Shown in pieces: positions 1-64,000 of a stretch of 64,000 nucleotides of DNA. Position numbers and translations under genes: made by a program. Numbering within the stretch: the first letter of the stretch is position 1; every line of letters starts with the position of its first letter. Source of the stretch: Kiritimatiellaceae bacterium. GTDB lineage: Bacteria > Verrucomicrobiota > Kiritimatiellia > Kiritimatiellales > Tichowtungiaceae. The stretch is from the NCBI GenBank assembly GCA_013141415.1, contig JABFQY010000006.1, positions 62,001 to 126,000 on the forward strand. Reading direction: 5' to 3'. Below the pieces are notes generated by a model that had not been told where the DNA came from, did no database searches, and saw nothing but the letters and a program-made list of their open reading frames with translations.

Positions 1-1855
1 GTATGTATTCCTGAAAGGCGCGGTTGCTGTCGGCCAGCGACGGAATCCAAAGCTGGTCGCCGTAGAGGTCACGGGTGGTGTTCATGAAGGTATTGTCGGC
101 CAGCGCGTTCTGGGTGATAAGGTAAACGTCAGGCCGAACACCCGGACAGTAGATCATGTAGGTCGGCACAAACCGTCCCGGATCGGTACCGCCGAAGAAA
201 AGCGCATTGGTTTCCATCGGCGGCGGATAATTATTTTTGCGCAACGATTCGGGATACTCGTTCCAGACCTTTTCAAACTCGGCATCGGAAAGGCGCCGTT
301 CAAAAGGAAAATATCCCTCGTAACTGAGATCCTCTTTGATCCCTTCGATCCCGCGCAATTCCCAGTTGCCGAACTGCCAGCCGAAGTCGTGGCCGTTTTG
401 TTCAGAACCGCCAACGACCTTGAACTGTTCTTCGTTGTAATAGTTTTTATGAATCAGAGAAAACGGCAGCAGGAAAACAAGCAATGTGCCGACCCATTTC
501 GTAACCGGATTATTCCCGACCAGCGCTTCGAGCCACGCCATCAGCAGCAGCAGACCGTAGCCGATCCAGACCGCATAAATGGCGTGCGACTGGATGTATT
601 GAACGCGGGCAATAAACAGCGTCTGAATGTCGAGTTTCGGATTCTGCAGGATGATGAAAAGAATTCCCACACCGACAAATGCCGCCACGGTTGTCAAAAG
701 CCAGTCGCGGTTTTTCCGTCCGATGCGCACAATGAAGGCGAATGGCAGAACGGCCAGCAGGGCCACCGGCCCGAAAAACTGTGCGCGCAAGTCGTGAAGG
801 TAAGCACCAACCTGCTTCAGGAACATGGGCGAAAAAACGTCGGTCAGCGTGACTTTTTCATACTGCCCGCGGGTGATGGCGTGCATGAACCCTTCCCATG
901 TGCGCGGATAGCCCCAGTTGATCGGCGGGTTCTGCTCCGAAGAGAGCGGCATATAAAGATAAAAAGACAGGCCCAGAAGCATCAGCAAATAGGTGGCGCA
1001 ACCCGTCTTTCCGTTCGGCAGAACCAGTCCAAGCACCGGAACGGCCACCGCATAGATCGTCCAGAACCAGAATCCGATATTTTCCGGTCCTGACACCCAG
1101 CACCAGTTCGCATACTGCGGGTCGGCGGCCATCACTTTGTTGAGGATGACCATAACAACATAAAACAACCCGACTGCCGCGAAGTCACGGGCAAGCCGGA
1201 TGTGGCGCAGCAATACGGCCAGAGCCACGCCAGCACCCATGAACAAAAGAGTCTGGTGGTTGGTCAAGCCGAGTCCGAAGGTGAAGGCCATCAGGAAAAG
1301 CGGTTTGGGGTTTTCCGGCTCCATCATCCAGCGGTAGAGAAATAACAGCACGGCGGTCTGGAAAAGAATGTTGAGCGCGTAAACTTCAGCGATCACCGAC
1401 TGCGACCACATACCCTGACTGAACGCCAGCAACAGTCCGCCGGAAATACCGGCCACACAGCAGAAAAGGCTTTCCGTTTTCTCGCCGAGCACATTGGTTT
1501 CTTTTTTCAGACTGTGCAGGATGTCTATACCGGAACGGCTCACCAGCAGAGCCAGGACGCTGCAGGCCAGCGCGCCCGCAAAAGCGGAACAGAATCCGAC
1601 ACCCCATGCAGGGTTCGGATAACCACGATAGGTTACACCGTTGAAAACCCATTGAAAAAACCAGGTTAAAAGAGACCAGATCGGGTAGCCCGGAGGGTGC
1701 GGCACGCCGAGATAGTCGGATGCAACGATCAGTTCGCCGGAGTCCTCCAATGTAACCGTAGGCGCGAGCGTCAGAGTATAGATGACGAGAGCAATCAAAA
1801 ATGTCAGTCCGAAAGATATCCAGTCGGCGCGGCGGAAAAACGGTTTCGTATTCAA
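1..1855 (-). CDS. DUF2723 family polytopic membrane protein (3' end outside window)
   Basis: This reading frame is open from a probable TTG start at 1855 to the left edge, so about 618 codons are visible and the C-terminus is missing. The TTG is preceded by GAAAGG at a 7-nt distance, and no ATG gives the same N-terminus. The protein opens with one membrane helix (WISFGLTFLIALVIYTLTLA) followed by the DUF2723 signature 'TVTLEDSGELIVASDYLGVP' and 'HPPGYPIW'. Many hydrophobic helices follow, then a soluble part with 'FFGGTDPGRFVPTYMIYCPG'. DUF2723 proteins are related to eukaryotic TMEM260 and are thought to be integral-membrane O-glycosyltransferases using lipid-linked sugar; the acidic residues after the first helix fit the GT-C fold. 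The substrate here is unknown. It is transcribed away from the NERD gene. Confidence 0.8.
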   Translation of the reverse strand, partial: MNTKPFFRRADWISFGLTFLIALVIYTLTLAPTVTLEDSGELIVASDYLGVPHPPGYPIWSLLTWFFQWVFNGVTYRGYPNPAWGVGFCSAFAGALACSVLALLVSRSGIDILHSLKKETNVLGEKTESLFCCVAGISGGLLLAFSQGMWSQSVIAEVYALNILFQTAVLLFLYRWMMEPENPKPLFLMAFTFGLGLTNHQTLLFMGAGVALAVLLRHIRLARDFAAVGLFYVVMVILNKVMAADPQYANWCWVSGPENIGFWFWTIYAVAVPVLGLVLPNGKTGCATYLLMLLGLSFYLYMPLSSEQNPPINWGYPRTWEGFMHAITRGQYEKVTLTDVFSPMFLKQVGAYLHDLRAQFFGPVALLAVLPFAFIVRIGRKNRDWLLTTVAAFVGVGILFIILQNPKLDIQTLFIARVQYIQSHAIYAVWIGYGLLLLMAWLEALVGNNPVTKWVGTLLVFLLPFSLIHKNYYNEEQFKVVGGSEQNGHDFGWQFGNWELRGIEGIKEDLSYEGYFPFERRLSDAEFEKVWNEYPESLRKNNYPPPMETNALFFGGTDPGRFVPTYMIYCPGVRPDVYLITQNALADNTFMNTTRDLYGDQLWIPSLADSNRAFQEYI

Positions 1856-1920
1856 GACAGTGCCTTTCGTTCGAATATTGGAGTCCGAAAGATAAGCCCT
1901 TTTTGGGCCTAAAGGTCAAG

Positions 1921-1949
1921 TTTACAGACAGCGCAAACTCCTGTATGTT
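1921..1949 (+). promoter_or_regulatory. Promoter of the NERD gene, placed for a leaderless mRNA
   Basis: TTTACA at 1921-1926, a 17-nt spacer and TATGTT at 1944-1949 form a sigma-70-type promoter. Only six bases separate the -10 box from the ATG at 1956, so transcription should begin at or next to the start codon. No Shine-Dalgarno sequence is present. Confidence 0.5.
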
Positions 1950-1955
1950 CAATTC

Positions 1956-2690
1956 ATGAACAACGAAAAAATCAGCCCCCGCTTTGCAAAAGTTTACGGC
2001 AGTCCCGGTCAAGGCCCCCGCACCCTTGGCCCGTTGCGCGTTTTCTGGCCGTTAATTCCCATCTGTCTCGCGACGGGCTGGCTTTTGCACGCCGCCGTTC
2101 CAGTTCCGCACATCTCGATCTCGCAGGCCGGTCTGCTGTTTGTTCTGCTCGCCGTCACGCTGGCTCTCTTCATCGGCTGGAGTACGAGGCGTCTGCAAAG
2201 TTTTCTCCGGGGAGCGGAAGGAGAAGAAACCGTCGCGCGTATTCTTTCCTTCCTGCCGGCCAATCATACGGTTTTCCACGACCTGCAGCTCGACCCCGGC
2301 GGCCCGGCATTTGATCATATCGTCGCCGCGCCCGCCGGAATCTTCGTCATTGAAACCAAAAACTGGGCCGGCGAAATCCGTTTTGAAAACGGACAGGTTC
2401 TCTGCAACGGACACGCTCCGAGCCGTCCGCCGCTCAAACAGGTTCGTGAAGAAGCCGCCGCATTGATTGATCATCTCACCGCCGTCGGCTGTCCGGCGGC
2501 ACCGGTTTATCCGGTCGTCTGTTTCGTCGGCAACCGCCCGCAGGGCAACCTCGCGAATGTCGGCGGCGTACGAATCTGTACCGAAACCGATCTGCATGAA
2601 CTTTTCGAAAACACACTCGAAACGCCTATTCCGGCCGGCACACTCGGTATGATTGCCGGCGAACTGGCCCGCTGCGTCGAAGACAAATAA
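1956..2690 (+). CDS. NERD domain protein with N-terminal membrane helices
   Basis: The 244-residue protein has two hydrophobic segments near residues 28-46 and 55-73, then a cytoplasmic NERD (nuclease-related) domain from about residue 85. The domain shows the typical GAEGEE start and the motif 'FDHIVAAPAGIFVIETKNW', whose Asp and ExK residues resemble the PD-(D/E)xK nuclease core. NERD proteins are common and poorly characterised; nucleic-acid processing is inferred from fold similarity, not shown. The gene starts eight bases before the DJ-1 gene and probably forms a transcription unit with it and the lipid kinase. The start is supported by the promoter ending six bases upstream, which implies a leaderless transcript. 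Confidence 0.8.
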   Translation: MNNEKISPRFAKVYGSPGQGPRTLGPLRVFWPLIPICLATGWLLHAAVPVPHISISQAGLLFVLLAVTLALFIGWSTRRLQSFLRGAEGEETVARILSFLPANHTVFHDLQLDPGGPAFDHIVAAPAGIFVIETKNWAGEIRFENGQVLCNGHAPSRPPLKQVREEAAALIDHLTAVGCPAAPVYPVVCFVGNRPQGNLANVGGVRICTETDLHELFENTLETPIPAGTLGMIAGELARCVEDK

Positions 2691-2697
2691 GGAAGCC

Positions 2698-3243
2698 ATG
2701 ATCCGCGCTTTGATTCCAATCGCCGACGGCTGTGAAGAAATGGAAGCGATCATCATCGCCGACACGTTCCGCCGCGCGGGCTGGAACGTTGTACTGGCCG
2801 GATTGAACGGAACCGCACCCGTCACCGCCTCGCGCAAAGTAAAAATTATTCCCGACGCCCGCTGGGAGGAACTCGATCTGCTTTCGTTCGACCTGCTCGT
2901 TCTGCCCGGCGGCGCGGGCGGCACCAAAGCGCTCTGCGAACACGACGGCGTACAGGAAACGATCCGCGTTTTCGACATCGAAGAAAAATGGATCGCCGCT
3001 ATCTGCGCCGGGCCGCTTGCGCTCCATAAAGCGGGCGTACTCAAAGGCCGCGCATTCACCTGCTTTCCGGGCGTTGAAAAAGAAATGCGCCGCGCCGACC
3101 GGTCGGACGACGCCGTCGTTGTCGATCGTAATCTCGTCACCAGTCAAGGCCCCGGCACCGCTTTTGCTTTTGCCCTCAAACTGATCGAACTGCTCGACAA
3201 CCCCGCCGCGGCGGAAAAAGTCCGCAGCGGATTGATCTACTGA
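2698..3243 (+). CDS. DJ-1/PfpI family protein (DJ-1 subfamily)
   Basis: This 181-residue protein aligns well with human DJ-1 and bacterial YajL. It has the N-terminal 'GCEEMEAI' containing the conserved Glu14, the nucleophile-elbow motif AAICAGP with Cys103, and the C-terminal 'TSQGPGTAFAFAL'. DJ-1 proteins respond to oxidative stress through the reactive Cys, and glyoxalase III or deglycase activity has been reported for several. The ATG at 2698 is chosen because AAGGAAG lies just upstream and the alignment begins there; an earlier in-frame start at 2653 would add 15 residues that overlap the NERD gene. Two bases separate it from the lipid kinase gene, so they are probably co-transcribed. 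Confidence 0.88.
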   Translation: MIRALIPIADGCEEMEAIIIADTFRRAGWNVVLAGLNGTAPVTASRKVKIIPDARWEELDLLSFDLLVLPGGAGGTKALCEHDGVQETIRVFDIEEKWIAAICAGPLALHKAGVLKGRAFTCFPGVEKEMRRADRSDDAVVVDRNLVTSQGPGTAFAFALKLIELLDNPAAAEKVRSGLIY

Positions 3244-3245
3244 TT

Positions 3246-4136
3246 ATGAAAACCGGAAACAAAGTCCGCATCCTGATCAATCCGAACTCCGGAATGGGCG
3301 TGGCCCTCGACCGTATCCACGGAGCGCTCATCGAACACTGGGACAAGCCCGGCAACGACCTTTCCATTCAGTTCAGCACATCCAAAGAAGACGGACAGGC
3401 CAAAGCCCGCCGCGCCGTGGAAGACGGCGTCGGCCGACTGCTGGTGGTTGGCGGCGACGGTATGGTTAACACGATCGGCAGTGTGCTGATCGGTACCGAC
3501 ACCGCGCTGGGCGTTATTCCCGCCGGAAGCGGTAATGGGTTTGCGCGCCATTTCGATATTCCGCTCGACCTCGTCAAAGCCACCGTGGCGCTCGCCTCAG
3601 CTTCGACACAACGAATCGACGTCGGCTTCGCCAACGGCCAGCCGTTTTTCGTCACCTGTTCGCTGGCATGGGACGCCGCGCTGGTAAACATCTTTGAAAA
3701 ATCGCCGATACGCGGTGTACTGCCCTACATTTTTGCCGGCGTTTACCAGTTGTTCGACTATACCCCGCAACCATTCACCTTCTGCATTGATGACGGAGAA
3801 GAGTTCGCCATCGACGATCCGCAGGTTTGCACCGCCGCCAACCTCTCTCAATACGGCGGCGGCGCGCAGATTGCACCCGGTGCCGAAGCCGACGACGGGC
3901 AACTTCTGCTTGTCACCGTCCGCAAGCGCGACATGCCTGTGGTGCTGTTGATGATTGGAAAACTCTTTGACGGCACGATCGACCGCTTAAGCGGAATACA
4001 CACCAAACCGTTCCGCACGCTGACCGTCCGGAGACAAAACGCAGGGCCGATGCAGCTCGATGGAGAACTGATTACAGCCCCGGCAGAAGTAAAAATAACC
4101 GTCCAGCCCCGTGCACTGAACGTGCTCGTTCCTTAA
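3246..4136 (+). CDS. Diacylglycerol kinase / YegS-like lipid kinase
   Basis: The 296-residue protein has a DAGK catalytic domain: 'ILINPNSGMG' near residue 10, the nucleotide-binding GGDGMVNTIGS at about residues 75-85 and GSGNGFARH near residue 97. A C-terminal beta domain ends with 'MQLDGE', as in BmrU/YegS proteins. The family phosphorylates diacylglycerol or related lipids (also sphingosine in eukaryotes) at the inner membrane face. It probably recycles diacylglycerol or makes phosphatidic acid here; the lipid is not predictable. It is third in the NERD-DJ-1 cluster, and its last four bases overlap the convergent mscS gene. Confidence 0.87.
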   Translation: MKTGNKVRILINPNSGMGVALDRIHGALIEHWDKPGNDLSIQFSTSKEDGQAKARRAVEDGVGRLLVVGGDGMVNTIGSVLIGTDTALGVIPAGSGNGFARHFDIPLDLVKATVALASASTQRIDVGFANGQPFFVTCSLAWDAALVNIFEKSPIRGVLPYIFAGVYQLFDYTPQPFTFCIDDGEEFAIDDPQVCTAANLSQYGGGAQIAPGAEADDGQLLLVTVRKRDMPVVLLMIGKLFDGTIDRLSGIHTKPFRTLTVRRQNAGPMQLDGELITAPAEVKITVQPRALNVLVP

Positions 4137-5002
4137 ACGTCGTGTTTGTAGAGGTGCACATCGCGCTGCGGAAACGGCATCGTGAATCCATCGGCATCCA
4201 GCCGCTTCTTGATGGCTTCCGTCAGCGCGAACGAAACGTCGCCGTAATCTTCCGACTTCACCCACGGACGAATAGCCATGTCCACACTGCTTTCCGCCAG
4301 CTTCAAAACGCCCACAAATGGCGCGGGGTCTTTCAGTACACGTGGCTCCTTCGCCAGCAGATCCAGCAGTGCCACTCTGGCTTTGTCGATGCTGTCGCCG
4401 CAGCCGATGCTCGCTGTCAGGTCGAGGCGGCGCGTGCCTTCGGCGGAATAGTTGGTAATGCTGTCGCCCATCATTTTTGAGTTTGGCACGATCACCCGCT
4501 TGTTATCCGGCGTCGTCAGCGTCGTCGTAAAAATATGAATCGCCTTCACCGTACCGCCGGTTCCGGCACCTTCAACGTAGTCGCCGATTTTGAACGGACG
4601 GAAAATAATCATCATCACGCCGGACGCAAAATTGGAAAGCGAGCCTTGCAAAGCCAGACCGACGGCCAACCCGGCGGCGCCCAACACGGCGATGAACGAA
4701 GTCGTCTGCACGCCGAGCTGACCGAGCGCGGCCAGCACCACAAAAACCATCAGCGCGGCAAAAGCCATGTTCACCGTGAACGTCACCAGCACCGGATCGA
4801 CATGAGCCTTCAGCATTCCCTTTTCCAGACCGTTCTGAAGCCTCTTCGCAATCCAGCGCCCGACAAAAAAGATCAGAAGCGCCGCAACCAGTTTAAGTCC
4901 GAACGTCGTCAGCAGCGTCTCCGCCTTTGCCATCCATTCCGGCGTACTGCTCAACATCTGCTGAACACCCATTACCGCACTCTCGACTGCATTCGTTTCC
5001 AT
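4133..5002 (-). CDS. mscS: Small-conductance mechanosensitive channel, MscS type
   Basis: The 289-residue protein is the size of E. coli MscS. Three membrane helices lie near residues 30-50, 72-92 and 97-125. The pore helix carries a Gly/Ala-rich pattern 'GAAGLAVGLALQGSLSNF', followed by the beta domain with FKIGDYVE and 'VIVPNSKMMGDSITNYS'. MscS opens under membrane tension and releases solutes during hypo-osmotic shock. A strong AAGGAGG lies seven bases before the ATG. The gene converges on the lipid kinase with a 4-bp overlap, so no terminator fits between them. Confidence 0.92.
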   Translation of the reverse strand: METNAVESAVMGVQQMLSSTPEWMAKAETLLTTFGLKLVAALLIFFVGRWIAKRLQNGLEKGMLKAHVDPVLVTFTVNMAFAALMVFVVLAALGQLGVQTTSFIAVLGAAGLAVGLALQGSLSNFASGVMMIIFRPFKIGDYVEGAGTGGTVKAIHIFTTTLTTPDNKRVIVPNSKMMGDSITNYSAEGTRRLDLTASIGCGDSIDKARVALLDLLAKEPRVLKDPAPFVGVLKLAESSVDMAIRPWVKSEDYGDVSFALTEAIKKRLDADGFTMPFPQRDVHLYKHDV

Positions 5003-5185
5003 GAAGCCCTCCTTGTTTTCGCCGCCAGCATATTGCGCCGCCGGAGATTTGTCTTGTCGAAATTAGCGATAAAACATTCTGGAGTGCGGCGGCAAGCATA
5101 GCGCGACGCCGCTTTCAATGAATAGAGCGGTCTCGCGCCTGCGGGTTGCCGCTCCCTTTGGTCGCTCCAGCCTACGGCTGAGACC

Positions 5186-5275
5186 AATACGCTGACCGGC
5201 GGTTCGGTTCAATTCAGCGATCCGTCTTGGACAAATTATTCCAACCGCTATTACCGTGTCTCCATGCCGCAGTAG
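5186..5275 (+). pseudogene. Decayed C-terminal end of a secreted-type protein
   Basis: A 29-codon open stretch ends at the TAG at 5273-5275 and reads 'SDPSWTNYSNRYYRVSMP' before the stop. This aromatic pattern is typical of the last strand of beta-sandwich repeats at the ends of large secreted PVC proteins. No start or upstream domain remains, because the sequence before it is repeat DNA. The assignment rests on pattern resemblance only. Confidence 0.35.
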
Positions 5276-5286
5276 CGGCGCTCCAA

Positions 5287-5357
5287 AACGTAGACGCGAC
5301 GCCCTCGTCGCGTTACTGCCGAATAAAAAAACGCGACGAGGGCGTCGCGTCTACGTT
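5287..5357. repeat. Long perfect palindrome (REP-like family A)
   Basis: Two arms of 28 bases (5287-5314 and 5330-5357) are exact inverted copies around a 15-base loop. Each contains GACGCCCTCGTCGCG or its complement. The same family occurs inside coaB at 60793-60861. The RNA or single-stranded DNA would form a very stable hairpin. Confidence 0.9.
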
Positions 5358-5452
5358 CAATGCCGCGCCCACCGGACGCGGCCACAGAATTCCAAGATGG
5401 AAGCGGCATCGCTGCCGCTCTGGGCTGAGCGGCTGGACTCGACCGAAGGGGT

Positions 5453-6631
5453 TTACATCAATCCGGCGGCGCGGTGTTTGGCTGCAATGGTGTCGGCCAG
5501 CGTGTCGAGTTCGGCCAAGGCATCGGCTTTCGGGTGGCCTTTGGCGATGACCGCTCCGACGACTTCCACTTTCCATGACGGTAGCAATTCCGCCGCCTTT
5601 TGAAGCGGGCCAGGACTCCAGCCGTAGGAACCAATCACTGCGGCAAATTTCGCTTTCGGTTTCAGCCGGTCGAGCAGAAACGCTGTGTTGACCGCCACCG
5701 GATGCAAAGCCGCCATAATGACCGAAGAGCCGAGCACGATGGTCGCGGCATCCGTCAGAAAACCCGCCAGCTCATTCAAAGGAACAGTAACCAGATCCTT
5801 CAGTGCCACCTTTACACCGCGTTTTTCGAGCGCGGCCTGAAGATGTTCGGCCATGATTTTTGTACTGCCGTGCGTCGAAACATAGGCGATCAAAGCCAGA
5901 TTCTCCGGCGCACCGCGCATCCATTTTTCGTAGAGATCGAGAATGATCTGCGGCTTGTCATAGACGGAGCCGTGGCTCGGGCAGATCATTTCGATATCCA
6001 GAGCCTTGATGCGGTCGAGGTGTTTCGCCGTCATCTTGGAATAGAGCATCATAATCTGGACGTAATACTCTTTGGCGCCTTTATAGACGGCAGGATTGTC
6101 GCCCGCTAAAATATTAGTGAAGGAGTGGTGAGAGCCAAGGAAGTCACATGGAAAAAGAATTTTGTCTTCCGGAATGTAGGTGATCGCAGTTTCCGGCCAG
6201 TGTACCCACGGGCAAAACATAAAGCGGATGGTTTTATTGCCGAGCGAAACTTCGCCGCCGTCAGCAACCACTTGAATCCGGTCATCAGGAATCACCATCA
6301 AGTCCTGCAACATCTCTTTATTCTTCTGCAGGCAGAGCAAGGTCGCTTCAGGATATTTTTCCAGCAGAACCGGAATGGAACCGGAATGATCCTGCTCGGC
6401 GTGGTGCGATACGATGTAGTCGATTTTTTTGACGCCTTCGAGATTCGCCAGCAGAACATCCAGAAATTCCGGCTCAACCGTGTCAAACAGCGCCGTCTTT
6501 TCCGATCCGACGACCAGATAGGAGTTATACGTTGTCCCCTGCGAAAGCGGCAGCAACCCATCAAACACCTTCCGATTTGGATCCAGCGCACCGACCCAGA
6601 AAATATCCTTCTTAATCGCAATCTTGCTCAC
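5453..6631 (-). CDS. Flavodiiron protein (FprA-type O2/NO reductase)
   Basis: The 392-residue protein has the two-domain flavodiiron core. A metallo-beta-lactamase-like diiron domain covers residues 1-250, with ligands H77-x-E79-x-D81-H82, a following His in 'PWVHWP', Asp in 'FPCDF' and His in 'CPSHGS'. A flavodoxin domain (about 255-392) begins with 'IAYVSTHGSTKIMA' for FMN phosphate binding. Such soluble enzymes reduce O2 to water, or NO to N2O, with electrons from rubredoxin or F420H2. No rubredoxin is fused here, unlike the paralogue at 23168-25723. The start is GTG, preceded by AAGGAG. It lies downstream of the metal-efflux operon on the same strand but after a hairpin, so it may be a separate unit. 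Confidence 0.93.
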   Translation of the reverse strand: MSKIAIKKDIFWVGALDPNRKVFDGLLPLSQGTTYNSYLVVGSEKTALFDTVEPEFLDVLLANLEGVKKIDYIVSHHAEQDHSGSIPVLLEKYPEATLLCLQKNKEMLQDLMVIPDDRIQVVADGGEVSLGNKTIRFMFCPWVHWPETAITYIPEDKILFPCDFLGSHHSFTNILAGDNPAVYKGAKEYYVQIMMLYSKMTAKHLDRIKALDIEMICPSHGSVYDKPQIILDLYEKWMRGAPENLALIAYVSTHGSTKIMAEHLQAALEKRGVKVALKDLVTVPLNELAGFLTDAATIVLGSSVIMAALHPVAVNTAFLLDRLKPKAKFAAVIGSYGWSPGPLQKAAELLPSWKVEVVGAVIAKGHPKADALAELDTLADTIAAKHRAAGLM

Positions 6632-6688
6632 GACAGCTCCTTGTTAAATGGTTTACCAGTTTCCACGGAGCGCCCGCCGTTTACAATC

Positions 6689-6717
6689 CCGGAATGCGGC
6701 CAGTTACCGCATTCCGG
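6689..6717. terminator. Hairpin between the RND pump gene and the flavodiiron gene
   Basis: Two perfect 11-base arms (CCGGAATGCGG and its complement) surround a 7-base loop. No run of T follows on the minus strand, so it is either a weak terminator, an RNA-stability element at the end of the efflux operon, or another palindrome repeat. Confidence 0.4.
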
Positions 6718-6734
6718 CAATAAACTTATACAAT

Positions 6735-9700
6735 TCACCCTGTTTTAAGCCGCTCCTTGCGCCGCTCGACCAGGCTGTAAATCGTCGGCAGAACAATCAG
6801 CGTCAGCAGGGTCGAAGTGATCAGTCCGCCCATGACGACCACGGCCAGCGGCTTCTGAATATCGGCCCCCGAACCCGTGGCGTAGAGCATTGGAAGATGG
6901 CCGATAAAGCTGGTCAGCGCCGTCATCAGCAGCGGACGGAACCGCAGGTCGCACCCTTCGCGAATCGTCTCCGCCACCGACCGTCCGCGTTCGCGCAGCT
7001 GCCGAAAGAAGGCCACAAGAATCACGCCGTTCTGAACCGCGATCCCGAGCAGTACGATAAACGCGACCGCCGCAGAAACCGAAAGCGGCATCCGGAACGC
7101 CACAACCGCCACCACGCCGCCGATCAGCGCGAAGGGCAGATTCAGCAATACCAGCAGCGAGTTGCTCACTGACCCCAGTGCCAAGTAGAGCAGCACCAGA
7201 ATGAGCAGGAGCGCCATCGGCACGACGAACGAAAGCTGCCGCATGGCGCGCTGCTGGTTTTCGTACTGGCCGCCGTATTCGATGAAATAGTCCGGCGGCA
7301 GTTCCTTGATCAACGGCGCGAGACTCGTCTGCACATCCTGAACGAAACCGCCCAGATCGCGGCCCCGCACGTTGGCTTCAACGACCACGCGCCGGATACC
7401 ATTTTCGCGGCTTACCTGCGCCGGCGCCTCGACCATCCGGATATCCGCCAGCTGCGCGAGCGGAACCCGCAGGCCGTTCGGCGCCGGAATCAGCAACTGC
7501 TCGATCTGCGCAATATCGCCGCGCGCCGATTCAGGAAACCGCACGACGACCGCGATCCGCCGCTGCCCTTCGATGAGCGTACCGGCAACCTTTCCGGCGA
7601 CTGCCGTTTCAATCACGGCGTTCACGTCTTCCACGTTGATTCCGTAGCGGGCGATGGCTTCCCGGTTGATGACAACATCGATCTGTTCCGCGCCGGAAAT
7701 CTGTTCGACCCGTACGTCCTCGGCGCCGCGTACCGCCCGCATAACCGGCGCGACGCGATCCGAGAATTCCTTAAGCACCGCAAGATCCGGCCCGAACACT
7801 TTTACCGCCAGATCGCTTTTCACGCCGGAAATCAGCTCATTAACCCGCAGAGCAATCGGCTGAGAAAAGGAAAGCCGCAGTCCGGGGATCACCGCCAGAT
7901 CTTTTTGAATGGCTTCAATAAGTTCGGTCTTGTCGCGTCCGCTTTTCCACTGTCGACGCGATTTCAGCATGATGAAAACGTCGGTCTGCTCCGGCCCCAT
8001 TGGATCTTCGGATATCTCGGCCCGGCCGGTTTTGCTCACGACGGTTTCGATCTCCGGAAATTTCCGCAGCCGTTTTTCAATCACGCCAGCCACGAGCGCC
8101 GAACCATCGAGCGAAGCGTTCGGCAGCCGCACGACGTTGATGGCAATAGCACCCTCATCCAGCGGCGGCATAAACTCAGTTCCGACAAACGGAACCAACG
8201 CGAGCGTGGCGGCCAGCACGGCGGCGGCGATTCCCAGCGTGAAACGCGGACGGGCAACGGCGCGATCCAGCACCCGCAGATACCATGCGTGAAACCGGCG
8301 GATGAATCCGAATTCTTTTTCCGGCGCCTGCTTCAAGAAGGTTGCGGAAAGCACAGGAATGATCGTCAGCGCCACGGCCAGCGAGGCGAACAGCGCGATC
8401 AGCATAGTCATAGCCAGCGGAGCGAACATTTTCCCTTCGATGCCCTGAAGCGTGAACAGCGGCACCAGAATCACTACGACGATCAAAACCGAAAAGGCCA
8501 CCGGACGCGCCACTTCGATGACCGCTTCGGCGACCGTCTTCCGTTTATCGGCATCTGCCGGAACCTCCGCCAGACGGCGGCGGACATTTTCCACCACCAC
8601 AATGGAGGCATCAACCACCATCCCCACCGAGAACGCCAGCCCGCCTAGACTCATCAGGTTAGCGCTCATCCCCAGCCAGCCCATGACGATGAAGCTGGCG
8701 AAAAAAGTGAGCGGCAGAGAAATCACGACGATCAGCGACGTACGCAGTTCCGCCACAAAAAGGAAAAGAATCAGGATCACAAAAAAACAGCCTTCCAGCG
8801 TCGCGTTCACGACGGTGCGCAGACACGCTTCGATCAGTGAGGTGCGGTCGTAGAAAACATTCAGGCGGACATCTTTCGGCAGCGTATCACCAAGTTTGGC
8901 GATGGCGGTTTTGACGCGGTTGACCACATCGTGGGAATTTTCGCCCTTGAGCATGATGATCATACCGGCGACCGCCTCGCCCTGCCCGTCGCGGGTCACC
9001 GCGCCCTGGCGCGGTTCGGCGCCGATGACGATGTCGGCTACGTCGCGCAGATAGACCGGCGTGCCGTCGTCAGCCCGCAGTACAATCCGTCCAATGTCCG
9101 GAATATCCTGAAACAGCCCGACTCCGCGCAGATAAAACTGCTCCCAGCCGCTCACAAGAATTCCTCCGCCCGCATTGGCGTTGTTACGCTCGACGGCTTC
9201 GACGACGTCATTTGCGGTCAGTCCGTAGTTGAGCAGACGTTCCGGCGAGACCAGCACCTGATACTGTTTCACCGAACCGCCGAAACTGTTGACCTCGTTG
9301 ACTCCGGGGATGGGTTTCAGACGCGGTTTGATCAGCCAGTCCTGAATCGTGCGCAGTTCCATGGGATCGTGCGTGTCGTTGTCCACCGTGTATTGCAGAA
9401 TCTCACCGAGCCCGGTGCTGATCGGCCCGAGTTCGGGTTCAACGCCCGGCGGCAGTTCGCCGCGCGCCATTGCCAAACGCTCAAACACGACCTGACGCGT
9501 CCAGTAGGTATCCACGCCGTCTTCAAAAACGATTACGACCTGCGACAGCCCGGCCTTCGACAGCGACCGCACCTGCTTTACTTTCGGCAGACCGCCCATA
9601 ACCTGCTCGATCGGATAACTGACCCGCTCTTCCACGTCAACGGCGGTAAGCCCGGGAGCCTTGGCCAGAATCATCACCTGAATATTGGTGACGTCAGGAA

Positions 9701-9815
9701 ACGCATCGACCGGCAGCGTCTTCCACGCAAACAGTCCGGCACCGGCCAGAATGAGCGTTCCGAGAATGACCAGCATCCGCTGCTGCAAAACAAAATGAAT
9801 AAGCTTATCTAACAT
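6735..9815 (-). CDS. Heavy-metal efflux RND pump (CusA/CzcA family)
   Basis: The 1026-residue protein has the full HME-RND length and architecture: twelve membrane helices and two large periplasmic loops. Visible family motifs are 'DAFPDVTNIQV' near residue 36, the TM4 segment 'GMVVDASIVVVENVRRRL' with the proton-relay Asp and Glu, and 'PLDEGAIAI' in the second half. It drives proton-coupled metal export across the outer membrane together with the adaptor and channel encoded just upstream. The TM4 motif does not match the classical DFG-x3-DGA signature of Zn/Co/Ni pumps, so the metal is uncertain; Cu/Ag or another ion is possible. The start follows GGAAGGA, 15 bases after the adaptor stop. 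Confidence 0.93.
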   Translation of the reverse strand: MLDKLIHFVLQQRMLVILGTLILAGAGLFAWKTLPVDAFPDVTNIQVMILAKAPGLTAVDVEERVSYPIEQVMGGLPKVKQVRSLSKAGLSQVVIVFEDGVDTYWTRQVVFERLAMARGELPPGVEPELGPISTGLGEILQYTVDNDTHDPMELRTIQDWLIKPRLKPIPGVNEVNSFGGSVKQYQVLVSPERLLNYGLTANDVVEAVERNNANAGGGILVSGWEQFYLRGVGLFQDIPDIGRIVLRADDGTPVYLRDVADIVIGAEPRQGAVTRDGQGEAVAGMIIMLKGENSHDVVNRVKTAIAKLGDTLPKDVRLNVFYDRTSLIEACLRTVVNATLEGCFFVILILFLFVAELRTSLIVVISLPLTFFASFIVMGWLGMSANLMSLGGLAFSVGMVVDASIVVVENVRRRLAEVPADADKRKTVAEAVIEVARPVAFSVLIVVVILVPLFTLQGIEGKMFAPLAMTMLIALFASLAVALTIIPVLSATFLKQAPEKEFGFIRRFHAWYLRVLDRAVARPRFTLGIAAAVLAATLALVPFVGTEFMPPLDEGAIAINVVRLPNASLDGSALVAGVIEKRLRKFPEIETVVSKTGRAEISEDPMGPEQTDVFIMLKSRRQWKSGRDKTELIEAIQKDLAVIPGLRLSFSQPIALRVNELISGVKSDLAVKVFGPDLAVLKEFSDRVAPVMRAVRGAEDVRVEQISGAEQIDVVINREAIARYGINVEDVNAVIETAVAGKVAGTLIEGQRRIAVVVRFPESARGDIAQIEQLLIPAPNGLRVPLAQLADIRMVEAPAQVSRENGIRRVVVEANVRGRDLGGFVQDVQTSLAPLIKELPPDYFIEYGGQYENQQRAMRQLSFVVPMALLLILVLLYLALGSVSNSLLVLLNLPFALIGGVVAVVAFRMPLSVSAAVAFIVLLGIAVQNGVILVAFFRQLRERGRSVAETIREGCDLRFRPLLMTALTSFIGHLPMLYATGSGADIQKPLAVVVMGGLITSTLLTLIVLPTIYSLVERRKERLKTG

Positions 9816-9830
9816 GGCGAAATCCTTCCG

Positions 9831-11120
9831 TTAATCCGCGCAACCGGCACCCATTTTTTCGCGCAGCACATCCGACTTGAGCAGGAACGCGCCTTCGGCC
9901 ACCACCGTTTCGCCGGCTTGTAAACCGTCGAGAATTTCCACCATGCCGGAAAACTCACGACCTCGCTTCACGTCCTGACGGACATAGAAGTCGTCTTTCC
10001 AATGTTTGAAAACAAACGATTTTCCTTCATCCGCGAACACGGCGGACTGCGGCACAGCCGGCGCTTCGTCGACCTGTCCGCTGCCGAGCGAAAGGGTCGC
10101 TTTGCAGAACATCCCCGGACGCAGTTCCATGCCGGAATTATCAACCGTGGCCCGCACTTTCACGGTGCGGGTCTGCTCGCTCATGGTAGCGCCTACATAG
10201 TCGAGCTTCCCCTTAAACAGCCGCCCGGGAAACGCATCGACGGTGATTTCAACCGCAATGGGCCCGCTCTTTTCAGCGGCCAGCAGTTTCCCCAGATCGC
10301 GCGAATGCACGGCGGCCCAGACCCAGACGGTCGTCAGATCGGAAAGCAGCATCAGATCTTTACCGGTCTCTACCATTTCGCCGGTTACCGCATGCTTCTC
10401 GATGATCGTGCCGGAAACCGGCGCGCGAACCGGCAGACGCCCGGCTTCCATTTTCAGCGTTCCATCAAGATCCGCTTCCGTCAGCCCCAGCACGTGCAGC
10501 ATCTGTTCAGATGCTTTGAGATCGCTCCGGTGCTGCTCAAACGCCATGCGCGCCTCAATCACATCCTGACCGGAGCCCACATTCTGCTCCATCAGTTTTG
10601 TTTCGCGGTCGAGAATTTTACCGGACAGCTCACTCAGCGTGCGGTTGCGCTCATACTCCGACATGGCTTTGCCGAGTTCCACGCTCGCCAGCGTGAGCAG
10701 CAGGTCACCCGCCTTGACGCGCGCTCCGATATCCACCGGCACGGACTCGATGATCCCGGCGATGCGGGGACTGATATGCACCGCCGCATTGTCGTTCAGA
10801 ACCACCTCTCCGGTGACCGGCAAGGCTTCGGACATTTCAGCCCGCGTCACCACTTGCGTTCGCACCAGCCCAGAGCCGTCCGCGCTTTTCATCAGACTGG
10901 CATCCAGTTTTACAAGACCGACTTCATACCGGCATTCGGCACACTGATAGATCGGTATGCCGCACTCGCAGTTTTCGGACAGACGCTGATCCAGCGAAGT
11001 TTCCGCCGTTTCACTGCCGGCATTCGGCTCAGCCGTTTTTTCTTTTCCGCATCCGCCCGCCATTGCCAGCAGGACGAAAAGCCCGCCAGTCATCATCAGT
11101 TTGTTTTTGTTCAGTTTCAT
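9831..11120 (-). CDS. RND efflux periplasmic adaptor lipoprotein (CusB/CzcB-like) with Cys-rich N-terminus
   Basis: The 429-residue membrane fusion protein starts with a lipoprotein signal ending at the lipobox AGGC (Cys24). Residues 51-63 form a small metal-site motif, 'CECGIPIYQCAEC', with Cys51, 53, 60 and 63. Barrel-sandwich and alpha-hairpin regions follow, for example 'VDIGARVKAGDLLLTLASVE' and 'PVSGTIIEKHAVTGEMVETG', then beta-barrel and membrane-proximal domains. It should link the RND pump to the TolC-like channel. The Cys cluster resembles the N-terminal metal-binding segment seen in CzcB-like adaptors and suggests capture of a soft or transition metal. GGAG precedes the ATG. Confidence 0.92.
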   Translation of the reverse strand: MKLNKNKLMMTGGLFVLLAMAGGCGKEKTAEPNAGSETAETSLDQRLSENCECGIPIYQCAECRYEVGLVKLDASLMKSADGSGLVRTQVVTRAEMSEALPVTGEVVLNDNAAVHISPRIAGIIESVPVDIGARVKAGDLLLTLASVELGKAMSEYERNRTLSELSGKILDRETKLMEQNVGSGQDVIEARMAFEQHRSDLKASEQMLHVLGLTEADLDGTLKMEAGRLPVRAPVSGTIIEKHAVTGEMVETGKDLMLLSDLTTVWVWAAVHSRDLGKLLAAEKSGPIAVEITVDAFPGRLFKGKLDYVGATMSEQTRTVKVRATVDNSGMELRPGMFCKATLSLGSGQVDEAPAVPQSAVFADEGKSFVFKHWKDDFYVRQDVKRGREFSGMVEILDGLQAGETVVAEGAFLLKSDVLREKMGAGCAD

Positions 11121-11139
11121 AAAAAATCTCCGTTTGCTT

Positions 11140-12417
11140 TTATTGAATGGTATTGAGCGGCGTTCCCGTCAGCCGCTCCACGTCCGCCGCCGCCTTGTGA
11201 TAGGCCGCCAAAACATCGAGGTAGCCGGACTTCGCTTCGCTGAGCGTGCGCTGAGTATCCAGCACCTCCAGATAACCGTATTTGCCGGCCCGGTAACCGA
11301 TCTGTGCCGTATCGAAAGCCCGCTGTGCGCCGGGCAGCAGTTCCGACTTAATCGTCAGAGCCTCCGCCCGCGCCGTTTCAAGCCGGTTGCAGGCTTCAGC
11401 CAAATCTGTTTTTACACCCAGACTGATCGCGCGCTGTTCGTACTCCGCACGAAGAGCCTGATGCTTCGCCGCAAAAATTCCGCCCGCATTCCGATCAAAC
11501 AGCGGCAGAGGAATCGATAGACCGACAATCCCGGCCGTTGAGCCGTCTTCCTCGAAGCGGCTGACACCGGCACTGATTTCGATGTCCGGAATACGTTCCG
11601 CCTTGGCCAGCGCGAGTGATTCCCGTCCTGACGTCAGCACTTCGCGCTCGCGAGCAATCTCCGGCGTGTTGCCGAGCAACGCAAAAAGTTTTTCCATCGA
11701 CGGAATGTCAGAAACCGCACTCAGATCTCCGGCGGCTTCTGTGAACACCGGCACCGTTCCGCCCCAGGATGCAGCAAGGCGTTTGCGGGCCGTATCCAGT
11801 TCGCGTTTCGCCCGATCCAGCGCGATTCGGGCCGCCGCTAACTCGACACCCGCTTTCGTTTCTTCAAGCGGCGCAACTTTCCCGGAACGGACCCGTTGTG
11901 CCGCAGCCGTGCGCACATCCTCCGCAACGGTCAACAGTGATTCCGTCAAGGCCAGCCGACCCTGCGCCAGAAGCACGTCCACAAACGACTTTTTCGTTTG
12001 CGCCAGCACATCCAGCCGCTTCGCCTCGTAGTCCCATCCGGTCAACCGGGCCTCAGCCTGCGCCACGCGCTGTCGCTTACCCCGTTTGCCGCCCAGTTCT
12101 ATGGATTGACTCAACTGTACGGAGGTTTCTGCGCCGCTGTACCCGCTCCGTATTCCTGAACCTCCGAATTCCGAGGCCTGAAGTTCAAGTCGCGGATTCG
12201 GCAGAGCGCCCGCCTGCCGTGCGGTTCCTTCTGCGGCCAAAACTCCGTGCGACGATGCCGTCAATTCCGGACTGTGCGCCAAAGCCAATTCAAGCGCTTG
12301 ACGAAGATCGAGAACGCTGCCCGGTTCGACTTGCGCCCGGGCCGGTAACCCCGCACCCAATACGGCGAGCGTGAGCGCGATAAACGCGCCGGTGTTCCTG
12401 TAAAATTTTTGTTTCAT
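11140..12417 (-). CDS. TolC-family outer-membrane channel of the metal efflux system (CzcC/CusC-like)
   Basis: The 425-residue protein has a signal peptide ending near residue 28 (ARA) and two outer-membrane efflux protein repeats rich in long helices, starting at 'LDLRQALELALAHSPELTAS' and 'MEKLFALLGNTPEIAREREV'. The motif 'YRAGKYGYLEVLDTQRTLSE' near the end is typical of CzcC proteins. As a trimer it should form the exit duct for the RND pump. It lies 19 bases before the adaptor gene and about 100 bases after the small Cys-rich gene, in one operon. AGGA precedes its ATG. Confidence 0.92.
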   Translation of the reverse strand: MKQKFYRNTGAFIALTLAVLGAGLPARAQVEPGSVLDLRQALELALAHSPELTASSHGVLAAEGTARQAGALPNPRLELQASEFGGSGIRSGYSGAETSVQLSQSIELGGKRGKRQRVAQAEARLTGWDYEAKRLDVLAQTKKSFVDVLLAQGRLALTESLLTVAEDVRTAAAQRVRSGKVAPLEETKAGVELAAARIALDRAKRELDTARKRLAASWGGTVPVFTEAAGDLSAVSDIPSMEKLFALLGNTPEIAREREVLTSGRESLALAKAERIPDIEISAGVSRFEEDGSTAGIVGLSIPLPLFDRNAGGIFAAKHQALRAEYEQRAISLGVKTDLAEACNRLETARAEALTIKSELLPGAQRAFDTAQIGYRAGKYGYLEVLDTQRTLSEAKSGYLDVLAAYHKAAADVERLTGTPLNTIQ

Positions 12418-12516
12418 AAACAGTCCTGTGCTGGATTGAAAAAATAGAACCGTCCCCGAATGCAGGGCCGGATTAAGAAAATACTGCGTCGTACGACGGC
12501 AGCCGGGATGAACGCA

Positions 12517-12777
12517 TTACGCCAAAGCTGGCGGACGGAAAATATCAGCCGCCAGAAAAATTCCAAGACAGCACGATTCTGAATCCACCACGCGATGAGA
12601 AGCCGGTTCCGTCACTTCGCCGGAGTGATCGCGGCAATTGGAAAATGTCATGCAATTACAAATGCACAAACAATCTGAGGCGCAATCGGCTTCGTGCGTA
12701 TCCGCGCAAGCCGGAACCGGCGCAATCAATGCCCCGATAACCAATACGACGGCCAGCACTTTCAGGAATCGCAACAT
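12517..12777 (-). CDS. Small secreted Cys-rich protein heading the metal-efflux operon
   Basis: The 86-residue product has a clear signal peptide (residues 1-25, cleavage after ACA) and a mature part of about 60 residues with eight Cys, arranged as 'DCASDCLCICNCMTFSNC' plus a Cys69-Cys70 pair. The hydrophobic tail 'IFLAADIFRPPALA' resembles endings of small proteins that precede copper or czc-type efflux genes. No named family is recognised with certainty. Its place as first gene of the operon and its Cys density suggest periplasmic metal binding, sensing or buffering. No Shine-Dalgarno sequence is seen before the ATG. Confidence 0.72.
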   Translation of the reverse strand: MLRFLKVLAVVLVIGALIAPVPACADTHEADCASDCLCICNCMTFSNCRDHSGEVTEPASHRVVDSESCCLGIFLAADIFRPPALA

Positions 12778-12783
12778 GAAAAC

Positions 12784-12812
12784 AAGTTGAACAATTCAGA
12801 GAGCGAAGTCAA
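12784..12812 (-). promoter_or_regulatory. Candidate promoter of the metal-efflux operon
   Basis: On the minus strand TTGACT, a 17-nt spacer and a poor -10 box CAACTT end six bases before the ATG of the Cys-rich gene. The good -35 and weak -10 would suit an activated promoter. No regulator gene is adjacent. Confidence 0.3.
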
Positions 12813-12852
12813 TCTCGCCGCCAGACGGAAGTAAAAAACACGCTTAAAAGGC

Positions 12853-12880
12853 TTCTCTCATCTGCCGGAAGCAGTATAGT
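12853..12880 (+). promoter_or_regulatory. Candidate promoter of thiC
   Basis: TATAGT at 12875-12880 is a good -10 box placed just upstream of the riboswitch. The -35 region is weak (TTCTCT at 12853-12858, 16-nt spacer). Confidence 0.4.
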
Positions 12881-12885
12881 GCCGC

Positions 12886-14531
<1,646 letters not shown>

Positions 14532-14553
14532 ACGGCAGTTTCATCCCGATGGA

Positions 14554-15969
14554 TTAGTCGGTCTTCGCGTCTGTTGACGCGGGCTTCTTCTTATAGAATT
14601 TGTCTCGATGATCTTCCGCTAGAACTCTGAGCCGTTCGGCAATTTCTGGATACCGGCTGATGACATTAGTGGTTTCGTATGGGTCGTTCTTCATGTCGAA
14701 AAGCGACAGCTCGATCGGCTCCTGTCTGGATTCACCTGACTTACCGTCCGTACCGGGTTTGATGAGTTTTCTATATTCGTGGGGCAACAGAAGCTTCCAT
14801 TGTCCGTCGCCGCTGATAACGCCCTGCATCTCGGTATCGAAAGAGATCGGGTAATAAACGTGAGGATTTTTTGCACCGGGCTTTCCGGTGATCAGATCGA
14901 GAACATCCTTCCCGTCAATCGGGTTTTTTGGAAGCTCCGCTCCGGCCAGCCCGACCAGAGTCGGCAGCACGTCAATGGAACACCAGGCCTTATCCGAAAC
15001 CGACCCCGCCTTGATCACGCCCGGGTATTTAACCGTGCAGGCCACTCGGGTTCCGCCGTCAAAACTGGTCGCCTTGCCTTCTCTGAACGGAGTTACCCCC
15101 GCATGGTTTCCGTAGGTCAACCACGGACCGTTATCCGACGTAAACATCACCAGCGTATTTTCATCCAGACCGTTGTCTTTCAATGCATGCATAATCTGGC
15201 CGACCGACCAGTCGATTTCCATTATCACGTCGCCGTAAAGACCGGCCCCGGATTTTCCTCTAAACTCCTTGCTGCAGGCCAGCGGCACATGGGGCATGGA
15301 ATGCGGTACATAAAGGAAGAAAGGGGCTTCCCTGTGACGATTAATGAAATCAACAGCATGTTCCGTATACCACTTCGTCAGATGGTTCTGATCTTCCGGC
15401 TCAATATCTTCGATTGCGATCGTGCCGTTTTCCCAGAACTGAAGAGGGAAATTATCAAACCACCGCATATGCGGATGATGTCTCCACATATCGTTGGAAT
15501 ACATCAACCCGCACGACTCATCAAAACCTCTGGCATGAGGTCGTGTATCCGGCTCATCGCCGATGTGCCACTTCCCGAACGCCGCAGTAGAATAGCCCTT
15601 CGCCTTTAGCACCTCGCTCAAAGTCGCGAATTCGGGACTTAGGCCTCTTTGGCGCGGCCCGATTGCGCCGAACACATGTGTCCGTCCCGGGTCGCAACCG
15701 GTCAGCAGGGCTGCACGGGAAGCAGAGCATACTGCTTGCGGAACGTAAAACTGACTGTACCGGCAACCTTCATCGGCAAGCTGCTTCACATTCGGAGTCT
15801 CGTAAGATGGATTACCGAACGGCTTAAAATCTCCCCAGCCGGAGTCATCCAGAAAAATAATCACAAAATTCGGAGGCCGCTTCTCTGTCTTCATAGATCC
15901 CTCTCCGCCCGCCGCCGCAGTAAATGCCGCAGTCAGACCTAAACTTCCCAGGATTACCTTCCGGTTCAT
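14554..15969 (-). CDS. Type I sulfatase with C-S-A-S-R maturation site
   Basis: The 471-residue enzyme belongs to the alkaline-phosphatase-like sulfatases (S1). Metal ligands are visible in 'IIFLDDSGWGD' and 'FTSDNGPW', and the formylglycine site is C81-S-A-S-R, followed by AALLTG. The usual consensus is CxPxR; the Ala at the third place is less common but is used by some Cys-type sulfatases matured by anaerobic radical-SAM enzymes. A signal-like N-terminus (MNRKVILGSLGLTAAFTAAA) suggests export. The ATG at 15969 fits GGAG six bases upstream better than the ATG at 15975. Codon use looks more AT-rich than in thiC or rpsA, which may mean transfer. The sulfated substrate is unknown. Confidence 0.9.
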   Translation of the reverse strand: MNRKVILGSLGLTAAFTAAAGGEGSMKTEKRPPNFVIIFLDDSGWGDFKPFGNPSYETPNVKQLADEGCRYSQFYVPQAVCSASRAALLTGCDPGRTHVFGAIGPRQRGLSPEFATLSEVLKAKGYSTAAFGKWHIGDEPDTRPHARGFDESCGLMYSNDMWRHHPHMRWFDNFPLQFWENGTIAIEDIEPEDQNHLTKWYTEHAVDFINRHREAPFFLYVPHSMPHVPLACSKEFRGKSGAGLYGDVIMEIDWSVGQIMHALKDNGLDENTLVMFTSDNGPWLTYGNHAGVTPFREGKATSFDGGTRVACTVKYPGVIKAGSVSDKAWCSIDVLPTLVGLAGAELPKNPIDGKDVLDLITGKPGAKNPHVYYPISFDTEMQGVISGDGQWKLLLPHEYRKLIKPGTDGKSGESRQEPIELSLFDMKNDPYETTNVISRYPEIAERLRVLAEDHRDKFYKKKPASTDAKTD

Positions 15970-16078
15970 CAACATCTCCGTGATTTATCCGATCCGTTTT
16001 CAAATGGCGATGTGGATGATATATCGCTGGTCTGGCATAAGCAAGTAGCGCTCTCTTCCAGCCGATTTTTATTCCAAC

Positions 16079-16111
16079 AAAAAAACCCGCCCCGAAGTTT
16101 CGGAGCGGGTT
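16079..16111 (-). terminator. Rho-independent terminator after rpsA
   Basis: On the minus strand a 12- to 13-bp stem (AACCCGCTCCGAA with its complement) with a tiny loop is followed by seven T. It lies 30 bases after the rpsA stop. Confidence 0.88.
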
Positions 16112-16140
16112 ATTAAAGCGGAAGTCAGCCCTCTGCTTTA

Positions 16141-17856
16141 TTATGATTTCTGGCCGGGGTGCCATTCTTCGTTGCCGGTCAGCAGACCGTCGAACGCGGA
16201 AGAAAGGTCAACCAGTTCTTCGCCCGGACGCAGACCGGTGAGCAGCTCGTCGCTGATCTCGAAGTCTTCATCCGCGATCTTGGCCGCTTTGATGCTGAGG
16301 CCGATCCGGTGTTCAACCGGGTCGATCTTAACAATACGGGCTTCCACCTGATCGCCGATATTGAGCACGTCTTTGACTTTTTCAACGTGTGCATCGCTGA
16401 TCTGGCTGATGTGAACCAGACCGTCGATTCCGTCTTCAAGTTCGACAAACGCGCCGAAGTTGGTGAGCTTGGTGACTTTACCGGTGATCTTCTGGCCTTC
16501 TTTATAGGCGTCGGTAATACGGGCCCACGGATCTTCCTGAGCCTGCTTGAGGCCCAGCGAGATGCGCTGATTGGCGGAGTCAATTTCGAGTACGATGGTT
16601 TCGACTTCCTCGCCCTTCTTGAGCACTTCGGAAGGATGGTTGATTTTGCGTGTCCACGACATGTCGGACACATGAATCATTCCATCAACGCCTTCTTCGA
16701 TTTCAACAAATGCACCGTATGAGGTGAAGTTGCGCACCTTACCCTTGACCAGCGAGCCGATCGGGTATTTGAGCGCGGCGACTTCCCACGGATTTTCTTC
16801 GGTCTGGCGCATGCCGAGCGAAATCTTCTTGTCGTCCATGTTGATCGACAGCACGACAGCCTGAACTTCTTCGCCGACTTTGAGCACATCGGAAGCGCGC
16901 TGAATGCGCTTGGTCCATGAAATTTCGGAAACGTGAACGAGACCTTCGACACCTTCTTCGATTTCAACGAACGCACCGTACGGAGCGAGGCTGACGACCT
17001 TGCCGCAGATGCGGGTGCCGATCGGGTACTTGGCGTCGATATCCTGCCACGGATTGGAAAGGGTCTGCTTCAGACCGAGCGAAATGCGTTCCTTGTCGAG
17101 GTCGATATCGAGAATCATCACTTCGATCTGGTCGCCAACGCGCACCATTTCGGTCGGATGATTGATGCGGCCCCAGCTCATGTCGGTGACATGAAGCAGG
17201 CCGTCGATCCCGTCGAGATCCACGAACGCGCCGAAGTCGGTGATATTCTTGACCGTGCCCTTGCGGAGCTGACCGACCTTGATTTCGCCGAGCAGTTTAA
17301 GTTTCTGTTCGCGGCGGGTTTCTTCGATGATCTCGCGGCGGGAAACCACAATGTTTTTGCGCTCTTTGTTGATTTTAAGAATTTTAACCTGAAGCGTACG
17401 GCCGATGTAGTCGTCGAGGTTGCGAACCGGAACCACGTCAACCTGCGAGCCGGGCAGGAATGCGTCGGCACCGATATCGACGATGAAACCGCCCTTGATG
17501 GCGCGGGTGATCATGCCTTCGACCAGACTGCCTTCTTCGCAGTCGTTGACGATATGATCCCACTTGCGCTGCTGTTCAGCGCGTTTCTTGCTGAGAACAA
17601 CCATGCCGTGGTCGTTTTCGAGGCTTTCGAGAAATACTTCGATGGTGTCGCCGACCTGAACGGCGGCTACGTCTTCGAATTCGTCGCCGTCAACGATGCC
17701 TTCGGATTTGTAACCGATATCAACGAGCACTTCGTCGTCCTGGATGCGGAGCACTTTACCCGGCACGATTGAGCCGACGGTGAAGTCCTTGAGGGTGTTG
17801 CTGTACATTGCATCGATCGCGTCTGCGTCTTTGCCGATGGTGAGTGTATCTGCCAT
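16141..17856 (-). CDS. rpsA: 30S ribosomal protein S1
   Basis: The 571-residue protein has six S1 RNA-binding repeats, the E. coli number. Repeats 3-6 are closely alike, each with a GAFV block such as 'KNITDFGAFVDLDGIDGLLH' and HVS or HIS motifs. S1 binds mRNA leaders and helps 30S subunits start on structured or weakly marked mRNAs. No clear Shine-Dalgarno sequence precedes the ATG, as in E. coli rpsA, whose translation is autoregulated; similar control is possible. A strong terminator follows. Confidence 0.96.
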   Translation of the reverse strand: MADTLTIGKDADAIDAMYSNTLKDFTVGSIVPGKVLRIQDDEVLVDIGYKSEGIVDGDEFEDVAAVQVGDTIEVFLESLENDHGMVVLSKKRAEQQRKWDHIVNDCEEGSLVEGMITRAIKGGFIVDIGADAFLPGSQVDVVPVRNLDDYIGRTLQVKILKINKERKNIVVSRREIIEETRREQKLKLLGEIKVGQLRKGTVKNITDFGAFVDLDGIDGLLHVTDMSWGRINHPTEMVRVGDQIEVMILDIDLDKERISLGLKQTLSNPWQDIDAKYPIGTRICGKVVSLAPYGAFVEIEEGVEGLVHVSEISWTKRIQRASDVLKVGEEVQAVVLSINMDDKKISLGMRQTEENPWEVAALKYPIGSLVKGKVRNFTSYGAFVEIEEGVDGMIHVSDMSWTRKINHPSEVLKKGEEVETIVLEIDSANQRISLGLKQAQEDPWARITDAYKEGQKITGKVTKLTNFGAFVELEDGIDGLVHISQISDAHVEKVKDVLNIGDQVEARIVKIDPVEHRIGLSIKAAKIADEDFEISDELLTGLRPGEELVDLSSAFDGLLTGNEEWHPGQKS

Positions 17857-18088
17857 GATGTTTTACTTTTTCTGTCCGGTGACGTCTGCGTCCGCATTGC
17901 GCGGGGCACTTACATCCCGGGGTTATTTTCTTTCTCTCCGCAGACGCTCACAGCCACCCGGCCGGTTAACTCGCTTCCTGCGGTTCACAAAAGAGCGGAC
18001 ATCCTAGTGTTTCAGCCTTCAAACTCAAGGCCCAAATCAAATTTTCCCGATGCCATTAAAAAATAAGCCGCTCCGGAAAATTCGCGGA
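17857..18088. other. rpsA upstream region
   Basis: These 232 bases lie between the accA stop and the rpsA start on the minus strand and should hold the rpsA promoter and leader. A short CCGC/GCGG stem followed by T residues at about 18054-18080 could be a weak accA terminator. No other gene or conserved motif is evident. Confidence 0.35.
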
Positions 18089-19045
18089 TCATCCATTAAA
18101 AACGCCCATGGCGCGGAACTTGTCGTAGCGTCCGGCCATAAGCTGTTCCGAAGACTGTTCTTTCAGTTCTGCCAGATTACGCAAAAGAATCGTTTTAAGA
18201 TTTTCGGCGGCAGCTTTCGGATCGGTATGCGCCCCGCCCTTCGGCTCCGGAACGACTTCATCGGCCAGCTTGTTCGCGATCAAGTGCTGAGCGGTAATCT
18301 TGAGCGCCTCGGCGGATTTGTCGGCATAAGCACGATCCTTGAACAAAATCGCGGCGCAACCTTCAGGCGAAATGACGGAATAATAGGCGTGTTCGAAAAT
18401 CAGGATGCGGTCGCCAATGCCGATACCGAGCGCACCGCCGGAGCCGCCTTCGCCGATAATCGCCACGATAATCGGCACGCGGATATTAAACATTTCGCGC
18501 AGGTTGACGGCGATGGCTTCGGCAATATGACGCTCTTCGGATTCGAGACCTGGAAACGCGCCGGGAGTGTCGATCAGCGTAACCACCGGCACATTGAATT
18601 TATCGGCCAGTTTCATCAGACGCAGCGCTTTGCGGTAGCCTTCGGGATAGGCGCAACCGAAGTTGCATTCGAGATTGCTCTTGGTATCGCGCCCTTTCTG
18701 CGAGCCGATGATCATGACTTTCTGTCCATCGATTTTCGCAAAACCGCCGATAATGGCGCGGTCGTCGCCGTGAATCCGGTCGCCGTGAATTTCGACGAAG
18801 TCGGTGGTCATGTTCCGGATGTAATCCAGTGTATAAGGCCGGTCGGGATGACGGGCGACCTGAACTTTCTGCCACGCGGTCAGGTTGCCGTAGATTTGGC
18901 CGCGGGTCGCGGCGATCTTTTCCTTCATCAGCTCAATCTCGTGCGAGACGTCGATATCCTGCTTCTTGCTGAAGTTCTCCAGCTCGTGCATTTTCTTCTC
19001 GAGTTCAAGCACCGGTTTTTCAAAAGGCAGTGTAAAAGGCGGCAT
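18089..19045 (-). CDS. accA: Acetyl-CoA carboxylase carboxyltransferase subunit alpha
   Basis: AccA pairs with AccD to transfer the carboxyl group from biotin to acetyl-CoA, the first step of fatty-acid synthesis. The 318-residue protein has family length. It begins with the helical 'FEKPVLELEKKMHELE', and contains 'RHPDRPYTLDYI', 'LIDTPGAFPGLESEERH' and 'GEGGSGGALGIGIGDRI', the oxyanion-hole and CoA-binding parts of the crotonase fold. AGGAG precedes the ATG. It is 19 bases after the L,D-transpeptidase gene, so the two are probably co-transcribed. accD is not in the window. Confidence 0.97.
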   Translation of the reverse strand: MPPFTLPFEKPVLELEKKMHELENFSKKQDIDVSHEIELMKEKIAATRGQIYGNLTAWQKVQVARHPDRPYTLDYIRNMTTDFVEIHGDRIHGDDRAIIGGFAKIDGQKVMIIGSQKGRDTKSNLECNFGCAYPEGYRKALRLMKLADKFNVPVVTLIDTPGAFPGLESEERHIAEAIAVNLREMFNIRVPIIVAIIGEGGSGGALGIGIGDRILIFEHAYYSVISPEGCAAILFKDRAYADKSAEALKITAQHLIANKLADEVVPEPKGGAHTDPKAAAENLKTILLRNLAELKEQSSEQLMAGRYDKFRAMGVFNG

Positions 19046-19064
19046 AGCACAACTCCTGAGTTGG

Positions 19065-20039
19065 TTATTCGCTGATGATGACTTCTGTTCCGCGCGGAAT
19101 CAGAAGGTAAAGCTCTTCGACATCTTCGTTCAACATGCGGACGCAGCCATTACTGGTTTCCGCCCCGATGCTGTCACGCAACGGCGTTCCGTGAATACCA
19201 AATCCTTTAATGTCAGGTCGGGTCGCATCCTGAATCGACATCCAGCGCGTTCCTAAAATATTCCGCGGATCGCCAAACTTAATCGTGCCGCCGCCCGGAG
19301 GTGTCCAGTCGGGATTCGTCTGGTGTACGACGGTCTGAAATTTTCCGAGCGGTGTCTTACCGTTCACGCCAAGGCCGACAACATAACGCTTGAACAGCTT
19401 TCCGTTCATAGTCAGATCGAGCGTTTTGGTCGACTTATTCACCTGTACAACAAACGGCACGACAGGCATCAGCAGACGTCCGCCGGGGAAAATCGTATTG
19501 TTTTCCATCTTGTTCATCTTGCGAATCATCTCGACCGTGGTTTTGTTCAGCCGCGCAATCTTATCGAGCGAATCGCCGGGCTGAATGACATAACTCTTTT
19601 TCTCCGGCGTCAGCGTCTGGGAAAGGAAAAGCTGTACGTTAATACGCCCCTGAACGCGCATGGCGTTGTTCTTAAGGCTCTCGTCGCCAGCCGTTGCAAT
19701 CACTTCGCTGAGCAGATCGCGCGCCTGCTCCAGACTTCCGGCCGCAGCGAGACTCTGAGCACGGGTGAAAAGCTGCTGGGCGCGGGAATCAGTAGTGGAA
19801 ACGGCGGGCGCGGCTTGAGCGACCGGCGCGGGGGCCGGAACCGGAGTCTTAACCGGCTGGGCCGCCGGTTTTTCCTGAGCCGCCGACTTGGGTTCGGTCG
19901 CTTTAGCTGAACGGCTGTCCATCCACAGACACACGCCGATCACCGCCGCGGTTACCGCCAGCACAACCAGTCCGGTCTTAACAAACCTACCGTTGGGCTT
20001 GTGCTGCTCGTCATACGATTTTACAAAAATATCTGCCAT
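19065..20039 (-). CDS. L,D-transpeptidase with LysM domain and N-terminal membrane anchor
   Basis: The 324-residue protein has one membrane helix at residues 22-40, a Pro/Ala-rich spacer, a short helical region, a LysM domain ('YVIQPGDSLDKIARLNKTTV') and a C-terminal YkuD catalytic domain with HGTPLRDSIG and SNGCVRM holding the catalytic His and Cys. Such enzymes form 3-3 cross-links in peptidoglycan or attach proteins to it, in the periplasm. AGGA precedes the start. It lies divergent from the rhomboid gene and upstream of accA. Confidence 0.92.
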   Translation of the reverse strand: MADIFVKSYDEQHKPNGRFVKTGLVVLAVTAAVIGVCLWMDSRSAKATEPKSAAQEKPAAQPVKTPVPAPAPVAQAAPAVSTTDSRAQQLFTRAQSLAAAGSLEQARDLLSEVIATAGDESLKNNAMRVQGRINVQLFLSQTLTPEKKSYVIQPGDSLDKIARLNKTTVEMIRKMNKMENNTIFPGGRLLMPVVPFVVQVNKSTKTLDLTMNGKLFKRYVVGLGVNGKTPLGKFQTVVHQTNPDWTPPGGGTIKFGDPRNILGTRWMSIQDATRPDIKGFGIHGTPLRDSIGAETSNGCVRMLNEDVEELYLLIPRGTEVIISE

Positions 20040-20095
20040 TTTTACGTCCTGAGTCTCTGCAATTGGGTGGGGAAGTTAATTTAACCGGCTCCCTT

Positions 20096-20123
20096 TTGCA
20101 ATTCATTAAAAATTGGTTATGAT
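20096..20123 (+). promoter_or_regulatory. Promoter of the rhomboid gene, placed for a leaderless mRNA
   Basis: TTGCAA at 20096-20101, a 16-nt spacer and TATGAT at 20118-20123 lie seven bases before the ATG at 20131. The -10 box itself covers the alternative ATGs at 20119 and 20122, which argues against those starts. Confidence 0.5.
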
Positions 20124-20130
20124 GCCGACC

Positions 20131-20886
20131 ATGCGAACTGCAACTCAGGATTCTTACGGCAACCCGACCGAAATGACTTTCGGCGTCCAGCTGTTGCTCA
20201 TTATCAATATCGTCGCCTACGTCATTGAACACGTTTTGGGCTTTCCGCTGAGCCGTTTCGGTGCCCTACAAGCCGACTGGTGGACCACCTACAGCGTCTG
20301 GCAACTCCTCTCCTACCAGTTTATCCATCAGAGTTTCGGCCACCTGCTTTCCAATATGATGGGACTTTACTTCCTCGGCCCGGAAACCGAACGCACCATT
20401 GGCACCAACCGCTTTTTCGCCCTCTACTTCCTCAGCGGCATCCTCGGCGGACTTGGCTGGTCGCTTCTCTCGCCCTACGGCTCCTGCGTCGGCGCCTCCG
20501 GCGCCATCTTCGGCGTACTCGGTGCCTACGCCGCGCTCCACCCCAAACGCGAACTCATCCTCATCTTCTTTCCGTTCATGCCGATCAAAGCGTGGGTATT
20601 CGTCCTCCTGATCGGACTCTATGAATTCATGCACGTTCTCGCCGGGCCCGGCGGACATATCGCCAACGCCGCGCACCTTGGCGGCGGCATCGTCGGCTAC
20701 ATCTACGCCACCGTCATCGGACGCCCCGACATTATGCATAAACTCGGAAAGAAATTCCGGCCATCGAAAAAACCACCTGTCAGCCGCGCCGAAATCGACC
20801 GCATCCTCGATAAAGCTGCCCAGCAAGGTATGCACTCGCTGACGAGCCGTGAACGCGACCTGCTCAAACGCGCCGGAAAACAGTAA
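20131..20886 (+). CDS. Rhomboid-family intramembrane serine protease
   Basis: The 251-residue protein has six hydrophobic helices and the catalytic dyad: Ser123 in GASGAIFG and His182 in 'ANAAHLGGGIVGY'. 'FIHQSFGHLLSNM' supplies the conserved His and Asn of the second helix. A soluble tail with 'HSLTSRERDLLKRA' is common in bacterial rhomboids and is annotated as a small C-terminal helical domain. It cleaves membrane-protein substrates inside the bilayer; targets are unknown. ATGs at 20119 and 20122 are in frame but overlap the predicted -10 box, so 20131 is preferred. There is no Shine-Dalgarno sequence. Confidence 0.9.
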   Translation: MRTATQDSYGNPTEMTFGVQLLLIINIVAYVIEHVLGFPLSRFGALQADWWTTYSVWQLLSYQFIHQSFGHLLSNMMGLYFLGPETERTIGTNRFFALYFLSGILGGLGWSLLSPYGSCVGASGAIFGVLGAYAALHPKRELILIFFPFMPIKAWVFVLLIGLYEFMHVLAGPGGHIANAAHLGGGIVGYIYATVIGRPDIMHKLGKKFRPSKKPPVSRAEIDRILDKAAQQGMHSLTSRERDLLKRAGKQ

Positions 20887-20905
20887 AGCAAAAAGAAAGG
20901 TGACG

Positions 20906-21727
20906 ATGAAAAAACGAATACCGCACGGTTTAACCGTGCTGGCATGCATGTCGGTTCTACTAGCTTCCGCGTTCACCCATGCTGCTGCAGAAGAGTCACA
21001 GATAGAGGCCCGTATCTTCCAAAGCAAAGACGGCGGCACCATGCCTTACCGGATTCTCAAACCGGCCAATTACGATCCCGGTGTAAAATATCCGCTGGTG
21101 CTGTGCCTCCATGGCGCCGCCGGATGCGGAGCCGACAACACAAGCCGGGGAACAGAAGCTTTTACGGCCCTGTCGGCGCCGGAAGTGCGAAAGGCATATC
21201 CGGCTTTTCTTCTGACACCTCAATGTCCGTCCGGAAAACGATGGGTCAACACGCCGTGGAATGAAGGCTCCTATTCCACTACCAATATACCGGTCAGTGA
21301 GCAGATGAAACAGGTCATGGAAATTCTCGATTCCGTGGAAAAAGAATTCAGCATCGATCCGTCCCGCATCTACGTCACGGGACAATCCATGGGCGGTTAT
21401 GGAACCTGGGACATTGTTCTGCGTAATCCGCACAAATTTGCCGCCGCCGTTCCGGTGTGCGGTGCAGGCGACCCCGGTCAAGCAAAGAGTATCGCACACC
21501 TTCCGGTCTGGGCGTTTCACGGCGAGAAAGACCCAACGGTTCCGGTTGCCGGTTCGCGGGAAATGATTCGGGCTCTCAAAGAGGCTGGCAGTGCGGCCCG
21601 GTACACCGAATATCCCGGCGTCGGACATAGTTCGTGGACACCGGCATGGAAGGATAAAGAATTGATTCCGTGGCTGTTCAGTCAGCGGAAAGCAGTCGAA
21701 CCCGTCAGCAAGGCGATGGGTAAATGA
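20906..21727 (+). CDS. Secreted alpha/beta hydrolase (predicted esterase/peptidase, COG4099-like)
   Basis: The 273-residue protein has a signal peptide of about 26 residues, then an alpha/beta-hydrolase fold: oxyanion region 'LVLCLHGAAGCG', nucleophile elbow GQSMGGYGTWD, Asp in 'HGEKDPTVPV' and His in 'GVGHSSW'. This layout matches the secreted predicted-peptidase or feruloyl-esterase-like group often linked to polysaccharide degradation in PVC bacteria. The ATG at 20906 follows AAAGAAAGG. Its stop overlaps the sulfatase start (ATGA), so the two are translationally coupled and probably act on the same esterified and sulfated glycan. Confidence 0.85.
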   Translation: MKKRIPHGLTVLACMSVLLASAFTHAAAEESQIEARIFQSKDGGTMPYRILKPANYDPGVKYPLVLCLHGAAGCGADNTSRGTEAFTALSAPEVRKAYPAFLLTPQCPSGKRWVNTPWNEGSYSTTNIPVSEQMKQVMEILDSVEKEFSIDPSRIYVTGQSMGGYGTWDIVLRNPHKFAAAVPVCGAGDPGQAKSIAHLPVWAFHGEKDPTVPVAGSREMIRALKEAGSAARYTEYPGVGHSSWTPAWKDKELIPWLFSQRKAVEPVSKAMGK

Positions 21728-23157
21728 AAAAGCCGAATATCGTCTTCATCCTGATCGACGATATGGGCTGGAAAGATATCGCCTGCTGCGGCAGCGAGTT
21801 TTACGAAACTCCGAACCTCGACCGGCTGGCCGGTCAGGGTATGCGGTTCACCGATGCCTACGCATCCTGCCCCGTCTGCTCGCCGACCCGGGCGAGTATC
21901 CTCGCCGGAAAATATCCGGCAACGGTGGGAATCACCGACTGGATTGACTCGGACAATTATGTCCATCCGGCGCGCGGTAAACTCATTGATGTTCCCTACC
22001 TGAAGCAGCTGCCGACCTCCGAGTATTCGCTCGCCAAAGCGCTGAAGGCTGGCGGCTACCGCACCTGGCATGTCGGCAAATGGCACCTCGGCGGCGACGG
22101 ATACCTGCCGCAGAACCACGGCTTCGATGTCAATATCGGCGGCGGACGGCAGGGCTATCCCGGACCGGGCGGCTATTTCAGTCCATGGACCATTGAAGCG
22201 TTCAAAGACGTCGTCGTTCCGGACGGAACCGATCTCACCGACTACCTGACCGATCAGGCCATCAATCTGATTCGCGAAAAAAGCGATGCGCCGTACTTCC
22301 TGAATCTGTGGCACTACACCGTCCATACGCCTATTCAGGCCAAGGCGGACAAAATCAAAAAGTATGAAGACAAGGCCAAAGCCATGGGCCTCGATGAGAT
22401 GAAGACCTTCGAGGAAGGCGACTTCTATCCCTGCGAACACAAAAAGGATAAACGGATTCTCCGCCGCCTCGTTCAGTCCGACGCCGTCTATGCCGCCATG
22501 ATCGAAACGCTCGACGACAACATCGGACGTCTGATGGACGCCATTGAAGAATCCGGCGAAGCCGGTAACACCATCGTCATCTTCACCTCCGACAACGGCG
22601 GACTGGCGACCGCCGAGGGCTCGCCGACCTGCAACGCGCCGCTGGCGGAAGGAAAAGGCTGGATGTACGAAGGCGGCACGCGCGAACCGTTATTTATCCG
22701 CTGGCCCGGCGTGATTGACGCCGGCTCCGTCTGCCGCACACCGGTCACCAGCCCCGACTTCTACCCCACTCTGCTCGAAGCCGCCGGACTCGATCTGATT
22801 CCCGGCCAGCACGTTGACGGCGTAAGTTTTCTTCCGCTCCTGAACGGCGGAAAAATTCCGGAGCCGCGCGCCATCTTCTGGCACTACCCTCATTACGGAA
22901 ATCAGGGCGGAACGCCCGGCTCCTCCGTCCGGCTCGGAAACTACAAACTGATCGAATTCTTCGAAGACGACCGGATCGAACTCTACGGTCTGGAAAACGA
23001 TCCGGGCGAAACGCAAAACCTTTCCGGTAAACTGCCTGAACTTGCCCGAAGCATGCGGGAAACCCTGCATCAGTGGCAGCGGCACGTCGAAGCCAAAATC
23101 CCCCAGCCAAATCCGGAATGGAAAAACTGCATCGCAACCGTCCCGGTCGCCTTGTAA
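21724..23157 (+). CDS. Type I sulfatase with C-S-P-T-R site
   Basis: The 477-residue enzyme is an S1 sulfatase. It opens directly with the metal-binding strand 'NIVFILIDDMGWKDIACCGS', has the formylglycine site C52-S-P-T-R followed by ASILAG, then 'KWHLGGDGYLP' and 'FTSDNGGLAT'. The closest described types are N-acetylgalactosamine-6- or iduronate-type sulfatases, but specificity cannot be read. No signal peptide is visible, unlike the esterase it overlaps by four bases. Maturation needs FGE or anSME, neither of which is in the window. Confidence 0.92.
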   Translation: MKKPNIVFILIDDMGWKDIACCGSEFYETPNLDRLAGQGMRFTDAYASCPVCSPTRASILAGKYPATVGITDWIDSDNYVHPARGKLIDVPYLKQLPTSEYSLAKALKAGGYRTWHVGKWHLGGDGYLPQNHGFDVNIGGGRQGYPGPGGYFSPWTIEAFKDVVVPDGTDLTDYLTDQAINLIREKSDAPYFLNLWHYTVHTPIQAKADKIKKYEDKAKAMGLDEMKTFEEGDFYPCEHKKDKRILRRLVQSDAVYAAMIETLDDNIGRLMDAIEESGEAGNTIVIFTSDNGGLATAEGSPTCNAPLAEGKGWMYEGGTREPLFIRWPGVIDAGSVCRTPVTSPDFYPTLLEAAGLDLIPGQHVDGVSFLPLLNGGKIPEPRAIFWHYPHYGNQGGTPGSSVRLGNYKLIEFFEDDRIELYGLENDPGETQNLSGKLPELARSMRETLHQWQRHVEAKIPQPNPEWKNCIATVPVAL

Positions 23158-23167
23158 TTAAACCAAA

Positions 23168-25723
23168 CTACAGCTTTATCATTTCGAGCGCGGTTTCGGT
23201 GTCGAGGCCGCGGGTGACGCTGAGCAACAGCGGATTAGTCAGTTTCACGTCGCCGAGCAATACGCCGCCGACCACCTTGCCGTCTTTGAAGTAGATCTTC
23301 CGGTATTTGCCACTCAGTTCGTTGTACTCCATAATCTGTTCGTACTTTCCGTCACCGGCACCGAGGTCGCCGATGGAAAACAGCGAAGTGCCGAAGGCGG
23401 CCAGCGTCGCGCCGTAGAGTTTGCATGCGTAGGTTTTGTCATCGCCCGCAATATTGGCTCCGGCGACATTGCCTTGCAGCGACGCCGGTTCCCACAGTCC
23501 GCCGCAGCGTCCGTTGACGGCGGCGCAGTCGCCGACAGCGTAGATGCCGGAATCCGACGTCTGCATCCGTTCGTTGACTTCAATGCCGCGATCGACATGC
23601 AGTCCCGCCGCTTTCGCCAGTTCCACGTTGGGGCGGATGCCCGCCGAAACAATCACGATGTCGGCAGGAATTTCCTGCGGTGCGCGGGTTTTAAGTCCGG
23701 TCACTTTGCCTTCGCCGAGAATTTCTTCGACGTAAACGCCGTAATGAATTTCGACGCCGCTCTTCTGAATGATTTTGGTGAAGAGCGGTGAGCCGTCAGG
23801 ATCGAGCTGGCGCGGCAGTACCGACGGACAGGCTTCCAGCACCGTCACGTTGTGGCCGAGCCGGTGAAGCGCGTCAGCGGTTTCGAGGCCGAGCAGTCCG
23901 CCGCCGACAATCGCTACTTTTTTCGGTCCGCCAGCGAGCAGTCCGTTCAGACGGTCAAAGTCGGTCTTTTCGCGCAGCGCCACCACTTCCGTCAGATTCG
24001 CCCCCTGAATCGGCGGAATAAAACACGAAGCGCCGGTGGCCAGCACCAGTTTGTCGTACTTCACCGTTTTGCCATCGGCCAGCCGGAACGACTTGTCGCG
24101 CGGCGACAGGCTTTCCACCGTCACGCCGAGATGCAGGTTGATCCGGTTCTTTTCATAGAAATGTTCCGGATGAATAAAGTATTCGGTGTCTTCGACCTTG
24201 TCGGCCAGCGCACGGGTGAGCACCGGACGGTAATACGGCAACAGCTCCTCGCGGGTGTAGAGATCAATCTGCGCTTTGTCGTTGCGCTTGCGCAGCGCTT
24301 CGGCGGCGGCGAGCCCGCCCGCGCCGGAACCGATAATGGCGACGCGCATTTCACGGTCGTCGCGGAACGTGACGACTTCGGGCGTGTACTCGATAAACGC
24401 CTCCTGCCCTGCGCCGCAAACCGGGCAGTTCTGCGGCGGCATCGCCCCTTCGAACACTTCGCCACAGACGGTGCATTTCCAGTAGGTCTTGCCGGTAGCG
24501 TCGGTTTTCAATTTCACCCACTCCTCCTGAAGTTTCTTGCCGAACTTCTGTCCGTACTTGCGGGCCTTGGCGAGTTTGTCTTTGTTTTCCGGATTGAAAA
24601 CCGTTTTGAACGCGGGTTCGACGGTCTTCATGCGCAGCAGGCTCAGTCGGCCCATAACCATGTCCGGCCCTTCGCCGCTCCAGCCGTAGCTGCCGAAAAC
24701 GCCAGCGAGTTTGCCGCCTTCGGTGATGCCATTGAGTCCCATCGCCAGATTCATAATCGGCGGCAGCGCGTCGCCGTTGATCGTACAGGTGCCGAGCAGA
24801 AAGCCGTCGGCTTCTTTGATTTCCGCCAGCACTTTATCGTGATCTTCCGTCACCATATCGCGCAGACTGACGTCGGCATCGATCACGTCGCGGACACCGG
24901 CGCTGATTTCGCGTGCCAGCCGTTCACTGTAGCCGTAAGCGGAAACAAAGGCGGTGACCACTTTCGGTTTGCTGCGCTTTTCTTTTTTCGCCGGTTTGCT
25001 CCACTGATCGTAGAGGCCGATGTAATGCGGAATATCTTTGCGCAGTACCGGCCCGTGCCCGCAGCAAATCGTTTCGATCGCCAGCGGTTTGATGCGCTCC
25101 AGCGCATACTGCACATACGGTTTGAACGGCCCCATGATGCAGTTGAAGTAATACTGATACGCTGGGGTGAAATCCCCGTCGATCTGATCGTTGAACACCT
25201 TGTCGTCGGCGTAGTGACAGCCGAACGAGTCGCAGGTGACCAGCGTCTTGAGTTCCGGAATGTAGGTATAGATGGAATCCGGCCAGTGCAGAAACGGCAC
25301 GGAGAGAAACTGCAAATGGATGTCATCAATCGCAATCACTTCGTCATCAGCCACCGCTTTACCGGGAATTTCACGGTTGCAAATGTCGCGCAGATAACTT
25401 AGCGCCACGTTGGATGCGAGCACCTTGGCGTTCGGCGCGTAGTCGAGCAGCTTTTCCAGCGAGCCGGCGTGGTCGGGTTCGGTATGGTCGATCACGATAT
25501 AATCAATCGTCGCCGGATCGCAGACCTCTTTGATGTTTTCGAGAAACCGGTCGAAAAACTTCAGCTTCACGGTTTCAAACAGCACCGTGTGGTTTTCCGT
25601 CTTCAGGATGAAGCTGTTGTAGCTGGTTCCGTATTCCGTGAACATCACGATATCAAAAACCCGGATGTCATGATCCTGCACACCGACCCAGTAGAGATTT
25701 TCCTTAACCTTCAGCGCACTCAT
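23168..25723 (-). CDS. Flavodiiron-rubredoxin-rubredoxin reductase fusion (class F-type flavodiiron protein)
   Basis: The 851-residue protein joins a complete electron chain. Residues 1-400 are a flavodiiron core with diiron ligands H80-x-E82-x-D84-H85 and a flavodoxin domain ('VTAFVSAYGYSERLA'). Residues about 410-455 are a rubredoxin with CTVCG and CPVCG. From about residue 458 to the end lies an FAD/NAD(P)H oxidoreductase with 'VAIIGSGAGGLAAAEAL', a second GGGLLGLE dinucleotide motif and 'IYAVGDCAAV'. Such fusions, known mainly from Clostridia, reduce O2 to water directly with NAD(P)H. It should protect this organism from oxygen. It converges on the second sulfatase with a 10-bp gap. Confidence 0.94.
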   Translation of the reverse strand: MSALKVKENLYWVGVQDHDIRVFDIVMFTEYGTSYNSFILKTENHTVLFETVKLKFFDRFLENIKEVCDPATIDYIVIDHTEPDHAGSLEKLLDYAPNAKVLASNVALSYLRDICNREIPGKAVADDEVIAIDDIHLQFLSVPFLHWPDSIYTYIPELKTLVTCDSFGCHYADDKVFNDQIDGDFTPAYQYYFNCIMGPFKPYVQYALERIKPLAIETICCGHGPVLRKDIPHYIGLYDQWSKPAKKEKRSKPKVVTAFVSAYGYSERLAREISAGVRDVIDADVSLRDMVTEDHDKVLAEIKEADGFLLGTCTINGDALPPIMNLAMGLNGITEGGKLAGVFGSYGWSGEGPDMVMGRLSLLRMKTVEPAFKTVFNPENKDKLAKARKYGQKFGKKLQEEWVKLKTDATGKTYWKCTVCGEVFEGAMPPQNCPVCGAGQEAFIEYTPEVVTFRDDREMRVAIIGSGAGGLAAAEALRKRNDKAQIDLYTREELLPYYRPVLTRALADKVEDTEYFIHPEHFYEKNRINLHLGVTVESLSPRDKSFRLADGKTVKYDKLVLATGASCFIPPIQGANLTEVVALREKTDFDRLNGLLAGGPKKVAIVGGGLLGLETADALHRLGHNVTVLEACPSVLPRQLDPDGSPLFTKIIQKSGVEIHYGVYVEEILGEGKVTGLKTRAPQEIPADIVIVSAGIRPNVELAKAAGLHVDRGIEVNERMQTSDSGIYAVGDCAAVNGRCGGLWEPASLQGNVAGANIAGDDKTYACKLYGATLAAFGTSLFSIGDLGAGDGKYEQIMEYNELSGKYRKIYFKDGKVVGGVLLGDVKLTNPLLLSVTRGLDTETALEMIKL

Positions 25724-25739
25724 GTTCAGCTCCCACAGT

Positions 25740-26447
25740 TCAATTCTTTAAAATCATATTCCGCACCGCCTTTTCGGCGGCCATTTTTTCAGCTTCGCGT
25801 CGGCTGGATCCTTCGCCGCGATAGGCATAGTTTGAAACGGTAACTTCAACCAGATAGTGCCGGGCGTGATCCGGTCCGCTCGCTTCGAGAATCGTGTATT
25901 CCGGAACAGCATACCCTTTCTTCTGGGCGTATTCCTGAAGCATCCCCTTTGGATTTTCAATGGCCGGCCCCGCGTTTTCCAGGCACTGGAAAATATTGCG
26001 CTCAAAAAATTTCCGCGCGGCTTTCAGTCCGCCATCGAGCCAGACCGCGCCGAGCAGCGCCTCCAGAGCATCTTCGAGATTGGAATCGCGGTTCGCGCCT
26101 CCGCTGGCCGCTTCACCTTTACCCAGCCGCAGGTGCTCACCCAGTCCGAGCGAGCGGGCCGCGGACGTCAGCGCCGAGCCCGAACTGATCGCGCTTTTGA
26201 GTTTAGTCAGCTCGCCTTCCGCCGCCTGCGGATTTTTTTCCACCAGGATATCGGCGGCCAGCAGACCGAGAACCGCATCGCCCAGAAATTCGAGCCGCTG
26301 ATTATCGGTTTCCGCCTCCGGCATTTCATAACGGTACGATGGATGTGTCAGTGCCGTTTCCAGCAGAGTTTTTTTTCTAAAGCGGTATTCGATGCGCTTT
26401 TCCAGCGCCCGCTTGTCCTGAGTTTTGTCGAAGGAGAAAATTTTCAT
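25740..26447 (-). CDS. rnc: Ribonuclease III
   Basis: The 235-residue enzyme has the endonuclease domain with the signature NQRLEFLGDAVLG (residues 49-61) and 'EDALEALLGAVWLDGG', then a double-stranded-RNA-binding domain ending 'GEGSSRREAEKMAAEKAVRN'. It processes rRNA precursors and structured mRNAs. The ATG at 26447 is preceded by AGGA; an upstream in-frame extension to 26597 covers intergenic DNA and is rejected. It lies 16 bases upstream of the fused flavodiiron gene on the same strand. Confidence 0.96.
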   Translation of the reverse strand: MKIFSFDKTQDKRALEKRIEYRFRKKTLLETALTHPSYRYEMPEAETDNQRLEFLGDAVLGLLAADILVEKNPQAAEGELTKLKSAISSGSALTSAARSLGLGEHLRLGKGEAASGGANRDSNLEDALEALLGAVWLDGGLKAARKFFERNIFQCLENAGPAIENPKGMLQEYAQKKGYAVPEYTILEASGPDHARHYLVEVTVSNYAYRGEGSSRREAEKMAAEKAVRNMILKN

Positions 26448-26519
26448 GTTTATTCCTGATGTTTGGAAATTGAACCAGAAAAACCGGCTATTGGAAACCG
26501 TAACGGTAGTTTTTATGGA

Positions 26520-26548
26520 TTTACAGCCGGACAGTTTAAGTTTATGAA
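26520..26548 (+). promoter_or_regulatory. Promoter of the SHOCT-like lipoprotein gene
   Basis: TTTACA, a 17-nt spacer and TATGAA form a near-consensus promoter, followed by a leader of about 20 bases with AAAGGAA. Confidence 0.6.
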
Positions 26549-26575
26549 TGGTGCCGTTAGCGAAAGGAACTGCCC

Positions 26576-27328
26576 ATGAAAAGATTGAGTTTTGCATTAA
26601 CCCTGATCGTCCTGTCAGCCATTATCACCGGATGCACCCATCCGATGACCGTCACCAACCTGAACAACTACCACAACAAAACTATCGTCGCGCTCGATGA
26701 ACGTCTGCGGATCGGCATTCGCGCCAACGCCGCCGACCTCAACGGACACCGGTTCATCCACGCCGTCGGCCGCGACCTGCTCAAATACAACGCGCAATGC
26801 ACCACCGCCGTGGACAATACCAACGAATTTATCGACGTCATCGCCAACATCTCCGTCGTTTCCAAACAGCGCGGTTCCGGCTGGAACTTCTGGGCCGACT
26901 TCCCCGGCTTCCTGATCTGGTTCCCGTCGTGGCACGGCTATAACTACGATCTCATGTACGACATTGACGTAACGCTCAACGACGCCAAAACCGGCAAGCT
27001 CATTAACAGCATGTTCATTCCGGTCCGCCTCGACGTCAAACACGCCGACATCAGCCGCACCTGGGTTATGTGGTCTGTTCCTGTTATCAGTCCATTTTTC
27101 GGCGGTCTGCACAACATGACCTACGACGAAACCGTCACTCCGCTCGCCGAGCAGGAAGTTTCTCCGGTACTGGCCGACTACGTCGCTCAGGAAATCGCCC
27201 TCACTCTGCACTACTACAAATCTCTGCCGCGTGACCGCTTCGAAAAGCTCCAGCAACTTCTGGATGACAAACTCATCAGCAAAGAAGAATACGAGATGAA
27301 GCGCAAAGCCATCGTTGACGACATTTGA
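26576..27328 (+). CDS. Lipoprotein of unknown function with SHOCT-like tail
   Basis: The 250-residue protein has a lipoprotein signal ending at ITGC (Cys20). The central part has no family I can name. A Trp-rich hydrophobic stretch near residues 100-122 ('WNFWADFPGFLIWFPSWHGY') and another near 160-175 could touch the membrane. The C-terminal 'LQQLLDDKLISKEEYEMKRK' matches the SHOCT (short C-terminal) pattern seen in many oligomerising bacterial proteins. It is a single-gene unit with its own promoter and a strong terminator. Confidence 0.75.
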   Translation: MKRLSFALTLIVLSAIITGCTHPMTVTNLNNYHNKTIVALDERLRIGIRANAADLNGHRFIHAVGRDLLKYNAQCTTAVDNTNEFIDVIANISVVSKQRGSGWNFWADFPGFLIWFPSWHGYNYDLMYDIDVTLNDAKTGKLINSMFIPVRLDVKHADISRTWVMWSVPVISPFFGGLHNMTYDETVTPLAEQEVSPVLADYVAQEIALTLHYYKSLPRDRFEKLQQLLDDKLISKEEYEMKRKAIVDDI

Positions 27329-27346
27329 TCTTCTGCCGCTTCACGC

Positions 27347-27379
27347 AAAAAGCGCTCCGGTCTCCGGGGCGCTTTTTTT
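27347..27379. terminator. Bidirectional terminator between the lipoprotein gene and xerC/D
   Basis: A 14-bp stem (AAAAAGCGCTCCGG and its complement with one G-T pair) around a TCT loop is flanked by A and T runs, so it works on both strands. The minus-strand xerC/D stop codon lies in its T-run. Confidence 0.9.
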
Positions 27380-28265
27380 ATGATCGCGGATGAAACTGGC
27401 GGTGGACACCTTTAAGCCGGTCAGGATCGACGTGCGTGTAAATCTGCGTCGTGGCGATGTCGGCATGGCCGAGCATTTCCTGAATAATGCGCAGCGGCGC
27501 GCCGTTGGCCAGCAGATGACTGGCAAATGAGTGGCGCAAGGTATGCGGATAAATCGTCTTGGTGATACCGGCGTCGCGGGCGCATTTTTTGATCATGTCC
27601 CAGATCGTTTTGCGCGACATCGGCTGACGGCGACTGCTCAGAAAAACCGTCTGTTCCTGCGGACCGGGCGTCAGTTTTGGGCGAATCTCTTTGATGTATT
27701 GCTTCACTTTTTCGATGGCTTCTTTGCCGACCGGCACAACACGTTCTTTGCGGCCTTTGCCGATACAGCGCAAAAAGTGTTCATCAAAATGCAGGTCGGT
27801 TAATTGCAAGCTGGCCAGTTCGGAGACGCGCAGTCCGGAAGCGTAGAAAAGTTCCAGCACGGCGCGATTGCGGATGCCGAGCGGCGTCGTCAAGTCCGGC
27901 GCGGCGAACAGCCGGTCGATTTCTTTCGGCGTCAGTACGCTCGGAAGCATCTTCCAGACTTTGGGCGATTCCATCGTCTCGGCGACGTTGATGCTGAGCA
28001 GCCCTTCTTGCGCCAGATAACGGAAAAAAACCTTAAGCGAAACCAGATGACGCGACAGCGAGTTTGCCGCCAGTCCACGCGCCTTTTCCGCCATCAGGTG
28101 ATCGAGAATCTGTTTGCGCGTCACCGCATTAATCGAACTGACGCCCTTTTGCGCCAGCCAGTCGATAAACCGTCCGATGTCGTCGGCATACGCCGAGCGC
28201 GTGTTTTTGCTTAAGCCCAGCTCAAGGGAAATATAATCAAGGAATTGCTCTAAGAGCGCTCTCAG
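27378..28265 (-). CDS. xerD: Tyrosine recombinase XerC/XerD, apparent CTG start
   Basis: Read from a CTG at 28265 the protein has 295 residues, the normal XerC/D length. An N-terminal SAM-like DNA-binding domain ('EQFLDYISLELGLSKNTRSA') is followed by the catalytic domain with Arg in 'ASGLRVSELASL', HTLRHSFASH, GHADIATTQIYTHV and the Tyr nucleophile. The first ATG/GTG/TTG in frame is GTG at 28124 and would remove 47 residues of that domain. The CTG shares bases with the purC stop (CTGA) and has GGAGG six bases upstream, a textbook coupling arrangement. It resolves chromosome dimers at dif. XerC versus XerD cannot be separated here. Confidence 0.85.
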   Translation of the reverse strand: MRALLEQFLDYISLELGLSKNTRSAYADDIGRFIDWLAQKGVSSINAVTRKQILDHLMAEKARGLAANSLSRHLVSLKVFFRYLAQEGLLSINVAETMESPKVWKMLPSVLTPKEIDRLFAAPDLTTPLGIRNRAVLELFYASGLRVSELASLQLTDLHFDEHFLRCIGKGRKERVVPVGKEAIEKVKQYIKEIRPKLTPGPQEQTVFLSSRRQPMSRKTIWDMIKKCARDAGITKTIYPHTLRHSFASHLLANGAPLRIIQEMLGHADIATTQIYTHVDPDRLKGVHRQFHPRS

Positions 28266-29152
28266 AGTTTTCCTCCGGTTAAGCGTTCATACGCTTCCAG
28301 ATATTTGGCCTGCGTCTTGGTGATAATCTCTTCGGGCAGCGCCGGTGCCGGCGGCGTTTTATCCCAGTCGAGCGTTTCGAGATAGTCGCGGACAAACTGT
28401 TTGTCGTACGACATCGGCGAAGAGCCGACCTTATACGTATCGGCGGGCCAGAAGCGTGAGCTGTCGGGTGTGAGAGCTTCGTCGATCAGAATGATTTCGC
28501 CGTCGAGTTCGCCGAATTCAAATTTGGTGTCAGCGATAATGATGCCTTTGGTCAGCGCGTATTCGGCGGCCCGCTTGTAGAGCGCAATGCTGATCGCTTT
28601 CAGCTTTTCGGCCTTCGCCGCGCCAACGATTTCTTTGGCACGTTCGAACGAAATGTTTTCGTCGTGAAGTCCCTGCTCCGCTTTGGTGGACGGCGTAAAA
28701 ATCGGCTCGTCGAGTTTTGAAGCCATCTGGTAACCGGCGCGCAGCGGCATGCCGCCAATGGTTCCGCTCTGCTTGTATTCCTTCCAGCCGGAGCCGATCA
28801 GATAGCCGCGCACAATACACTCGACCGGAAACACGGTGGTTTTTTTAACCAGCATGGAACGTCCTGCGAGTTGGTCGGCGTGCTGATTGTACGGTGCAGG
28901 AAACTTGCTGACATCGGTGGTGATCATGTGGTTTTTGACAATGTCGCCGGTACGCTCAAACCAGAACTTGGAAATCATATTGAGCACGCTGCCCTTTTTG
29001 GGAATGCCGTTCGGCATCACGCAGTCAAAAGCGGAAATACGGTCGCTGGCTACAAACAGCAGTTTGTCGCCTGCATCATAAATTTCGCGCACCTTGCCGC
29101 TACGCGGTGCCGGAACTCCGGGAATCCTGATTTTCGTTAAAGCCTGGCTCAT
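28262..29152 (-). CDS. purC: Phosphoribosylaminoimidazole-succinocarboxamide synthase
   Basis: PurC (SAICAR synthetase) joins Asp to CAIR with ATP in purine synthesis. The 296-residue protein is the longer type, with 'GKVREIYDAGDKLLFVASDR', 'ECIVRGYLIGSGWKEYK' and 'DTKFEFGELDGEIILIDE'. TGGAG precedes the ATG. Its stop overlaps the CTG start of xerC/D. No other pur gene is present. Confidence 0.96.
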   Translation of the reverse strand: MSQALTKIRIPGVPAPRSGKVREIYDAGDKLLFVASDRISAFDCVMPNGIPKKGSVLNMISKFWFERTGDIVKNHMITTDVSKFPAPYNQHADQLAGRSMLVKKTTVFPVECIVRGYLIGSGWKEYKQSGTIGGMPLRAGYQMASKLDEPIFTPSTKAEQGLHDENISFERAKEIVGAAKAEKLKAISIALYKRAAEYALTKGIIIADTKFEFGELDGEIILIDEALTPDSSRFWPADTYKVGSSPMSYDKQFVRDYLETLDWDKTPPAPALPEEIITKTQAKYLEAYERLTGGKL

Positions 29153-29183
29153 ATATTCTCCATCGATTGTTAAAAATAAAAAC

Positions 29184-29231
29184 GTGGGACAGGCTTCCAG
29201 CCTGTCCGGACAGCCATTCTGGCTGTCCTAC
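29184..29231. repeat. Double-hairpin repeat (REP-like)
   Basis: Two adjacent perfect hairpins, GGACAGGCT/AGCCTGTCC at 29187-29207 and GGACAGCCA/TGGCTGTCC at 29208-29228, are bounded by GTG and TAC. It lies between purC and the MNT gene. Confidence 0.8.
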
Positions 29232-29237
29232 TTTCAT

Positions 29238-29558
29238 TCAAGCGTGAGAGGCTTCATAAAGAACCCTCCCCGCGTCAAGGATGCCGCTTATGAAAGTATC
29301 GCCAAGCCGGAGGCGCTCTAAAACCGCTTCGGGAGTCCTGACAATGAAATCAACCGGAAATGACGGGCGGGCTTCCATCCGCATCTCAACCGCTTGATCC
29401 ACGCTCCGGCCCGAAAACGGCATAACAACCAGTAAATCCACATCGGAATCTTCGGTGGGGCTGCCTGACGCATAGGAACCGAAAAGAACAATCTTTTCGG
29501 GATGAAACCGCTTTGCAATCCGGTTGCTGAGTTCCTCAATCTGTCGGCGCGTAACCAT
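29238..29558 (-). CDS. MNT-type minimal nucleotidyltransferase
   Basis: The 106-residue protein carries the polymerase-beta-like signature GSYASGSPTEDSDVDLLVV with the DxD metal site. It has the size of MNT proteins, which usually pair with a HEPN protein; in known MNT-HEPN toxin-antitoxin pairs MNT AMPylates and silences the toxin. No HEPN gene is adjacent: iscS lies eight bases upstream and a palindrome repeat lies downstream. It is either an orphan or works with a distant partner. Confidence 0.82.
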   Translation of the reverse strand: MVTRRQIEELSNRIAKRFHPEKIVLFGSYASGSPTEDSDVDLLVVMPFSGRSVDQAVEMRMEARPSFPVDFIVRTPEAVLERLRLGDTFISGILDAGRVLYEASHA

Positions 29559-29566
29559 ATCTTCTT

Positions 29567-30724
29567 TTATACGAACGGAGACAGTTCGCGCAAGCGTTTT
29601 ACAACTTTCGGCAGTTCGGTCAATACCGCGTCGACGTCTTTATCGATGTTATAGGTGCTGAAACTGAACCGGATGGAACCGTGTACCGAAACACCCGCCA
29701 CATTCATGGCGCGCAGAACGTGCGACGGCTCCAGCGAACCGGAAGCGCAGGCCGAACCGGTCGAGGCGCAGATGCCGCGATCGTCGAGCATCAGCAGAAT
29801 CGCTTCGCCTTCGATAAAATCAAAACTGATGTTGGTGGTATTGGGCAAACGGCATTTCGGATCACCGTTGACGCGCGCTCCGGGGCAGGTTGCCAGAAGG
29901 CCCTGCTCCAGCCGGTCGCGCATTGCTTTGACCCGCGTATTTTCTTCTTTCATGTGCTTCGCGGCCAGATTGCAGGCAACGCCGAGACCAACAATGTACG
30001 GCACGTTTTCGGTGCCTGCCCGCCGCCCGCGCTCCTGATGTCCGCCGAGAATCAGCGGTTTCACCTTGGTGCCGCGCCGGATGTAGATGGCGCCGACGCC
30101 TTTGGGCGCGTGCAGTTTGTGGCCGGAAAGTGAAAGCATATCGATCGGCAGTTCGCTGACGTTCATCGGAATTTTTCCGACGGCTTGCACGGCGTCGGTA
30201 TGAAAAATTCCGCCCGCCTCGTGCACCATTTCGCCGATCAGTCCGACCGGAAAAATCACGCCGGTTTCGTTATTCGCCCACATGATGGAGGTGAGCGTTT
30301 TTCCGGCCTTCACTTCGCGCCGCAACGTGTCCATATCAAGACGACCGAGCTGATCGACATCGAGCTTGGTCAGGCGGAATCCGCGGTCTTCGAGATAGTG
30401 GCACGGGCCGGAAATGGCGGCGTGTTCCACTTTGGATGTAATAATGTGCGGCGGCTTATCCATCGCTTCCGCTCCGCCGCGGATGGCGAGATTATTGCTC
30501 TCCGAACCGCAGCTGGTGAACGTGATTTCCTGCGGGTCTTCCGCGCCGATCAGCGCGGCGACCTGCTCGCGGGCGGCTTCGACATATTTTTTAACCTGCC
30601 CGCCGAAGGTGTGCATGCTGGACGGATTGCCCCACAGTTCCGTCAGAAAAGGCATCATCGCTTCGCGCACTTCGTCGGCAACCTTCGTCGTGGCGTTGTT
30701 GTCGAGATAGACAATGCGGTTCAT
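29567..30724 (-). CDS. nifS: Cysteine desulfurase (IscS/NifS family)
   Basis: The 385-residue PLP enzyme supplies sulfur from cysteine for Fe-S clusters. It has 'YLDNNATTKVADEV' at the start, the PLP-lysine region 'SLSGHKLHAPKG' and the active-site loop 'STGSACASGSLEPSHVL' with its catalytic Cys. The start overlaps the nifU stop by four bases, giving a nifU-nifS order typical of NIF-type systems in anaerobes. No iscR, iscA or hsc genes are nearby. Confidence 0.95.
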   Translation of the reverse strand: MNRIVYLDNNATTKVADEVREAMMPFLTELWGNPSSMHTFGGQVKKYVEAAREQVAALIGAEDPQEITFTSCGSESNNLAIRGGAEAMDKPPHIITSKVEHAAISGPCHYLEDRGFRLTKLDVDQLGRLDMDTLRREVKAGKTLTSIMWANNETGVIFPVGLIGEMVHEAGGIFHTDAVQAVGKIPMNVSELPIDMLSLSGHKLHAPKGVGAIYIRRGTKVKPLILGGHQERGRRAGTENVPYIVGLGVACNLAAKHMKEENTRVKAMRDRLEQGLLATCPGARVNGDPKCRLPNTTNISFDFIEGEAILLMLDDRGICASTGSACASGSLEPSHVLRAMNVAGVSVHGSIRFSFSTYNIDKDVDAVLTELPKVVKRLRELSPFV

Positions 30725-31557
30725 TTTATTTCCTCCACACGAATCTCGTCAGACACATTGTCTTTCAGTCGTGCTTCCACGACATCTTTGAGCGTGATCG
30801 CCGAAACCACGCAACCGGAACAGGCTCCGCGGAAACGAACCTTGACCGTATTGCCGTCCACATCAATCAACTCCAGATCGCCGCCGTCCTGACGCAGTGC
30901 CGGACGGATTTCGCGGTCGATCACGTCTTCGATCAGGTGAATCCGTTGCAGGTTCGTCAGCACTTTTTTCTCCGGCGCGGCAGTCGCCGCCTGCTCGCCG
31001 TGAACACGGTCGATAATTTTCTGAAGTTCCGGCAGACAATTGCCGCAGCCGCCGCCCGCTTTGCAGGCGTTGGTCAGCGCTTCCAGGGTTTGGACATTGT
31101 TTTCGCGGGTGACGCGTTCGATTTCTTTGTCCGTCACGCCGAAACAGTGGCAGACCACTTCGCCTTCAAGTTCCTTGTCCCACTTTTTGCCGGTGCGGTA
31201 ATTATAAATTGCAGCTTCGAGCGCCTCGCGTCCCATCACCGAACAATGAACTTTCTGCTTCGGCAGGCCGCCGAGATATTCGGCAATGTCCTTGTTGGTG
31301 ATTTTCTCCACTTCGTCGAGTGTCTTGCCGATGATCATCTCGGTCAGCGCCGACGACGACGCAATCGCGCTGGCGCAACCGAAGGTCTGAAACTTGGCTT
31401 CCTTGATACGGCCCTGATCGTCCAGTTTAAACATCAGCTTGAGCGCATCGCCGCACGCCAGCGAGCCAACCTCGCCGGTTCCATCCGGGTTGTCGATTTT
31501 CCCAACGTTGCGAGGGTTCTTAAAATGGTCATTCACTTTGTCTGTATAGTCCCACAT
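30721..31557 (-). CDS. nifU: Fe-S cluster scaffold NifU (three-domain)
   Basis: The 278-residue protein shows the full NifU plan. An IscU-like domain has Cys in 'SLACGDALKL', 'FGCASAIASSSALTEM' and 'KVHCSVMG'. A [2Fe-2S] BFD-like domain has CHC and GGGCGNC. A C-terminal NFU domain has 'GACSGCVVS'. It assembles clusters from sulfide delivered by the desulfurase encoded next. The ATG at 31557 follows AGGAG; earlier in-frame starts have no support. It sits 49 bases after nadA, whose product needs a [4Fe-4S] cluster. Confidence 0.95.
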   Translation of the reverse strand: MWDYTDKVNDHFKNPRNVGKIDNPDGTGEVGSLACGDALKLMFKLDDQGRIKEAKFQTFGCASAIASSSALTEMIIGKTLDEVEKITNKDIAEYLGGLPKQKVHCSVMGREALEAAIYNYRTGKKWDKELEGEVVCHCFGVTDKEIERVTRENNVQTLEALTNACKAGGGCGNCLPELQKIIDRVHGEQAATAAPEKKVLTNLQRIHLIEDVIDREIRPALRQDGGDLELIDVDGNTVKVRFRGACSGCVVSAITLKDVVEARLKDNVSDEIRVEEIK

Positions 31558-31606
31558 GGCATTTCTCCTAAAAGGTGACCACGATAATCGGGTTTGACAT
31601 ATACGG

Positions 31607-32512
31607 TCAACCGATTTCGAGCATTCGTTCGATCGAACCGACCGCACGCCGGGCGATTTCTTCCGGCACGGTTACGCGATGTTTCATATCCTGAAGTGAC
31701 CAGAGTACTTTCTCGAGTGTGATCTTCTTCATGTTCGGGCAGACGGCACGGTCGGGATTGACTGGATAAAATGTTTTGCCGGGGTTTTCGTTCCGCAGGC
31801 GATAATTGATGCCCAGCTCCGTAGCGATAATGAACTCCTTGTGACTCGAAGTCTGCGCAAAGCGGCACATCTGTCCGGTCGAAAGCAGTTCGTCAGCCAG
31901 ATCGCGCACCGGCTTATTGCATTCCGGGTGGGCCAATACCAGCGCGTCAGGATGCTTTGCTTTCATTTCCAGCACATCGGTATCGCGGATGCGTTCGTGT
32001 GTCGGACAGAAACCGTTATAGAGAATCAGATCGCGGCCCAGCCGTTCAGCCACAAACGAACCGAGGTTGCGGTCGGGGACAAAAATGATTTCCACATCGC
32101 CGAGGGACTGCGCCACCTTTACCGCGTTCGACGACGTACAGCAGATATCGCTCTCCGCCTTCACCTCCGCCGAACTGTTCACGTAACAAATGACCTTCGC
32201 GCCGGGATGCTGCGCTTTCACCGCACGAAGCTTTTCCGCCGTCACCATATCGGCCATCGGACAGCCGGCGCCGGGATCGGGAATCAGAATCGTCTTTTCC
32301 GGCGAAAGAATCGCGGCGGTCTCGGCCATAAAATGGACGCCGCAAAAAACCACGACTTCATTTGGAAGTGTCGCGGCCTTACGGCTCAGTTCCAGCGAAT
32401 CGCCGGTGAAGTCGGCAATCGCCTGAACTTCATCGACCTGATAGTTGTGCGCGATAATCACCGCGCCGCGCTGCTTTTTCAGCTCTAGAATCTGCTCTTC
32501 AATCGTCTTCAT
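31607..32512 (-). CDS. nadA: Quinolinate synthase
   Basis: NadA condenses iminoaspartate with dihydroxyacetone phosphate to quinolinate for NAD synthesis, using a [4Fe-4S] cluster. The 301-residue protein has 'IIAHNYQVDEVQAIADFTGD', 'FCGVHFMAETA', 'DPGAGCPMAD' and 'HPECNKPVRDL'. The ATG at 32512 fits family length, but no good Shine-Dalgarno sequence precedes it, and a dispersed ACACGAATGGACAC-type repeat lies directly upstream. nadB is not in the window. Confidence 0.95.
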   Translation of the reverse strand: MKTIEEQILELKKQRGAVIIAHNYQVDEVQAIADFTGDSLELSRKAATLPNEVVVFCGVHFMAETAAILSPEKTILIPDPGAGCPMADMVTAEKLRAVKAQHPGAKVICYVNSSAEVKAESDICCTSSNAVKVAQSLGDVEIIFVPDRNLGSFVAERLGRDLILYNGFCPTHERIRDTDVLEMKAKHPDALVLAHPECNKPVRDLADELLSTGQMCRFAQTSSHKEFIIATELGINYRLRNENPGKTFYPVNPDRAVCPNMKKITLEKVLWSLQDMKHRVTVPEEIARRAVGSIERMLEIG

Positions 32513-32523
32513 AACGGAGAAAT

Positions 32524-32553
32524 TTAACCACGGATCGACACGAATGGACACCA
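32524..32553. repeat. Dispersed CCACGGAT/ACACGAATGGACAC-type repeat upstream of nadA
   Basis: The sequence AACCACGGATCGACACGAAT followed by GGACACC matches a short repetitive motif common between genes in many PVC and environmental genomes. It lies ten bases before the nadA start. Recognition is by memory of the pattern. Confidence 0.35.
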
Positions 32554-32586
32554 TTTTTCCAATCTCTGGGGCTGACGATTCAACGC

Positions 32587-33864
32587 CTATACGCCCCACA
32601 CCCACCAGACGAAAGCGCAGGCGGAAACAACCGCTGCCACGGTGAAGGGAATACCAATCCGCATAAATTCTTTGAAGCCGACCTGATAACCGTGTTTTTT
32701 CAGAATTCCGAGGGTGACGACATTGGCGGATGCGCCGATCGGCGTCAGGTTCCCGCCGAGGCAGGCGCCGATCAGCAGTCCGAACATGAGAAGAGGAACC
32801 GGCGCGCCGATCTGATCGGCCACTTTCTGGGCAACAGGAATCATCACTAGCAGGAACGGCACGTTATCCACAAATCCCGACACCAAAACCGAAAACAGCA
32901 CGATCACCGTAAAAGCGAGAGCTACGTTGGAGCCGACCCAGCCGGACATGCCTGTGGCCAGCTTATCCATCCATCCGGAATCACTTAGGCCGCCCACCAG
33001 AACAAAGATACCGATCAGAAAAAATGTCGTATCCCAGTCGAGGGTTTTAGCCAGCTTGCGCAAACTGCCCCAGCGGGCAATGCCGCGAAACCAGATCAGC
33101 GCAACTGCGCCAAGAATCAAGGTGTAGGTTCCGGCAAACCATTTAAATTCCGGATCGAACAGTGTGGCAAACGAAAGTCCGATAACCAGCAGACCCAGCA
33201 AAGACGCCGGCACCCAGGAACGGGCCGTCTCCTGCGCCAGCAAAACCGATTTTGTACGATGACTGCGAAACAGCCAGGCCAGCACCAGCAGCGAGGCAAT
33301 GGCCCCGATTTGTACGGCAAAGAAAATACCGGGCCGCCCTTCATATGCGAAAAAATCCCAGAAGCCCATTTTCATATAGCCGGCCAGAATCATGCTTGGC
33401 GGGTCACCAATCATCGTCGCTGTTCCCTGTAAATTACTGCTGACCGCAATACCGATCAGCAACGGCACCGGGCTGACTTTCAGTTTATCCGCCAGACTCA
33501 GCGCAACCGGCGCAAGCAGCAGTACGACGGCGACATTTTCCACGAACATGGAAATGACGCCCGCCAGCGCGCACAGAACCAGCATGGCAACGCGGGTGCT
33601 TTTCGCTTTATCAACCAGCCATTCGGCCATCACCGCCGGAACACGCGACATCATGAAAATTTCGGCCAGAATCAAGGTGCCGAAAAAAAGCCCCATGACG
33701 TTCCAGCTGATCTTAGTAAAAAGCGCGTCGCTCCATGTCAGCACGCCGGTCGCTACCAGAAGTGCTCCACCAGCGCAAGCGACCCACGAACGTTTTCCCG
33801 GCAGGAAAACGAACAAAACGTAGCAGAGAATAAATACGGCCAGACTGATCCACTCTTTTGTCAT
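32587..33864 (-). CDS. ArsB/NhaD-type ion transporter
   Basis: The 425-residue protein has about twelve membrane helices and belongs to the ion-transporter superfamily that includes ArsB, NhaD and the P-protein. The duplicated re-entrant motifs are visible: 'NLQGTATMIGDPPSMILAGY' and 'GGNLTPIGASANVVTLGI'. Possible roles are arsenite or anion export or Na+/H+ exchange; no ars genes are adjacent, so the substrate is open. A strong GGAGG precedes the ATG. Confidence 0.82.
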   Translation of the reverse strand: MTKEWISLAVFILCYVLFVFLPGKRSWVACAGGALLVATGVLTWSDALFTKISWNVMGLFFGTLILAEIFMMSRVPAVMAEWLVDKAKSTRVAMLVLCALAGVISMFVENVAVVLLLAPVALSLADKLKVSPVPLLIGIAVSSNLQGTATMIGDPPSMILAGYMKMGFWDFFAYEGRPGIFFAVQIGAIASLLVLAWLFRSHRTKSVLLAQETARSWVPASLLGLLVIGLSFATLFDPEFKWFAGTYTLILGAVALIWFRGIARWGSLRKLAKTLDWDTTFFLIGIFVLVGGLSDSGWMDKLATGMSGWVGSNVALAFTVIVLFSVLVSGFVDNVPFLLVMIPVAQKVADQIGAPVPLLMFGLLIGACLGGNLTPIGASANVVTLGILKKHGYQVGFKEFMRIGIPFTVAAVVSACAFVWWVWGV

Positions 33865-33891
33865 AAATCTTTACCTCCAAACTTTATAAAT

Positions 33892-34797
33892 TCAACGATC
33901 CGTTTCCGCGTCATCCCAGGATGCCGGGTCTTCCAGCGATTCCAAATGACTGAACACGGTGACGTGCGATAAGGCGTCGCGAAGATCGGCCTCGATGTGA
34001 TCAATCAGCTGATGTCCGCGTGCCACGGTCCACGTCCCCGGAACCAGCATGTGAAAAGAAATGAAACGCTGTGCTCCGGCCTGCCGGGTACGTAAGGCAT
34101 GGTATTGCGCACCTTCTTCCAGATGAGCTCCCAGGATGTCGCGAACTTTCTGCTGCTCTTCAGTGGATATCGCGGCGTCCATCAAGCCGCCGACGGAGGT
34201 GCGCATAATACGGACGCCGGTCCAGACGATATTGCCTGCAACGATCAGCGCGACGATCGGATCTAACTGCGTCCAGCCGGTCAAAACAACGGCGCCGATG
34301 CCGATCAGAACACCCGCCGAAGTCCATACATCGGTCAGCAAATGGTGCGCATTGGCTTCCAGCGTGATGGAATCGTGGCGGCGGCTGGCCCAAAGCAAAA
34401 TAATTGCAACAACCAGATTAACCAGCGATGCCGCAACAGAAACGGCCAGACCGAGTCCGATCTGTTCAAGCGGTCTCGGAAAAACAAGCCGGTGAACGGC
34501 GGCGATGCCGATGCTGGCCGCCGCAACCAGAATCAGAGCACCTTCGACAACGCTTGAAAAATATTCGGCCTTGCTGTGTCCGTACGGATGATCCTCGTCC
34601 GCCGGACGGGCGGCGACGGTCAGCATGGCCACAGCCATCAGCCCCCCTGCCAGATTAACAACCGACTCGAGAGCATCGGAAAGCAGTCCGACCGAGCCGG
34701 TCAGAAAATACGCGACGGTTTTCAAGCCAATCGTAAGGACTGCCGCGGCGGTAGATAGCCAGGCAAACCGGACAAGGCCTTTGCGAGATACTTCCAT
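33892..34797 (-). CDS. Cation diffusion facilitator family metal transporter
   Basis: The 301-residue protein has six membrane helices and a C-terminal cytoplasmic ferredoxin-like domain, the CDF plan. Metal-site segments are '[13 protein letters not shown]' in helix 2 and '[10 protein letters not shown]' in helix 5. The proton-coupled export of Zn, Fe or Mn is typical; here the metal is unknown. It is 27 bases upstream of the ArsB-type gene on the same strand. Confidence 0.9.
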
Positions 34798-34971
34798 GTA
34801 AAATTCTTTCAGTATTAGAGTTCGAGCAGAAAAACGTCTGGTTTAGATACCCTTTGGCCGTCCCTATAGCTAGAAAAAACTCGGGATCGGCTTTCCCTAA
34901 AACGGTTTTGATTTGTCGTCAACCTCCTGCCATAGTGTGCCGGATTTTTCGACAACCTGATTGGAACCCCG

Positions 34972-35787
34972 ATGACTGTTCTGCTTTTTTTTAAAACACT
35001 TCTGCTTGGGCTGATCGAAGGAATCACCGAATTTCTCCCCATCAGCAGTACCGGCCACATGATTCTGGCCAATGAATTTATCCGGCTTTCGGAAAATCAG
35101 GCTTTTACAGCGGTATTCGAGGTGTTCATTCAGTCGGGGGCTATTCTGGCGGTTGTAGTACTTTTCTGGCACGAACTATGGCCTTTTGCCGGAACCAAAA
35201 CAGAACAGCGCAACAAATGGCTCCTGTGGGCAAAAACCATCGTGGCTTTCATTCCCGCCGCCGTCACCGGCCTGCTCTTTGACGATTACATCGAAACTCA
35301 TCTCCACACACCCGTCACGGTTGCAGCAACGCTGATTTTTTATGGCGTTCTTCTCATTATTTTCGAACGGAACCACCGTGCCCAGCCGACTGCGCTCCAT
35401 TCGATTAACGACCTCACCTTCCGGATCGCATTCTTCGTCGGGCTGACCCAGTGCTTCGCACTGATTCCCGGAACCTCCCGCTCAACCGCAACGATTCTTG
35501 GCGGTCTTTTTCTGGGGCTTAACCGGACATTGGCCGCAGAATTCTCGTTTTTTCTGGCCGTCCCGACCATCGCCGCCGCCGGGGCATTCAAGCTTCTGAA
35601 AAGCGGCGCGGACTTTACGGTCGCCGAATACATCATGCTTGCTACAGGTTTCGCCGTATCCTTTGTCGTGGCGGCAGTTGTTATCAAATGGCTGATGCGC
35701 TACCTGCGCAAACACAGCCTCATCCCGTTCGGCTGGTACCGGATCATTCTCGGACTGATCGTCCTCGGCTGGTGGTTCACGAAATAA
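34972..35787 (+). CDS. uppP: Undecaprenyl-diphosphatase
   Basis: UppP (BacA) removes a phosphate from undecaprenyl diphosphate so the lipid carrier can be reused in peptidoglycan and polysaccharide synthesis. The 271-residue membrane protein has 'GLIEGITEFLPISSTGH' (Glu16, Glu20 and the following Ser) and the second motif 'PGTSRSTATI' with the catalytic Arg. It is divergent from the CDF gene and converges on recJ with only nine bases between stops. The 174-bp region upstream holds no clear promoter. Confidence 0.96.
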   Translation: MTVLLFFKTLLLGLIEGITEFLPISSTGHMILANEFIRLSENQAFTAVFEVFIQSGAILAVVVLFWHELWPFAGTKTEQRNKWLLWAKTIVAFIPAAVTGLLFDDYIETHLHTPVTVAATLIFYGVLLIIFERNHRAQPTALHSINDLTFRIAFFVGLTQCFALIPGTSRSTATILGGLFLGLNRTLAAEFSFFLAVPTIAAAGAFKLLKSGADFTVAEYIMLATGFAVSFVVAAVVIKWLMRYLRKHSLIPFGWYRIILGLIVLGWWFTK

Positions 35788-35796
35788 TCCGGGTAT

Positions 35797-37503
35797 TTAC
35801 AAAACCGCAGGACGAATATCCCGAATGTTAATCTGCAACGTTGTGCGTCCGTTCCAGACATTTTCCTGTAGCGTGAAAGCCACATCAATCGGCCCGGCAG
35901 GCAGTTTTTCGGCCAGATTAAAGCCAATCGCTTCACGCCGCGTTTTCCCATCGGCAAGCGTCAGCTTGAGATGCTTCTCCTTGAGAATGCGGCTGTCCGC
36001 CGCCGTCACCCCGCAAACAGCCCAGACCGGCTCCGGATTATCCTGGCCGAACGGGCCGGTGCGTTTAAGACCATCCATCAGCGACGCATCGGTTTCATCG
36101 AGCGTAACAATGCGGTCGATTTCCAAAACAGGCCGCAAATCCGCCGCTTGAAGCTGCGCAATCGCGGCTTCGTTAAAACGGATTTTAAACGCTTCAAGAT
36201 GCTGTTCTTCAATTTCGAGTCCGGCAGCCATGGCGTGCCCGCCGAACTGTTTCAGAAAACCGGAACAGATGTTAAGTCCATCAAGAATGTTGAATGCGTC
36301 GATACTGCGGCAGGAGCCGCGTCCGCGGACGCCATCCATACCGATCACGGCGACGGGACGTCCATAGCGCGCCACAAGACGCGAAGCGACAATGCCGATC
36401 ACGCCGGTGTGCCAACCCTCGCGGGCGATGACGAGGCCGAAGTTTTTCTCTGCGTCAAAATAGGAATCAATCTCTTCGATGGCATCGCGGACGATATCTT
36501 TCTCAATCGCCTGCCGCTCGCGATTGGCGCTGTCGAGCAGTTGCGCCAGTTCATCGGCCCGCGCCGGCAGATCGGTAAGAAGCAGTTCGAGCGCGGCATC
36601 GGCGCGCCCCACCCGTCCGGCGGCATTGATACGCGGCCCGAGCGCAAAGCCGGCATGCCACGCTTCGACGGTGCCCGCCATACCGGCCAGTTTTTTCAGC
36701 GCGTTCCAGCCCGCCCAGCAGGAATTTTCCAAGGCCTGAAATCCGGCGCGCACCAGCACGCGGTTTTCGCCGAGCAGCGGCACCATATCAGTGACCGTAG
36801 CAACGGCGACGAAATCGAGATATTTTTTCAGATCGACAGAAGCCGAGGCGAGACAGCCGCTGTCGCGTCCGTTTTTAATGAGCGCATGGCAAAGTTTAAA
36901 GGCAACGCCAGCCCCAGCAAGAATACGCCCCGGATGATTCGGTGACAGTTTAGGATTCACGACAGCCACCGCATGCGCCAGTTGTGCGTCCGGTTCGTGA
37001 TGGTCAGTAATGACGACATCGATACCGGCGACACGGGCCTTCTCGACCGCTTCGACGGAATTTGTTCCGCAGTCAACGGTGACAATCAGCGACGGTTTAT
37101 GTTCGGCGATGCAGGCCGACAGCGCGTCGGGTGAAAGGCCGTAGCCGTCGTCGAACCGGCTCGGAATGTATGCGGAAACATTTCCGCCGAGCTCGCGCAG
37201 AACGCGCACCATCAGAACCGTACTGCAAACGCCGTCCACGTCGTAGTCGCCGAAAACGGTGATTTTTTCTCCAGCGGACAGCGCGCGGCAAACGCGCGCC
37301 GCGGCTTTTTCCATATCCGGAAGTTCGAACGGATCACGGAGCGTCGAGAGCGCCGGATTCATAAACAGCTCAGCATCGGCGGCGGTTTTGCAACCGCGCT
37401 GGGCAAGCAGTGCCGCAAGCGGCCTCGGCAGTTGTTCCAGTTGCTGGAAGAACTCTTCAGCCAGCGCTTCGTCGCACGGTTTGATTTTCCACTGTTTGGA
37501 CAT
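35797..37503 (-). CDS. recJ: Single-stranded-DNA exonuclease RecJ
   Basis: The 568-residue protein has the DHH phosphoesterase core with DYDVDG (Asp86, 88, 90) and DHH (167-169), the DHHA1 domain with 'GGHAMAAGLEI' and the C-terminal OB fold. RecJ degrades single-stranded DNA 5' to 3' in recombination and mismatch repair. The ATG comes directly after the T-run of the secDF terminator, with no Shine-Dalgarno sequence, so its own mRNA start and translation signal are unclear. Confidence 0.95.
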   Translation of the reverse strand: MSKQWKIKPCDEALAEEFFQQLEQLPRPLAALLAQRGCKTAADAELFMNPALSTLRDPFELPDMEKAAARVCRALSAGEKITVFGDYDVDGVCSTVLMVRVLRELGGNVSAYIPSRFDDGYGLSPDALSACIAEHKPSLIVTVDCGTNSVEAVEKARVAGIDVVITDHHEPDAQLAHAVAVVNPKLSPNHPGRILAGAGVAFKLCHALIKNGRDSGCLASASVDLKKYLDFVAVATVTDMVPLLGENRVLVRAGFQALENSCWAGWNALKKLAGMAGTVEAWHAGFALGPRINAAGRVGRADAALELLLTDLPARADELAQLLDSANRERQAIEKDIVRDAIEEIDSYFDAEKNFGLVIAREGWHTGVIGIVASRLVARYGRPVAVIGMDGVRGRGSCRSIDAFNILDGLNICSGFLKQFGGHAMAAGLEIEEQHLEAFKIRFNEAAIAQLQAADLRPVLEIDRIVTLDETDASLMDGLKRTGPFGQDNPEPVWAVCGVTAADSRILKEKHLKLTLADGKTRREAIGFNLAEKLPAGPIDVAFTLQENVWNGRTTLQINIRDIRPAVL

Positions 37504-37506
37504 TAT

Positions 37507-37537
37507 TAAAAAAACAGCGCCCCGAAAATCCGGGGCG
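37507..37537 (-). terminator. Terminator after secDF, touching the recJ start
   Basis: On the minus strand a GC-rich stem (GCGCCCCGGA with TTCGGGGCGC) is followed by TTTTTTT. The T-run ends three bases before the recJ ATG. Confidence 0.85.
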
Positions 37538-37566
37538 CCGCTCCATGATTCCTGAATTCCAGTTTC

Positions 37567-40038
37567 TTAAACCTTTTCTTCTTTGTGCCAAAGCAGGGCG
37601 ACCGGCGTGGCAATGTAAACCGAAGAAAATGTTCCAACTGCGATTCCGATGAATAGAATCAGAGCAAAATCGCTGATATCGCCGCCGCCAAAAATCATCA
37701 GCGAGATAATGGTCAGCTGCGTTGAAACACCGGTCAGTAAAGTGCGGCTCAGCGTCCGGTTGATGCTGCGATTGGCCACTTCAACGTACGGTTTACCGTG
37801 CGAACCCCGGATATCTTCACGGATACGGTCAAAAACCACGATCGTGTCGTTGACCGAATAACCGATAATTGTCAGTAGCGCGGCGACGGTCGTCAGACTG
37901 AGCTGACGACCGAGCAGACAGTAGATACCGACGGTGATAATCACATCATGTACCACGGCGACTACCGCACCGGCAGCGAAACCGAATTCAAACCGGACAG
38001 CCAGATAGATGATAATTCCAAGCAGCGCGAGGGTCAGCGCGACCAGCCCGCTTTTCTTCAGTTCGGCTCCGATCTGCGGTCCAACGACGTTGGCTTGCAG
38101 ATTATGATAGCCGTACGTTCCGAAGGCGGATTCAATGGCCCGGATAACTTCATCGCCGTTCTGTCCGCTCACTTTAACTTCCAGTGTTTCCGTGTTTTGG
38201 GCGGTCGGATCGAGTTCTTTCTGGTACTGAATACGGGCATCGCGCACACCGGCCTGATCCAGAACAGCCCGCACGGCATCCGGCGCTTGCTTCTGATTGA
38301 AAGCGAAGGTGATCGAAGTTCCGCCGGTGAAATCCACCCCGAAATTATCCTGCCCCTTCTTGAGAAAAACAGCCCAGGTGCCGACGATTATGGCGATCGA
38401 AATACCGATAACCCAGACGCGCTTGCCGAGAAAGTCATAGTTCGGGTTTTTGAAAACCTGCATCATTTTCATGGTTTTCAGATTGGTCTTATCGGCCAGC
38501 AGATTGAGAAGCAGGCGGGTGAACACCAACACGACAAACATGCTGACAATAATACCGGCGGTCAGCGTGACGGCAAAGCCGCGAACCGGGCCGGATCCCT
38601 GCCAGAACAGAATAACCGCCGTCAGCAACGTGGTCAGATTGGAGTCAAAAATGGCACTGAACGCTTTGTCATAACCGGCTGAAATAGCATTACGTAACGA
38701 TTTCCCAGCCTCTAGTTCTTCACGCATACGTTCATAAATCAGCACATTTGCATCCACTGCCATCCCGATGGTGAGCGCGATACCGGCGATACCGGGCATC
38801 GTCAGCACGGGTAGCCCGGCCATTGCACCGGCTCCGGCGGAGAACAGGCTGAGAATGCCGGAGGAAAACCACATGCCGAACGGAAGCAGGATAATCACAA
38901 GCAACAAAGAAATATTGGCAACCATACCGGCCAGAAAGTAATAGCCCGCCATGAAGGCAAAAACACCGATGCTTCCGTAAATCGAGGCGCGAATCCCTTT
39001 GTCGATGGAGTCTTTACCAAGCGAAGGGTCAACGGTGCGTTCTTCGATGATGGTTACCGGCGCAGGCAGTGCTCCTGCACGCAGGACATTGACCAAACGG
39101 GTGCATTCATCGACGGTGAACGAACCGGTGATCTGGGCATTGCCGCTGTAAATCGCATCCTGAATGGTCGGCGCGGAATAAAGTTTGCCATCGAGAATGA
39201 TGGCGAGACGGCGACCCGTATCGCTGTTGAGATTGTTCTGCCCGCGCGGCGCGTAGTCGGCGGTGACTTTACCGAAACGCTCTGCTCCGGCTTTATTAAA
39301 AGAAAGCGAAACGTACGGCTGATTGTTCTGCTGTTCGAATTCGACCCGGGCATCTTTGAGCGCCGAACCGGTGAGCTGCTTGCGGACTTCGATATATGCA
39401 GGACGGTAGACAATTGAGCCGTCGCGCAGAGTTTCCTTTTCCAGCATGAACTCGGCACCTCGTTTGTTTCCGAAGCGTTTAAGTTCTTCCCAGAGAGCGC
39501 GCTCAATCGGCTTATTCTGGTCGCGTTTATAGTACTGCTGACTGCCGTCCCGCACGATACTGAATCCGCTGGGCGTCAAGCCGGTGGAAAAAAGTTCGCC
39601 CACCCAGACGTCGCTTTCGGGATGCACCAGACGGAACTCAAGAAACGCCACACTCAGAATGGAAGCCTTGGCTTCGGCGCGTTTGTTCGCGTCAACGCCC
39701 GGCAGGCGGATAACAATGCGGTCATCAAGTTGCGGATAAATCTCCGGTTCAGCAATACCCAGACCGTCTACGCGACTGCGGAGGACTTCTAACGCCACAC
39801 CTTGTGTCTTTTTTACTGCGGCCTGAACCGCTGATTCAAGTGCGGTATCTTCGAGCTTGGCATCGCCTTCCAGAATTTGTTTGCGGACTTCATTCTGATC
39901 CACTTCCACGGTGAAGCTTGTTCCGCCCTTGAGGTCGAGACCGAGTTTGACCTTGTCCTTAAACGGGGTCACCAGAACAAGCGACCACGCAGTCAGTACA
40001 ATCAGCAACAGCCATTTCCACATTGCTTGCTTTTTCAT
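37567..40038 (-). CDS. secDF: Protein translocase SecD-SecF fusion
   Basis: SecDF uses the proton gradient to help pull exported proteins through SecYEG. The 823-residue protein joins SecD (to about residue 520, starting with 'VKLGLDLKGGTSFTVEV') and SecF (from about 530, with 'FGVDFTGGTSI'), giving twelve helices in one chain. The ATG at 40038 has GGGAA at a good distance; a TTG six bases earlier is also possible. It follows yajC by 18 bases and is closed by a terminator. Confidence 0.96.
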   Translation of the reverse strand: MKKQAMWKWLLLIVLTAWSLVLVTPFKDKVKLGLDLKGGTSFTVEVDQNEVRKQILEGDAKLEDTALESAVQAAVKKTQGVALEVLRSRVDGLGIAEPEIYPQLDDRIVIRLPGVDANKRAEAKASILSVAFLEFRLVHPESDVWVGELFSTGLTPSGFSIVRDGSQQYYKRDQNKPIERALWEELKRFGNKRGAEFMLEKETLRDGSIVYRPAYIEVRKQLTGSALKDARVEFEQQNNQPYVSLSFNKAGAERFGKVTADYAPRGQNNLNSDTGRRLAIILDGKLYSAPTIQDAIYSGNAQITGSFTVDECTRLVNVLRAGALPAPVTIIEERTVDPSLGKDSIDKGIRASIYGSIGVFAFMAGYYFLAGMVANISLLLVIILLPFGMWFSSGILSLFSAGAGAMAGLPVLTMPGIAGIALTIGMAVDANVLIYERMREELEAGKSLRNAISAGYDKAFSAIFDSNLTTLLTAVILFWQGSGPVRGFAVTLTAGIIVSMFVVLVFTRLLLNLLADKTNLKTMKMMQVFKNPNYDFLGKRVWVIGISIAIIVGTWAVFLKKGQDNFGVDFTGGTSITFAFNQKQAPDAVRAVLDQAGVRDARIQYQKELDPTAQNTETLEVKVSGQNGDEVIRAIESAFGTYGYHNLQANVVGPQIGAELKKSGLVALTLALLGIIIYLAVRFEFGFAAGAVVAVVHDVIITVGIYCLLGRQLSLTTVAALLTIIGYSVNDTIVVFDRIREDIRGSHGKPYVEVANRSINRTLSRTLLTGVSTQLTIISLMIFGGGDISDFALILFIGIAVGTFSSVYIATPVALLWHKEEKV

Positions 40039-40056
40039 AATCAAATTCCCGACGGG

Positions 40057-40407
40057 TTAAGCTTTTGTCTCAGAAGGAAGTTCGCCCTTCTCATCCAGAA
40101 CCTGCGAAACAGCGCTCTTGAGCACTTCGATTTTCGTTTTCTCGGCGATGTTCACGATCAGGGTCTTTTCCTTCACGCTGGCGATTTCGCCGATAATGCC
40201 GCTGGTCAGCAGCACGCGGTCACCGCTTTTCACCGCTTCGATCAACGCCTTACGCTCTTTTTCGCGGCGGCGCTGCGGACGGATCATCACGAAATAAAAG
40301 ATTGCAACCATGAAGACCATCCAGCCGATGGTGAAGCCCGGCGAAGTCTGTCCCTGAGCACCATTTGCTCCCGGTGTTGGTCCCATAGCGATTATCTGTG
40401 AAAACAT
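40057..40407 (-). CDS. yajC: Sec translocon accessory protein YajC
   Basis: The 116-residue protein has one membrane helix (about 28-44, 'WMVFMVAIFYFVMIRPQRRR') with the RPQ motif that marks YajC, then a small soluble domain with 'SGIIGEIASV'. It joins SecDF in the holo-translocon. GGGAGA precedes the ATG. A possible terminator hairpin separates it from the GH78 gene upstream. Confidence 0.94.
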   Translation of the reverse strand: MFSQIIAMGPTPGANGAQGQTSPGFTIGWMVFMVAIFYFVMIRPQRRREKERKALIEAVKSGDRVLLTSGIIGEIASVKEKTLIVNIAEKTKIEVLKSAVSQVLDEKGELPSETKA

Positions 40408-40430
40408 ACTTTTCTCCCTTACTTTTTCAT

Positions 40431-40464
40431 AAAAAACACGAAGGCGGACATGCTAGAGTCCGCC
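40431..40464 (-). terminator. Probable terminator after the GH78 gene
   Basis: A perfect 7-bp stem, GGCGGAC and GTCCGCC, with an 8-base loop is followed on the minus strand by TTCGTG and then six T. The gap between stem and T-run makes it weaker than the other terminators here; an attenuator before yajC is also possible. Confidence 0.5.
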
Positions 40465-40520
40465 CCTGTCCTTGGCAAGCTTGAATCCCGCCGTTCAGCC
40501 ATTCATTAGCCGTCGGCAGA

Positions 40521-42122
40521 CTAAACCAGATAGTTCCGGATGAAATAGGTCGGCGTACAGCTCCACGCATGACAATAACTGTTCAACTGGTGGCTGTTAT
40601 ACGGCGACAGAAAATCGTCCGCCGGATCATAAACTTCCCAGAAACAGTCGGCTCCCCGGCGCACCATGTCGCCCCAGTAATTGCAGATCAATTTTTCCGC
40701 CTCGTCGCGCAGGCCGCACCGGAAAAGCGCTTCGACAATGTAGTGATAAAGGTACGGCCCGGCTGGCCGGATGGCCGACGGCAGGTCCATTGCCCGGCGC
40801 ATCACCGCCTGCGCTTCGGCACCGGTTACCGTTTTGCTGAGAACCATCCACGCCTGCGACGACCACGAAATCTGGCGATCCGGCCCGCTGATAAACAGTC
40901 CGGCGGCGCTGTCGAAAAGATGCTTACGCGCCGCGCCGCGTAACCGTTCGGCTTCGCCGGTAAAAAATGCCGACGCGGTTTTTTCTCCCAGCCGGTCGGC
41001 CAGTTCGGCGGCGGCCTCCAGCGCAAAAATCAGGATGCCAAGAAACGATACTTCCTTGTTCAGCTTCGTATGCCAGTCCACGAAGACCCATATCCCTTTT
41101 CCTTCGGGGTCGCGGAAGATTCCGTCGGCATCAACCACCGACAGTAGTTTTTCGATCTGCACCAGAATCAGCGGCCACAGTTCGCGCGCCGACTCCCAAT
41201 CGCCGGAGGCCTCGCAGTAATCGCGAAGTGTCGGGATATAAAGCGCCACGTAATCCAACGCACACAATCCTGAACCGGCCGGTTCAGGATTCTCGTAACA
41301 GTTAGTGGCAGCAATCCCCTGCTCCGAACAAAGTCCGCCCAGCAGATAAAGACAGCGTTTAATCAACTGATTGTTACGGAACGAAGCGTGATTGGCCTGA
41401 GCCTGAAGATAAAAATCGCCCAGCCAGAGCCGACGATCCCGTTTCGGCCCGTCCTCAAGAACCGTCTGCATACAGTTCCGCAGTGTGCGCAACGCCACGG
41501 CATCAATATCTTTCAGTTCCTGACTCAGCGAACTGGGTAGCGCGGCGACCGCCGCTTCGTCGCCGGATGTGACCGCCTTGCAGGTGACACCGTCGATCCG
41601 GAACTCGCCGCTGTAACCGGAAACGGTCAGCACATCGATCCGCAGATAGCGGAACGCATAACGGCGCGGCAGTTCAAAAACGCCGGGAATGACATCCACA
41701 TGGACAATCTCTTCCTGATACCAGGAACGACTAAGCTTGGTGTCGCAAGGCAGAAGAACATCTTCGCCGACCTCGGCGGGCATTTCGCCAAGTACTAGAC
41801 GAAGCTTTACCGGCGCGTCAATGTGCCGCCCGTTATCGGAAAACGAGAGCCGCAAAGTCCCGACCAGATGCGTGCCGAAGTCGAGAATCGCGGAATCACC
41901 TTCCTTACGAACCTGCTGATAATAATCGGCAGGTGTTCCGGCCTTATCCATCCGCCAACCCTGAAACCCTTTACTGTCACGGACGGCGGAAACCAGCGCG
42001 ACCGGCGCGTATTCCTTTTCGTACAGCGGCGGAATACTTGCTTGGGCGGTTTCGACCCAGCTCTTTCGCTGGGCAAGTACCTGTTCGCGGGCTCCGTTAA
42101 AAATTGATTTGCTGACCGGCAT
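40521..42122 (-). CDS. GH78-like alpha-L-rhamnosidase-type glycoside hydrolase
   Basis: The 533-residue protein contains an N-terminal beta-sandwich region ('ILDFGTHLVGTLRLSFSD') and an (alpha/alpha)6 barrel with 'LEDGPKRDRRLWLGDFYLQ' and 'NSYCHAWSCTPTYFI', features of GH78. It is shorter than most rhamnosidases and lacks a signal peptide, so it should act in the cytoplasm on an imported oligosaccharide. The usual DGxxRDE-type Glu cannot be assigned with confidence, so activity is uncertain. AAGGAG lies before the ATG, and the start overlaps the DUF975 gene by 26 bases. Confidence 0.78.
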   Translation of the reverse strand: MPVSKSIFNGAREQVLAQRKSWVETAQASIPPLYEKEYAPVALVSAVRDSKGFQGWRMDKAGTPADYYQQVRKEGDSAILDFGTHLVGTLRLSFSDNGRHIDAPVKLRLVLGEMPAEVGEDVLLPCDTKLSRSWYQEEIVHVDVIPGVFELPRRYAFRYLRIDVLTVSGYSGEFRIDGVTCKAVTSGDEAAVAALPSSLSQELKDIDAVALRTLRNCMQTVLEDGPKRDRRLWLGDFYLQAQANHASFRNNQLIKRCLYLLGGLCSEQGIAATNCYENPEPAGSGLCALDYVALYIPTLRDYCEASGDWESARELWPLILVQIEKLLSVVDADGIFRDPEGKGIWVFVDWHTKLNKEVSFLGILIFALEAAAELADRLGEKTASAFFTGEAERLRGAARKHLFDSAAGLFISGPDRQISWSSQAWMVLSKTVTGAEAQAVMRRAMDLPSAIRPAGPYLYHYIVEALFRCGLRDEAEKLICNYWGDMVRRGADCFWEVYDPADDFLSPYNSHQLNSYCHAWSCTPTYFIRNYLV

Positions 42123-42879
42123 TCACATCTCCTTGCGTAGGCTCAACATAGTTCTTCGCCAAATCGTCATAGAAAGCGGTCATGGCCGCCATGTAATAAG
42201 GAGCCAGCCAGATCAAACCGATTCCCAGCGTCAGAACAGCGAGAATCTGCCAGCCGATAAACCGGAGCCAGAAAATACCTAGTCGCCAGTAATTGCCCTT
42301 CATCAGCTCGATGCCGCGGCGAATCGCCTGCCGGGCGCGAACGGACGGATCGTCAGCCACCACAAACAACGCCAGTCCATAACGCATTTGAAGTGGAATC
42401 ATAAGGGCGCAAATAACTAAAAAAACGATTGCCACAAGTCCAAGCCCATTAAAGCAGGACATATCCGGCTGCGCACCATTCTCGAATACATCAATCCACA
42501 CCGCCACTATCGCCTGACCGTCAACACACGTAATAAACAACCATATCATTAATATCCATAAGTGAATTGTCCACGCCAGAATGATTAGAGAAACCAGCAG
42601 GTAGGTGAAAACCGCAGTGCCAAAGCGGTTAAAGCCATCGAACATCAAACTAAACCGGTTATCCTGACGCCGCACCGTCGCCAGAAAATAGACAGTCACG
42701 CCAACTATCAGTGGAGCGGCAAAAATCCATTGCAATACTCCAAAAGTATGCGGAACTTTACTGATACCAATAGACAGAAAAATATATACCAGCATCACTC
42801 CGATGGATTTTCCCCAGTTGTCTGCCAGCCCCGCGCGGGCGGCGGCGGTCAGGTCACGAATCGGCGTCACACTTTTCAT
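42097..42879 (-). CDS. DUF975 family membrane protein
   Basis: The 260-residue protein has about six hydrophobic helices and the DUF975 C-terminal pattern 'LMKGNYWRLGIFWLRFIGWQ' followed by 'LTLGIGLIWLAPY'. The function of the family is unknown. It is cotranscribed with oppF (11 bases upstream) and the GH78 gene. A strong AAGGAGG precedes the ATG. Confidence 0.75.
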   Translation of the reverse strand: MKSVTPIRDLTAAARAGLADNWGKSIGVMLVYIFLSIGISKVPHTFGVLQWIFAAPLIVGVTVYFLATVRRQDNRFSLMFDGFNRFGTAVFTYLLVSLIILAWTIHLWILMIWLFITCVDGQAIVAVWIDVFENGAQPDMSCFNGLGLVAIVFLVICALMIPLQMRYGLALFVVADDPSVRARQAIRRGIELMKGNYWRLGIFWLRFIGWQILAVLTLGIGLIWLAPYYMAAMTAFYDDLAKNYVEPTQGDVNAGQQINF

Positions 42880-42889
42880 GAGTTCCTCC

Positions 42890-43663
42890 TTATTGAGCTA
42901 AAGCTTTATCAATATCCGGAACGGCGGAAAGCAGTTTTTGTGTGTACGGATGCTGCGGATCGTCGCAGACCTGATCGGACGTGCCGGTTTCGACGATTTC
43001 GCCTTTAAACATAACGGCGATCCGGTCGCTCATTTCGCGCACAACGGCTAAGTCGTGGCCGATAAAAAGATAAGCCAGTCCGCGTTCGCGCTGAATCCGT
43101 TTTAAAAGCTGAATGATGTCGGCCTGTACGGAAACATCGAGCGCCGAAACCGGTTCGTCGGCCACCAGCAGTTTCGGTTCCAGCGCCAAGGCGCGGGCGA
43201 TGCCGATGCGCTGGCGCTGTCCGCCGCTGAATTCGTGCGGATAGCGATTCAGCCAATCTGGATTAAGGCCGACATCTTCGAACAGCACGGAAGCTCTTTC
43301 CCGCCGCGCCGCGCGGTTAGCGCCGATACGGTGGACAAACAAAACTTCTTCAATCGCCGAGCCGACGCTCATGCGCGGATTGAGCGAGCCGAACGGATCT
43401 TGAAAAACCATTTGCGCCTGACGGCGAAACTGTTTGAGTTCCGTGCCTTTCAGCGAAGTGACATTGCGGCCGTCAAACGCCACCCGGCCCGCCGCAACCG
43501 GTTCCAAAGCCAGAATCGCGCGGCCCAGCGAACTCTTACCGCAACCGCTTTCGCCGACCAGCCCCAGCGTTTCGCCCGACTTCAGCGAAAGGCTGACGCC
43601 GCGCACCGCTTCAAGTTCACCATAGCGGACGTTTACCTTTTCAACCTGGAGTAGTTCGTTCAT
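42890..43663 (-). CDS. Oligopeptide/dipeptide-type ABC transporter ATP-binding protein (OppF-like)
   Basis: The 257-residue ATPase has Walker A GESGCGKSS, signature FSGGQRQRIGIARAL, Walker B 'LLVADEP' and the OppF-type end 'DDPQHPYTQKLLSAVPDID'. It would work as a heterodimer with the OppD-like protein to power import of peptides or other small solutes. Its ATG overlaps the oppD stop (ATGA). No permease or binding-protein gene is nearby. Confidence 0.92.
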   Translation of the reverse strand: MNELLQVEKVNVRYGELEAVRGVSLSLKSGETLGLVGESGCGKSSLGRAILALEPVAAGRVAFDGRNVTSLKGTELKQFRRQAQMVFQDPFGSLNPRMSVGSAIEEVLFVHRIGANRAARRERASVLFEDVGLNPDWLNRYPHEFSGGQRQRIGIARALALEPKLLVADEPVSALDVSVQADIIQLLKRIQRERGLAYLFIGHDLAVVREMSDRIAVMFKGEIVETGTSDQVCDDPQHPYTQKLLSAVPDIDKALAQ

Positions 43664-44469
43664 ACCGTTTTATGAAGCCGCGGAACGGCCTTGAGAAGTT
43701 TCTGTGTGTATTCGTGCTGCGGAGTGCGCAGAACGGTTTTGGTTTCGCCGGACTCGACGATCTTTCCGTTGTTCATCACATAGACCCGGTCGGCCACGTT
43801 GGCGACGATGCCCAGGTTGTGGGTGATCAGCAGAATGGAAAGTCCGCGCTTTTCGCGCAGGCCGACGAGCAGTTCCAGTATCTGTTTCTGCACCGTCACA
43901 TCGAGCGCCGTCGTGGGTTCGTCGGCGACCAGCAGGTCGGGATTGCAGGCGAGCGCCATGGCAATCATGGCGCGTTGCTGCATTCCTCCGGAAAGTTCGT
44001 GCGGATACGACCGGGCCGTACGCGCCGGATCGGGCAGTCCGACGTCAGTCAGCAGTTTTTCAACTTCCGCTTTCACCTTCACGCCTTTGCGGTGCAGGCG
44101 GATGGCTTCGCCGATCTGCCAGCCGACGGTGTAAACAGGATTCAGCGAAGTCGCCGGTTCCTGAAAAATATAAGCGATGCGCGCGCCGCGCAGTTTCCTA
44201 AGTTCCGATTTATTGAGAGTCAGTACGTCCAAATCTTGAAAATTCACGGAACCGCCGACGATCCGACCGGCCGGTTCCGGCACCAGGTTGGCCAGTGCCA
44301 GCGCGCTGATGCTTTTGCCGCTGCCGCTTTCGCCGACCAAAGCGACAATCTCGCCGGAAAAAATCTGAAAACTCACGCCGTCCGCCGCGCGCACCGGATT
44401 GGCAACGGAACCAAAGTGGACTTCCAGTCCTTGAACATCCACAAGCGGTTTGTCGTCACGTGCGGTCAT
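43660..44469 (-). CDS. Oligopeptide/dipeptide-type ABC transporter ATP-binding protein (OppD-like)
   Basis: The 269-residue ATPase has Walker A 'GESGSGKS', signature LSGGMQQRAMIAMAL, Walker B 'LLVADEPTTALDVTVQ' and the OppD-type 'RTPQHEYTQKLLKAVP'. The ATG at 44469 lies two bases after the lptF/G stop; an earlier GTG/TTG-type start would overlap that gene. It is unusual that the pair follows a lipopolysaccharide-export permease gene and lacks OppABC. Confidence 0.92.
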   Translation of the reverse strand: MTARDDKPLVDVQGLEVHFGSVANPVRAADGVSFQIFSGEIVALVGESGSGKSISALALANLVPEPAGRIVGGSVNFQDLDVLTLNKSELRKLRGARIAYIFQEPATSLNPVYTVGWQIGEAIRLHRKGVKVKAEVEKLLTDVGLPDPARTARSYPHELSGGMQQRAMIAMALACNPDLLVADEPTTALDVTVQKQILELLVGLREKRGLSILLITHNLGIVANVADRVYVMNNGKIVESGETKTVLRTPQHEYTQKLLKAVPRLHKTV

Positions 44470-44470
44470 T

Positions 44471-45553
44471 TCAACGCATCCGGTGAATAAACAAAGGCGT
44501 GGCGGCACCAAAAATAATCACGGGCAGCCAGCCGCCGAGAAAGGCGGAAATAATTTCCTGCTTGCCAAGCGCCTGGGCGGTGAGTTGCAGAATGTAGAAA
44601 CCGAAGAAGAGGAACATGGCGACCATGATACCGGCAAATGCGCCGCGCCGACCGGTGTGAGCTCCGACCGGCACGCCGATCAGGGTGACAATCAGACAAG
44701 TGAAGGGCGCGGCCAGGCGGCTGTGCATATCCACCATCAGCCGCGCACGGGTATTGCTGGAAATATCTTTCTTGGCGCGCAGGTAATGGCGCATTTCGCT
44801 GGCGGAAAGGAATTCGGGGTCTTTGATTTCCGCCATGAAGGTCTGCGGCGTTTCGCGCAGATCGCGCATTTCTTTCTGGAGAATCATTTCCGGCGGACCG
44901 GAGAGGTCGCCGTTTTCTTTGTAGGCCTGAACCGTAATGTCCATAAACCACCAGCGCCCGTCGAGCCAGAGCGCTTTTTCGGCTTTATATTTGAAAGAAT
45001 CCGATCCGTCAGGCCGCTGTTCGATCAGCTCGACGTTGTACATCGAGTGGTCGCGCGAATCGATCTTCTGCACCATCCAGACATGATTGCGGTCTTTCAG
45101 CGCGAGATTACGGGAGAAAAACTTTTCGTTGTCCCTGCCGGATGACTGGTATTCGAGGAATTTTTTCGCACGGTAACCGGCGTCCGGGGCAACCTTTTCG
45201 TTAATGTACGATGTAAGCAGCGTCGCCGCGATTCCCACGCCGATGAACGGCATGACAATGCGGTAAATACTGACCCCGCCAGCACGCATAGCGATGATTT
45301 CGCTGTAGCGGGTAAGGCGCGAAAGACTGTGGAGCATGGCCAGCAACAAACAGGCGGGCAACAAGAGAACAATTTTCGGCGGAAGGTGCTGGGTATAGTA
45401 GTAGAGAATTTCGGAAATGCGGATGCCGCTGTCGAGAAACTCGCTGAAGTTGTCGAACAGGTCGCTGATGATGAAAATCAGGAGAAATCCGAGCATGCAG
45501 TACAACAGCGGAACCAGCAGACTTTTCAGCAGATATTTGGTGAGAATTTTCAT
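44471..45553 (-). CDS. LptF/LptG family lipopolysaccharide export permease
   Basis: The 360-residue protein has the YjgP/YjgQ plan: three N-terminal helices, a periplasmic beta-jellyroll (about 120-260) and three C-terminal helices. 'LSRLTRYSEIIAMRAGGVSI' is the conserved coupling region that contacts LptB. LptFG with LptB extracts lipopolysaccharide from the inner membrane, so an outer membrane is expected. LptF versus LptG cannot be told apart, and the partner gene and lptB are elsewhere. A TTG twelve bases upstream is an alternative start. Confidence 0.88.
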   Translation of the reverse strand: MKILTKYLLKSLLVPLLYCMLGFLLIFIISDLFDNFSEFLDSGIRISEILYYYTQHLPPKIVLLLPACLLLAMLHSLSRLTRYSEIIAMRAGGVSIYRIVMPFIGVGIAATLLTSYINEKVAPDAGYRAKKFLEYQSSGRDNEKFFSRNLALKDRNHVWMVQKIDSRDHSMYNVELIEQRPDGSDSFKYKAEKALWLDGRWWFMDITVQAYKENGDLSGPPEMILQKEMRDLRETPQTFMAEIKDPEFLSASEMRHYLRAKKDISSNTRARLMVDMHSRLAAPFTCLIVTLIGVPVGAHTGRRGAFAGIMVAMFLFFGFYILQLTAQALGKQEIISAFLGGWLPVIIFGAATPLFIHRMR

Positions 45554-45611
45554 GTGAAGGCTCAAACGGTAGCGGGAAAGCCGCGTACCCGCAAGTGCCG
45601 ATGCATGCGAC

Positions 45612-45640
45612 TTGAAGAACCGCCGCCAATACCCGATACT
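45612..45640 (+). promoter_or_regulatory. Candidate promoter of zwf
   Basis: TTGAAG, a 17-nt spacer and GATACT lie 28 bases before the zwf start, with ACGGAGA as ribosome-binding site between. Confidence 0.4.
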
Positions 45641-45667
45641 CGCCGCAACCTGAACGGAGATTGCCTC

Positions 45668-47158
45668 ATGTCCGCGCTTGAAGTCCGTATTGAAGAACCG
45701 GTGACCTTTGTCATTTTCGGCGCCTCCGGCGACCTGACCCGCCGGAAGCTGATGCCCGCTCTGTATACCTTGTTTAAGGAAGGCGCGCTGACCGGCAGTT
45801 TTTCCATCGTCGGCTTCGCCCGCCGCGACTATGACAACCTAAGTTTTTGCAAGCTGATGGCGGACGCTCTGCGCGAGCACAGCCGGACACCAACAGATGA
45901 CGTATCGTTAAAAGCGTTCTGCTCGCACTTGAGCTATCACCGCGGCGATCTGGCGGACGCGGCAGCCTACGCCGGACTTCAGGCGAAGTTTGAAAGCGGC
46001 GCCCTGCCCGCCAACCGGCTTTTCTATCTTTCCATCACACCCGACCTGACCGCCTCCACCGTAAGCTTTATAAAAAACGCCGGGCTGATTACGCCGCCGG
46101 ATTCAAAACCGTGGACGCGGGTCGTCGTGGAAAAACCATTCGGCCGCGACCTGCAAAGCGCCAAGGCACTGAATCAGGTTCTGCTCGGTCATTTGGACGA
46201 AAGTCAGATTTACCGGATCGATCACTATCTCGGCAAAGAAACCGTGCAGAACATTCTTTCGTTCCGTTTCGCCAACACGATTTTTGAACCGGTCTTCAAC
46301 CGTACCTATGTGGATCATATTCAGATCACCGCCGCCGAAACCGTCGGCATGGAAAGCGGACGCGGCGCGTTCTACGACCAGACCGGCGCACTGCGCGACA
46401 TGGTGGTCAACCATCTCTTCCAGTTACTCTGTCTGGTGACGATGGAGCCGCCGGACGGGCTGGATGCGCGTTCAATCCGTAACGAAAAAATGAAAATTCT
46501 GGGCGCACTGCGACTGGCCGACGCGACGAAAAACCATCCGGCGCTCTGCTTCGGTCAGTACAGCGGCGACGGAAAAACCAATGCCTTCCGCGACGAAGAG
46601 CGCGTCAGCCCGCAGTCGAATACCGAAACCTTCGCCGCCCTGCGGATGGATGTCGGCAACTGGCGCTGGGCCGGTGTTCCGGTTTATCTGCGTACCGGCA
46701 AGCGGCTGGCAAAAAAAACCACCGAGATTGCCATTCAGTTTAAAGCGCCTCCGCTGTCGCTCTTCCAGCACGTCGCCTGCAAAGGTGACGTATGCGACCT
46801 GACCGGCGTAAAGCCCAACACGCTGATCTTCCGGATTCAGCCGGACGAAGGCATTTTTCTGCAGGTTTCATCCAAACGCCCCAGCATGCAGATGGTGGTC
46901 GAAAGCGTGAATATGGATTTTTCCTATTCCGGCAAATGGAACAAAGCGCTGCCGGAAGCCTATGAGCGACTTCTGCTCGACGCCCTGCGCGGCGACTCGA
47001 CGCTCTTCACCCGCTCCGACGAAGTCGAAGCCGAATGGGCCGTCATTGATTCCATCCTCGCCGAAGCAAAAAACAAACCGTTCGCCTATCCGTCCGGCTC
47101 ATGGGGCCCGACGGAAGCCGATGCCGTCCTGTTTTCCGGTGTTTGGAAGAACGAATGA
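45668..47158 (+). CDS. zwf: Glucose-6-phosphate 1-dehydrogenase
   Basis: Zwf oxidises glucose-6-phosphate to the 6-phosphogluconolactone with NADP+ at the entrance of the oxidative pentose phosphate pathway. The 496-residue protein has the nucleotide motif GASGDLTRRKL and the catalytic RIDHYLGKE. The ATG at 45668 follows CGGAGA at a suitable distance and gives normal length; the upstream open frame to 45329 is antisense to lptF/G. Its stop overlaps the cutA start (ATGA). No pgl or gnd is present. Confidence 0.97.
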   Translation: MSALEVRIEEPVTFVIFGASGDLTRRKLMPALYTLFKEGALTGSFSIVGFARRDYDNLSFCKLMADALREHSRTPTDDVSLKAFCSHLSYHRGDLADAAAYAGLQAKFESGALPANRLFYLSITPDLTASTVSFIKNAGLITPPDSKPWTRVVVEKPFGRDLQSAKALNQVLLGHLDESQIYRIDHYLGKETVQNILSFRFANTIFEPVFNRTYVDHIQITAAETVGMESGRGAFYDQTGALRDMVVNHLFQLLCLVTMEPPDGLDARSIRNEKMKILGALRLADATKNHPALCFGQYSGDGKTNAFRDEERVSPQSNTETFAALRMDVGNWRWAGVPVYLRTGKRLAKKTTEIAIQFKAPPLSLFQHVACKGDVCDLTGVKPNTLIFRIQPDEGIFLQVSSKRPSMQMVVESVNMDFSYSGKWNKALPEAYERLLLDALRGDSTLFTRSDEVEAEWAVIDSILAEAKNKPFAYPSGSWGPTEADAVLFSGVWKNE

Positions 47159-47469
47159 ACAACAAACTGATTTATGTCACCGCACCGTCGCGTGAAGAAG
47201 CCGAGCGGATTGCGGAAGCCGTCGTCACCGAACGGCTGGCGGCCTGTGCCAATATTCTCGACGGCGTCACGTCCCTCTTTCACTGGGAAGGAAAACTCTG
47301 CCGCGAAAACGAAGCGGTGCTGATTCTGAAAACGACAGAAGAAAAAACCGCCGCGCTGACTGCACGGATCAAAGAACTCCACTCCTACGAGTGTCCGTGC
47401 GTCGTCGTCCTGCCGATCGAAGGCGGAAATCCGGCGTTTCTGGAATGGATTCAGCACGAAGTCCGCTAA
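47155..47469 (+). CDS. cutA: Divalent-cation tolerance protein CutA
   Basis: The 104-residue protein matches CutA1: 'YVTAPSREEAERIAEAVV' then ERLAACANI, 'SLFHWEGKLCRENEAVLILK' and 'YECPCVVVLPIEGGN'. CutA1 is a stable trimer whose link to copper tolerance in E. coli is indirect; its exact function is still unsettled. It is coupled to zwf by a 4-bp overlap and overlaps the convergent cvfB-like gene by four bases. Confidence 0.93.
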   Translation: MNNKLIYVTAPSREEAERIAEAVVTERLAACANILDGVTSLFHWEGKLCRENEAVLILKTTEEKTAALTARIKELHSYECPCVVVLPIEGGNPAFLEWIQHEVR

Positions 47470-48296
47470 GTCAGCTTCGTTCCGTTGTTCTCAAACGTAA
47501 TCAGCCGCTTTTTGTAGAGCGCGCCGATGGCCTGTTTGTAGGTTTTCTTGCTGACGCCGAACAGACGATAGATTTCTTCCGGCGGAGTTTTGTCGGTGAC
47601 CGGCATGAACCCGCCCTGCGCTTTGATGTGATTGAGAATGACATCCGTAAGGTCGGTCACTTTTTCAAAGCCGGGTTTATGAAGACACAGATCGATCTTA
47701 CCGTCGGATCGCACCTGTTTGATGAAGCCGGCAATTTTCTGGCCGCGCTCCAGAGGCTGAAAAACGTCGTTGTAAAAAAGAATGCCCCAGTGCCTGCCGT
47801 TGACGATGGCTTTGTAGCCGAGATCGGTTTTGTCGCAGATCATCAGCTTCACCGCTTCGCTGTGCTTATAGGCTGGCGGCGTGCGGTCGAGGAATTTATC
47901 GAGCTTGGACGAGGCGGCGATGCGTCCGCTGGCTTCGTCGAGATAGATGTACACGATGTAATGCTGCCGCTCGAACATTTCCACCTTCTGCTCGCGGAAC
48001 GGTACAAACAAATCTTTCGGCAAGCCCCAGTCGAGAAACGCGCCGATACCGGTGACGGATGCCACGCGCAAACAGGCGAACTCGCCGACCTGCGCCAGCG
48101 GCTTCAGCGTAGTGGCGGTCAGACGGTCTTCGGAATCGCTCATCAGAAAAACTTCAATAACGTCGCCGACTTCCCACTCTTTTGGAACATAGCGATTGGG
48201 CATCAGAATTTCGCCCAGATTTCCGCCGTCAAGCATCAGGCCGCAGTCCGTTGCCCGTAGCACCGGCAGCCAGTTGGTTTTTCCTATTTCAGCCAT
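47466..48296 (-). CDS. CvfB-like S1-domain RNA-binding protein
   Basis: The 276-residue protein has the CvfB/YitL plan: repeated S1-type domains ('VASVTGIGAFLDWGLPKDLF' and 'GQKIAGFIKQVRSDGKIDL') and a C-terminal winged-helix ('FGVSKKTYKQAIGALYKKRL'). In Staphylococcus CvfB binds RNA and affects virulence-gene expression. A similar RNA-binding role is likely here, with unknown targets. The leader contains a CCTAAAG/GGTCTAAAG-type simple repeat. Confidence 0.88.
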   Translation of the reverse strand: MAEIGKTNWLPVLRATDCGLMLDGGNLGEILMPNRYVPKEWEVGDVIEVFLMSDSEDRLTATTLKPLAQVGEFACLRVASVTGIGAFLDWGLPKDLFVPFREQKVEMFERQHYIVYIYLDEASGRIAASSKLDKFLDRTPPAYKHSEAVKLMICDKTDLGYKAIVNGRHWGILFYNDVFQPLERGQKIAGFIKQVRSDGKIDLCLHKPGFEKVTDLTDVILNHIKAQGGFMPVTDKTPPEEIYRLFGVSKKTYKQAIGALYKKRLITFENNGTKLT

Positions 48297-48312
48297 CTTG
48301 TTGTCTCGGGTT

Positions 48313-48342
48313 TCCTAAAGTCCAATGCCTAAGGTCTAAAGC
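48313..48342. repeat. Simple repeat in the cvfB leader
   Basis: CCTAAAGTCCAATGCCTAAG followed by GTCTAAAGCC is an imperfect tandem of CTAAAG-type units. A related repeat is read through in the neighbouring ABC-F gene at 48580-48642. Confidence 0.5.
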
Positions 48343-48348
48343 CTCTCT

Positions 48349-50256
48349 TCAGCCGCCGAGGCGCTCCGCCTCTTCGAGCCACTTTGATTCAAGAGCGTTC
48401 AGCTTTTTCGTAACAGCGGAAAGCTGGATGTTAAGCGCGGCATAGTCAAGAGCCGCGTCACCGCTAGCGAGCTGTTCGCAGACCGTGCGCTGTTCGGCGT
48501 GCAGCTTTTCCATATCCACTTCCATCTTGCGCAACACCTTCTGCGCTTCGCGATCCTGTGCTCTTGCTTTGCGGGCGGCTTGAGGATTGAGGTTTGAGGG
48601 TTGAGGTTCCAGACTTTGGACTTTCGACTTTGGACTTTCGACTGCTTCCTGTTTCGCCGTCTTCTCCAGATAGTAGTCGTACCCGCCGGGATAACTGACG
48701 ACGCCGTTCGAGCCGATGGAAATAATATGATCCGCTGCGCCGCGCACAAAGGCGACGTCGTGGCTGACGAAGCAGACCGTGCCTTTGTATTCCTTGATCG
48801 CCTTTTCGAGCGCTTCACGTCCGTTGATGTCGAGGTTGGTGGTCGGCTCGTCGAGCAGCAGAAAGTTCGGCGGGTTGATGAAAATACGGGCGAAGGCGAG
48901 GCGGATTTTTTCTCCGCCGCTCAGTACGCCGGACGGTTTATTCACCGCGTCGCCGCTGAAGCCGAACGAGCCGAGCAGTCCGCGCACATCGCGTTCCTGC
49001 ACCGCGGAGTTGGCATTACGGATAATTGTCAGCAGCGACTGATCGGGCGGCATGGTTTCGGCGAAGTCCTGCGACTGATAACCGAGCACCACTTTATGTC
49101 CGGTCTGCCGCGTTCCCGTCTGCGGCGTCAGCGCTCCGGCCAGTACGCGCAACAGCGTGGTTTTGCCCATGCCGTTGTAGCCGACCAGCGCGATCTTCTG
49201 TCCGTGGCCGATTTCCAGATTCACGTCGCGCAGAATCTGCCGCTTGCCGTCGTAGGAAAAACTCATGTCTTTGACCGACATAATATGCGCGCCGCAGTGC
49301 GGCGGCGGCGGAATCCGCAGTTTGGAAAAATTCGGCGGCGCGACCGGCGCTTTCACCACGTCCATCTTTTCGAGCATTTTGATGCGGCTCTGCACCTGCG
49401 CCGCCTTGGTGGCCTGCGCGCGGAACCGGCTGATGAAACTTTCGAGATGTTCCTTCTGCTCGATGTAATTCCGGTACGCCGCTTCCTGCTGCATGTGCCG
49501 CTGTTCGCGCTCCCGGATGTAATAGGTATAGCCGCCGGAATATTTCGTCACCGCACCGCCGCAGATTTCGAGCGTGCGGTCGGTGAGCGTTTCGAGCAGG
49601 TAACGGTCGTGGGAAATCAAAAGCATCGTTCCTTCGAAGCCGCGCAGAAAGCGCTGAAGCCATTCGACGGCAGGCAGGTCGAGATAGTTCGACGGTTCGT
49701 CGAGCAGCAGAATGTCGGGCCGCGCAATCAGCGTACGCACCAGTTCGGCGCGCATCTGCCAGCCGCCGCTGAACGAGCGGAACGGATTGGCAAACTCGCT
49801 TTCCTTAAAGCCGAGTCCGCTCAGCGCGGCTTCGGCGCGCGCTTTCAGATCGTAGCCGCCGAGATGTTCGAATTCGTGCTGAAGATCGCCAAGCCGATGA
49901 AGCATCCGCTCCTGCTCCGCGCCGGTGGCCGTCAGCAGATCGTGCTCAATCCGGTGAATTTCTTCGATCATCGGTTTGAGCTCTGGAATGGCGTTGCAGG
50001 AATAATCGAGCAGCGAGCCGTCCTGTGCATGAGCGTGAAGCTGCTGGTGCAGATGGCCAAGGCGGACGTTTTTCGGCATCGTGATGTCGCCGCTGTCCGC
50101 CGACATTTCGTCGCTGATCAGGCTGAAAATCGTACTTTTGCCCGCGCCGTTCGGGCCGACCACGCCGACGTGCTCGCCGGAATTGATACGGAACGAAACC
50201 TTATCCAGCACTTCCTGCGTGCCGAACCGTTTACTCACCTGGATGAAATCTATCAT
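48349..50256 (-). CDS. ABC-F family ATPase
   Basis: The 635-residue soluble protein has two ABC domains. The first has GPNGAGKST and a signature in 'FSGGWQMRAELVRTL'; the second has 'VGYNGMGKTTLLRVL' and LSGGEKIRLAFARI. An interdomain linker near residues 235-315 and a C-terminal coiled coil ('KVLRKMEVDMEKLHAEQ') complete the ABC-F plan (YdiF/Uup type). These proteins bind the ribosomal E site and relieve stalling, or act in DNA maintenance (Uup). About twenty residues before the coiled coil ('SPKSKVQSLEPQPSNLNP') are encoded by a tandem simple repeat and have probably been acquired recently. Confidence 0.92.
   Translation of the reverse strand: MIDFIQVSKRFGTQEVLDKVSFRINSGEHVGVVGPNGAGKSTIFSLISDEMSADSGDITMPKNVRLGHLHQQLHAHAQDGSLLDYSCNAIPELKPMIEEIHRIEHDLLTATGAEQERMLHRLGDLQHEFEHLGGYDLKARAEAALSGLGFKESEFANPFRSFSGGWQMRAELVRTLIARPDILLLDEPSNYLDLPAVEWLQRFLRGFEGTMLLISHDRYLLETLTDRTLEICGGAVTKYSGGYTYYIREREQRHMQQEAAYRNYIEQKEHLESFISRFRAQATKAAQVQSRIKMLEKMDVVKAPVAPPNFSKLRIPPPPHCGAHIMSVKDMSFSYDGKRQILRDVNLEIGHGQKIALVGYNGMGKTTLLRVLAGALTPQTGTRQTGHKVVLGYQSQDFAETMPPDQSLLTIIRNANSAVQERDVRGLLGSFGFSGDAVNKPSGVLSGGEKIRLAFARIFINPPNFLLLDEPTTNLDINGREALEKAIKEYKGTVCFVSHDVAFVRGAADHIISIGSNGVVSYPGGYDYYLEKTAKQEAVESPKSKVQSLEPQPSNLNPQAARKARAQDREAQKVLRKMEVDMEKLHAEQRTVCEQLASGDAALDYAALNIQLSAVTKKLNALESKWLEEAERLGG
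48580..48642. repeat. Tandem simple repeat inside the ABC-F coding region
   Basis: Units of TTGAGGA/TTGAGGG at 48580-48606 and GACTTTGG/ACTTTCGA at 48612-48642 run in tandem. They are translated in frame as a Ser/Pro/Gln/Asn-rich insert in the linker before the C-terminal coiled coil. Confidence 0.75.
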
Positions 50257-50348
50257 GAGGGCAAGGCTTCTACCGGATATTCCACAGTTTGCAAAGCAAC
50301 AGCATCAGTTATACAAAATTACCTGAATCATCCGTACCGTTTATTCTG

Positions 50349-50411
50349 GTATGTAGTACCGGCTTTAGCCGGAACAGCTTGGGAACCGCCTGAAGGCGGG
50401 ACTACATACCC
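50349..50411. repeat. Double-hairpin repeat, family B, copy 1
   Basis: Outer arms GTATGTAGT and ACTACATAC enclose two hairpins, CCGGCTTTAGCCGG and CCGCCTGAAGGCGG, giving a cloverleaf-like shape. Copy 2 lies about 115 bases downstream. Confidence 0.85.
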
Positions 50412-50463
50412 GTTCCAATCATGTGAAACCTGACCGCATCGCATCATCAGTGCCGTTTATTTT

Positions 50464-50523
50464 GGTATGTAGTACCGGCTTTAGCCGGAACCGTTGGAGC
50501 CGCCTGAAGGCGGGACTACATGC
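50464..50523. repeat. Double-hairpin repeat, family B, copy 2
   Basis: This has the same arms and two inner hairpins as copy 1 in the same orientation, with a slightly shorter middle. The flank CCGTTTATT before the repeat is shared too, so the unit was probably duplicated in tandem. Confidence 0.85.
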
Positions 50524-50534
50524 CCGCTCCAATC

Positions 50535-50619
50535 GATGGAGGGCGGGCTTCGGCGAGCTCAGTCGAGCCGCGCTCCGTCGCCGCCGGAAAAGGTTTCGAC
50601 GGAGCGAAACCCTCCAATC
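50535..50619. repeat. Palindrome related to the RAYT-flanking REPs
   Basis: GATGGAGGG and CCCTCCAATC form outer arms, and CGCTCCGTCG and CGACGGAGCG form inner arms. The GCGCTCCGTC block is shared with the REPs at 61554-61609 and 62086-62141, here as a tail-to-tail pair. Confidence 0.7.
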
Positions 50620-50905
50620 AGGTGGAACGCGCCGTCCCGGCGCGTTAAAAAAAGACAGGGCAACCGGCCTGTGGTGAGCGTTGTCGAACCAGACGGTTGC
50701 GATACGTACCGCCGGCGTCTCGCCGGCCTTGAATATACCGCTGGTTTAAAACGTGCCCGGCCTGTCACGCCGAAGCTTTGCAAAGGCGACAGATCACGTT
50801 CCACCTTGCTTCCGGTTTATTCAACTCTTGCCGCCCCCGAACCGCCGCGCTACATTCGCGCCGTTGGTAATTAACCTGTAAAAACTGAAGTAAGGCTAAA
50901 ACACT

Positions 50906-51319
50906 GTTAGGCGTCATGCGTACACTCCTGCTCATCGCGTTCGCCGTCATCCTCACCGGATGCGCCTCTCGCTCTCAGCGCGAGGTGGCGCGCGTCAGCG
51001 TAGCCTCAGACCCGGCATCACTTTCTTTAGAGCGCGGCTACAACGATTATGTTCGTCGTGCCATTCTCGCCGACGGTACGGAGGCAGGCGTTATTAGTTG
51101 TCGTGATGGCAGTTCATCACGCTTTTGGTTTCGTTCTCATCATCTCACGCACGATGATGGCGGCACCCTATTCCGGTTCTCCGACGGCACAGAGGTTTTC
51201 ATGTCAGGTTGGTTTTGCTGCGAGGTTCAGTTGCCGGAGAAGCAGCTTGCATCTTTGGTCGAGTTGCGAGCCTTCATTCGAGAGCACGACGGCATCAGCC
51301 CATGATAATGACGCCTAAC
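50906..51319. other. Cassette-like segment bounded by a 10-bp inverted repeat
   Basis: GTTAGGCGTC at 50906-50915 touches the ATG of the lipoprotein gene, and its exact complement GACGCCTAAC lies at 51310-51319, five bases after the stop. These match the attC core consensus (GTTRRRY and RYYYAAC) and its usual position around an integron cassette gene. A full folded attC and an integrase are not visible, so the call is tentative. Confidence 0.35.
50916..51305 (+). CDS. Small lipoprotein of unknown function, possibly cassette-borne
   Basis: The 129-residue product has a lipoprotein signal ending at LTGC (Cys16). The mature part has no family I recognise; it contains 'FRFSDGTEVFMSGWFCCEV' near residues 86-104 and is otherwise polar. 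Codon use is richer in T-ending codons than the neighbours, which fits recent acquisition. There is no Shine-Dalgarno sequence before the ATG; the attC-like box GTTAGGCGTC occupies that place, as in integron cassettes. No operon partner. Confidence 0.6.
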   Translation: MRTLLLIAFAVILTGCASRSQREVARVSVASDPASLSLERGYNDYVRRAILADGTEAGVISCRDGSSSRFWFRSHHLTHDDGGTLFRFSDGTEVFMSGWFCCEVQLPEKQLASLVELRAFIREHDGISP

Positions 51320-51327
51320 TTGGGTCG

Positions 51328-51441
51328 TTACCTAAAGAACCCATCAACCGCTCTACGAATCGCGGCGTAGTTCGCCGGAATAAACTGATGAGCTTGGATA
51401 CCGGCGGCGAGGGAAGCTTCGACGTTGCGAGCGCAGATTAC
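51328..51441 (-). pseudogene. Remnant of a second HAD phosphatase gene (C-terminal end)
   Basis: On the minus strand the frame ending at TAA (51328-51330) reads 'AGIQAHQFIPANYAAIRRAV' shortly before the stop. This is almost identical to the end of the intact HAD gene 1.6 kb away ('AGIQAHQFIPANYAAIQKEV'). Homology stops near 51441 and no start or catalytic region remains. Confidence 0.75.
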
Positions 51442-51570
51442 GGCATTCAGCAGTACGGATTCATTAAAGCAGCCTGATGTTTTTCGACGTTGTTATCTTA
51501 AAACCAAGACGTTACCGTCCAGCGACGGTTGAATATTGACAGCACCGGTGGCACAGCAAAAAGGCGAGAT

Positions 51571-52935
51571 GTGAACAAATACACTTTAAGAGAACGGGAT
51601 GTACTGCTTGATGATTCGTGGGATGTAATCGTTGCCGGCGGCGGACCGGCGGGTTGCGCGGCGGCGGCCGCCGCCGCACGAGAGGGAGCAAAAACTCTTC
51701 TGATTGAGGCAACCGGCGCTCTGGGCGGAATGGGCACATCCGGTCTGGTGCCAGCGTGGTGTCCGTTCACAGACAAAAACCGGATCATCTACGGCGGAAT
51801 GGCTGAACAGATCCTCCGGCAGTGCATCTCCGGCATGCCGCATGTCCCGAAGGAGTGTTTTGACTGGATCCCGATCGACGCAGAATTGCTCAAACGCATT
51901 TATGACGATCTTGTGACTCAACAGGGTGTAACCGTGCTGTTTAATACTCTGATGACAGGTGTTGAGTGTGATGCCACCGGCCATGTTGACGCCATCCTCG
52001 TGGCCGGCAAAAGCGGCCTTACAGCTCATAAAGCGAAGGTTTATATTGATGCAACCGGCGATGCTGATCTTGCTGCATGGGCCGGCGCGGCATACAACAA
52101 AGGAGATGCGAAGGGGGATTTGCAGCCGGCCACGCATTGTTTCACATTGACCAATGTCGATATGTACGCCTATCAGCACTGCGGCAGTATTAAGTTCGGC
52201 GCAGATAAAGACGTGATTGACGACATCGTGGCCTCGGGCAAATACCCTGAGATTCCTGACACCCATGCGTGCTCCGCCATCATCGGCCCAGGTGCCATCG
52301 GGTTCAATGCCGGACACATTTGGTCGGTCGACAATACAAACCCGTTTTCTTCAAGCAAGGCTTTGATGCAGGGAAGAAAAATCGCCAAAGCTTTCCGCGA
52401 CGCATGCGCTGAGTTTTTTCCAAAAGCCTTTGCGAACGCTCACCTCACTCAAACCGCGTCTCTTCTGGGTATCCGGGAAACGCGGCGTATCGTTGGCGAC
52501 TACGTGCTGACCCTAAACGATTACTCTTCCCGCCGAAGCTTTTCCGATGAAATATGCCGGAACAGCTATTTTATAGATATTCACATAGCTGAAGACGAAG
52601 CCGGAAGCGGCAGCCACATAACGGCGGCGGCAAGCCAGCTTGTGAGTTACAAACAAGGAGAATCGCACGGGATACCGTACCGGTGTCTTACACCAAAAGG
52701 CCTTTCAAACGTTCTCGTTGCTGGCCGATGCATTTCCACAGATCGATCTGTCCAGGGCAGCACACGTATTATGCCGGTCTGCCTCTGCACAGGGGAGGCT
52801 GCGGGTATTGCAGCAACCATGGCAGCAAGAGCAGACATCGCAGATGTTCATGCCGTGGACACCGACACACTGAGACGCCGAATCAGAGACTGCGGAGCCT
52901 ACCTGCCCGAAATCGAAGCCCCAAACAAACTCTGA
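51571..52935 (+). CDS. FAD-dependent oxidoreductase (FAD_oxidored family)
   Basis: The 454-residue protein has an N-terminal FAD-binding motif 'VIVAGGGPAGCAAAAAAARE', then 'EATGALGGMGTSGLVPAW', and a late FAD motif 'NVLVAGRCISTDRSVQG'. This matches the PF12831 group, common next to glycan-degradation genes in PVC bacteria, with unknown substrates. The GTG at 51571 has GGCGAG upstream and is preferred over a TTG at 51529. No signal peptide. Base composition is lower in GC than nearby core genes, and the gene lies between a HAD remnant and the intact HAD gene, so it looks inserted. Confidence 0.82.
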   Translation: MNKYTLRERDVLLDDSWDVIVAGGGPAGCAAAAAAAREGAKTLLIEATGALGGMGTSGLVPAWCPFTDKNRIIYGGMAEQILRQCISGMPHVPKECFDWIPIDAELLKRIYDDLVTQQGVTVLFNTLMTGVECDATGHVDAILVAGKSGLTAHKAKVYIDATGDADLAAWAGAAYNKGDAKGDLQPATHCFTLTNVDMYAYQHCGSIKFGADKDVIDDIVASGKYPEIPDTHACSAIIGPGAIGFNAGHIWSVDNTNPFSSSKALMQGRKIAKAFRDACAEFFPKAFANAHLTQTASLLGIRETRRIVGDYVLTLNDYSSRRSFSDEICRNSYFIDIHIAEDEAGSGSHITAAASQLVSYKQGESHGIPYRCLTPKGLSNVLVAGRCISTDRSVQGSTRIMPVCLCTGEAAGIAATMAARADIADVHAVDTDTLRRRIRDCGAYLPEIEAPNKL

Positions 52936-52957
52936 CGGTGCGGCTGGGTGAAACTCG

Positions 52958-53569
52958 TCATGCGAGCAGGAAAAATGTATCCACCTCTTTTTGAATCGCG
53001 GCGTAGTTCGCCGGAATAAACTGATGGGCTTGAATACCGGCGGCGCGGGCGGCTTCGATGTTGCGTTCCAGATCGTCGAGAAACAGGCACTGTTCACCTT
53101 TTACGCCAAGATCGTCCAGCATGTGGCGGTAGATTTCGGCGTTCGGTTTGCGGGCGCCGACCTGATAGGAAAGAAACAGACCGGTCGCTCCGTCAAAAAA
53201 TCCCGGCCAGTTGCGTTCAATCGCGTCGATGTGGTGTTCGGCGATGTTGCTGAGCGTGTAAACCGGCAGGCCGCGCACAATCGCGTCGCGGAACATTTCG
53301 TAGCCGGTCGGGTTGACGGTGAACATTTTCTGCCAGACGCCGATCAGTGTATCGACCGTCCACGATAATCCTTTGGCTTCGTTCAGATAATCGACGAACG
53401 CTTCATCGCTGATGACGCCCTCTTCGACCGCGTGGTGCATATCGAGGTCGCGTTCCGTCGGCGGCTCGACCGGCGTGCCGGAATCGTCGGCGATCTGCTG
53501 GAGCAGAACCTGAAAGTCAAAGTCCACCAGCACGTTGCCAATATCGAAAATAAAGTATTTTTTCTGCAT
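52958..53569 (-). CDS. HAD-IA family phosphatase (YihX-like)
   Basis: The 203-residue protein has the nucleophile motif 'FIFDIGNVLVDFDF', where the second acidic residue of DxD is replaced by Gly as in YihX-type proteins, 'TLSNIAEHH' (motif II), the Lys in 'GARKPNAEIY' and 'FLDDLERNIEAA' (motif IV). YihX dephosphorylates alpha-D-glucose-1-phosphate; a sugar-phosphate substrate is likely here. The ATG at 53569 starts the fold directly. A second, decayed copy of its 3' end lies at 51328-51441. Confidence 0.87.
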   Translation of the reverse strand: MQKKYFIFDIGNVLVDFDFQVLLQQIADDSGTPVEPPTERDLDMHHAVEEGVISDEAFVDYLNEAKGLSWTVDTLIGVWQKMFTVNPTGYEMFRDAIVRGLPVYTLSNIAEHHIDAIERNWPGFFDGATGLFLSYQVGARKPNAEIYRHMLDDLGVKGEQCLFLDDLERNIEAARAAGIQAHQFIPANYAAIQKEVDTFFLLA

Positions 53570-53632
53570 AAGGCCGGAAAGTTTCCAAGGTTTGGGGAAA
53601 TGAGCAATACAAATTTCAGAACTCCGTAAAAA

Positions 53633-53660
53633 TTGCATTTATTCCGCGCTCTGCTACCAT
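53633..53660 (+). promoter_or_regulatory. Promoter of the isochorismatase-like gene
   Basis: TTGCAT, a 16-nt spacer and TACCAT lie 23 bases before the ATG, with AAGGAG between. Confidence 0.5.
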
Positions 53661-53683
53661 GCGTCGCTTCCAAGGAGTCATTC

Positions 53684-54220
53684 ATGCTGAAGAAAGAAAA
53701 TGCCGTTCTGGTTTTTATCGATGTGCAGGGCCGTCTGGCCGAAATCGTGGACGGCACCGAAGTTCTCTACAAGAATCTCCGCCGCCTGCTCGAAGGGATG
53801 TATTTGCTCGATGTTCCGGTGATTGTAACCGAGCAGACTCCGGACAATCTGGGAAAAACCCGCGGAGAGTTCCGCCCGCTGATTATGAGTCTCCCCGTTA
53901 TAAAAAGCTCCTTCAGTTGCTGCGGGGAACGGGTGTTCATGGAGGTTCTCGAAAAATCAAACCGGCGCCAGATTATTCTCTGCGGCATTGAAGCCCATAT
54001 CTGCGTTTACCAGACCGCCAGAGACCTGCTGGCAAAAGGCTTTGAAGTGTCTGTGGTCGTCGATGCAGTGTCTTCCCGCGACCCGGTCAACAAAGTGCTC
54101 GCCCTGCGTTGTATGGAAAACGAAGGCGTTAAGCTGACCGGCACGGAAATGCTTCTGTTTGAACTGCTCGGTGACGCCAAGACTCCGCAATTTAAATCCG
54201 TTCTCCAGATCGTGAAATAG
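53684..54220 (+). CDS. Isochorismatase-family cysteine hydrolase
   Basis: The 178-residue protein belongs to the YcaC-like part of the family: catalytic Asp in 'VFIDVQGRL', Lys in 'SLPVIKSSFSCCG' and Cys in 'CGIEAHICVYQTARDLLAKG'. Such hydrolases act on amide or ester bonds of small molecules (nicotinamide, isochorismate, others); the substrate is unknown here. AAGGAG precedes the ATG. The DMT transporter gene starts two bases after its stop, so the enzyme and exporter may share a substrate. Confidence 0.88.
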   Translation: MLKKENAVLVFIDVQGRLAEIVDGTEVLYKNLRRLLEGMYLLDVPVIVTEQTPDNLGKTRGEFRPLIMSLPVIKSSFSCCGERVFMEVLEKSNRRQIILCGIEAHICVYQTARDLLAKGFEVSVVVDAVSSRDPVNKVLALRCMENEGVKLTGTEMLLFELLGDAKTPQFKSVLQIVK

Positions 54221-54222
54221 TT

Positions 54223-55098
54223 ATGACTCTGCTCCTGCTCGTCTCCCTCGTCTGGGCGTTTTCCTTCGGCCTGATCAAGGGCGAACTGGCCGGCCTGCCC
54301 TCCGCCGCCGTCGCTTTCATTCGGCTGGCCGTGGCCTTGGCCGTCTTCGCGCCGTTCCTGCGCCTGAAAACATTACGGGCATCCGACGCCGCCCGGCTGA
54401 TGATCACCGGCGCGGTGCAATATGGCCTGATGTACGTTACCTACACTCACGCCTTCCATTATCTCAAAGCGTACGAGGTGGCGCTGTTCACTGTGCTGAC
54501 GCCGATTTACGTCGTAATTATCAACGACCTATTCGAACGGAAAGTTAACTCCGCCGCGCTGGCGGCGGTTGCGCTGGCCGTCGCCGGAGGCATTGTGATT
54601 GAATACCGCCAGCTGAGTTCGCCGGAGCTGTGGATCGGCTTTCTGCTGATGCAGGCCGCCAATCTCTGTTTCGCCTTTGGACAGATTTTCTACCGCCGCA
54701 CGATGGCCCGGCTGCCGGAAAACCGCACCGACCTGCAGGTGTTCGGCCTTTTGTACCTTGGCGCAACACTCACCGCCGCACTGGCCGCAACGGGAACTCC
54801 ATGGACATCGCTGGTCATCACGTCCAGACAGGCTCTGATTCTGCTCTATCTCGGTATCGTCGCTTCCGGACTCGGTTTCTTTCTTTGGAATACTGGAGCA
54901 CGAAAGGTCAGTTCCGGCGCGCTGGCGGTCTTTAATAACCTGAAAATCCCGCTCGGAATTCTGGTTTCGGTTTTCTTTTTCGGCGAAACCGCCGACTGGC
55001 CCCGCCTGCTGGGCGGCGGTGTACTAATCGTGGCCGCGCTCCGCATCACCAAATCCGCTCTGCCCGTCCAAAATAAGCCGCCCGCCCGTTTGACTTAA
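54223..55098 (+). CDS. EamA/DMT superfamily transporter
   Basis: The 291-residue protein has ten hydrophobic helices in two EamA repeats, starting with 'LVSLVWAFSFGLIKGELAGL' and 'LCFAFGQIFYRRTMARLPEN'. The typical end of a repeat, 'GARKVSSGALAVFNNLKIPL', is visible. DMT carriers export amino acids, nucleotides or drugs. The PEGA gene promoter begins in its last codons. Confidence 0.88.
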   Translation: MTLLLLVSLVWAFSFGLIKGELAGLPSAAVAFIRLAVALAVFAPFLRLKTLRASDAARLMITGAVQYGLMYVTYTHAFHYLKAYEVALFTVLTPIYVVIINDLFERKVNSAALAAVALAVAGGIVIEYRQLSSPELWIGFLLMQAANLCFAFGQIFYRRTMARLPENRTDLQVFGLLYLGATLTAALAATGTPWTSLVITSRQALILLYLGIVASGLGFFLWNTGARKVSSGALAVFNNLKIPLGILVSVFFFGETADWPRLLGGGVLIVAALRITKSALPVQNKPPARLT

Positions 55099-55119
55099 AA
55101 GCTCCGACTGCGGTATAAA
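55090..55119 (+). promoter_or_regulatory. Promoter of the PEGA gene
   Basis: TTGACT, an 18-nt spacer and TATAAA are near consensus. The -35 box lies over the last codons and stop of the DMT transporter gene. Confidence 0.7.
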
Positions 55120-55152
55120 CGAAGCGTTTTCAACCCATCAAGGAGTCTCCAC

Positions 55153-56400
55153 ATGATCAAAAAAACCGTCGGGTTTGTTTCCGTGCTGTGTATTATCCTC
55201 GCCATCTGCAGTTGTGCTCCGGTCACCATTGATTCCACTCCGTCAGGCGCGGCAGTGTATGATGCCGCCGGACAGAAACAGCTGGGATCCACACCATTCA
55301 ACACCAGCGTATTCGTCAGCGAAAAAAACTTCACGGTCCGCAAAGAGCGCTACTTCGACGAACCCGTCAAACTGAACTACGATTCAGAACGTAACGTCGG
55401 CACGCAGCTTCGCCCGATGCCGGTACTGGTTTACAGCAACCCCGATGCTGACATCTACGCCGTCGGCGCCGACAAACCGGTTGCCCGGACTCCGTCAAAA
55501 ATTAAAATCGGCGAAAAAGCCGCCGCCTATACCTTGAAAGCCGCCGACTACTACGATCAGGAAATCTCTGTCGGCCTCGACAGCCCCGATCCGCTGGTCG
55601 TCAAACTCGTCCGCCGTCCGATTGTCACCCTCTCCGCTGAGCCTGCCGGTGTTGAAGTGTACGAAAATAACAAACTCGTCGGCACGACACCGCTCCGGGT
55701 CGAAATTCTGACCAGCCGCACATTCGAACTGCGGAAGACCGGCTTCTTCACACAGGCTGGCACACTGACCGGCGCGCCGCCGTACGAAGTATCCGTTAAA
55801 CTCCGTCCTTTCCCGATGATCACCGTCACCGCGACACCGGCCGACGCACAAATCTATCGCGCCGGTGCACTGCTCGGCAAAACGACAGCCACGCTGGCTG
55901 TCGGAGAACCGGTTGCTCTCGAAGTCCGCGCCGACCGTTTTTATGCACAGAACGTCACGTTGACACCCGATTCGTCGGCACAGGTCAATGTTGCGCTCAA
56001 GGCCATGCCGTACGTCACAATCAAGAGCGAACCATCCGGTGCTGATGTGCTGATCAATGGCAAGTCAGTCGGCGCGACTCCGGTCGAACAGCTGATTGAA
56101 AAAGAAACGGTTATTGAACTGCGTAAAGCAGGGTTTGTCACCAAAACGGCCACTTTGACCGGCGCCGACAAGCAGGTTTCTGTAACCCTCGAAGCGGTTC
56201 CGGCACCGGTTGAACAGCCGCAGCCCGCCGTTCAGACCGCACCCGCCAAACCGGAATCCGCGGTTGCCGCGCCAGTGGCAGCGCAAAAGGCCGCTCCTGA
56301 AAAAAAGAGCGGAAGTAATCTTCCGCTGATCGCCGGCATCGCGGCGGTGGTCGTTGCAGGGTTGGTGTTCTTCCTGATTAAGCGCAAAAAACAGGAGTAA
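55153..56400 (+). CDS. Multi-PEGA-repeat lipoprotein with C-terminal membrane helix
   Basis: The 415-residue protein has a lipoprotein signal ending at ICSC (Cys21), then five PEGA-type beta repeats in tandem, beginning at 'VTIDSTPSGAAVYD', 'VLVYSNPDADIYAV', 'VTLSAEPAGVEVYENNKLVG', 'ITVTATPADAQIYRAGALLG' and 'VTIKSEPSGADVLINGKSVG'. An Ala/Pro/Lys linker (about 345-385) leads to a membrane helix ('LPLIAGIAAVVVAGLVFFLI') and the basic tail KRKKQE. PEGA domains are surface-layer or envelope scaffolds and are also found beside kinases. The two membrane anchors are unusual. AAGGAG precedes the start; a terminator follows. Confidence 0.85.
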   Translation: MIKKTVGFVSVLCIILAICSCAPVTIDSTPSGAAVYDAAGQKQLGSTPFNTSVFVSEKNFTVRKERYFDEPVKLNYDSERNVGTQLRPMPVLVYSNPDADIYAVGADKPVARTPSKIKIGEKAAAYTLKAADYYDQEISVGLDSPDPLVVKLVRRPIVTLSAEPAGVEVYENNKLVGTTPLRVEILTSRTFELRKTGFFTQAGTLTGAPPYEVSVKLRPFPMITVTATPADAQIYRAGALLGKTTATLAVGEPVALEVRADRFYAQNVTLTPDSSAQVNVALKAMPYVTIKSEPSGADVLINGKSVGATPVEQLIEKETVIELRKAGFVTKTATLTGADKQVSVTLEAVPAPVEQPQPAVQTAPAKPESAVAAPVAAQKAAPEKKSGSNLPLIAGIAAVVVAGLVFFLIKRKKQE

Positions 56401-56418
56401 CCTTCGCTCCTTCGACGC

Positions 56419-56448
56419 AAAAAGAGCCGCTCGCGCGGCTCTTTTTTT
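56419..56448. terminator. Bidirectional terminator between the PEGA gene and manA
   Basis: A perfect 12-bp stem (AAAAAGAGCCGC and its complement) with loop TCGC is flanked by A and T runs and serves both convergent genes. Confidence 0.93.
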
Positions 56449-56470
56449 GTGCCTTCAACGGTTGAATCGG

Positions 56471-57421
56471 CTACGGAATCGTCGTGCACAGCACCATCAG
56501 TCTGCCGGCAGCAGGATGAAGCGTGTAACTTCCGAGCGCGGCGGGCACCAGCCACGACTGGCCGGGCGAAAGCTTTTCTTCGCCGTCCGCCCATACGATT
56601 TTTCCTGAACCGCCTGCGACAAACAGCGCATGGAAACTCTTTCCGGACATAGGAAACTTCTGCGCGGCATCCAGCTCAAGGCGGTCGAGTTGGAAAAACT
56701 CACAACTCTGGATTGTTGTTCCGTGGATCTGACAGCGCGGGTTGCCGTTGTTTTCCCAGTCGATCACCTTCAGCGCTTTATCAATGTGCAACTCGCGCCC
56801 TTTACCACCGGCATCAACACGATCCCAGTCATAAATCCGGTACGTCGTATTCGAGTTCTGCTGAATCTCCAGAATCAGACAGCCCGCACCGATGGCGTGG
56901 ACGCGCCCGCCCGGCACAAAAACCGCCCCGCCCTTCTCTGCCGGAATGGACTGCATGATACCGGCAAAGGTTTTATTTTCCATTGCCTTCAAAAATTCCG
57001 CCTTCCCGACGCCCGGTTTGAGGCCGCAATAAATCTGCGCCGAACCGTCGCCTTCGAGAAAATACCACATCTCCGTTTTCGGATCGCCGCTAACGGAGGC
57101 AGCATTGGCCTCGTTCGGATGAACCTGCACACTCAATGTATCGCGTGCATCAATCAGTTTGATGAGGAGCGGAAAATCGGAACCTTTGACGCCGGTGCCG
57201 AGCAATGCGGTTTTATGTTCCGGCAGAAGGTCGCCCAGCGTTTTTCCGGCCAGCGGACCGTTGACAATGGCGGTCGGCCCGTCCGGATGGGTGGAAATCT
57301 CCCACGATTCGGCATAAATACCGTCCGGCTTATTCCGGCCAAACAGCTTCGGAATACGGCTACCGCCCCAGATGTAATCCTTATAGACGGGGCTGAAGCG
57401 GAGCGGATAGAGTTTTTCCAT
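56471..57421 (-). CDS. manA: Mannose-6-phosphate isomerase, class I (short bacterial form)
   Basis: ManA interconverts mannose-6-phosphate and fructose-6-phosphate and feeds GDP-mannose or mannose use. The 316-residue cupin protein has the zinc-site motifs 'LLIKLIDARDTLSVQVHPNE' and 'GGAVFVPGGRVHAIGAGCLI' and the conserved 'QNSNTTYRIYDWDR'. Family length matches Bacillus-type ManA rather than the longer E. coli form. AGGAAC precedes the ATG. It is a single gene divergent from the TPR lipoprotein gene. Confidence 0.94.
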   Translation of the reverse strand: MEKLYPLRFSPVYKDYIWGGSRIPKLFGRNKPDGIYAESWEISTHPDGPTAIVNGPLAGKTLGDLLPEHKTALLGTGVKGSDFPLLIKLIDARDTLSVQVHPNEANAASVSGDPKTEMWYFLEGDGSAQIYCGLKPGVGKAEFLKAMENKTFAGIMQSIPAEKGGAVFVPGGRVHAIGAGCLILEIQQNSNTTYRIYDWDRVDAGGKGRELHIDKALKVIDWENNGNPRCQIHGTTIQSCEFFQLDRLELDAAQKFPMSGKSFHALFVAGGSGKIVWADGEEKLSPGQSWLVPAALGSYTLHPAAGRLMVLCTTIP

Positions 57422-57535
57422 GTTCAGGTTCCTGTTTTTTTATAAATTATCTGGCTTCAAAAGGCCGGATGATTAGAGTGCAGGCTAAGCATGAACGAGA
57501 TACCCGTCCAGTCAAAATCCAGCGCCGGTTTCACC

Positions 57536-57556
57536 GGTCTCCTCGCGAAGGAGACC
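57536..57556 (+). promoter_or_regulatory. Hairpin covering the ribosome-binding site of the TPR lipoprotein gene
   Basis: GGTCTCCT and AGGAGACC form a perfect 8-bp stem with loop CGCGA, two bases before the ATG at 57559. The right arm contains the AAGGAG ribosome-binding site. An overlapping CCGG-TTTCA-CCGG pairing at 57525-57537 would compete with it. Confidence 0.6.
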
Positions 57557-57558
57557 GC

Positions 57559-58707
57559 ATGAACCGATCATGGCTCCGGTGGATACTGCCTGTAATCCTG
57601 ATGATCTCGCTTTTTTTCGGCTGCAGCCGTAAGCCGGGCGAAAAGCTTTACCATGAAGCGCTGACCGAATGGAAAGACGGCAACCTGGTGCGCGCCCGAT
57701 CCCTGCTCGAAAAGTCGATCCGCCGCCGTGCGGGCAGTGCGGAAAATGCCGAAGCGTACAACCGGCTCGGAACCCTGCTCTGGGAAATGGGCAACACAAA
57801 GGATGCGGCAAATGCTTTCACGGAAAGCTGCCGCCTGAATGCCGGGCAGTATGAAGTACTCTGCAACCTCGGCGTTGCGCTGGGCGCGCAGAATGACTTT
57901 GCCGGAGCCGAACGCGCCTTTCGCGAAGCTTCTCTGATTCAGTCTGACGACTCCCGCCCTCTTTCCTTTGCGGGTGTTCTCTACGCGAAAAATCAACGGT
58001 GGGACGAAGCCTCGCATAATCTGAACCGCGCGCTCGGCCGCACTCCGGAGAATCCGCAACTGCAAACCGCGCTGGCGCTGGCTGAACTGCATACCACCGG
58101 CACAGATGCCGCACTGAAGCGCCTGCAGGCCGTGACAAAAAAACATCCGGATTATACCCCGGCGCTTTTCAACACCGCCGCCATCTACCGCTACTGGCTG
58201 AAGAACCAGCCTGAAGCCAAACGCTGTTTTGAACTCTACCTCAGCAAGGTCGCTGCAAAAGATAAGTTTGCGGAACAGGCTCGCGCGGAGTTGCTGGCCA
58301 TCGCCAGCGGTAACAGCGAAAAACTGGTCTTTACGCCGCCGCGCAGTCCGAACCGCATCAACGCTGACAAAAACTTCCAGAAGGCGCTGGCATACCAGAA
58401 GAAAAATGATTTCGACAGCGCGGCCCGCTGGTACATCAAAGCCGTCGAAGAGGACGACACCTACGAACAGGCTTTCTACAACCTCGGCCTGACCTACTAT
58501 GCCGCCAACCGGATTGAACTCGCGGCGGAGGCTTTCGCGCGCGCGGTGCAGATTAATCCGTCGTCCACCAACGCACGCTATAACAGCGCGCTGGCGGAAT
58601 ACCGTCTCGGCCACAACGACCGGGCCCGCCGCGAACTGGGAATCATCCTCAGCAAGCACCCCGGATGTCAGCCCGCCGTTGATCTGCTGGCCCGTATTCA
58701 GGAATGA
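57559..58707 (+). CDS. TPR-repeat lipoprotein
   Basis: The 382-residue protein has a lipoprotein signal ending at FFGC (Cys22), then about six to eight tetratricopeptide repeats, for example 'AYNRLGTLLWEMGNTKDAAN', 'LCNLGVALGAQNDFAGAERA' and 'AFYNLGLTYYAANRIELAAE'. TPR arrays hold protein partners; a role in envelope assembly is likely but the partner is unknown. The ATG at 57559 is chosen for its AAGGAG; that site lies in a perfect hairpin. It lies upstream of pyrH but the latter has its own promoter. Confidence 0.87.
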   Translation: MNRSWLRWILPVILMISLFFGCSRKPGEKLYHEALTEWKDGNLVRARSLLEKSIRRRAGSAENAEAYNRLGTLLWEMGNTKDAANAFTESCRLNAGQYEVLCNLGVALGAQNDFAGAERAFREASLIQSDDSRPLSFAGVLYAKNQRWDEASHNLNRALGRTPENPQLQTALALAELHTTGTDAALKRLQAVTKKHPDYTPALFNTAAIYRYWLKNQPEAKRCFELYLSKVAAKDKFAEQARAELLAIASGNSEKLVFTPPRSPNRINADKNFQKALAYQKKNDFDSAARWYIKAVEEDDTYEQAFYNLGLTYYAANRIELAAEAFARAVQINPSSTNARYNSALAEYRLGHNDRARRELGIILSKHPGCQPAVDLLARIQE

Positions 58708-58724
58708 TTTTCCAAAGATGGAAA

Positions 58725-58753
58725 TTTACACTTCGGCGCGGATTTTCTATCGT
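58725..58753 (+). promoter_or_regulatory. Promoter of the pyrH-frr-coaC-coaB operon
   Basis: TTTACA, a 17-nt spacer and TATCGT lie 27 bases before the pyrH start, followed by AGAGGAA as ribosome-binding site. Confidence 0.6.
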
Positions 58754-58780
58754 CCGCATCAGCATTCGAGAGGAACCTTT

Positions 58781-59491
58781 ATGAAGTATAAGCGCATTCT
58801 GCTCAAACTCAGCGGCGAAGCACTCCAGAACAAAGAAAAAGGAATGAGCATTGACCCTGCCGTCCTCGCCTCCATCGGGCGGCAGTTTAAACAATTGATC
58901 GAAGCCGGCGCGGAAATCGCAGTCGTCGTCGGCGGCGGCAACATTTTCCGCGGCCTCGCCGGCGAAGCGGGCGGAACCGACCGCACCACCGGGGACTCCA
59001 TGGGGATGCTCGCCACCGTCATTAACTCGCTCGCGCTGCAATCGGCGCTCGAAAACGTCGGCATCCAGACGCGCGTTATGACCGCCATCAGCATGCCCGC
59101 CTTCGCCGAACCGTTCATCCGCCGTAAAGCGATGCGCCACCTTGAAAAAGGCCGCGTCGTTATCTTTGGTGCTGGCACCGGCAATCCATATTTTACCACC
59201 GACAGCGCCGCCGCCCTGCGCGCCTCGGAAATCGGCGCTGACGTGCTGATGAAAGCCACCAAGGTGGACGGCGTCTATACCGCCGATCCGATGAAAGACA
59301 AGACCGCGACCCGCTTCGATAAAGTTTCCTACAGCGACGCACTCAGCAAGCAGCTCAAGATCATGGACGCCGCTGCCTTCTCACTCTGCATGGAAAATGA
59401 TATTCCCATCGTCGTGTTCAACTTTTTCAAGGAAGGCGAAATGCTGAAGGTCTTCCGCGGAGAAAACGCCGGAACACTGGTTAGCCACTGA
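58781..59491 (+). CDS. pyrH: UMP kinase
   Basis: PyrH phosphorylates UMP to UDP in pyrimidine synthesis. The 236-residue amino-acid-kinase-fold protein has 'LLKLSGEALQNKEKG', 'VVVGGGNIFRG', 'DSMGMLATVINSLALQ' and 'GTGNPYFTTDSAAALRA'. Family length and start agree. It is followed 19 bases later by frr, the classical order, but rpsB and tsf, which often come before it, are absent here. Confidence 0.97.
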   Translation: MKYKRILLKLSGEALQNKEKGMSIDPAVLASIGRQFKQLIEAGAEIAVVVGGGNIFRGLAGEAGGTDRTTGDSMGMLATVINSLALQSALENVGIQTRVMTAISMPAFAEPFIRRKAMRHLEKGRVVIFGAGTGNPYFTTDSAAALRASEIGADVLMKATKVDGVYTADPMKDKTATRFDKVSYSDALSKQLKIMDAAAFSLCMENDIPIVVFNFFKEGEMLKVFRGENAGTLVSH

Positions 59492-59510
59492 TTTTTCAAG
59501 GAGAGTCATC

Positions 59511-60074
59511 ATGGAATCGAGCATGGAAGTACTGCTGGCCGCTGAAGAAAAGATGGATAAATGCGTGGAGTTCCTCCACCACGAACTGAGCGGACTGCGC
59601 ACCGGCAAAGCCAGTCCGGGACTGGTTGAAAACATCACCGTTGAATACTACGGAACCACCGCCCGGCTGCGCGATATCGCCAACATCTCAACTCCTGAAC
59701 CGCGCCTGCTGGTCATCAGCCCGTTCGACCCGTCCTCGCTGGGCGCGATCGAAAAAGGGATCAGCGCCGCGAACATCGGCATCACGCCGATCAACGACGG
59801 ACGCCTCATCCGCGTGCCGATTCCGGAAATGAGCGAACAGCGCCGCAAAGATATGGCCAAAATCGCCTCGCGCGCCACCGAGGAACAGCGCATCGCCGTT
59901 CGAAACGTCCGCCGCGACGCCAATGAACTGCTCAAAACGCTCCAGAAGATCAGCAAGATCACAGAAGACGACCGCGACGAAAGCCTCGAAGAAGTCCAGA
60001 AACTGACCGATGTCCGCATCAAGAAAATGGATGACATGCTCGCCGCCAAAGAAAAAGAAATGATGTCTGTCTGA
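59511..60074 (+). CDS. frr: Ribosome recycling factor
   Basis: RRF splits the post-termination ribosome with EF-G. The 187-residue protein has the family length and blocks 'LRTGKASPGLVENITVEYYG', 'IRVPIPEMSEQRRKDMAK' and 'VRNVRRDANELLK' with the C-terminal helix. AAGGAGAG precedes the ATG. Its stop overlaps the coaC start (TGATG). Confidence 0.97.
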   Translation: MESSMEVLLAAEEKMDKCVEFLHHELSGLRTGKASPGLVENITVEYYGTTARLRDIANISTPEPRLLVISPFDPSSLGAIEKGISAANIGITPINDGRLIRVPIPEMSEQRRKDMAKIASRATEEQRIAVRNVRRDANELLKTLQKISKITEDDRDESLEEVQKLTDVRIKKMDDMLAAKEKEMMSV

Positions 60075-60625
60075 TGAAACGTATTCTCATAGGTGTGACC
60101 GGCGGAATTGCGGCGTACAAGGCGGCCAGTGTCGTCAGTGCGCTCAAGCAGGCCGGATACGACGTGCAGGTGGCGATGACGCCTGCCGCCTGTCAGTTTG
60201 TTACGCCGCTCACTTTCGCCGCGCTGTCGCAGAAAGAAGTCCGCACGGAACTTTTCCCGGCGCACCCGACTTCCGACAAAGGCCAGCTCTACCCGCACCT
60301 CTACCCCGCCACTGAAGCCGACCTCTTCGCCGTCCTGCCCGCCACCGCCGACATCATCGGCAAACTGGCCTACGGCTTCGGCGACGACATTGTTTCCGCC
60401 AGCGCGCTTTCGCTCTCGAAAAAGTGCGTCAAACTTTTCTGCCCCGCCATGAACACGCAGATGTGGGACAACCCCGTCGTCCGCGAAAACGCCCAGACCT
60501 TGGAAAAACGTGGCTGGCAGCGCATCGGCCCCGAAGCCGGCCTGATGGCCTGCGGAACCGAAGGCGCCGGACGCATGAGCGAACCCGCCGCCATTCTCGA
60601 AGCGATTAAAAAAGCGCTCGCATGA
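60074..60625 (+). CDS. coaC: Phosphopantothenoylcysteine decarboxylase (stand-alone CoaC)
   Basis: CoaC is an FMN flavoprotein that decarboxylates 4'-phosphopantothenoylcysteine to phosphopantetheine in CoA synthesis. The 183-residue protein has 'ILIGVTGGIAAYKAASVVSA', the catalytic-region 'PAMNTQMWDNPVVREN' and 'GLMACGTEGAGRM'. In most bacteria it is fused to CoaB; here it is separate and coupled to coaB by an ATGA overlap. Confidence 0.95.
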   Translation: MKRILIGVTGGIAAYKAASVVSALKQAGYDVQVAMTPAACQFVTPLTFAALSQKEVRTELFPAHPTSDKGQLYPHLYPATEADLFAVLPATADIIGKLAYGFGDDIVSASALSLSKKCVKLFCPAMNTQMWDNPVVRENAQTLEKRGWQRIGPEAGLMACGTEGAGRMSEPAAILEAIKKALA

Positions 60626-61293
60626 AAAAGGTTCTCATCCTTTCCGGGCCGACACACGAATACTTTGATCCGGTTCGCTTTATCGGCAACGCCAGCTCCG
60701 GCAAAATGGGCAAGGCCCTCGCCGAAGAAGCAATTAGGCGCGGCATGGAAGTCGAATTCATTTCCGGCCCGGTCGCGGAAGAGAATCTCCCCAACGTAGA
60801 TGCGACGCCCTCGTCGCATTCTGACAGCCGGAGAAACGCGACGAGGGCGTCGCGTCTACATATCCAAAAAGTCATCTCCGCCGAAGAAATGCTGGCCGCC
60901 GCGAAAGAAAAGTTTTCCTCCGCCGACTTCATCATCTTCGCCGCCGCCGTCGCCGACTATCAGCCTGCAAAAAAATCAGACGCGAAACTTCCGAAAGTCG
61001 GAAACAGCCTCACGATTGAACTGAAACCGACACCCGACATTGCCGCCACGCTCTGCGCGAATAAACGGAAAGATCAAGTCGCCATCGGCTTTGCGCTCCA
61101 GACGTACGACGGCGAAACCAAAGCCCGTGAAAAACTGATCTCAAAAAATCTGGACGGCATCGTCCTCAATACTCCCGCCACCCTCGGCGCTGAATCCGGA
61201 CTCTTCACCTGGATCGATAAGCAGGGTTTGGAAAACTGGGGTTCACTCGGTAAGGCGGAATGTGCAAAGAGGATTTTAGATAAGTCGGGTTAA
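60622..61293 (+). CDS. coaB: Phosphopantothenate-cysteine ligase (stand-alone CoaB) with an in-frame palindrome insertion
   Basis: CoaB joins cysteine to 4'-phosphopantothenate with CTP. The 223-residue protein has the family opening 'ILSGPTHEYFDPVRFIGNAS', the strand 'SADFIIFAAAVADYQPAKKS' and 'GFALQTYDGETKAREKLISK'. Residues 58-80 (nt 60793-60861) have no match in the family: they are encoded by a palindromic repeat of the type found at 5287-5357 and lie in the loop between 'EFISGPVAEENLP' and 'IQKVISAEEML'. The insert is 69 bases and keeps the frame. The loop lies at the protein surface in known CoaB folds, so activity is probably kept. The small ORF on the other strand overlaps the 3' end. 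Confidence 0.92.
   Translation: MKKVLILSGPTHEYFDPVRFIGNASSGKMGKALAEEAIRRGMEVEFISGPVAEENLPNVDATPSSHSDSRRNATRASRLHIQKVISAEEMLAAAKEKFSSADFIIFAAAVADYQPAKKSDAKLPKVGNSLTIELKPTPDIAATLCANKRKDQVAIGFALQTYDGETKAREKLISKNLDGIVLNTPATLGAESGLFTWIDKQGLENWGSLGKAECAKRILDKSG
60793..60861. repeat. Palindrome of REP-like family A inside coaB
   Basis: The arms at 60793-60820 and 60835-60861 share the GCGACGCCCTCGTCGC core with the intergenic copy at 5287-5357. Two transitions in the left arm still allow G-U pairs in RNA. It is 69 bases in coding terms. Confidence 0.88.
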
Positions 61294-61528
61294 CCCTTGT
61301 TGGTTTGGCTGTTTTTAATTTCATCAAGCTTCTGAAGGATTGTGCCCAAAGAACAATCCCAACATTGACTACAGCCAGAGGGATTCCAATAGAGACAACG
61401 AGAACCCTGAACCATTCCGCAACGGATTCGGACGCTATCGGGTGCGTCCCGTACACTAAAAAAGCGGCTCCGATTAACGTGAAAATGCCACCCTGCCAGC
61501 GCATTGTTCTCGGATTTCTTTTTTTCAC
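61205..61528 (-). CDS. Small two-helix membrane protein, unknown
   Basis: Starting at a GTG (61528) with GGGGAG upstream, the 107-residue product has a basic start (KKRNPRTMRW), two hydrophobic helices ('GGIFTLIGAAFLVYG' and 'FRVLVVSIGIPLAVVNVGIV') and a basic, Pro-rich tail. The tail overlaps coaB by 89 bases on the opposite strand, which casts doubt on its exact end. No family is recognised. It lies just downstream of the RAYT gene and a REP copy. Confidence 0.45.
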   Translation of the reverse strand: MKKRNPRTMRWQGGIFTLIGAAFLVYGTHPIASESVAEWFRVLVVSIGIPLAVVNVGIVLWAQSFRSLMKLKTAKPTRVNPTYLKSSLHIPPYRVNPSFPNPAYRSR

Positions 61529-61553
61529 GATCTCCCCTTTCTTTTTATGGCGC

Positions 61554-61609
61554 TGACGGAGCCGCGCCCTCCCGTAATTAATCCCAGTGGGTTGCGCTCT
61601 GTCGCAACC
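61554..61609. repeat. RAYT-flanking REP, copy 1
   Basis: GACGGAGC and CGCCCTCC on the left pair with GGGTTGCGCTCTGTC on the right, followed by GCAACC. It lies just after the RAYT stop and is in the same orientation as copy 2. Confidence 0.8.
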
Positions 61610-61610
61610 G

Positions 61611-62162
61611 TTATTCCATCCACCGCAAAACATTTATCTCACCCTGAAACGACCACGCTTCCGGCGTTGTGACCAGCCCTGCACGAACCGGATTGTTCCG
61701 GACATATTCCCATTTTTCACTGTAGCTCTCGCCGTGCCGCAACTGCGTGTCCCAGAAATCATCCTGCCAAATAGGCTGTTCATTTGGTCTTGGCCACTTT
61801 TGAGAAACAAGAGTTTTCCAGAATTTTATCCACTGTTTTAACGACGGATATTCAATAATACCCGGCGTGCAAAAAAAGTGAATATGGTCAGGCATAACAA
61901 CGTATTTACCGACCAACCAGTGATCCGCCGAACGCCATGATTCAATCATCAACCGGTGTACATCCTCATGAGCAAAGATTGGTTTCCGATCTTTGGAACA
62001 AACTGTGACAAAAACAATATTTGAACGGTTCGACATCTCATCAAGCGGAATGTGTGCAGGATGCTTTCGAGAGGAATACGGCGTTGACGGAGCAACGCCC
62101 TCCGGACTCGGGTTCCCGGAGGGTTGCGCTCCGTCGCAACCATCTTTGAATTCATTATCCAT
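61611..62162 (-). CDS. REP-associated tyrosine transposase (RAYT, Y1/HUH family)
   Basis: RAYTs are single-copy relatives of IS200/IS605 transposases thought to spread REP palindromes. The 183-residue frame has the HUH metal motif in 'VVMPDHIHFFCTPG' and 'EYVRNNPVRAGLVTTP' near the end with the typical helix; the catalytic Tyr is probably the one in 'SYSEKWEYVRN'. It is flanked on both sides by REPs of one family. The ATG at 62162 overlaps the gtrA end by eight bases, and the first ~30 codons run through REP copy 2; the ATG at 62036 is the only other ATG, but conserved 'RKHPAH' lies before it. Confidence 0.88.
   Translation of the reverse strand: MDNEFKDGCDGAQPSGNPSPEGVAPSTPYSSRKHPAHIPLDEMSNRSNIVFVTVCSKDRKPIFAHEDVHRLMIESWRSADHWLVGKYVVMPDHIHFFCTPGIIEYPSLKQWIKFWKTLVSQKWPRPNEQPIWQDDFWDTQLRHGESYSEKWEYVRNNPVRAGLVTTPEAWSFQGEINVLRWME
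62086..62141. repeat. RAYT-flanking REP, copy 2
   Basis: GACGGAGCAACGCCCTCCGG pairs with CCGGAGGG and TTGCGCTCCGTC, followed by GCAACC. It is read within the 5' end of the longest RAYT frame. Confidence 0.85.
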
Positions 62163-62658
62163 GAAAGATAAAAAACTTGCGGCCGGCGTAGTTGATGAGG
62201 AGCGCGGAGATGGCGGCGGCGATGTAGGAATAGGTGGTGTCGAGTCCGCCGAAGCGGATGAGCAGGTCGCCCGCCGCCGTGCCGATCAGGAATGAAATCA
62301 GCGAGACGGCATAGAAGAGCATCAGTTCGTGGTGTCGTTTGTGTTTACCGGCTTTGAAAACAAACATCACGTTGAGAACGTAGGCCGTGAAGTTGGAAAA
62401 GATAAAACCGATGCCTTTATCGATCCAGTAGTTGCGCAGGCGGAGCGATTCCGAAACCGTGCGGATATCCAGATGAAGCATTCCCAGCAGTTTGGTGAAC
62501 GGATCGCTTTCTCGCAGCGCCGGAAAAACCAGCCAGGCGAAAAGAAAGAAGACTGTCATATCGACGGCCGTGGCCGCGCCGCCGCACATTCCGTATTTGA
62601 TGAACTGAACCAGCCGATTATCTTTTTCCGCCAGAAAAGCCTGAATGTGTTTTTTCAT
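62155..62658 (-). CDS. GtrA-family membrane protein
   Basis: The 167-residue protein has four membrane helices and the GtrA pattern: 'FIKYGMCGGAATAVDMTVFF', 'IGFIFSNFTAYVLNVMFVF' and a basic end 'LLINYAGRKFFIF'. GtrA proteins are linked to flipping or handling of polyprenyl-linked sugars for surface polysaccharides. The ATG at 62658 is preferred over a TTG at 62679 that would add seven residues. Its end overlaps the longest RAYT frame by eight bases. Confidence 0.85.
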   Translation of the reverse strand: MKKHIQAFLAEKDNRLVQFIKYGMCGGAATAVDMTVFFLFAWLVFPALRESDPFTKLLGMLHLDIRTVSESLRLRNYWIDKGIGFIFSNFTAYVLNVMFVFKAGKHKRHHELMLFYAVSLISFLIGTAAGDLLIRFGGLDTTYSYIAAAISALLINYAGRKFFIFHG

Positions 62659-62691
62659 AGGCTCGGAGTCTGCCCGCAAACCCCGCCCAAA

Positions 62692-63672
62692 TCAAACATT
62701 CCATTCTGTGGAAAGAGTTTCAGGATGGCCTTTGTCGGCGCGGACGAGAAGCCAGCGAACGACTCCAAAAACGGCGAACGGAATAACCATGGCGTAGAGC
62801 ATCAGGCGGATGAAACTGAAGTGATAAAGCGGATTCGGAATCGCGGCGTAAAGATTCCAGAAGATGAGCAGACAGCAGAGCCAGACGCATCCGAAGTTTG
62901 GAAATGCGTCGCCGGAATACATCCACTTCAACCCGGGAGTACGCTTTTTGCTGAACGGAAAAAACAGATTTGATCCCATGTGACCCGTTTGGTCTTCGAT
63001 GATGTGCAGCGCATAGGCGCCGAAGGCGACCACGCCTGCCTGCCATGTCCAGAGTGAAGCCAATCCCGCCAGCAGTGCGGCGACGGTGAATGAGTGCGAC
63101 CAGTTCCGGTGCCACGGCAGAAAATCAATTTCAACTTTCCCGCCTTCACTGCGCTGAAATAAAAAACTGGGGCCGTCAAAAATATCAACGGTGTAAACCG
63201 GTTCATAACTCTGCCGGATCGGCACAGAAAATTTTGCGACGGCCACCGGACGGTTTACCGGCAGTGTGCCGTATTGCGGCGACTGCCCGGTGCTGACGAC
63301 CGGCCCGAACTGTACGCGCACCTCTCCGGCATCCGGATCAATTTTAACGCGGTACTGCCGCCAGTTGTCGGCTCCCATTTTGATGGTGGCGAGTTTCAAT
63401 CGTACCGGCTTGCCGCTCACGGCGGCTTCGGTGACGGCGGCGGCAACTGCGTCGGCCACCGGTTGCGGATCCAGCTTGTCCGGGTGAGGATAAATCGAAA
63501 CATCGTGGTGATAGAAAAAGCGGTAGAATTTAAAGTCGATGGTGTCGGGCAGAATTCCGGCAACCGCACCGAGAATAAAAAAAGCTGAATTGCCGTTTTG
63601 CGCAGCTTCAACCGCCCACGGACAGAATGAGGCCGCCGCCACGCCGGAAATAAAATGCGAGATCCCTTTCAT
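62692..63672 (-). CDS. YdjM/DUF457-type membrane-bound metal-dependent hydrolase with inserted domain
   Basis: The 326-residue protein starts with 'MKGISHFISGVAAASFCPW' and 'GAVAGILPDTIDF', the His and Asp metal ligands of the family (PF04307). Later 'LPWHRNWSHSFTVAALLAGL' and 'ALHIIEDQTG' supply the remaining ligands and helices. Between them, about residues 65-185 form a soluble beta-rich insert that the family usually lacks. The ATG at 63672 overlaps the TctA stop (ATGA); a longer frame to 63834 is antisense-like overlap and rejected. Substrate unknown. Confidence 0.82.
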   Translation of the reverse strand: MKGISHFISGVAAASFCPWAVEAAQNGNSAFFILGAVAGILPDTIDFKFYRFFYHHDVSIYPHPDKLDPQPVADAVAAAVTEAAVSGKPVRLKLATIKMGADNWRQYRVKIDPDAGEVRVQFGPVVSTGQSPQYGTLPVNRPVAVAKFSVPIRQSYEPVYTVDIFDGPSFLFQRSEGGKVEIDFLPWHRNWSHSFTVAALLAGLASLWTWQAGVVAFGAYALHIIEDQTGHMGSNLFFPFSKKRTPGLKWMYSGDAFPNFGCVWLCCLLIFWNLYAAIPNPLYHFSFIRLMLYAMVIPFAVFGVVRWLLVRADKGHPETLSTEWNV

Positions 63673-64000
63673 TTCAATAATCCCAGAAACGCGGCGACGG
63701 GCTCGCCGACGCCGGACATGTTGCAGGCGATGGGCAAAAGCAGTACGCCGAGACAGTTCAGGCGGCGTGACCCGAACAGCACCGGAATCAGGCCGATGCC
63801 GGTGGCGACCGTCATGATGAACAAGCCAGCCCAACCGGTGATGACAAATACCAGCGCGACAATAATGCCGAGAGAAAAAACCGAAATGCGGCGATAATCC
63901 ACTCTGTCCATCAGCTTGAGCGTCCAGCGGGTGAGCGGCGACAGGAGCAAGAATGAAACCGCTCCGGAGAGCGCGATGGAGCCGAGCGCGAGGTAGTAGT
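63669..64000 (-). CDS. TctA/DUF112-like tripartite tricarboxylate permease, C-terminal part
   Basis: The frame is open to the right edge and covers about 110 codons. The visible end has three to four membrane helices and the block 'TGIGLIPVLFGSRRLNCLGV', followed by LLLP, which resembles the end of TctA/COG1784 permeases of the archaeal and PVC type. TctA is the large membrane subunit of tripartite tricarboxylate carriers. It is coupled to the YdjM-like gene by a 4-bp overlap. The N-terminus is outside the window. Confidence 0.65.
   Translation of the reverse strand, partial: YYLALGSIALSGAVSFLLLSPLTRWTLKLMDRVDYRRISVFSLGIIVALVFVITGWAGLFIMTVATGIGLIPVLFGSRRLNCLGVLLLPIACNMSGVGEPVAAFLGLLK

Follow-up and report, generated by a model that had tools for sequence, protein, structure and literature searches.

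According to our analysis, the perfect palindrome at positions 5287–5357 of the window (the whole 64,000-nucleotide stretch of DNA from a Kiritimatiellaceae bacterium that was analysed here) is a REPIN as that term is used in PMC3116915. We consider it probable that this REPIN is a non-autonomous element moved through single-stranded DNA by a RAYT/TnpA_REP-type transposase of the Y1 HUH class, that its cognate RAYT resides in priA, and that the elements concerned are translationally transparent and homing-like. With some reserve, we also lean towards a wider reading: HUH transposases of one clade would have turned into homing elements that are nested in genes and need no splicing, with REP-RAYT-REP units that enter linkers of needed genes in frame, are translated as inserted domains, spread to the same sites in different species, and seed translatable REPINs across the genome.

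A REPIN family with in-frame copies

Direct comparison of the arms (5287–5314 and 5330–5357) confirmed the palindrome described in an earlier note on this DNA: the arms are 100% complementary over 28 nt and enclose a loop of 15 nt. Each arm has the anatomy GTAG-A-CGCGACG-CCCT-CGTCGCG-T, that is, a GTAG tag and an 8-bp hairpin with the loop CCCT. The left REP (5290–5313) lies on the plus strand, and the right one (5331–5354, minus strand) is its inverted copy with GTAG as its outer end; the tag therefore points outward in both arms. As naked single-stranded DNA, the 71-mer is predicted to fold into a long hairpin (−40 kcal/mol, z −11.8). The REP/RAYT frame in which the earlier note had placed the palindrome was the right one, but the unit is not one REP; it is a REP doublet, here assigned to family A (REP-A). 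Its 23-nt core has four matches in the window at up to three mismatches, vs. none in 100 shuffles, and, as had been claimed, it is common to the insert in coaB, which is a near copy (60796–60859).

The REPIN is extragenic and belongs to a 450-bp island that had been placed downstream of mscS. This placement was wrong: the mscS-like gene (a putative name; 4133–5002) and the flavodiiron-like gene (named by eye; 5453–6631) are encoded on the minus strand, which puts the island upstream of the former and downstream of the latter, with the REPIN upstream of the mscS start and downstream of the flavodiiron stop. The two further repeat types reported for the island were recovered as a single REP of family B (5397–5418, plus strand; G000:C6:67397-67418; ATGG-AAGCGGCA-TCGC-TGCCGC, two mismatches to the family-B pattern) and a third family, a repeat of ~73 bp (5077–5149), for which the listed matches include at least seven other copies, complete or partial, in the genome. 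A comparison of the island with known RNAs in Rfam gave just matches far below the gathering scores. In the syntenic genomes G005, G007, and G013, the island is short or missing, and no REP-A copy is listed there. Other REP families are represented elsewhere in the window. An inverted pair at 29181–29234 has the same core as the REPs flanking a RAYT nested in xseA, and near-repeated GTAG-tagged inverted pairs at 50348–50410 and 50464–50488 (GTAGTACCGGCTTTAGCCGG / GTAGTCCCGCCTTCAGGCGG) form a further family, also present near the RAYT at C1:442862.

The earlier note had proposed a genome-wide count and a search for empty sites, and it took uniqueness of the element apart from the coaB copy, with no empty sites in relatives, as the outcome that would speak against its reading. 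The opposite was observed. A pattern search of the 2.2-Mb genome (G000) at up to three mismatches catalogued 68 REP-A arms in 37 clusters: 29 outward-tagged doublets, two inward-tagged doublets, and six singles. The spacer measures 16–20 nt in 22 of the 29 outward doublets, and the exact GTAG is found in 66 of the 68 arms, chosen as these were at up to three mismatches. Arms are unequal in 17 of the 29 doublets (35 of 667 columns differ), whereas within arms the hairpin is kept: 473 of 476 pairs are standard (three of them G-T), three are broken, and 12 compensatory double changes were recorded, e.g., C-G to T-A. The conserved feature is the single REP hairpin and not the long palindrome. Perfect arms had been read as a sign of recent movement or active maintenance; since pairing over 28 nt is not what is maintained, they indicate at most a young copy.

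The GTAG tag with a short hairpin, the inverted doublets, the many copies, and a RAYT flanked by the same REP all agree with the description of REPINs. With regard to their extragenic location, the picture is mixed, as 16 of the 37 clusters are in frame within genes that have Pfam-recognised domains. The hosts are tilS (two clusters), a photolyase, a class III aminotransferase, metG, a HAD hydrolase, a Mur ligase, a PD-(D/E)XK/UvrD-type protein (three), prmC (two), coaB, and priA (three, namely those of the nested RAYT itself). Only frames with Pfam support were counted, which excludes L005, L015, and L140:5219-5914. A REP near the IDH gene was considered as a case of gene disruption and rejected: an intact-looking IDH frame ends just before the REP, which is thus intergenic and adjoins a partial repeat of the end of that gene.

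The second family-A REPIN of the window (60796–60859, plus strand) is an in-frame insert of coaB, whose frame (60610–61290, plus strand; DFP domain, PF04127, E 2.7e-53) runs through it. Among 13 relatives, the coaB site is empty in five (G001, G004, G005, G008, and G010), holds other palindromes in four (family B in G009, G011, and G013; another type in G012), and has an unclassified extra stretch in G003; G002, G006, and G007 were uninformative. About 0.9 kb from the coaB REPIN, a frame of 224 aa on the minus strand (61614–62285) has a Y1_Tnp-like match of 20.7 bits, which is below the Pfam cut-off.

The exact 23-mer was found in 81 stretches of named genomes, a distribution that points to Kiritimatiellales as the source of the window. 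The titles of the 80 listed comprise 65 of Kiritimatiellales, Kiritimatiellaeota, Pontiellaceae, or Pontiella, 10 of Verrucomicrobia, four of Lentisphaerae, and one of Ignavibacteria. REP-A matches at up to three mismatches occur in 10 of the 14 genomes of the genus, the present one included.

A separate micro-palindrome, TTCCAANNNTTGGAA, occurs at 71 places in the 2.2 Mb of G000 (e.g., C1:124432 and C1:276656), vs. none for a reversed control pattern, and it is at times read in frame, e.g., as FQCLE in the REPIN-bearing tilS frame. We rejected it as a target of REPIN insertion: it lies within 30 bp of five of the 37 clusters, vs. 0.04 expected under an even spread, but this proximity may reflect shared hot spots.

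RAYTs nested in host genes

Eleven Y1_Tnp matches were found in the genome, two of which miss the family cut-off; a further match (C2:60034-60558), the twelfth, is divergent and lay outside the hairpin scan, with no catalogued REP-A within 40 kb. REP-A directly adjoins both sides of just one of the 11 loci scanned, C3:506428-506661. This locus is part of an element (C3:506357-507072) with REP-A at C3:506357 and C3:507050 and one REP-A pair inside, and this element lies within priA. The RAYTs at C1:442862, C3:579741, and C3:518147 have GTAG hairpins of their own, some other RAYTs have none in the scan, and separate REP-A insertions lie at a distance of ~1 kb from another three RAYTs. This association makes the priA-nested RAYT on C3 the likely cognate of the palindrome at 5287–5357.

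The priA frame encodes 1040 aa, in which the PriA 3'BD, helicase, zinc-ribbon, and C-terminal domains surround Y1_Tnp (Pfam); it also accounts for the single match to PriA 3'BD in the genome. The xseA frame (647 aa) and that of a B12/radical-SAM/DUF4080 gene (718 aa) each hold a further nested RAYT, with host domains on both sides of Y1_Tnp. Identity to the xseA RAYT is 47 and 48% for the two others. In all three, Y1_Tnp scores above the cut-off and the NHVH and YI motifs are invariant, and a REP-like NVDAxPxSR stretch is present inside the priA-type RAYTs of all five genomes compared. In a PDB search with a three-row profile of the nested RAYTs, the best match was E. coli TnpA_REP (4er8, E 1.9e-4), which a single sequence matched at E 0.36; IS200/IS605 transposases (2xm3 and others) were matched as well. 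AlphaFold2 modelled both the PriA-RAYT segment and the isolated RAYT with low confidence (pLDDT 43 and 48).

A profile of the three nested RAYTs found members in 31 of the 43 genomes of the order (E ≤ 1e-25). We examined 68 distinct members, i.e., every listed match and three weaker ones of the genus: 52 are nested, two are C-terminal fusions to TatD, and 14 are free-standing or marginal. Of the 43 genomes, 28 contribute nested members, whose hosts are priA (17), CCA/poly(A)-polymerase (10), radical-SAM (9), xseA (9), hypF (2), and others (5), which include a type I restriction R subunit, a Fic-domain gene in which the RAYT lies close to the end, a DUF1698 methyltransferase, and, in two cases, a mevalonate-decarboxylase-like gene. 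Representatives were assigned to host genes by Pfam, and the remaining members by BLAST clustering; most genomes are draft assemblies, and several nested members are cut by contig ends. Long frames alone do not prove nesting in GC-rich genomes. The sole exception to stop-free frames that we saw is the hypF-nested RAYT of G008, which has an internal TAG. The fusions to the TatD DNase (L212/L257 and L229) come from two genomes.

In a phylum-wide draw of 387 genomes, which included part of the order, 80 matched at E 1e-40. The hosts of two loci outside the order (L291 and L292, same phylum), from genomes distant from each other, were inspected; both are Eco57I-type methylases, and the in-frame RAYT occupies much the same position in each, between conserved motifs.

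The PriA linker and competing explanations

PriA 3'BD was found in 34 of the 43 genomes; this gave 30 loci, of which 29 were used (G023 was left out). With G005 and G017 not spanned and the query, G000, set aside, 26 relatives remained, and in all 26 the length of the linker insert is divisible by three and no stop codon interrupts it. The linker is empty (7–11 residues) in G015, G018, G019, G025, and G034. In G035 it holds a family-A REPIN, judged by its peptide, and this represents a REP-only state; G007, G016, and G030 have other REP-like inserts, G012 has a family-B remnant, and G001 and G008 have unclassified stretches of 15 and 31 residues. The other 14 relatives carry whole RAYTs of three lineages.

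The history of these RAYTs differs from that of their host gene. G000 and G013 share 92% identity in the PriA N domain and 55% in the RAYT, whereas for G000 and G029, a member of another family, the values are 52 and 70%. The RAYT_A lineage forms one clade (96/100). A single clade for the priA RAYTs of the genus was rejected (p-AU 4.7e-6), and the host data rejected a single clade of RAYT_A carriers (p-AU 1.6e-6). The conflict between the trees and the identity contrasts show that RAYTs at this one site have been exchanged or inserted anew without following the descent of the host gene, a pattern that may be compared with homing. All priA RAYTs formed one group in a smaller tree, without good support (70/57), and two groups in a tree of 65 rows (the 68 members minus three partial rows); there may therefore have been one or two entries into priA.

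The number of REP-A copies follows the RAYT_A carriers only roughly: carriers have 68 (G000), 19 (G004), and 9 (G003), and genomes without RAYT_A at priA have 10 (G009), 9 (G012), and 6 (G013). Family-B REPs track family-B RAYTs weakly, with 14 (G013), 9 (G011), 3 (G009), and 3 (G010) in the presence of such RAYTs, and 9 (G000) and 5 (G012) for comparison.

The main alternative is an ordinary REP/BIME system, in which present-day mobility would be absent: the REPINs would be ancient relics, and the priA RAYT would have been domesticated as a PriA domain and passed on by vertical descent. RAYTs are described as very close to housekeeping genes (PMC8266576), and RAYTs of the same host gene do largely cluster, with seven changes of host-gene label on the RAYT tree vs. 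40.4 when shuffled. Strong purifying selection would also fit domestication. Selection of this kind on the nested RAYTs is evident from the sequence comparison: of 13 nested pairs chosen, the 10 that gave a finite dS have a dN/dS of 0.050–0.162 for the RAYT, and the ratio is 0.055–0.210 for the host part in all 13, these ratios being rough, as dS is saturated in three of the 13 RAYT pairs and high in most others. In 11 of the 13 pairs the RAYT exceeds the host part in synonymous difference (pS), and in two it falls below it, with the largest gaps in G003/G004 priA (0.72 vs. 0.36) and G033/G034 radical-SAM (0.80 vs. 0.37), which fits an exchange of RAYTs. Vertical inheritance is difficult to reconcile with the conflicting trees and the contrasting identities at one PriA site, and with different palindromes at one coaB site; we therefore regard this alternative as unlikely.

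We prefer a mobile REP-RAYT system. The RAYT, within the fusion or translated from it, would likely nick REP hairpins on single-stranded DNA at sites recognised by GTAG; REP nicking has been discussed for the enzymes of E. coli, Stenotrophomonas, and Marinomonas (PMC8266576). The REP-flanked DNA, REP-A included, would then be reinserted, and in needed genes the inserts that keep the frame would survive. The REP-RAYT-REP element may be called "translationally transparent": its length is divisible by three and, but for the one exception noted above, the frame stays open from the host through the REPs and the transposase, so that it can sit in the linkers of needed genes without breaking them; the short REP-REP derivatives, i.e., the REPINs, would be equally transparent. 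The fusion proteins are presumably made and work unspliced. In the PriA linker, elements would arrive, leave, and be replaced by other RAYT lineages, in a manner resembling homing.

Inteins and group I introns are inserted in conserved genes at fixed sites. The inserts described here share this habit and could be thought to be removed at the RNA or protein level, as an IStron-like intron or an unusual intein, leaving the host protein insert-free; IStrons do join IS elements and group I introns (PMC4227781). We consider such removal highly improbable: there was no Rfam match at the gathering score in four nested loci (L039, L140, L143, and L110) and no intein domain in Pfam scans of 14 RAYT-bearing frames, and an intron would not need a kept reading frame. 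We give very little credence to the palindrome being mainly a transcription terminator or mRNA stabiliser: although it lies 3' of the flavodiiron-like gene with a hairpin and then a T run on the strand of that gene, with three terminator-like sites vs. 0.7 in shuffles, and although REPs are commonly 3' of genes (PMC3733652), the same element is also read in frame within coding sequences, in which a terminator would do damage, the T run falls within the variable spacer, and termination may be a side effect of a mobile element and not its reason.

Significance and comparison with known systems

PriA and XseA are replication and repair enzymes that handle single-stranded DNA, which is the substrate of HUH transposases. 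A transposase appears here as part of such enzymes, and this bears on two questions, namely how REPINs persist and where their RAYTs hide. Our results suggest that a selfish gene can live, without splicing, in the only priA copy found in a genome, and that in-frame palindromes may be a route to new protein segments. In the open-licence papers searched, we found no earlier report of a RAYT nested in host proteins. Surveys that drop over-long proteins would probably miss nested RAYTs; from the survey of Quentin et al. (2018; PMC6006769), "unexpectedly long proteins" were removed as products of erroneous annotation or of gene fusion.

Published work already covers REPINs, intragenic REPs, and the occurrence of GTAG REPs in Verrucomicrobia. 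The present family resembles the GTAG REPs and REPINs of Bertels and Rainey (2011; PMC3116915) and Di Nocera et al. (2013; PMC3733652) in its GTAG tag, short hairpin, inverted doublets, tens of copies, and linked RAYT. GTAG repeats are already known from the verrucomicrobial Opitutus terrae, and intragenic REPs are known mostly from O. terrae and Rickettsia conorii (PMC3733652). Compared with the systems described there, the differences are the share of clusters in frame in recognised genes (16/37) and the gene-nested position of the likely cognate RAYT. By its motifs, this RAYT looks nearest to subclass 2.4 of RAYT/TnpA_REP, an assignment made by eye from the table of Quentin et al. (2018; PMC6006769): it has NHVH, WQ, and YIxxNP-like motifs, REP flanks, and a REP inserted in the tnpA gene itself, as is often so in that subclass. 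In contrast to members of subclass 2.4, it is not a free-standing gene, which makes it a less typical RAYT but does not argue against its working like one.

Rickettsia palindromic elements (RPEs) are likewise palindromes read in frame in many genes, but they are short (~150 bp), whereas in the present case entire transposase genes are read in this way; the passages of PMC10969869 consulted link no transposase to RPEs. With IS200/IS605 elements and IStrons, the nested RAYTs share the Y1 HUH enzyme; they differ from them in that no TnpB domain was detected in the 14 nested or fused frames scanned, and from IStrons and group I introns in that the four loci searched against Rfam gave no intron match. 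Parallels are also offered by inteins and the in-frame homing insert of ShiLan (PMC11855218), which are also stop-free inserts of conserved genes with a patchy, homing-like distribution. Inteins are set apart by their splicing, as no Hint or splicing domain was recognised in the same 14 frames, and in the ShiLan insert the endonuclease is out of frame, whereas the transposase described here is encoded in the host's own reading frame.

Follow-up and report, generated by a model that had tools for sequence, protein, structure and literature searches.

The coaB gene of a Kiritimatiellaceae bacterium carries an inserted palindrome in a single permissive loop of the encoded protein, and in this genus the same loop has been repeatedly colonised by separate REPIN families. 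We analysed a 64,000-nucleotide stretch of the genome (the window; the genome is G000) together with relatives of the organism. The explanation as a whole is likely: the palindrome is a mobile REPIN that was moved by a RAYT transposase and filtered by selection, with permissive sites being reused. The features concerned, in window coordinates, are the following.

60074..60625, plus strand: coaC-like gene immediately upstream of coaB (open frame; name from sequence).
60622..61293, plus strand: coaB, phosphopantothenate--cysteine ligase with in-frame insert (open frame; NCBIfam TIGR00521; Foldseek).
60793..60862, no strand assigned: family-A REPIN in coaB with its edges AAY and RTT, here AAC and ATA (edge composition).
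60796..60859, no strand assigned: REPIN of family A, consisting of left REP, spacer and inverted REP (inverted repeat, genome copies, absence in relatives).
60796..60818, plus strand: left REP unit of the coaB REPIN, GTAG tetranucleotide and hairpin (sequence; GTAG superfamily per PMC3733652).
60837..60859, minus strand: right REP unit, inverted, with CTAC at its end (sequence).
5290..5354, no strand assigned: second family-A REPIN of the window, not in any long frame.

The frame at 60622-61293 is identified as CoaB by NCBIfam TIGR00521 (E 8e-48). The AlphaFold2 model of CoaB with the insert has a mean pLDDT of 86.6, and its best Foldseek match is the E. coli structure 1u80 (TM 0.80/0.82). Confidence is lowest around residues 61-80 (block means 53 and 71), and the insert is positioned between strands 43-48 and 79-83. 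The model thus predicts a preserved CoaB fold with low confidence mainly around the insert, which fits a tolerated loop. Full activity of the insert-bearing enzyme and retention of the peptide by mature CoaB are inferred, with no transcript or peptide data to support them.

The REPIN proper is a 64-bp inverted repeat (60796-60859) of two inverted GTAG-type REP units, running from GTAG to CTAC, with 25-nt arms that are 92% complementary and separated by 14 nt. Across 28 family-A elements the edge consensus is AAY-GTAG...CTAC-RTT, with A at position -3 in 51/56 edges, A at -2 in 41/56 and C or T at -1 in 55/56. The sequence-only reading had described a 69-base palindrome translated as CoaB residues 58-80. 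The location and the residues held, and the insert is read in frame as part of this segment (NVDATPSSHSDSRRNATRASRLH). The length held only in part: given the edge consensus, the 69 bases comprise the 64-bp unit plus some of the conserved edge bases. Divisibility of the length by three depends partly on where the ends are drawn, but the preserved reading frame is real. The net length gain over insert-free relatives is about 18-19 residues, so that a few bases of the old coaB loop were lost or altered. The AAY and RTT edges mirror each other and do not form a direct repeat, and no target-site duplication of the MITE kind could be established, with the caveat that relatives are too diverged for the empty coaB site to be read base by base. 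The proposed kinship with a palindrome at 5287-5357 also held, the REPIN there (5290-5354) having arms that are 100% complementary. The family-A core has four exact matches within the window (5298, 5333, 60804, 60838); with up to two mismatches there are six matches versus 1.4 expected, a number reached in 0/100 shuffles. The window contains further palindromes. Another GTAG-type palindrome (GGTATGTAGTACCGGCTTTAGCCGG) is found at 50348-50410 and 50464-50488, as a nearby inverted pair and one more copy, and a palindrome of the GTGGGACAGGCTTCC family, apparently the repeats flanking the xseA RAYT, lies at 29181-29234.

The loop was measured in aligned CoaB homologues from the end of the ISGP strand to the start of the AEEM helix. 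Most knowledge of the genus comes from metagenome-assembled genomes, and its species tree is partly unresolved; the count covers 13 species with a readable loop, G031 being set apart for an assembly gap (NN) exactly at this place. The loop is short (29-33 residues) in seven of the 13 genus species and in all 27 sister-family species, and the coaB segment is therefore an insertion. Relatives carrying the same segment without a palindrome, which the sequence-only reading had named as a refutation, were not seen. Long loops are found in G000 (48 residues), G042 (49), G038 (49), G041 (47) and G040 (45), and G032 has a loop of 38 residues with a degenerate insert. The insert belongs to family A in G000 (GTAGACGCGACGCCC), to family B in G042, G038 and G040 (GTGGAAGCGGCATCCCTGCCGC) and to family C in G041 (GTAGGGCGTGCTCGCCGA). 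Families A and B are multi-copy; family C is rare, with 1-2 copies per genome. Inheritance of one insert by all these species is rejected because different REPIN families occupy the loop. Parsimony on the PriA tree, itself only partly resolved, requires 5-6 changes. In one species (L039, 305-964; also L086) the CoaB loop has no insert and a different in-frame insert lies near the C-terminus (DPSKAREALRTQSSDHWERQ).

The family-B inserts of G042 and G038 are identical at 51/51 positions, against 83% and 74% identity in the coaB flanks, a pattern that speaks against simple inheritance. A rival explanation is that inserts spread by homologous recombination, gene conversion or horizontal exchange of coaB rather than by fresh transposition. 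An identical 51-bp insert with diverged flanks in two species is also expected from conversion, and some inserts are plainly inherited, namely those in metG (G000, G041, G035) and tilS (G000, G042). However, three unrelated families occupy one loop, the flanks of the loop have no repeat homology, and conversion requires a copy already at the site. We consider this rival unlikely and retain insertion of mobile REPINs as the preferred reading.

Family A is dispersed through the 2.2-Mb genome. The core GACGCCCTCGTCGC with at most one mismatch has 36 forward and 36 reverse matches, versus 1 and 2 for the reversed control. Although CoaB loop lengths vary slightly, this genome-wide repetition refutes a chance palindrome or ordinary variation in loop length, which is all but excluded. 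The matches correspond to about 37 elements, mostly inverted REP pairs, with a few single or inside-out. Intragenic copies were tallied from the stretches around family-A copies, with frames read manually; long frames over palindromes that resemble the antisense of real genes (e.g., L124, L129, L131) were not counted. At least 16 of the approximately 37 elements lie in frame within recognisable genes: tilS (two), phr, hemL, metG, a HAD phosphatase gene, murC, prmC (two), ligA (C-terminal), an addB-like nuclease gene (three), an ABC ATPase gene (last residues), coaB and priA. One frame is used nearly always. In 14/16 left REPs on the coding strand the translation is VDATPSS or nearly so, in 2/16 it is RRDALVA or similar, and the frame with the TAG stop is never used (0/16). 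With the two open frames used equally as the null, the one-sided binomial probability for 14 versus 2 is 0.002. The mainly extragenic location usual for REPs is thus not met by family A (~16/37 in genes). That location is a descriptive rather than a defining trait of REPs, and intragenic members are known (PMC3733652).

Reuse of sites extends beyond coaB. Sites 1 and 2 of tilS, murC, site 2 of prmC and priA are empty or hold other families in relatives, and these are therefore permissive loops that are reused. At the murC site, G000 and G041 carry family A, G040 carries family B and G042 another family, and the site is empty in G033 and G032. Absence in relatives, about 37 copies, at least 16 of them in genes, and the low-confidence loop together support the earlier suggestion of a mobile palindrome that can enter genes and be tolerated as a loop. 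What the sequence-only reading had missed are the other palindrome families at the CoaB loop, the transposase in priA and the prior description of intragenic REPs (PMC3733652). Another possibility is that the hairpin is retained for a host RNA function, such as pausing or attenuation within coaB, since the segment as RNA has a predicted folding energy of -53 kcal/mol. However, most relatives lack the hairpin, others have unrelated palindromes there, and the same element occurs in at least 10 unrelated genes, making such a function very unlikely.

To find the probable mover, we asked which Y1_Tnp (PF01797) gene has family-A REPs on both sides. The only RAYT flanked by family A is the Y1_Tnp at 506428-506661 of contig C3 in G000, with REPs at 506357 and 507058. 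It belongs to the following gene.

L075:39-3158 (G000:C3:504538-507657), minus strand: priA with a whole RAYT domain in frame.

In this 1,040-residue frame the Pfam order is PriA 3' DNA-binding domain, Y1_Tnp, helicase and PriA C-terminal domain. Since Y1_Tnp lies amid the PriA domains of one open frame, the RAYT sits in frame within priA. The adjoining family-A REPs are read as NVDATPSSR and RDGGVAST, and the RAYT itself holds a nested REPIN. An in-frame priA RAYT is present in seven genus species (G000, G032, G033, G038, G039, G040, G042; further loci L167-L171 and L173) and in nine sister-family species. RAYT-free species often have a bare in-frame REPIN at the priA linker (G036, G022, G017, G009, G003), and an empty linker of seven residues is found in G002, G012, G021, G005 and G006. 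In G038 and G040 the priA RAYT is flanked by family-B REPs. The two multi-copy families that have hit coaB are therefore families of priA-resident transposases.

Another RAYT-like gene (61614-62162, minus strand) lies directly 3' of coaB, with palindromes near 61551-61610 and 62080-62139, and a palindrome is read through in its own N-terminus. The equivalent place downstream of coaB in G033 also holds a RAYT (C41:3941-4219). As the mover of family A the neighbour of coaB is disfavoured because its flanking palindromes differ, and the priA-resident RAYT is therefore preferred. It remains possible that other RAYTs in the genome act on family A.

The priA RAYT is under purifying selection and its motifs are intact. 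The HUH motif (MPNHVH or close) is found in nearly all copies, two listed frames having no match to the pattern, and the tyrosine motif YI..NP is present in many. The dN/dS of the RAYT domain is 0.04-0.16 in computable pairs, as low as that of PriA itself, with the caveat that dS is near saturation in several of them. The RAYT and host trees are not congruent. The seven genus priA RAYTs form two lineages, one of which is nested among sister-family RAYTs; a topology that unites them is rejected by the AU test (p 1.4e-5), whereas PriA keeps the genus as one clade (100/100). Re-entry at the same site by transfer, or an old polymorphism followed by loss, may account for this conflict.

A further rival holds that the working protein lacks the segment, which would be lost as an intron, an intein or by translational bypass. 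The coaB segment is inside an essential gene, and its family is found inside many other genes. Against this, the segment is in frame without stops, and a frame bias is expected only if it is translated. In the PriA insert, Y1_Tnp is alone and no splicing domain was found in a Pfam scan; an intein there is rejected for lack of the self-splicing Hint domain. Removal is thus very unlikely, and the preferred reading remains that of translated inserts.

Residence in genes is not confined to priA. The genes for the CCA-adding enzyme and a B12-radical SAM protein, xseA, hypF and a few others host related RAYTs in frame (L172, L174-L181, L219-L236), with those RAYTs' own translated repeats beside them. 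By our own count, roughly five in six RAYT copies within the order are in frames of at least 440 residues. In the rest of the class, RAYTs mostly stand alone (about 190-330 residues), and some are in restriction-methyltransferase-like genes (named by sight). Three such cases outside the order (L277, L279, L283) are in frame, seemingly at the same linker and from three families. In the RAYT tree, copies cluster mostly according to host gene and REP family.

REPINs and REPs of the GTAG superfamily with RAYT transposases have been described before (PMC3116915, PMC3733652, PMC2817692). The present system shares with them the GTAG tag, the short hairpin, the inverted pairing of REPs, a copy number in the tens and a RAYT flanked by the same REP. 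Whereas only 14 of 1,067 core 16-mers overlap genes in Pseudomonas fluorescens SBW25 (PMC3116915), genes here hold about 16/37 elements in frame, and priA holds the RAYT in frame. GTAG and CGTC REPs within genes were published in 2013 and are most abundant in Opitutus terrae and Rickettsia conorii; the dimers form 20-30 residues in housekeeping and DNA-repair genes, occur also in Xanthomonas, and in two Xanthomonas species different REPs occupy about the same recB site (PMC3733652). The intragenic placement of the coaB element is therefore not itself new. Translated dimers and, in one case, a shared site are common to these systems and ours; the difference is in the genus-wide reuse, which reaches at least three families at one loop and involves coaB, tilS, murC and prmC, and in the tie to gene-resident RAYTs. 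Rickettsia palindromic elements (RPE) likewise lie in frame in functional genes, and the coaB element resembles them in residing in an intact one. RPE-4 and RPE-6 are CGTC-tagged (PMC3733652), whereas the coaB element bears a GTAG tag instead and is paired with a cognate RAYT. Inteins and homing endonucleases are in-frame mobile genes at conserved sites of essential replication and repair genes, with trees unlike those of their hosts. The priA RAYT is similar in its conserved site within an essential gene and in its tree; unlike inteins, it apparently stays as a domain of the host protein. In the open-access literature searched we found no report of in-frame RAYTs or of multi-family reuse across a genus, and an unseen report is possible. 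As far as that search shows, genus-wide reuse of loops by several families and whole RAYT genes in frame are new.

In the mechanism that we propose, the coaB palindrome would be a non-autonomous REPIN inserted in the surface loop between the second and third CoaB strands and translated as about 20 extra residues. Its probable mover would be the HUH/Y1 transposase in priA, acting in trans. REPINs would insert at many places, selection would retain those between genes or in protein loops and linkers in a stop-free frame, and permissive sites would be used repeatedly by whichever family is active. The single-strand mechanism, transposition and expression are all inferred, without transposition, transcript or peptide data.

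A bolder reading, towards which we lean only slightly, is that RAYTs of this Verrucomicrobiota-related order live in an intein-like manner, without stops, in genes that are essential or serve housekeeping (priA, xseA, hypF and that of the CCA-adding enzyme), re-enter the same sites in other lineages and seed REPINs in fixed loops, the CoaB loop being an example of a colonised permissive site. A RAYT in frame has no stop of its own, so the host gene would not survive a frameshift there, and in-frame residence would thus be a new route of persistence for a transposase. In a phylogenomic study of RAYTs, 'unexpectedly long proteins' were discounted as fusions or annotation errors (PMC6006769), and in-frame RAYTs may account for some of them. 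Nearly half of the family-A REPs are read as protein, although REPs are named for being extragenic. The repeated use of the same loops by unrelated families serves as a natural map of where essential enzymes tolerate insertions.
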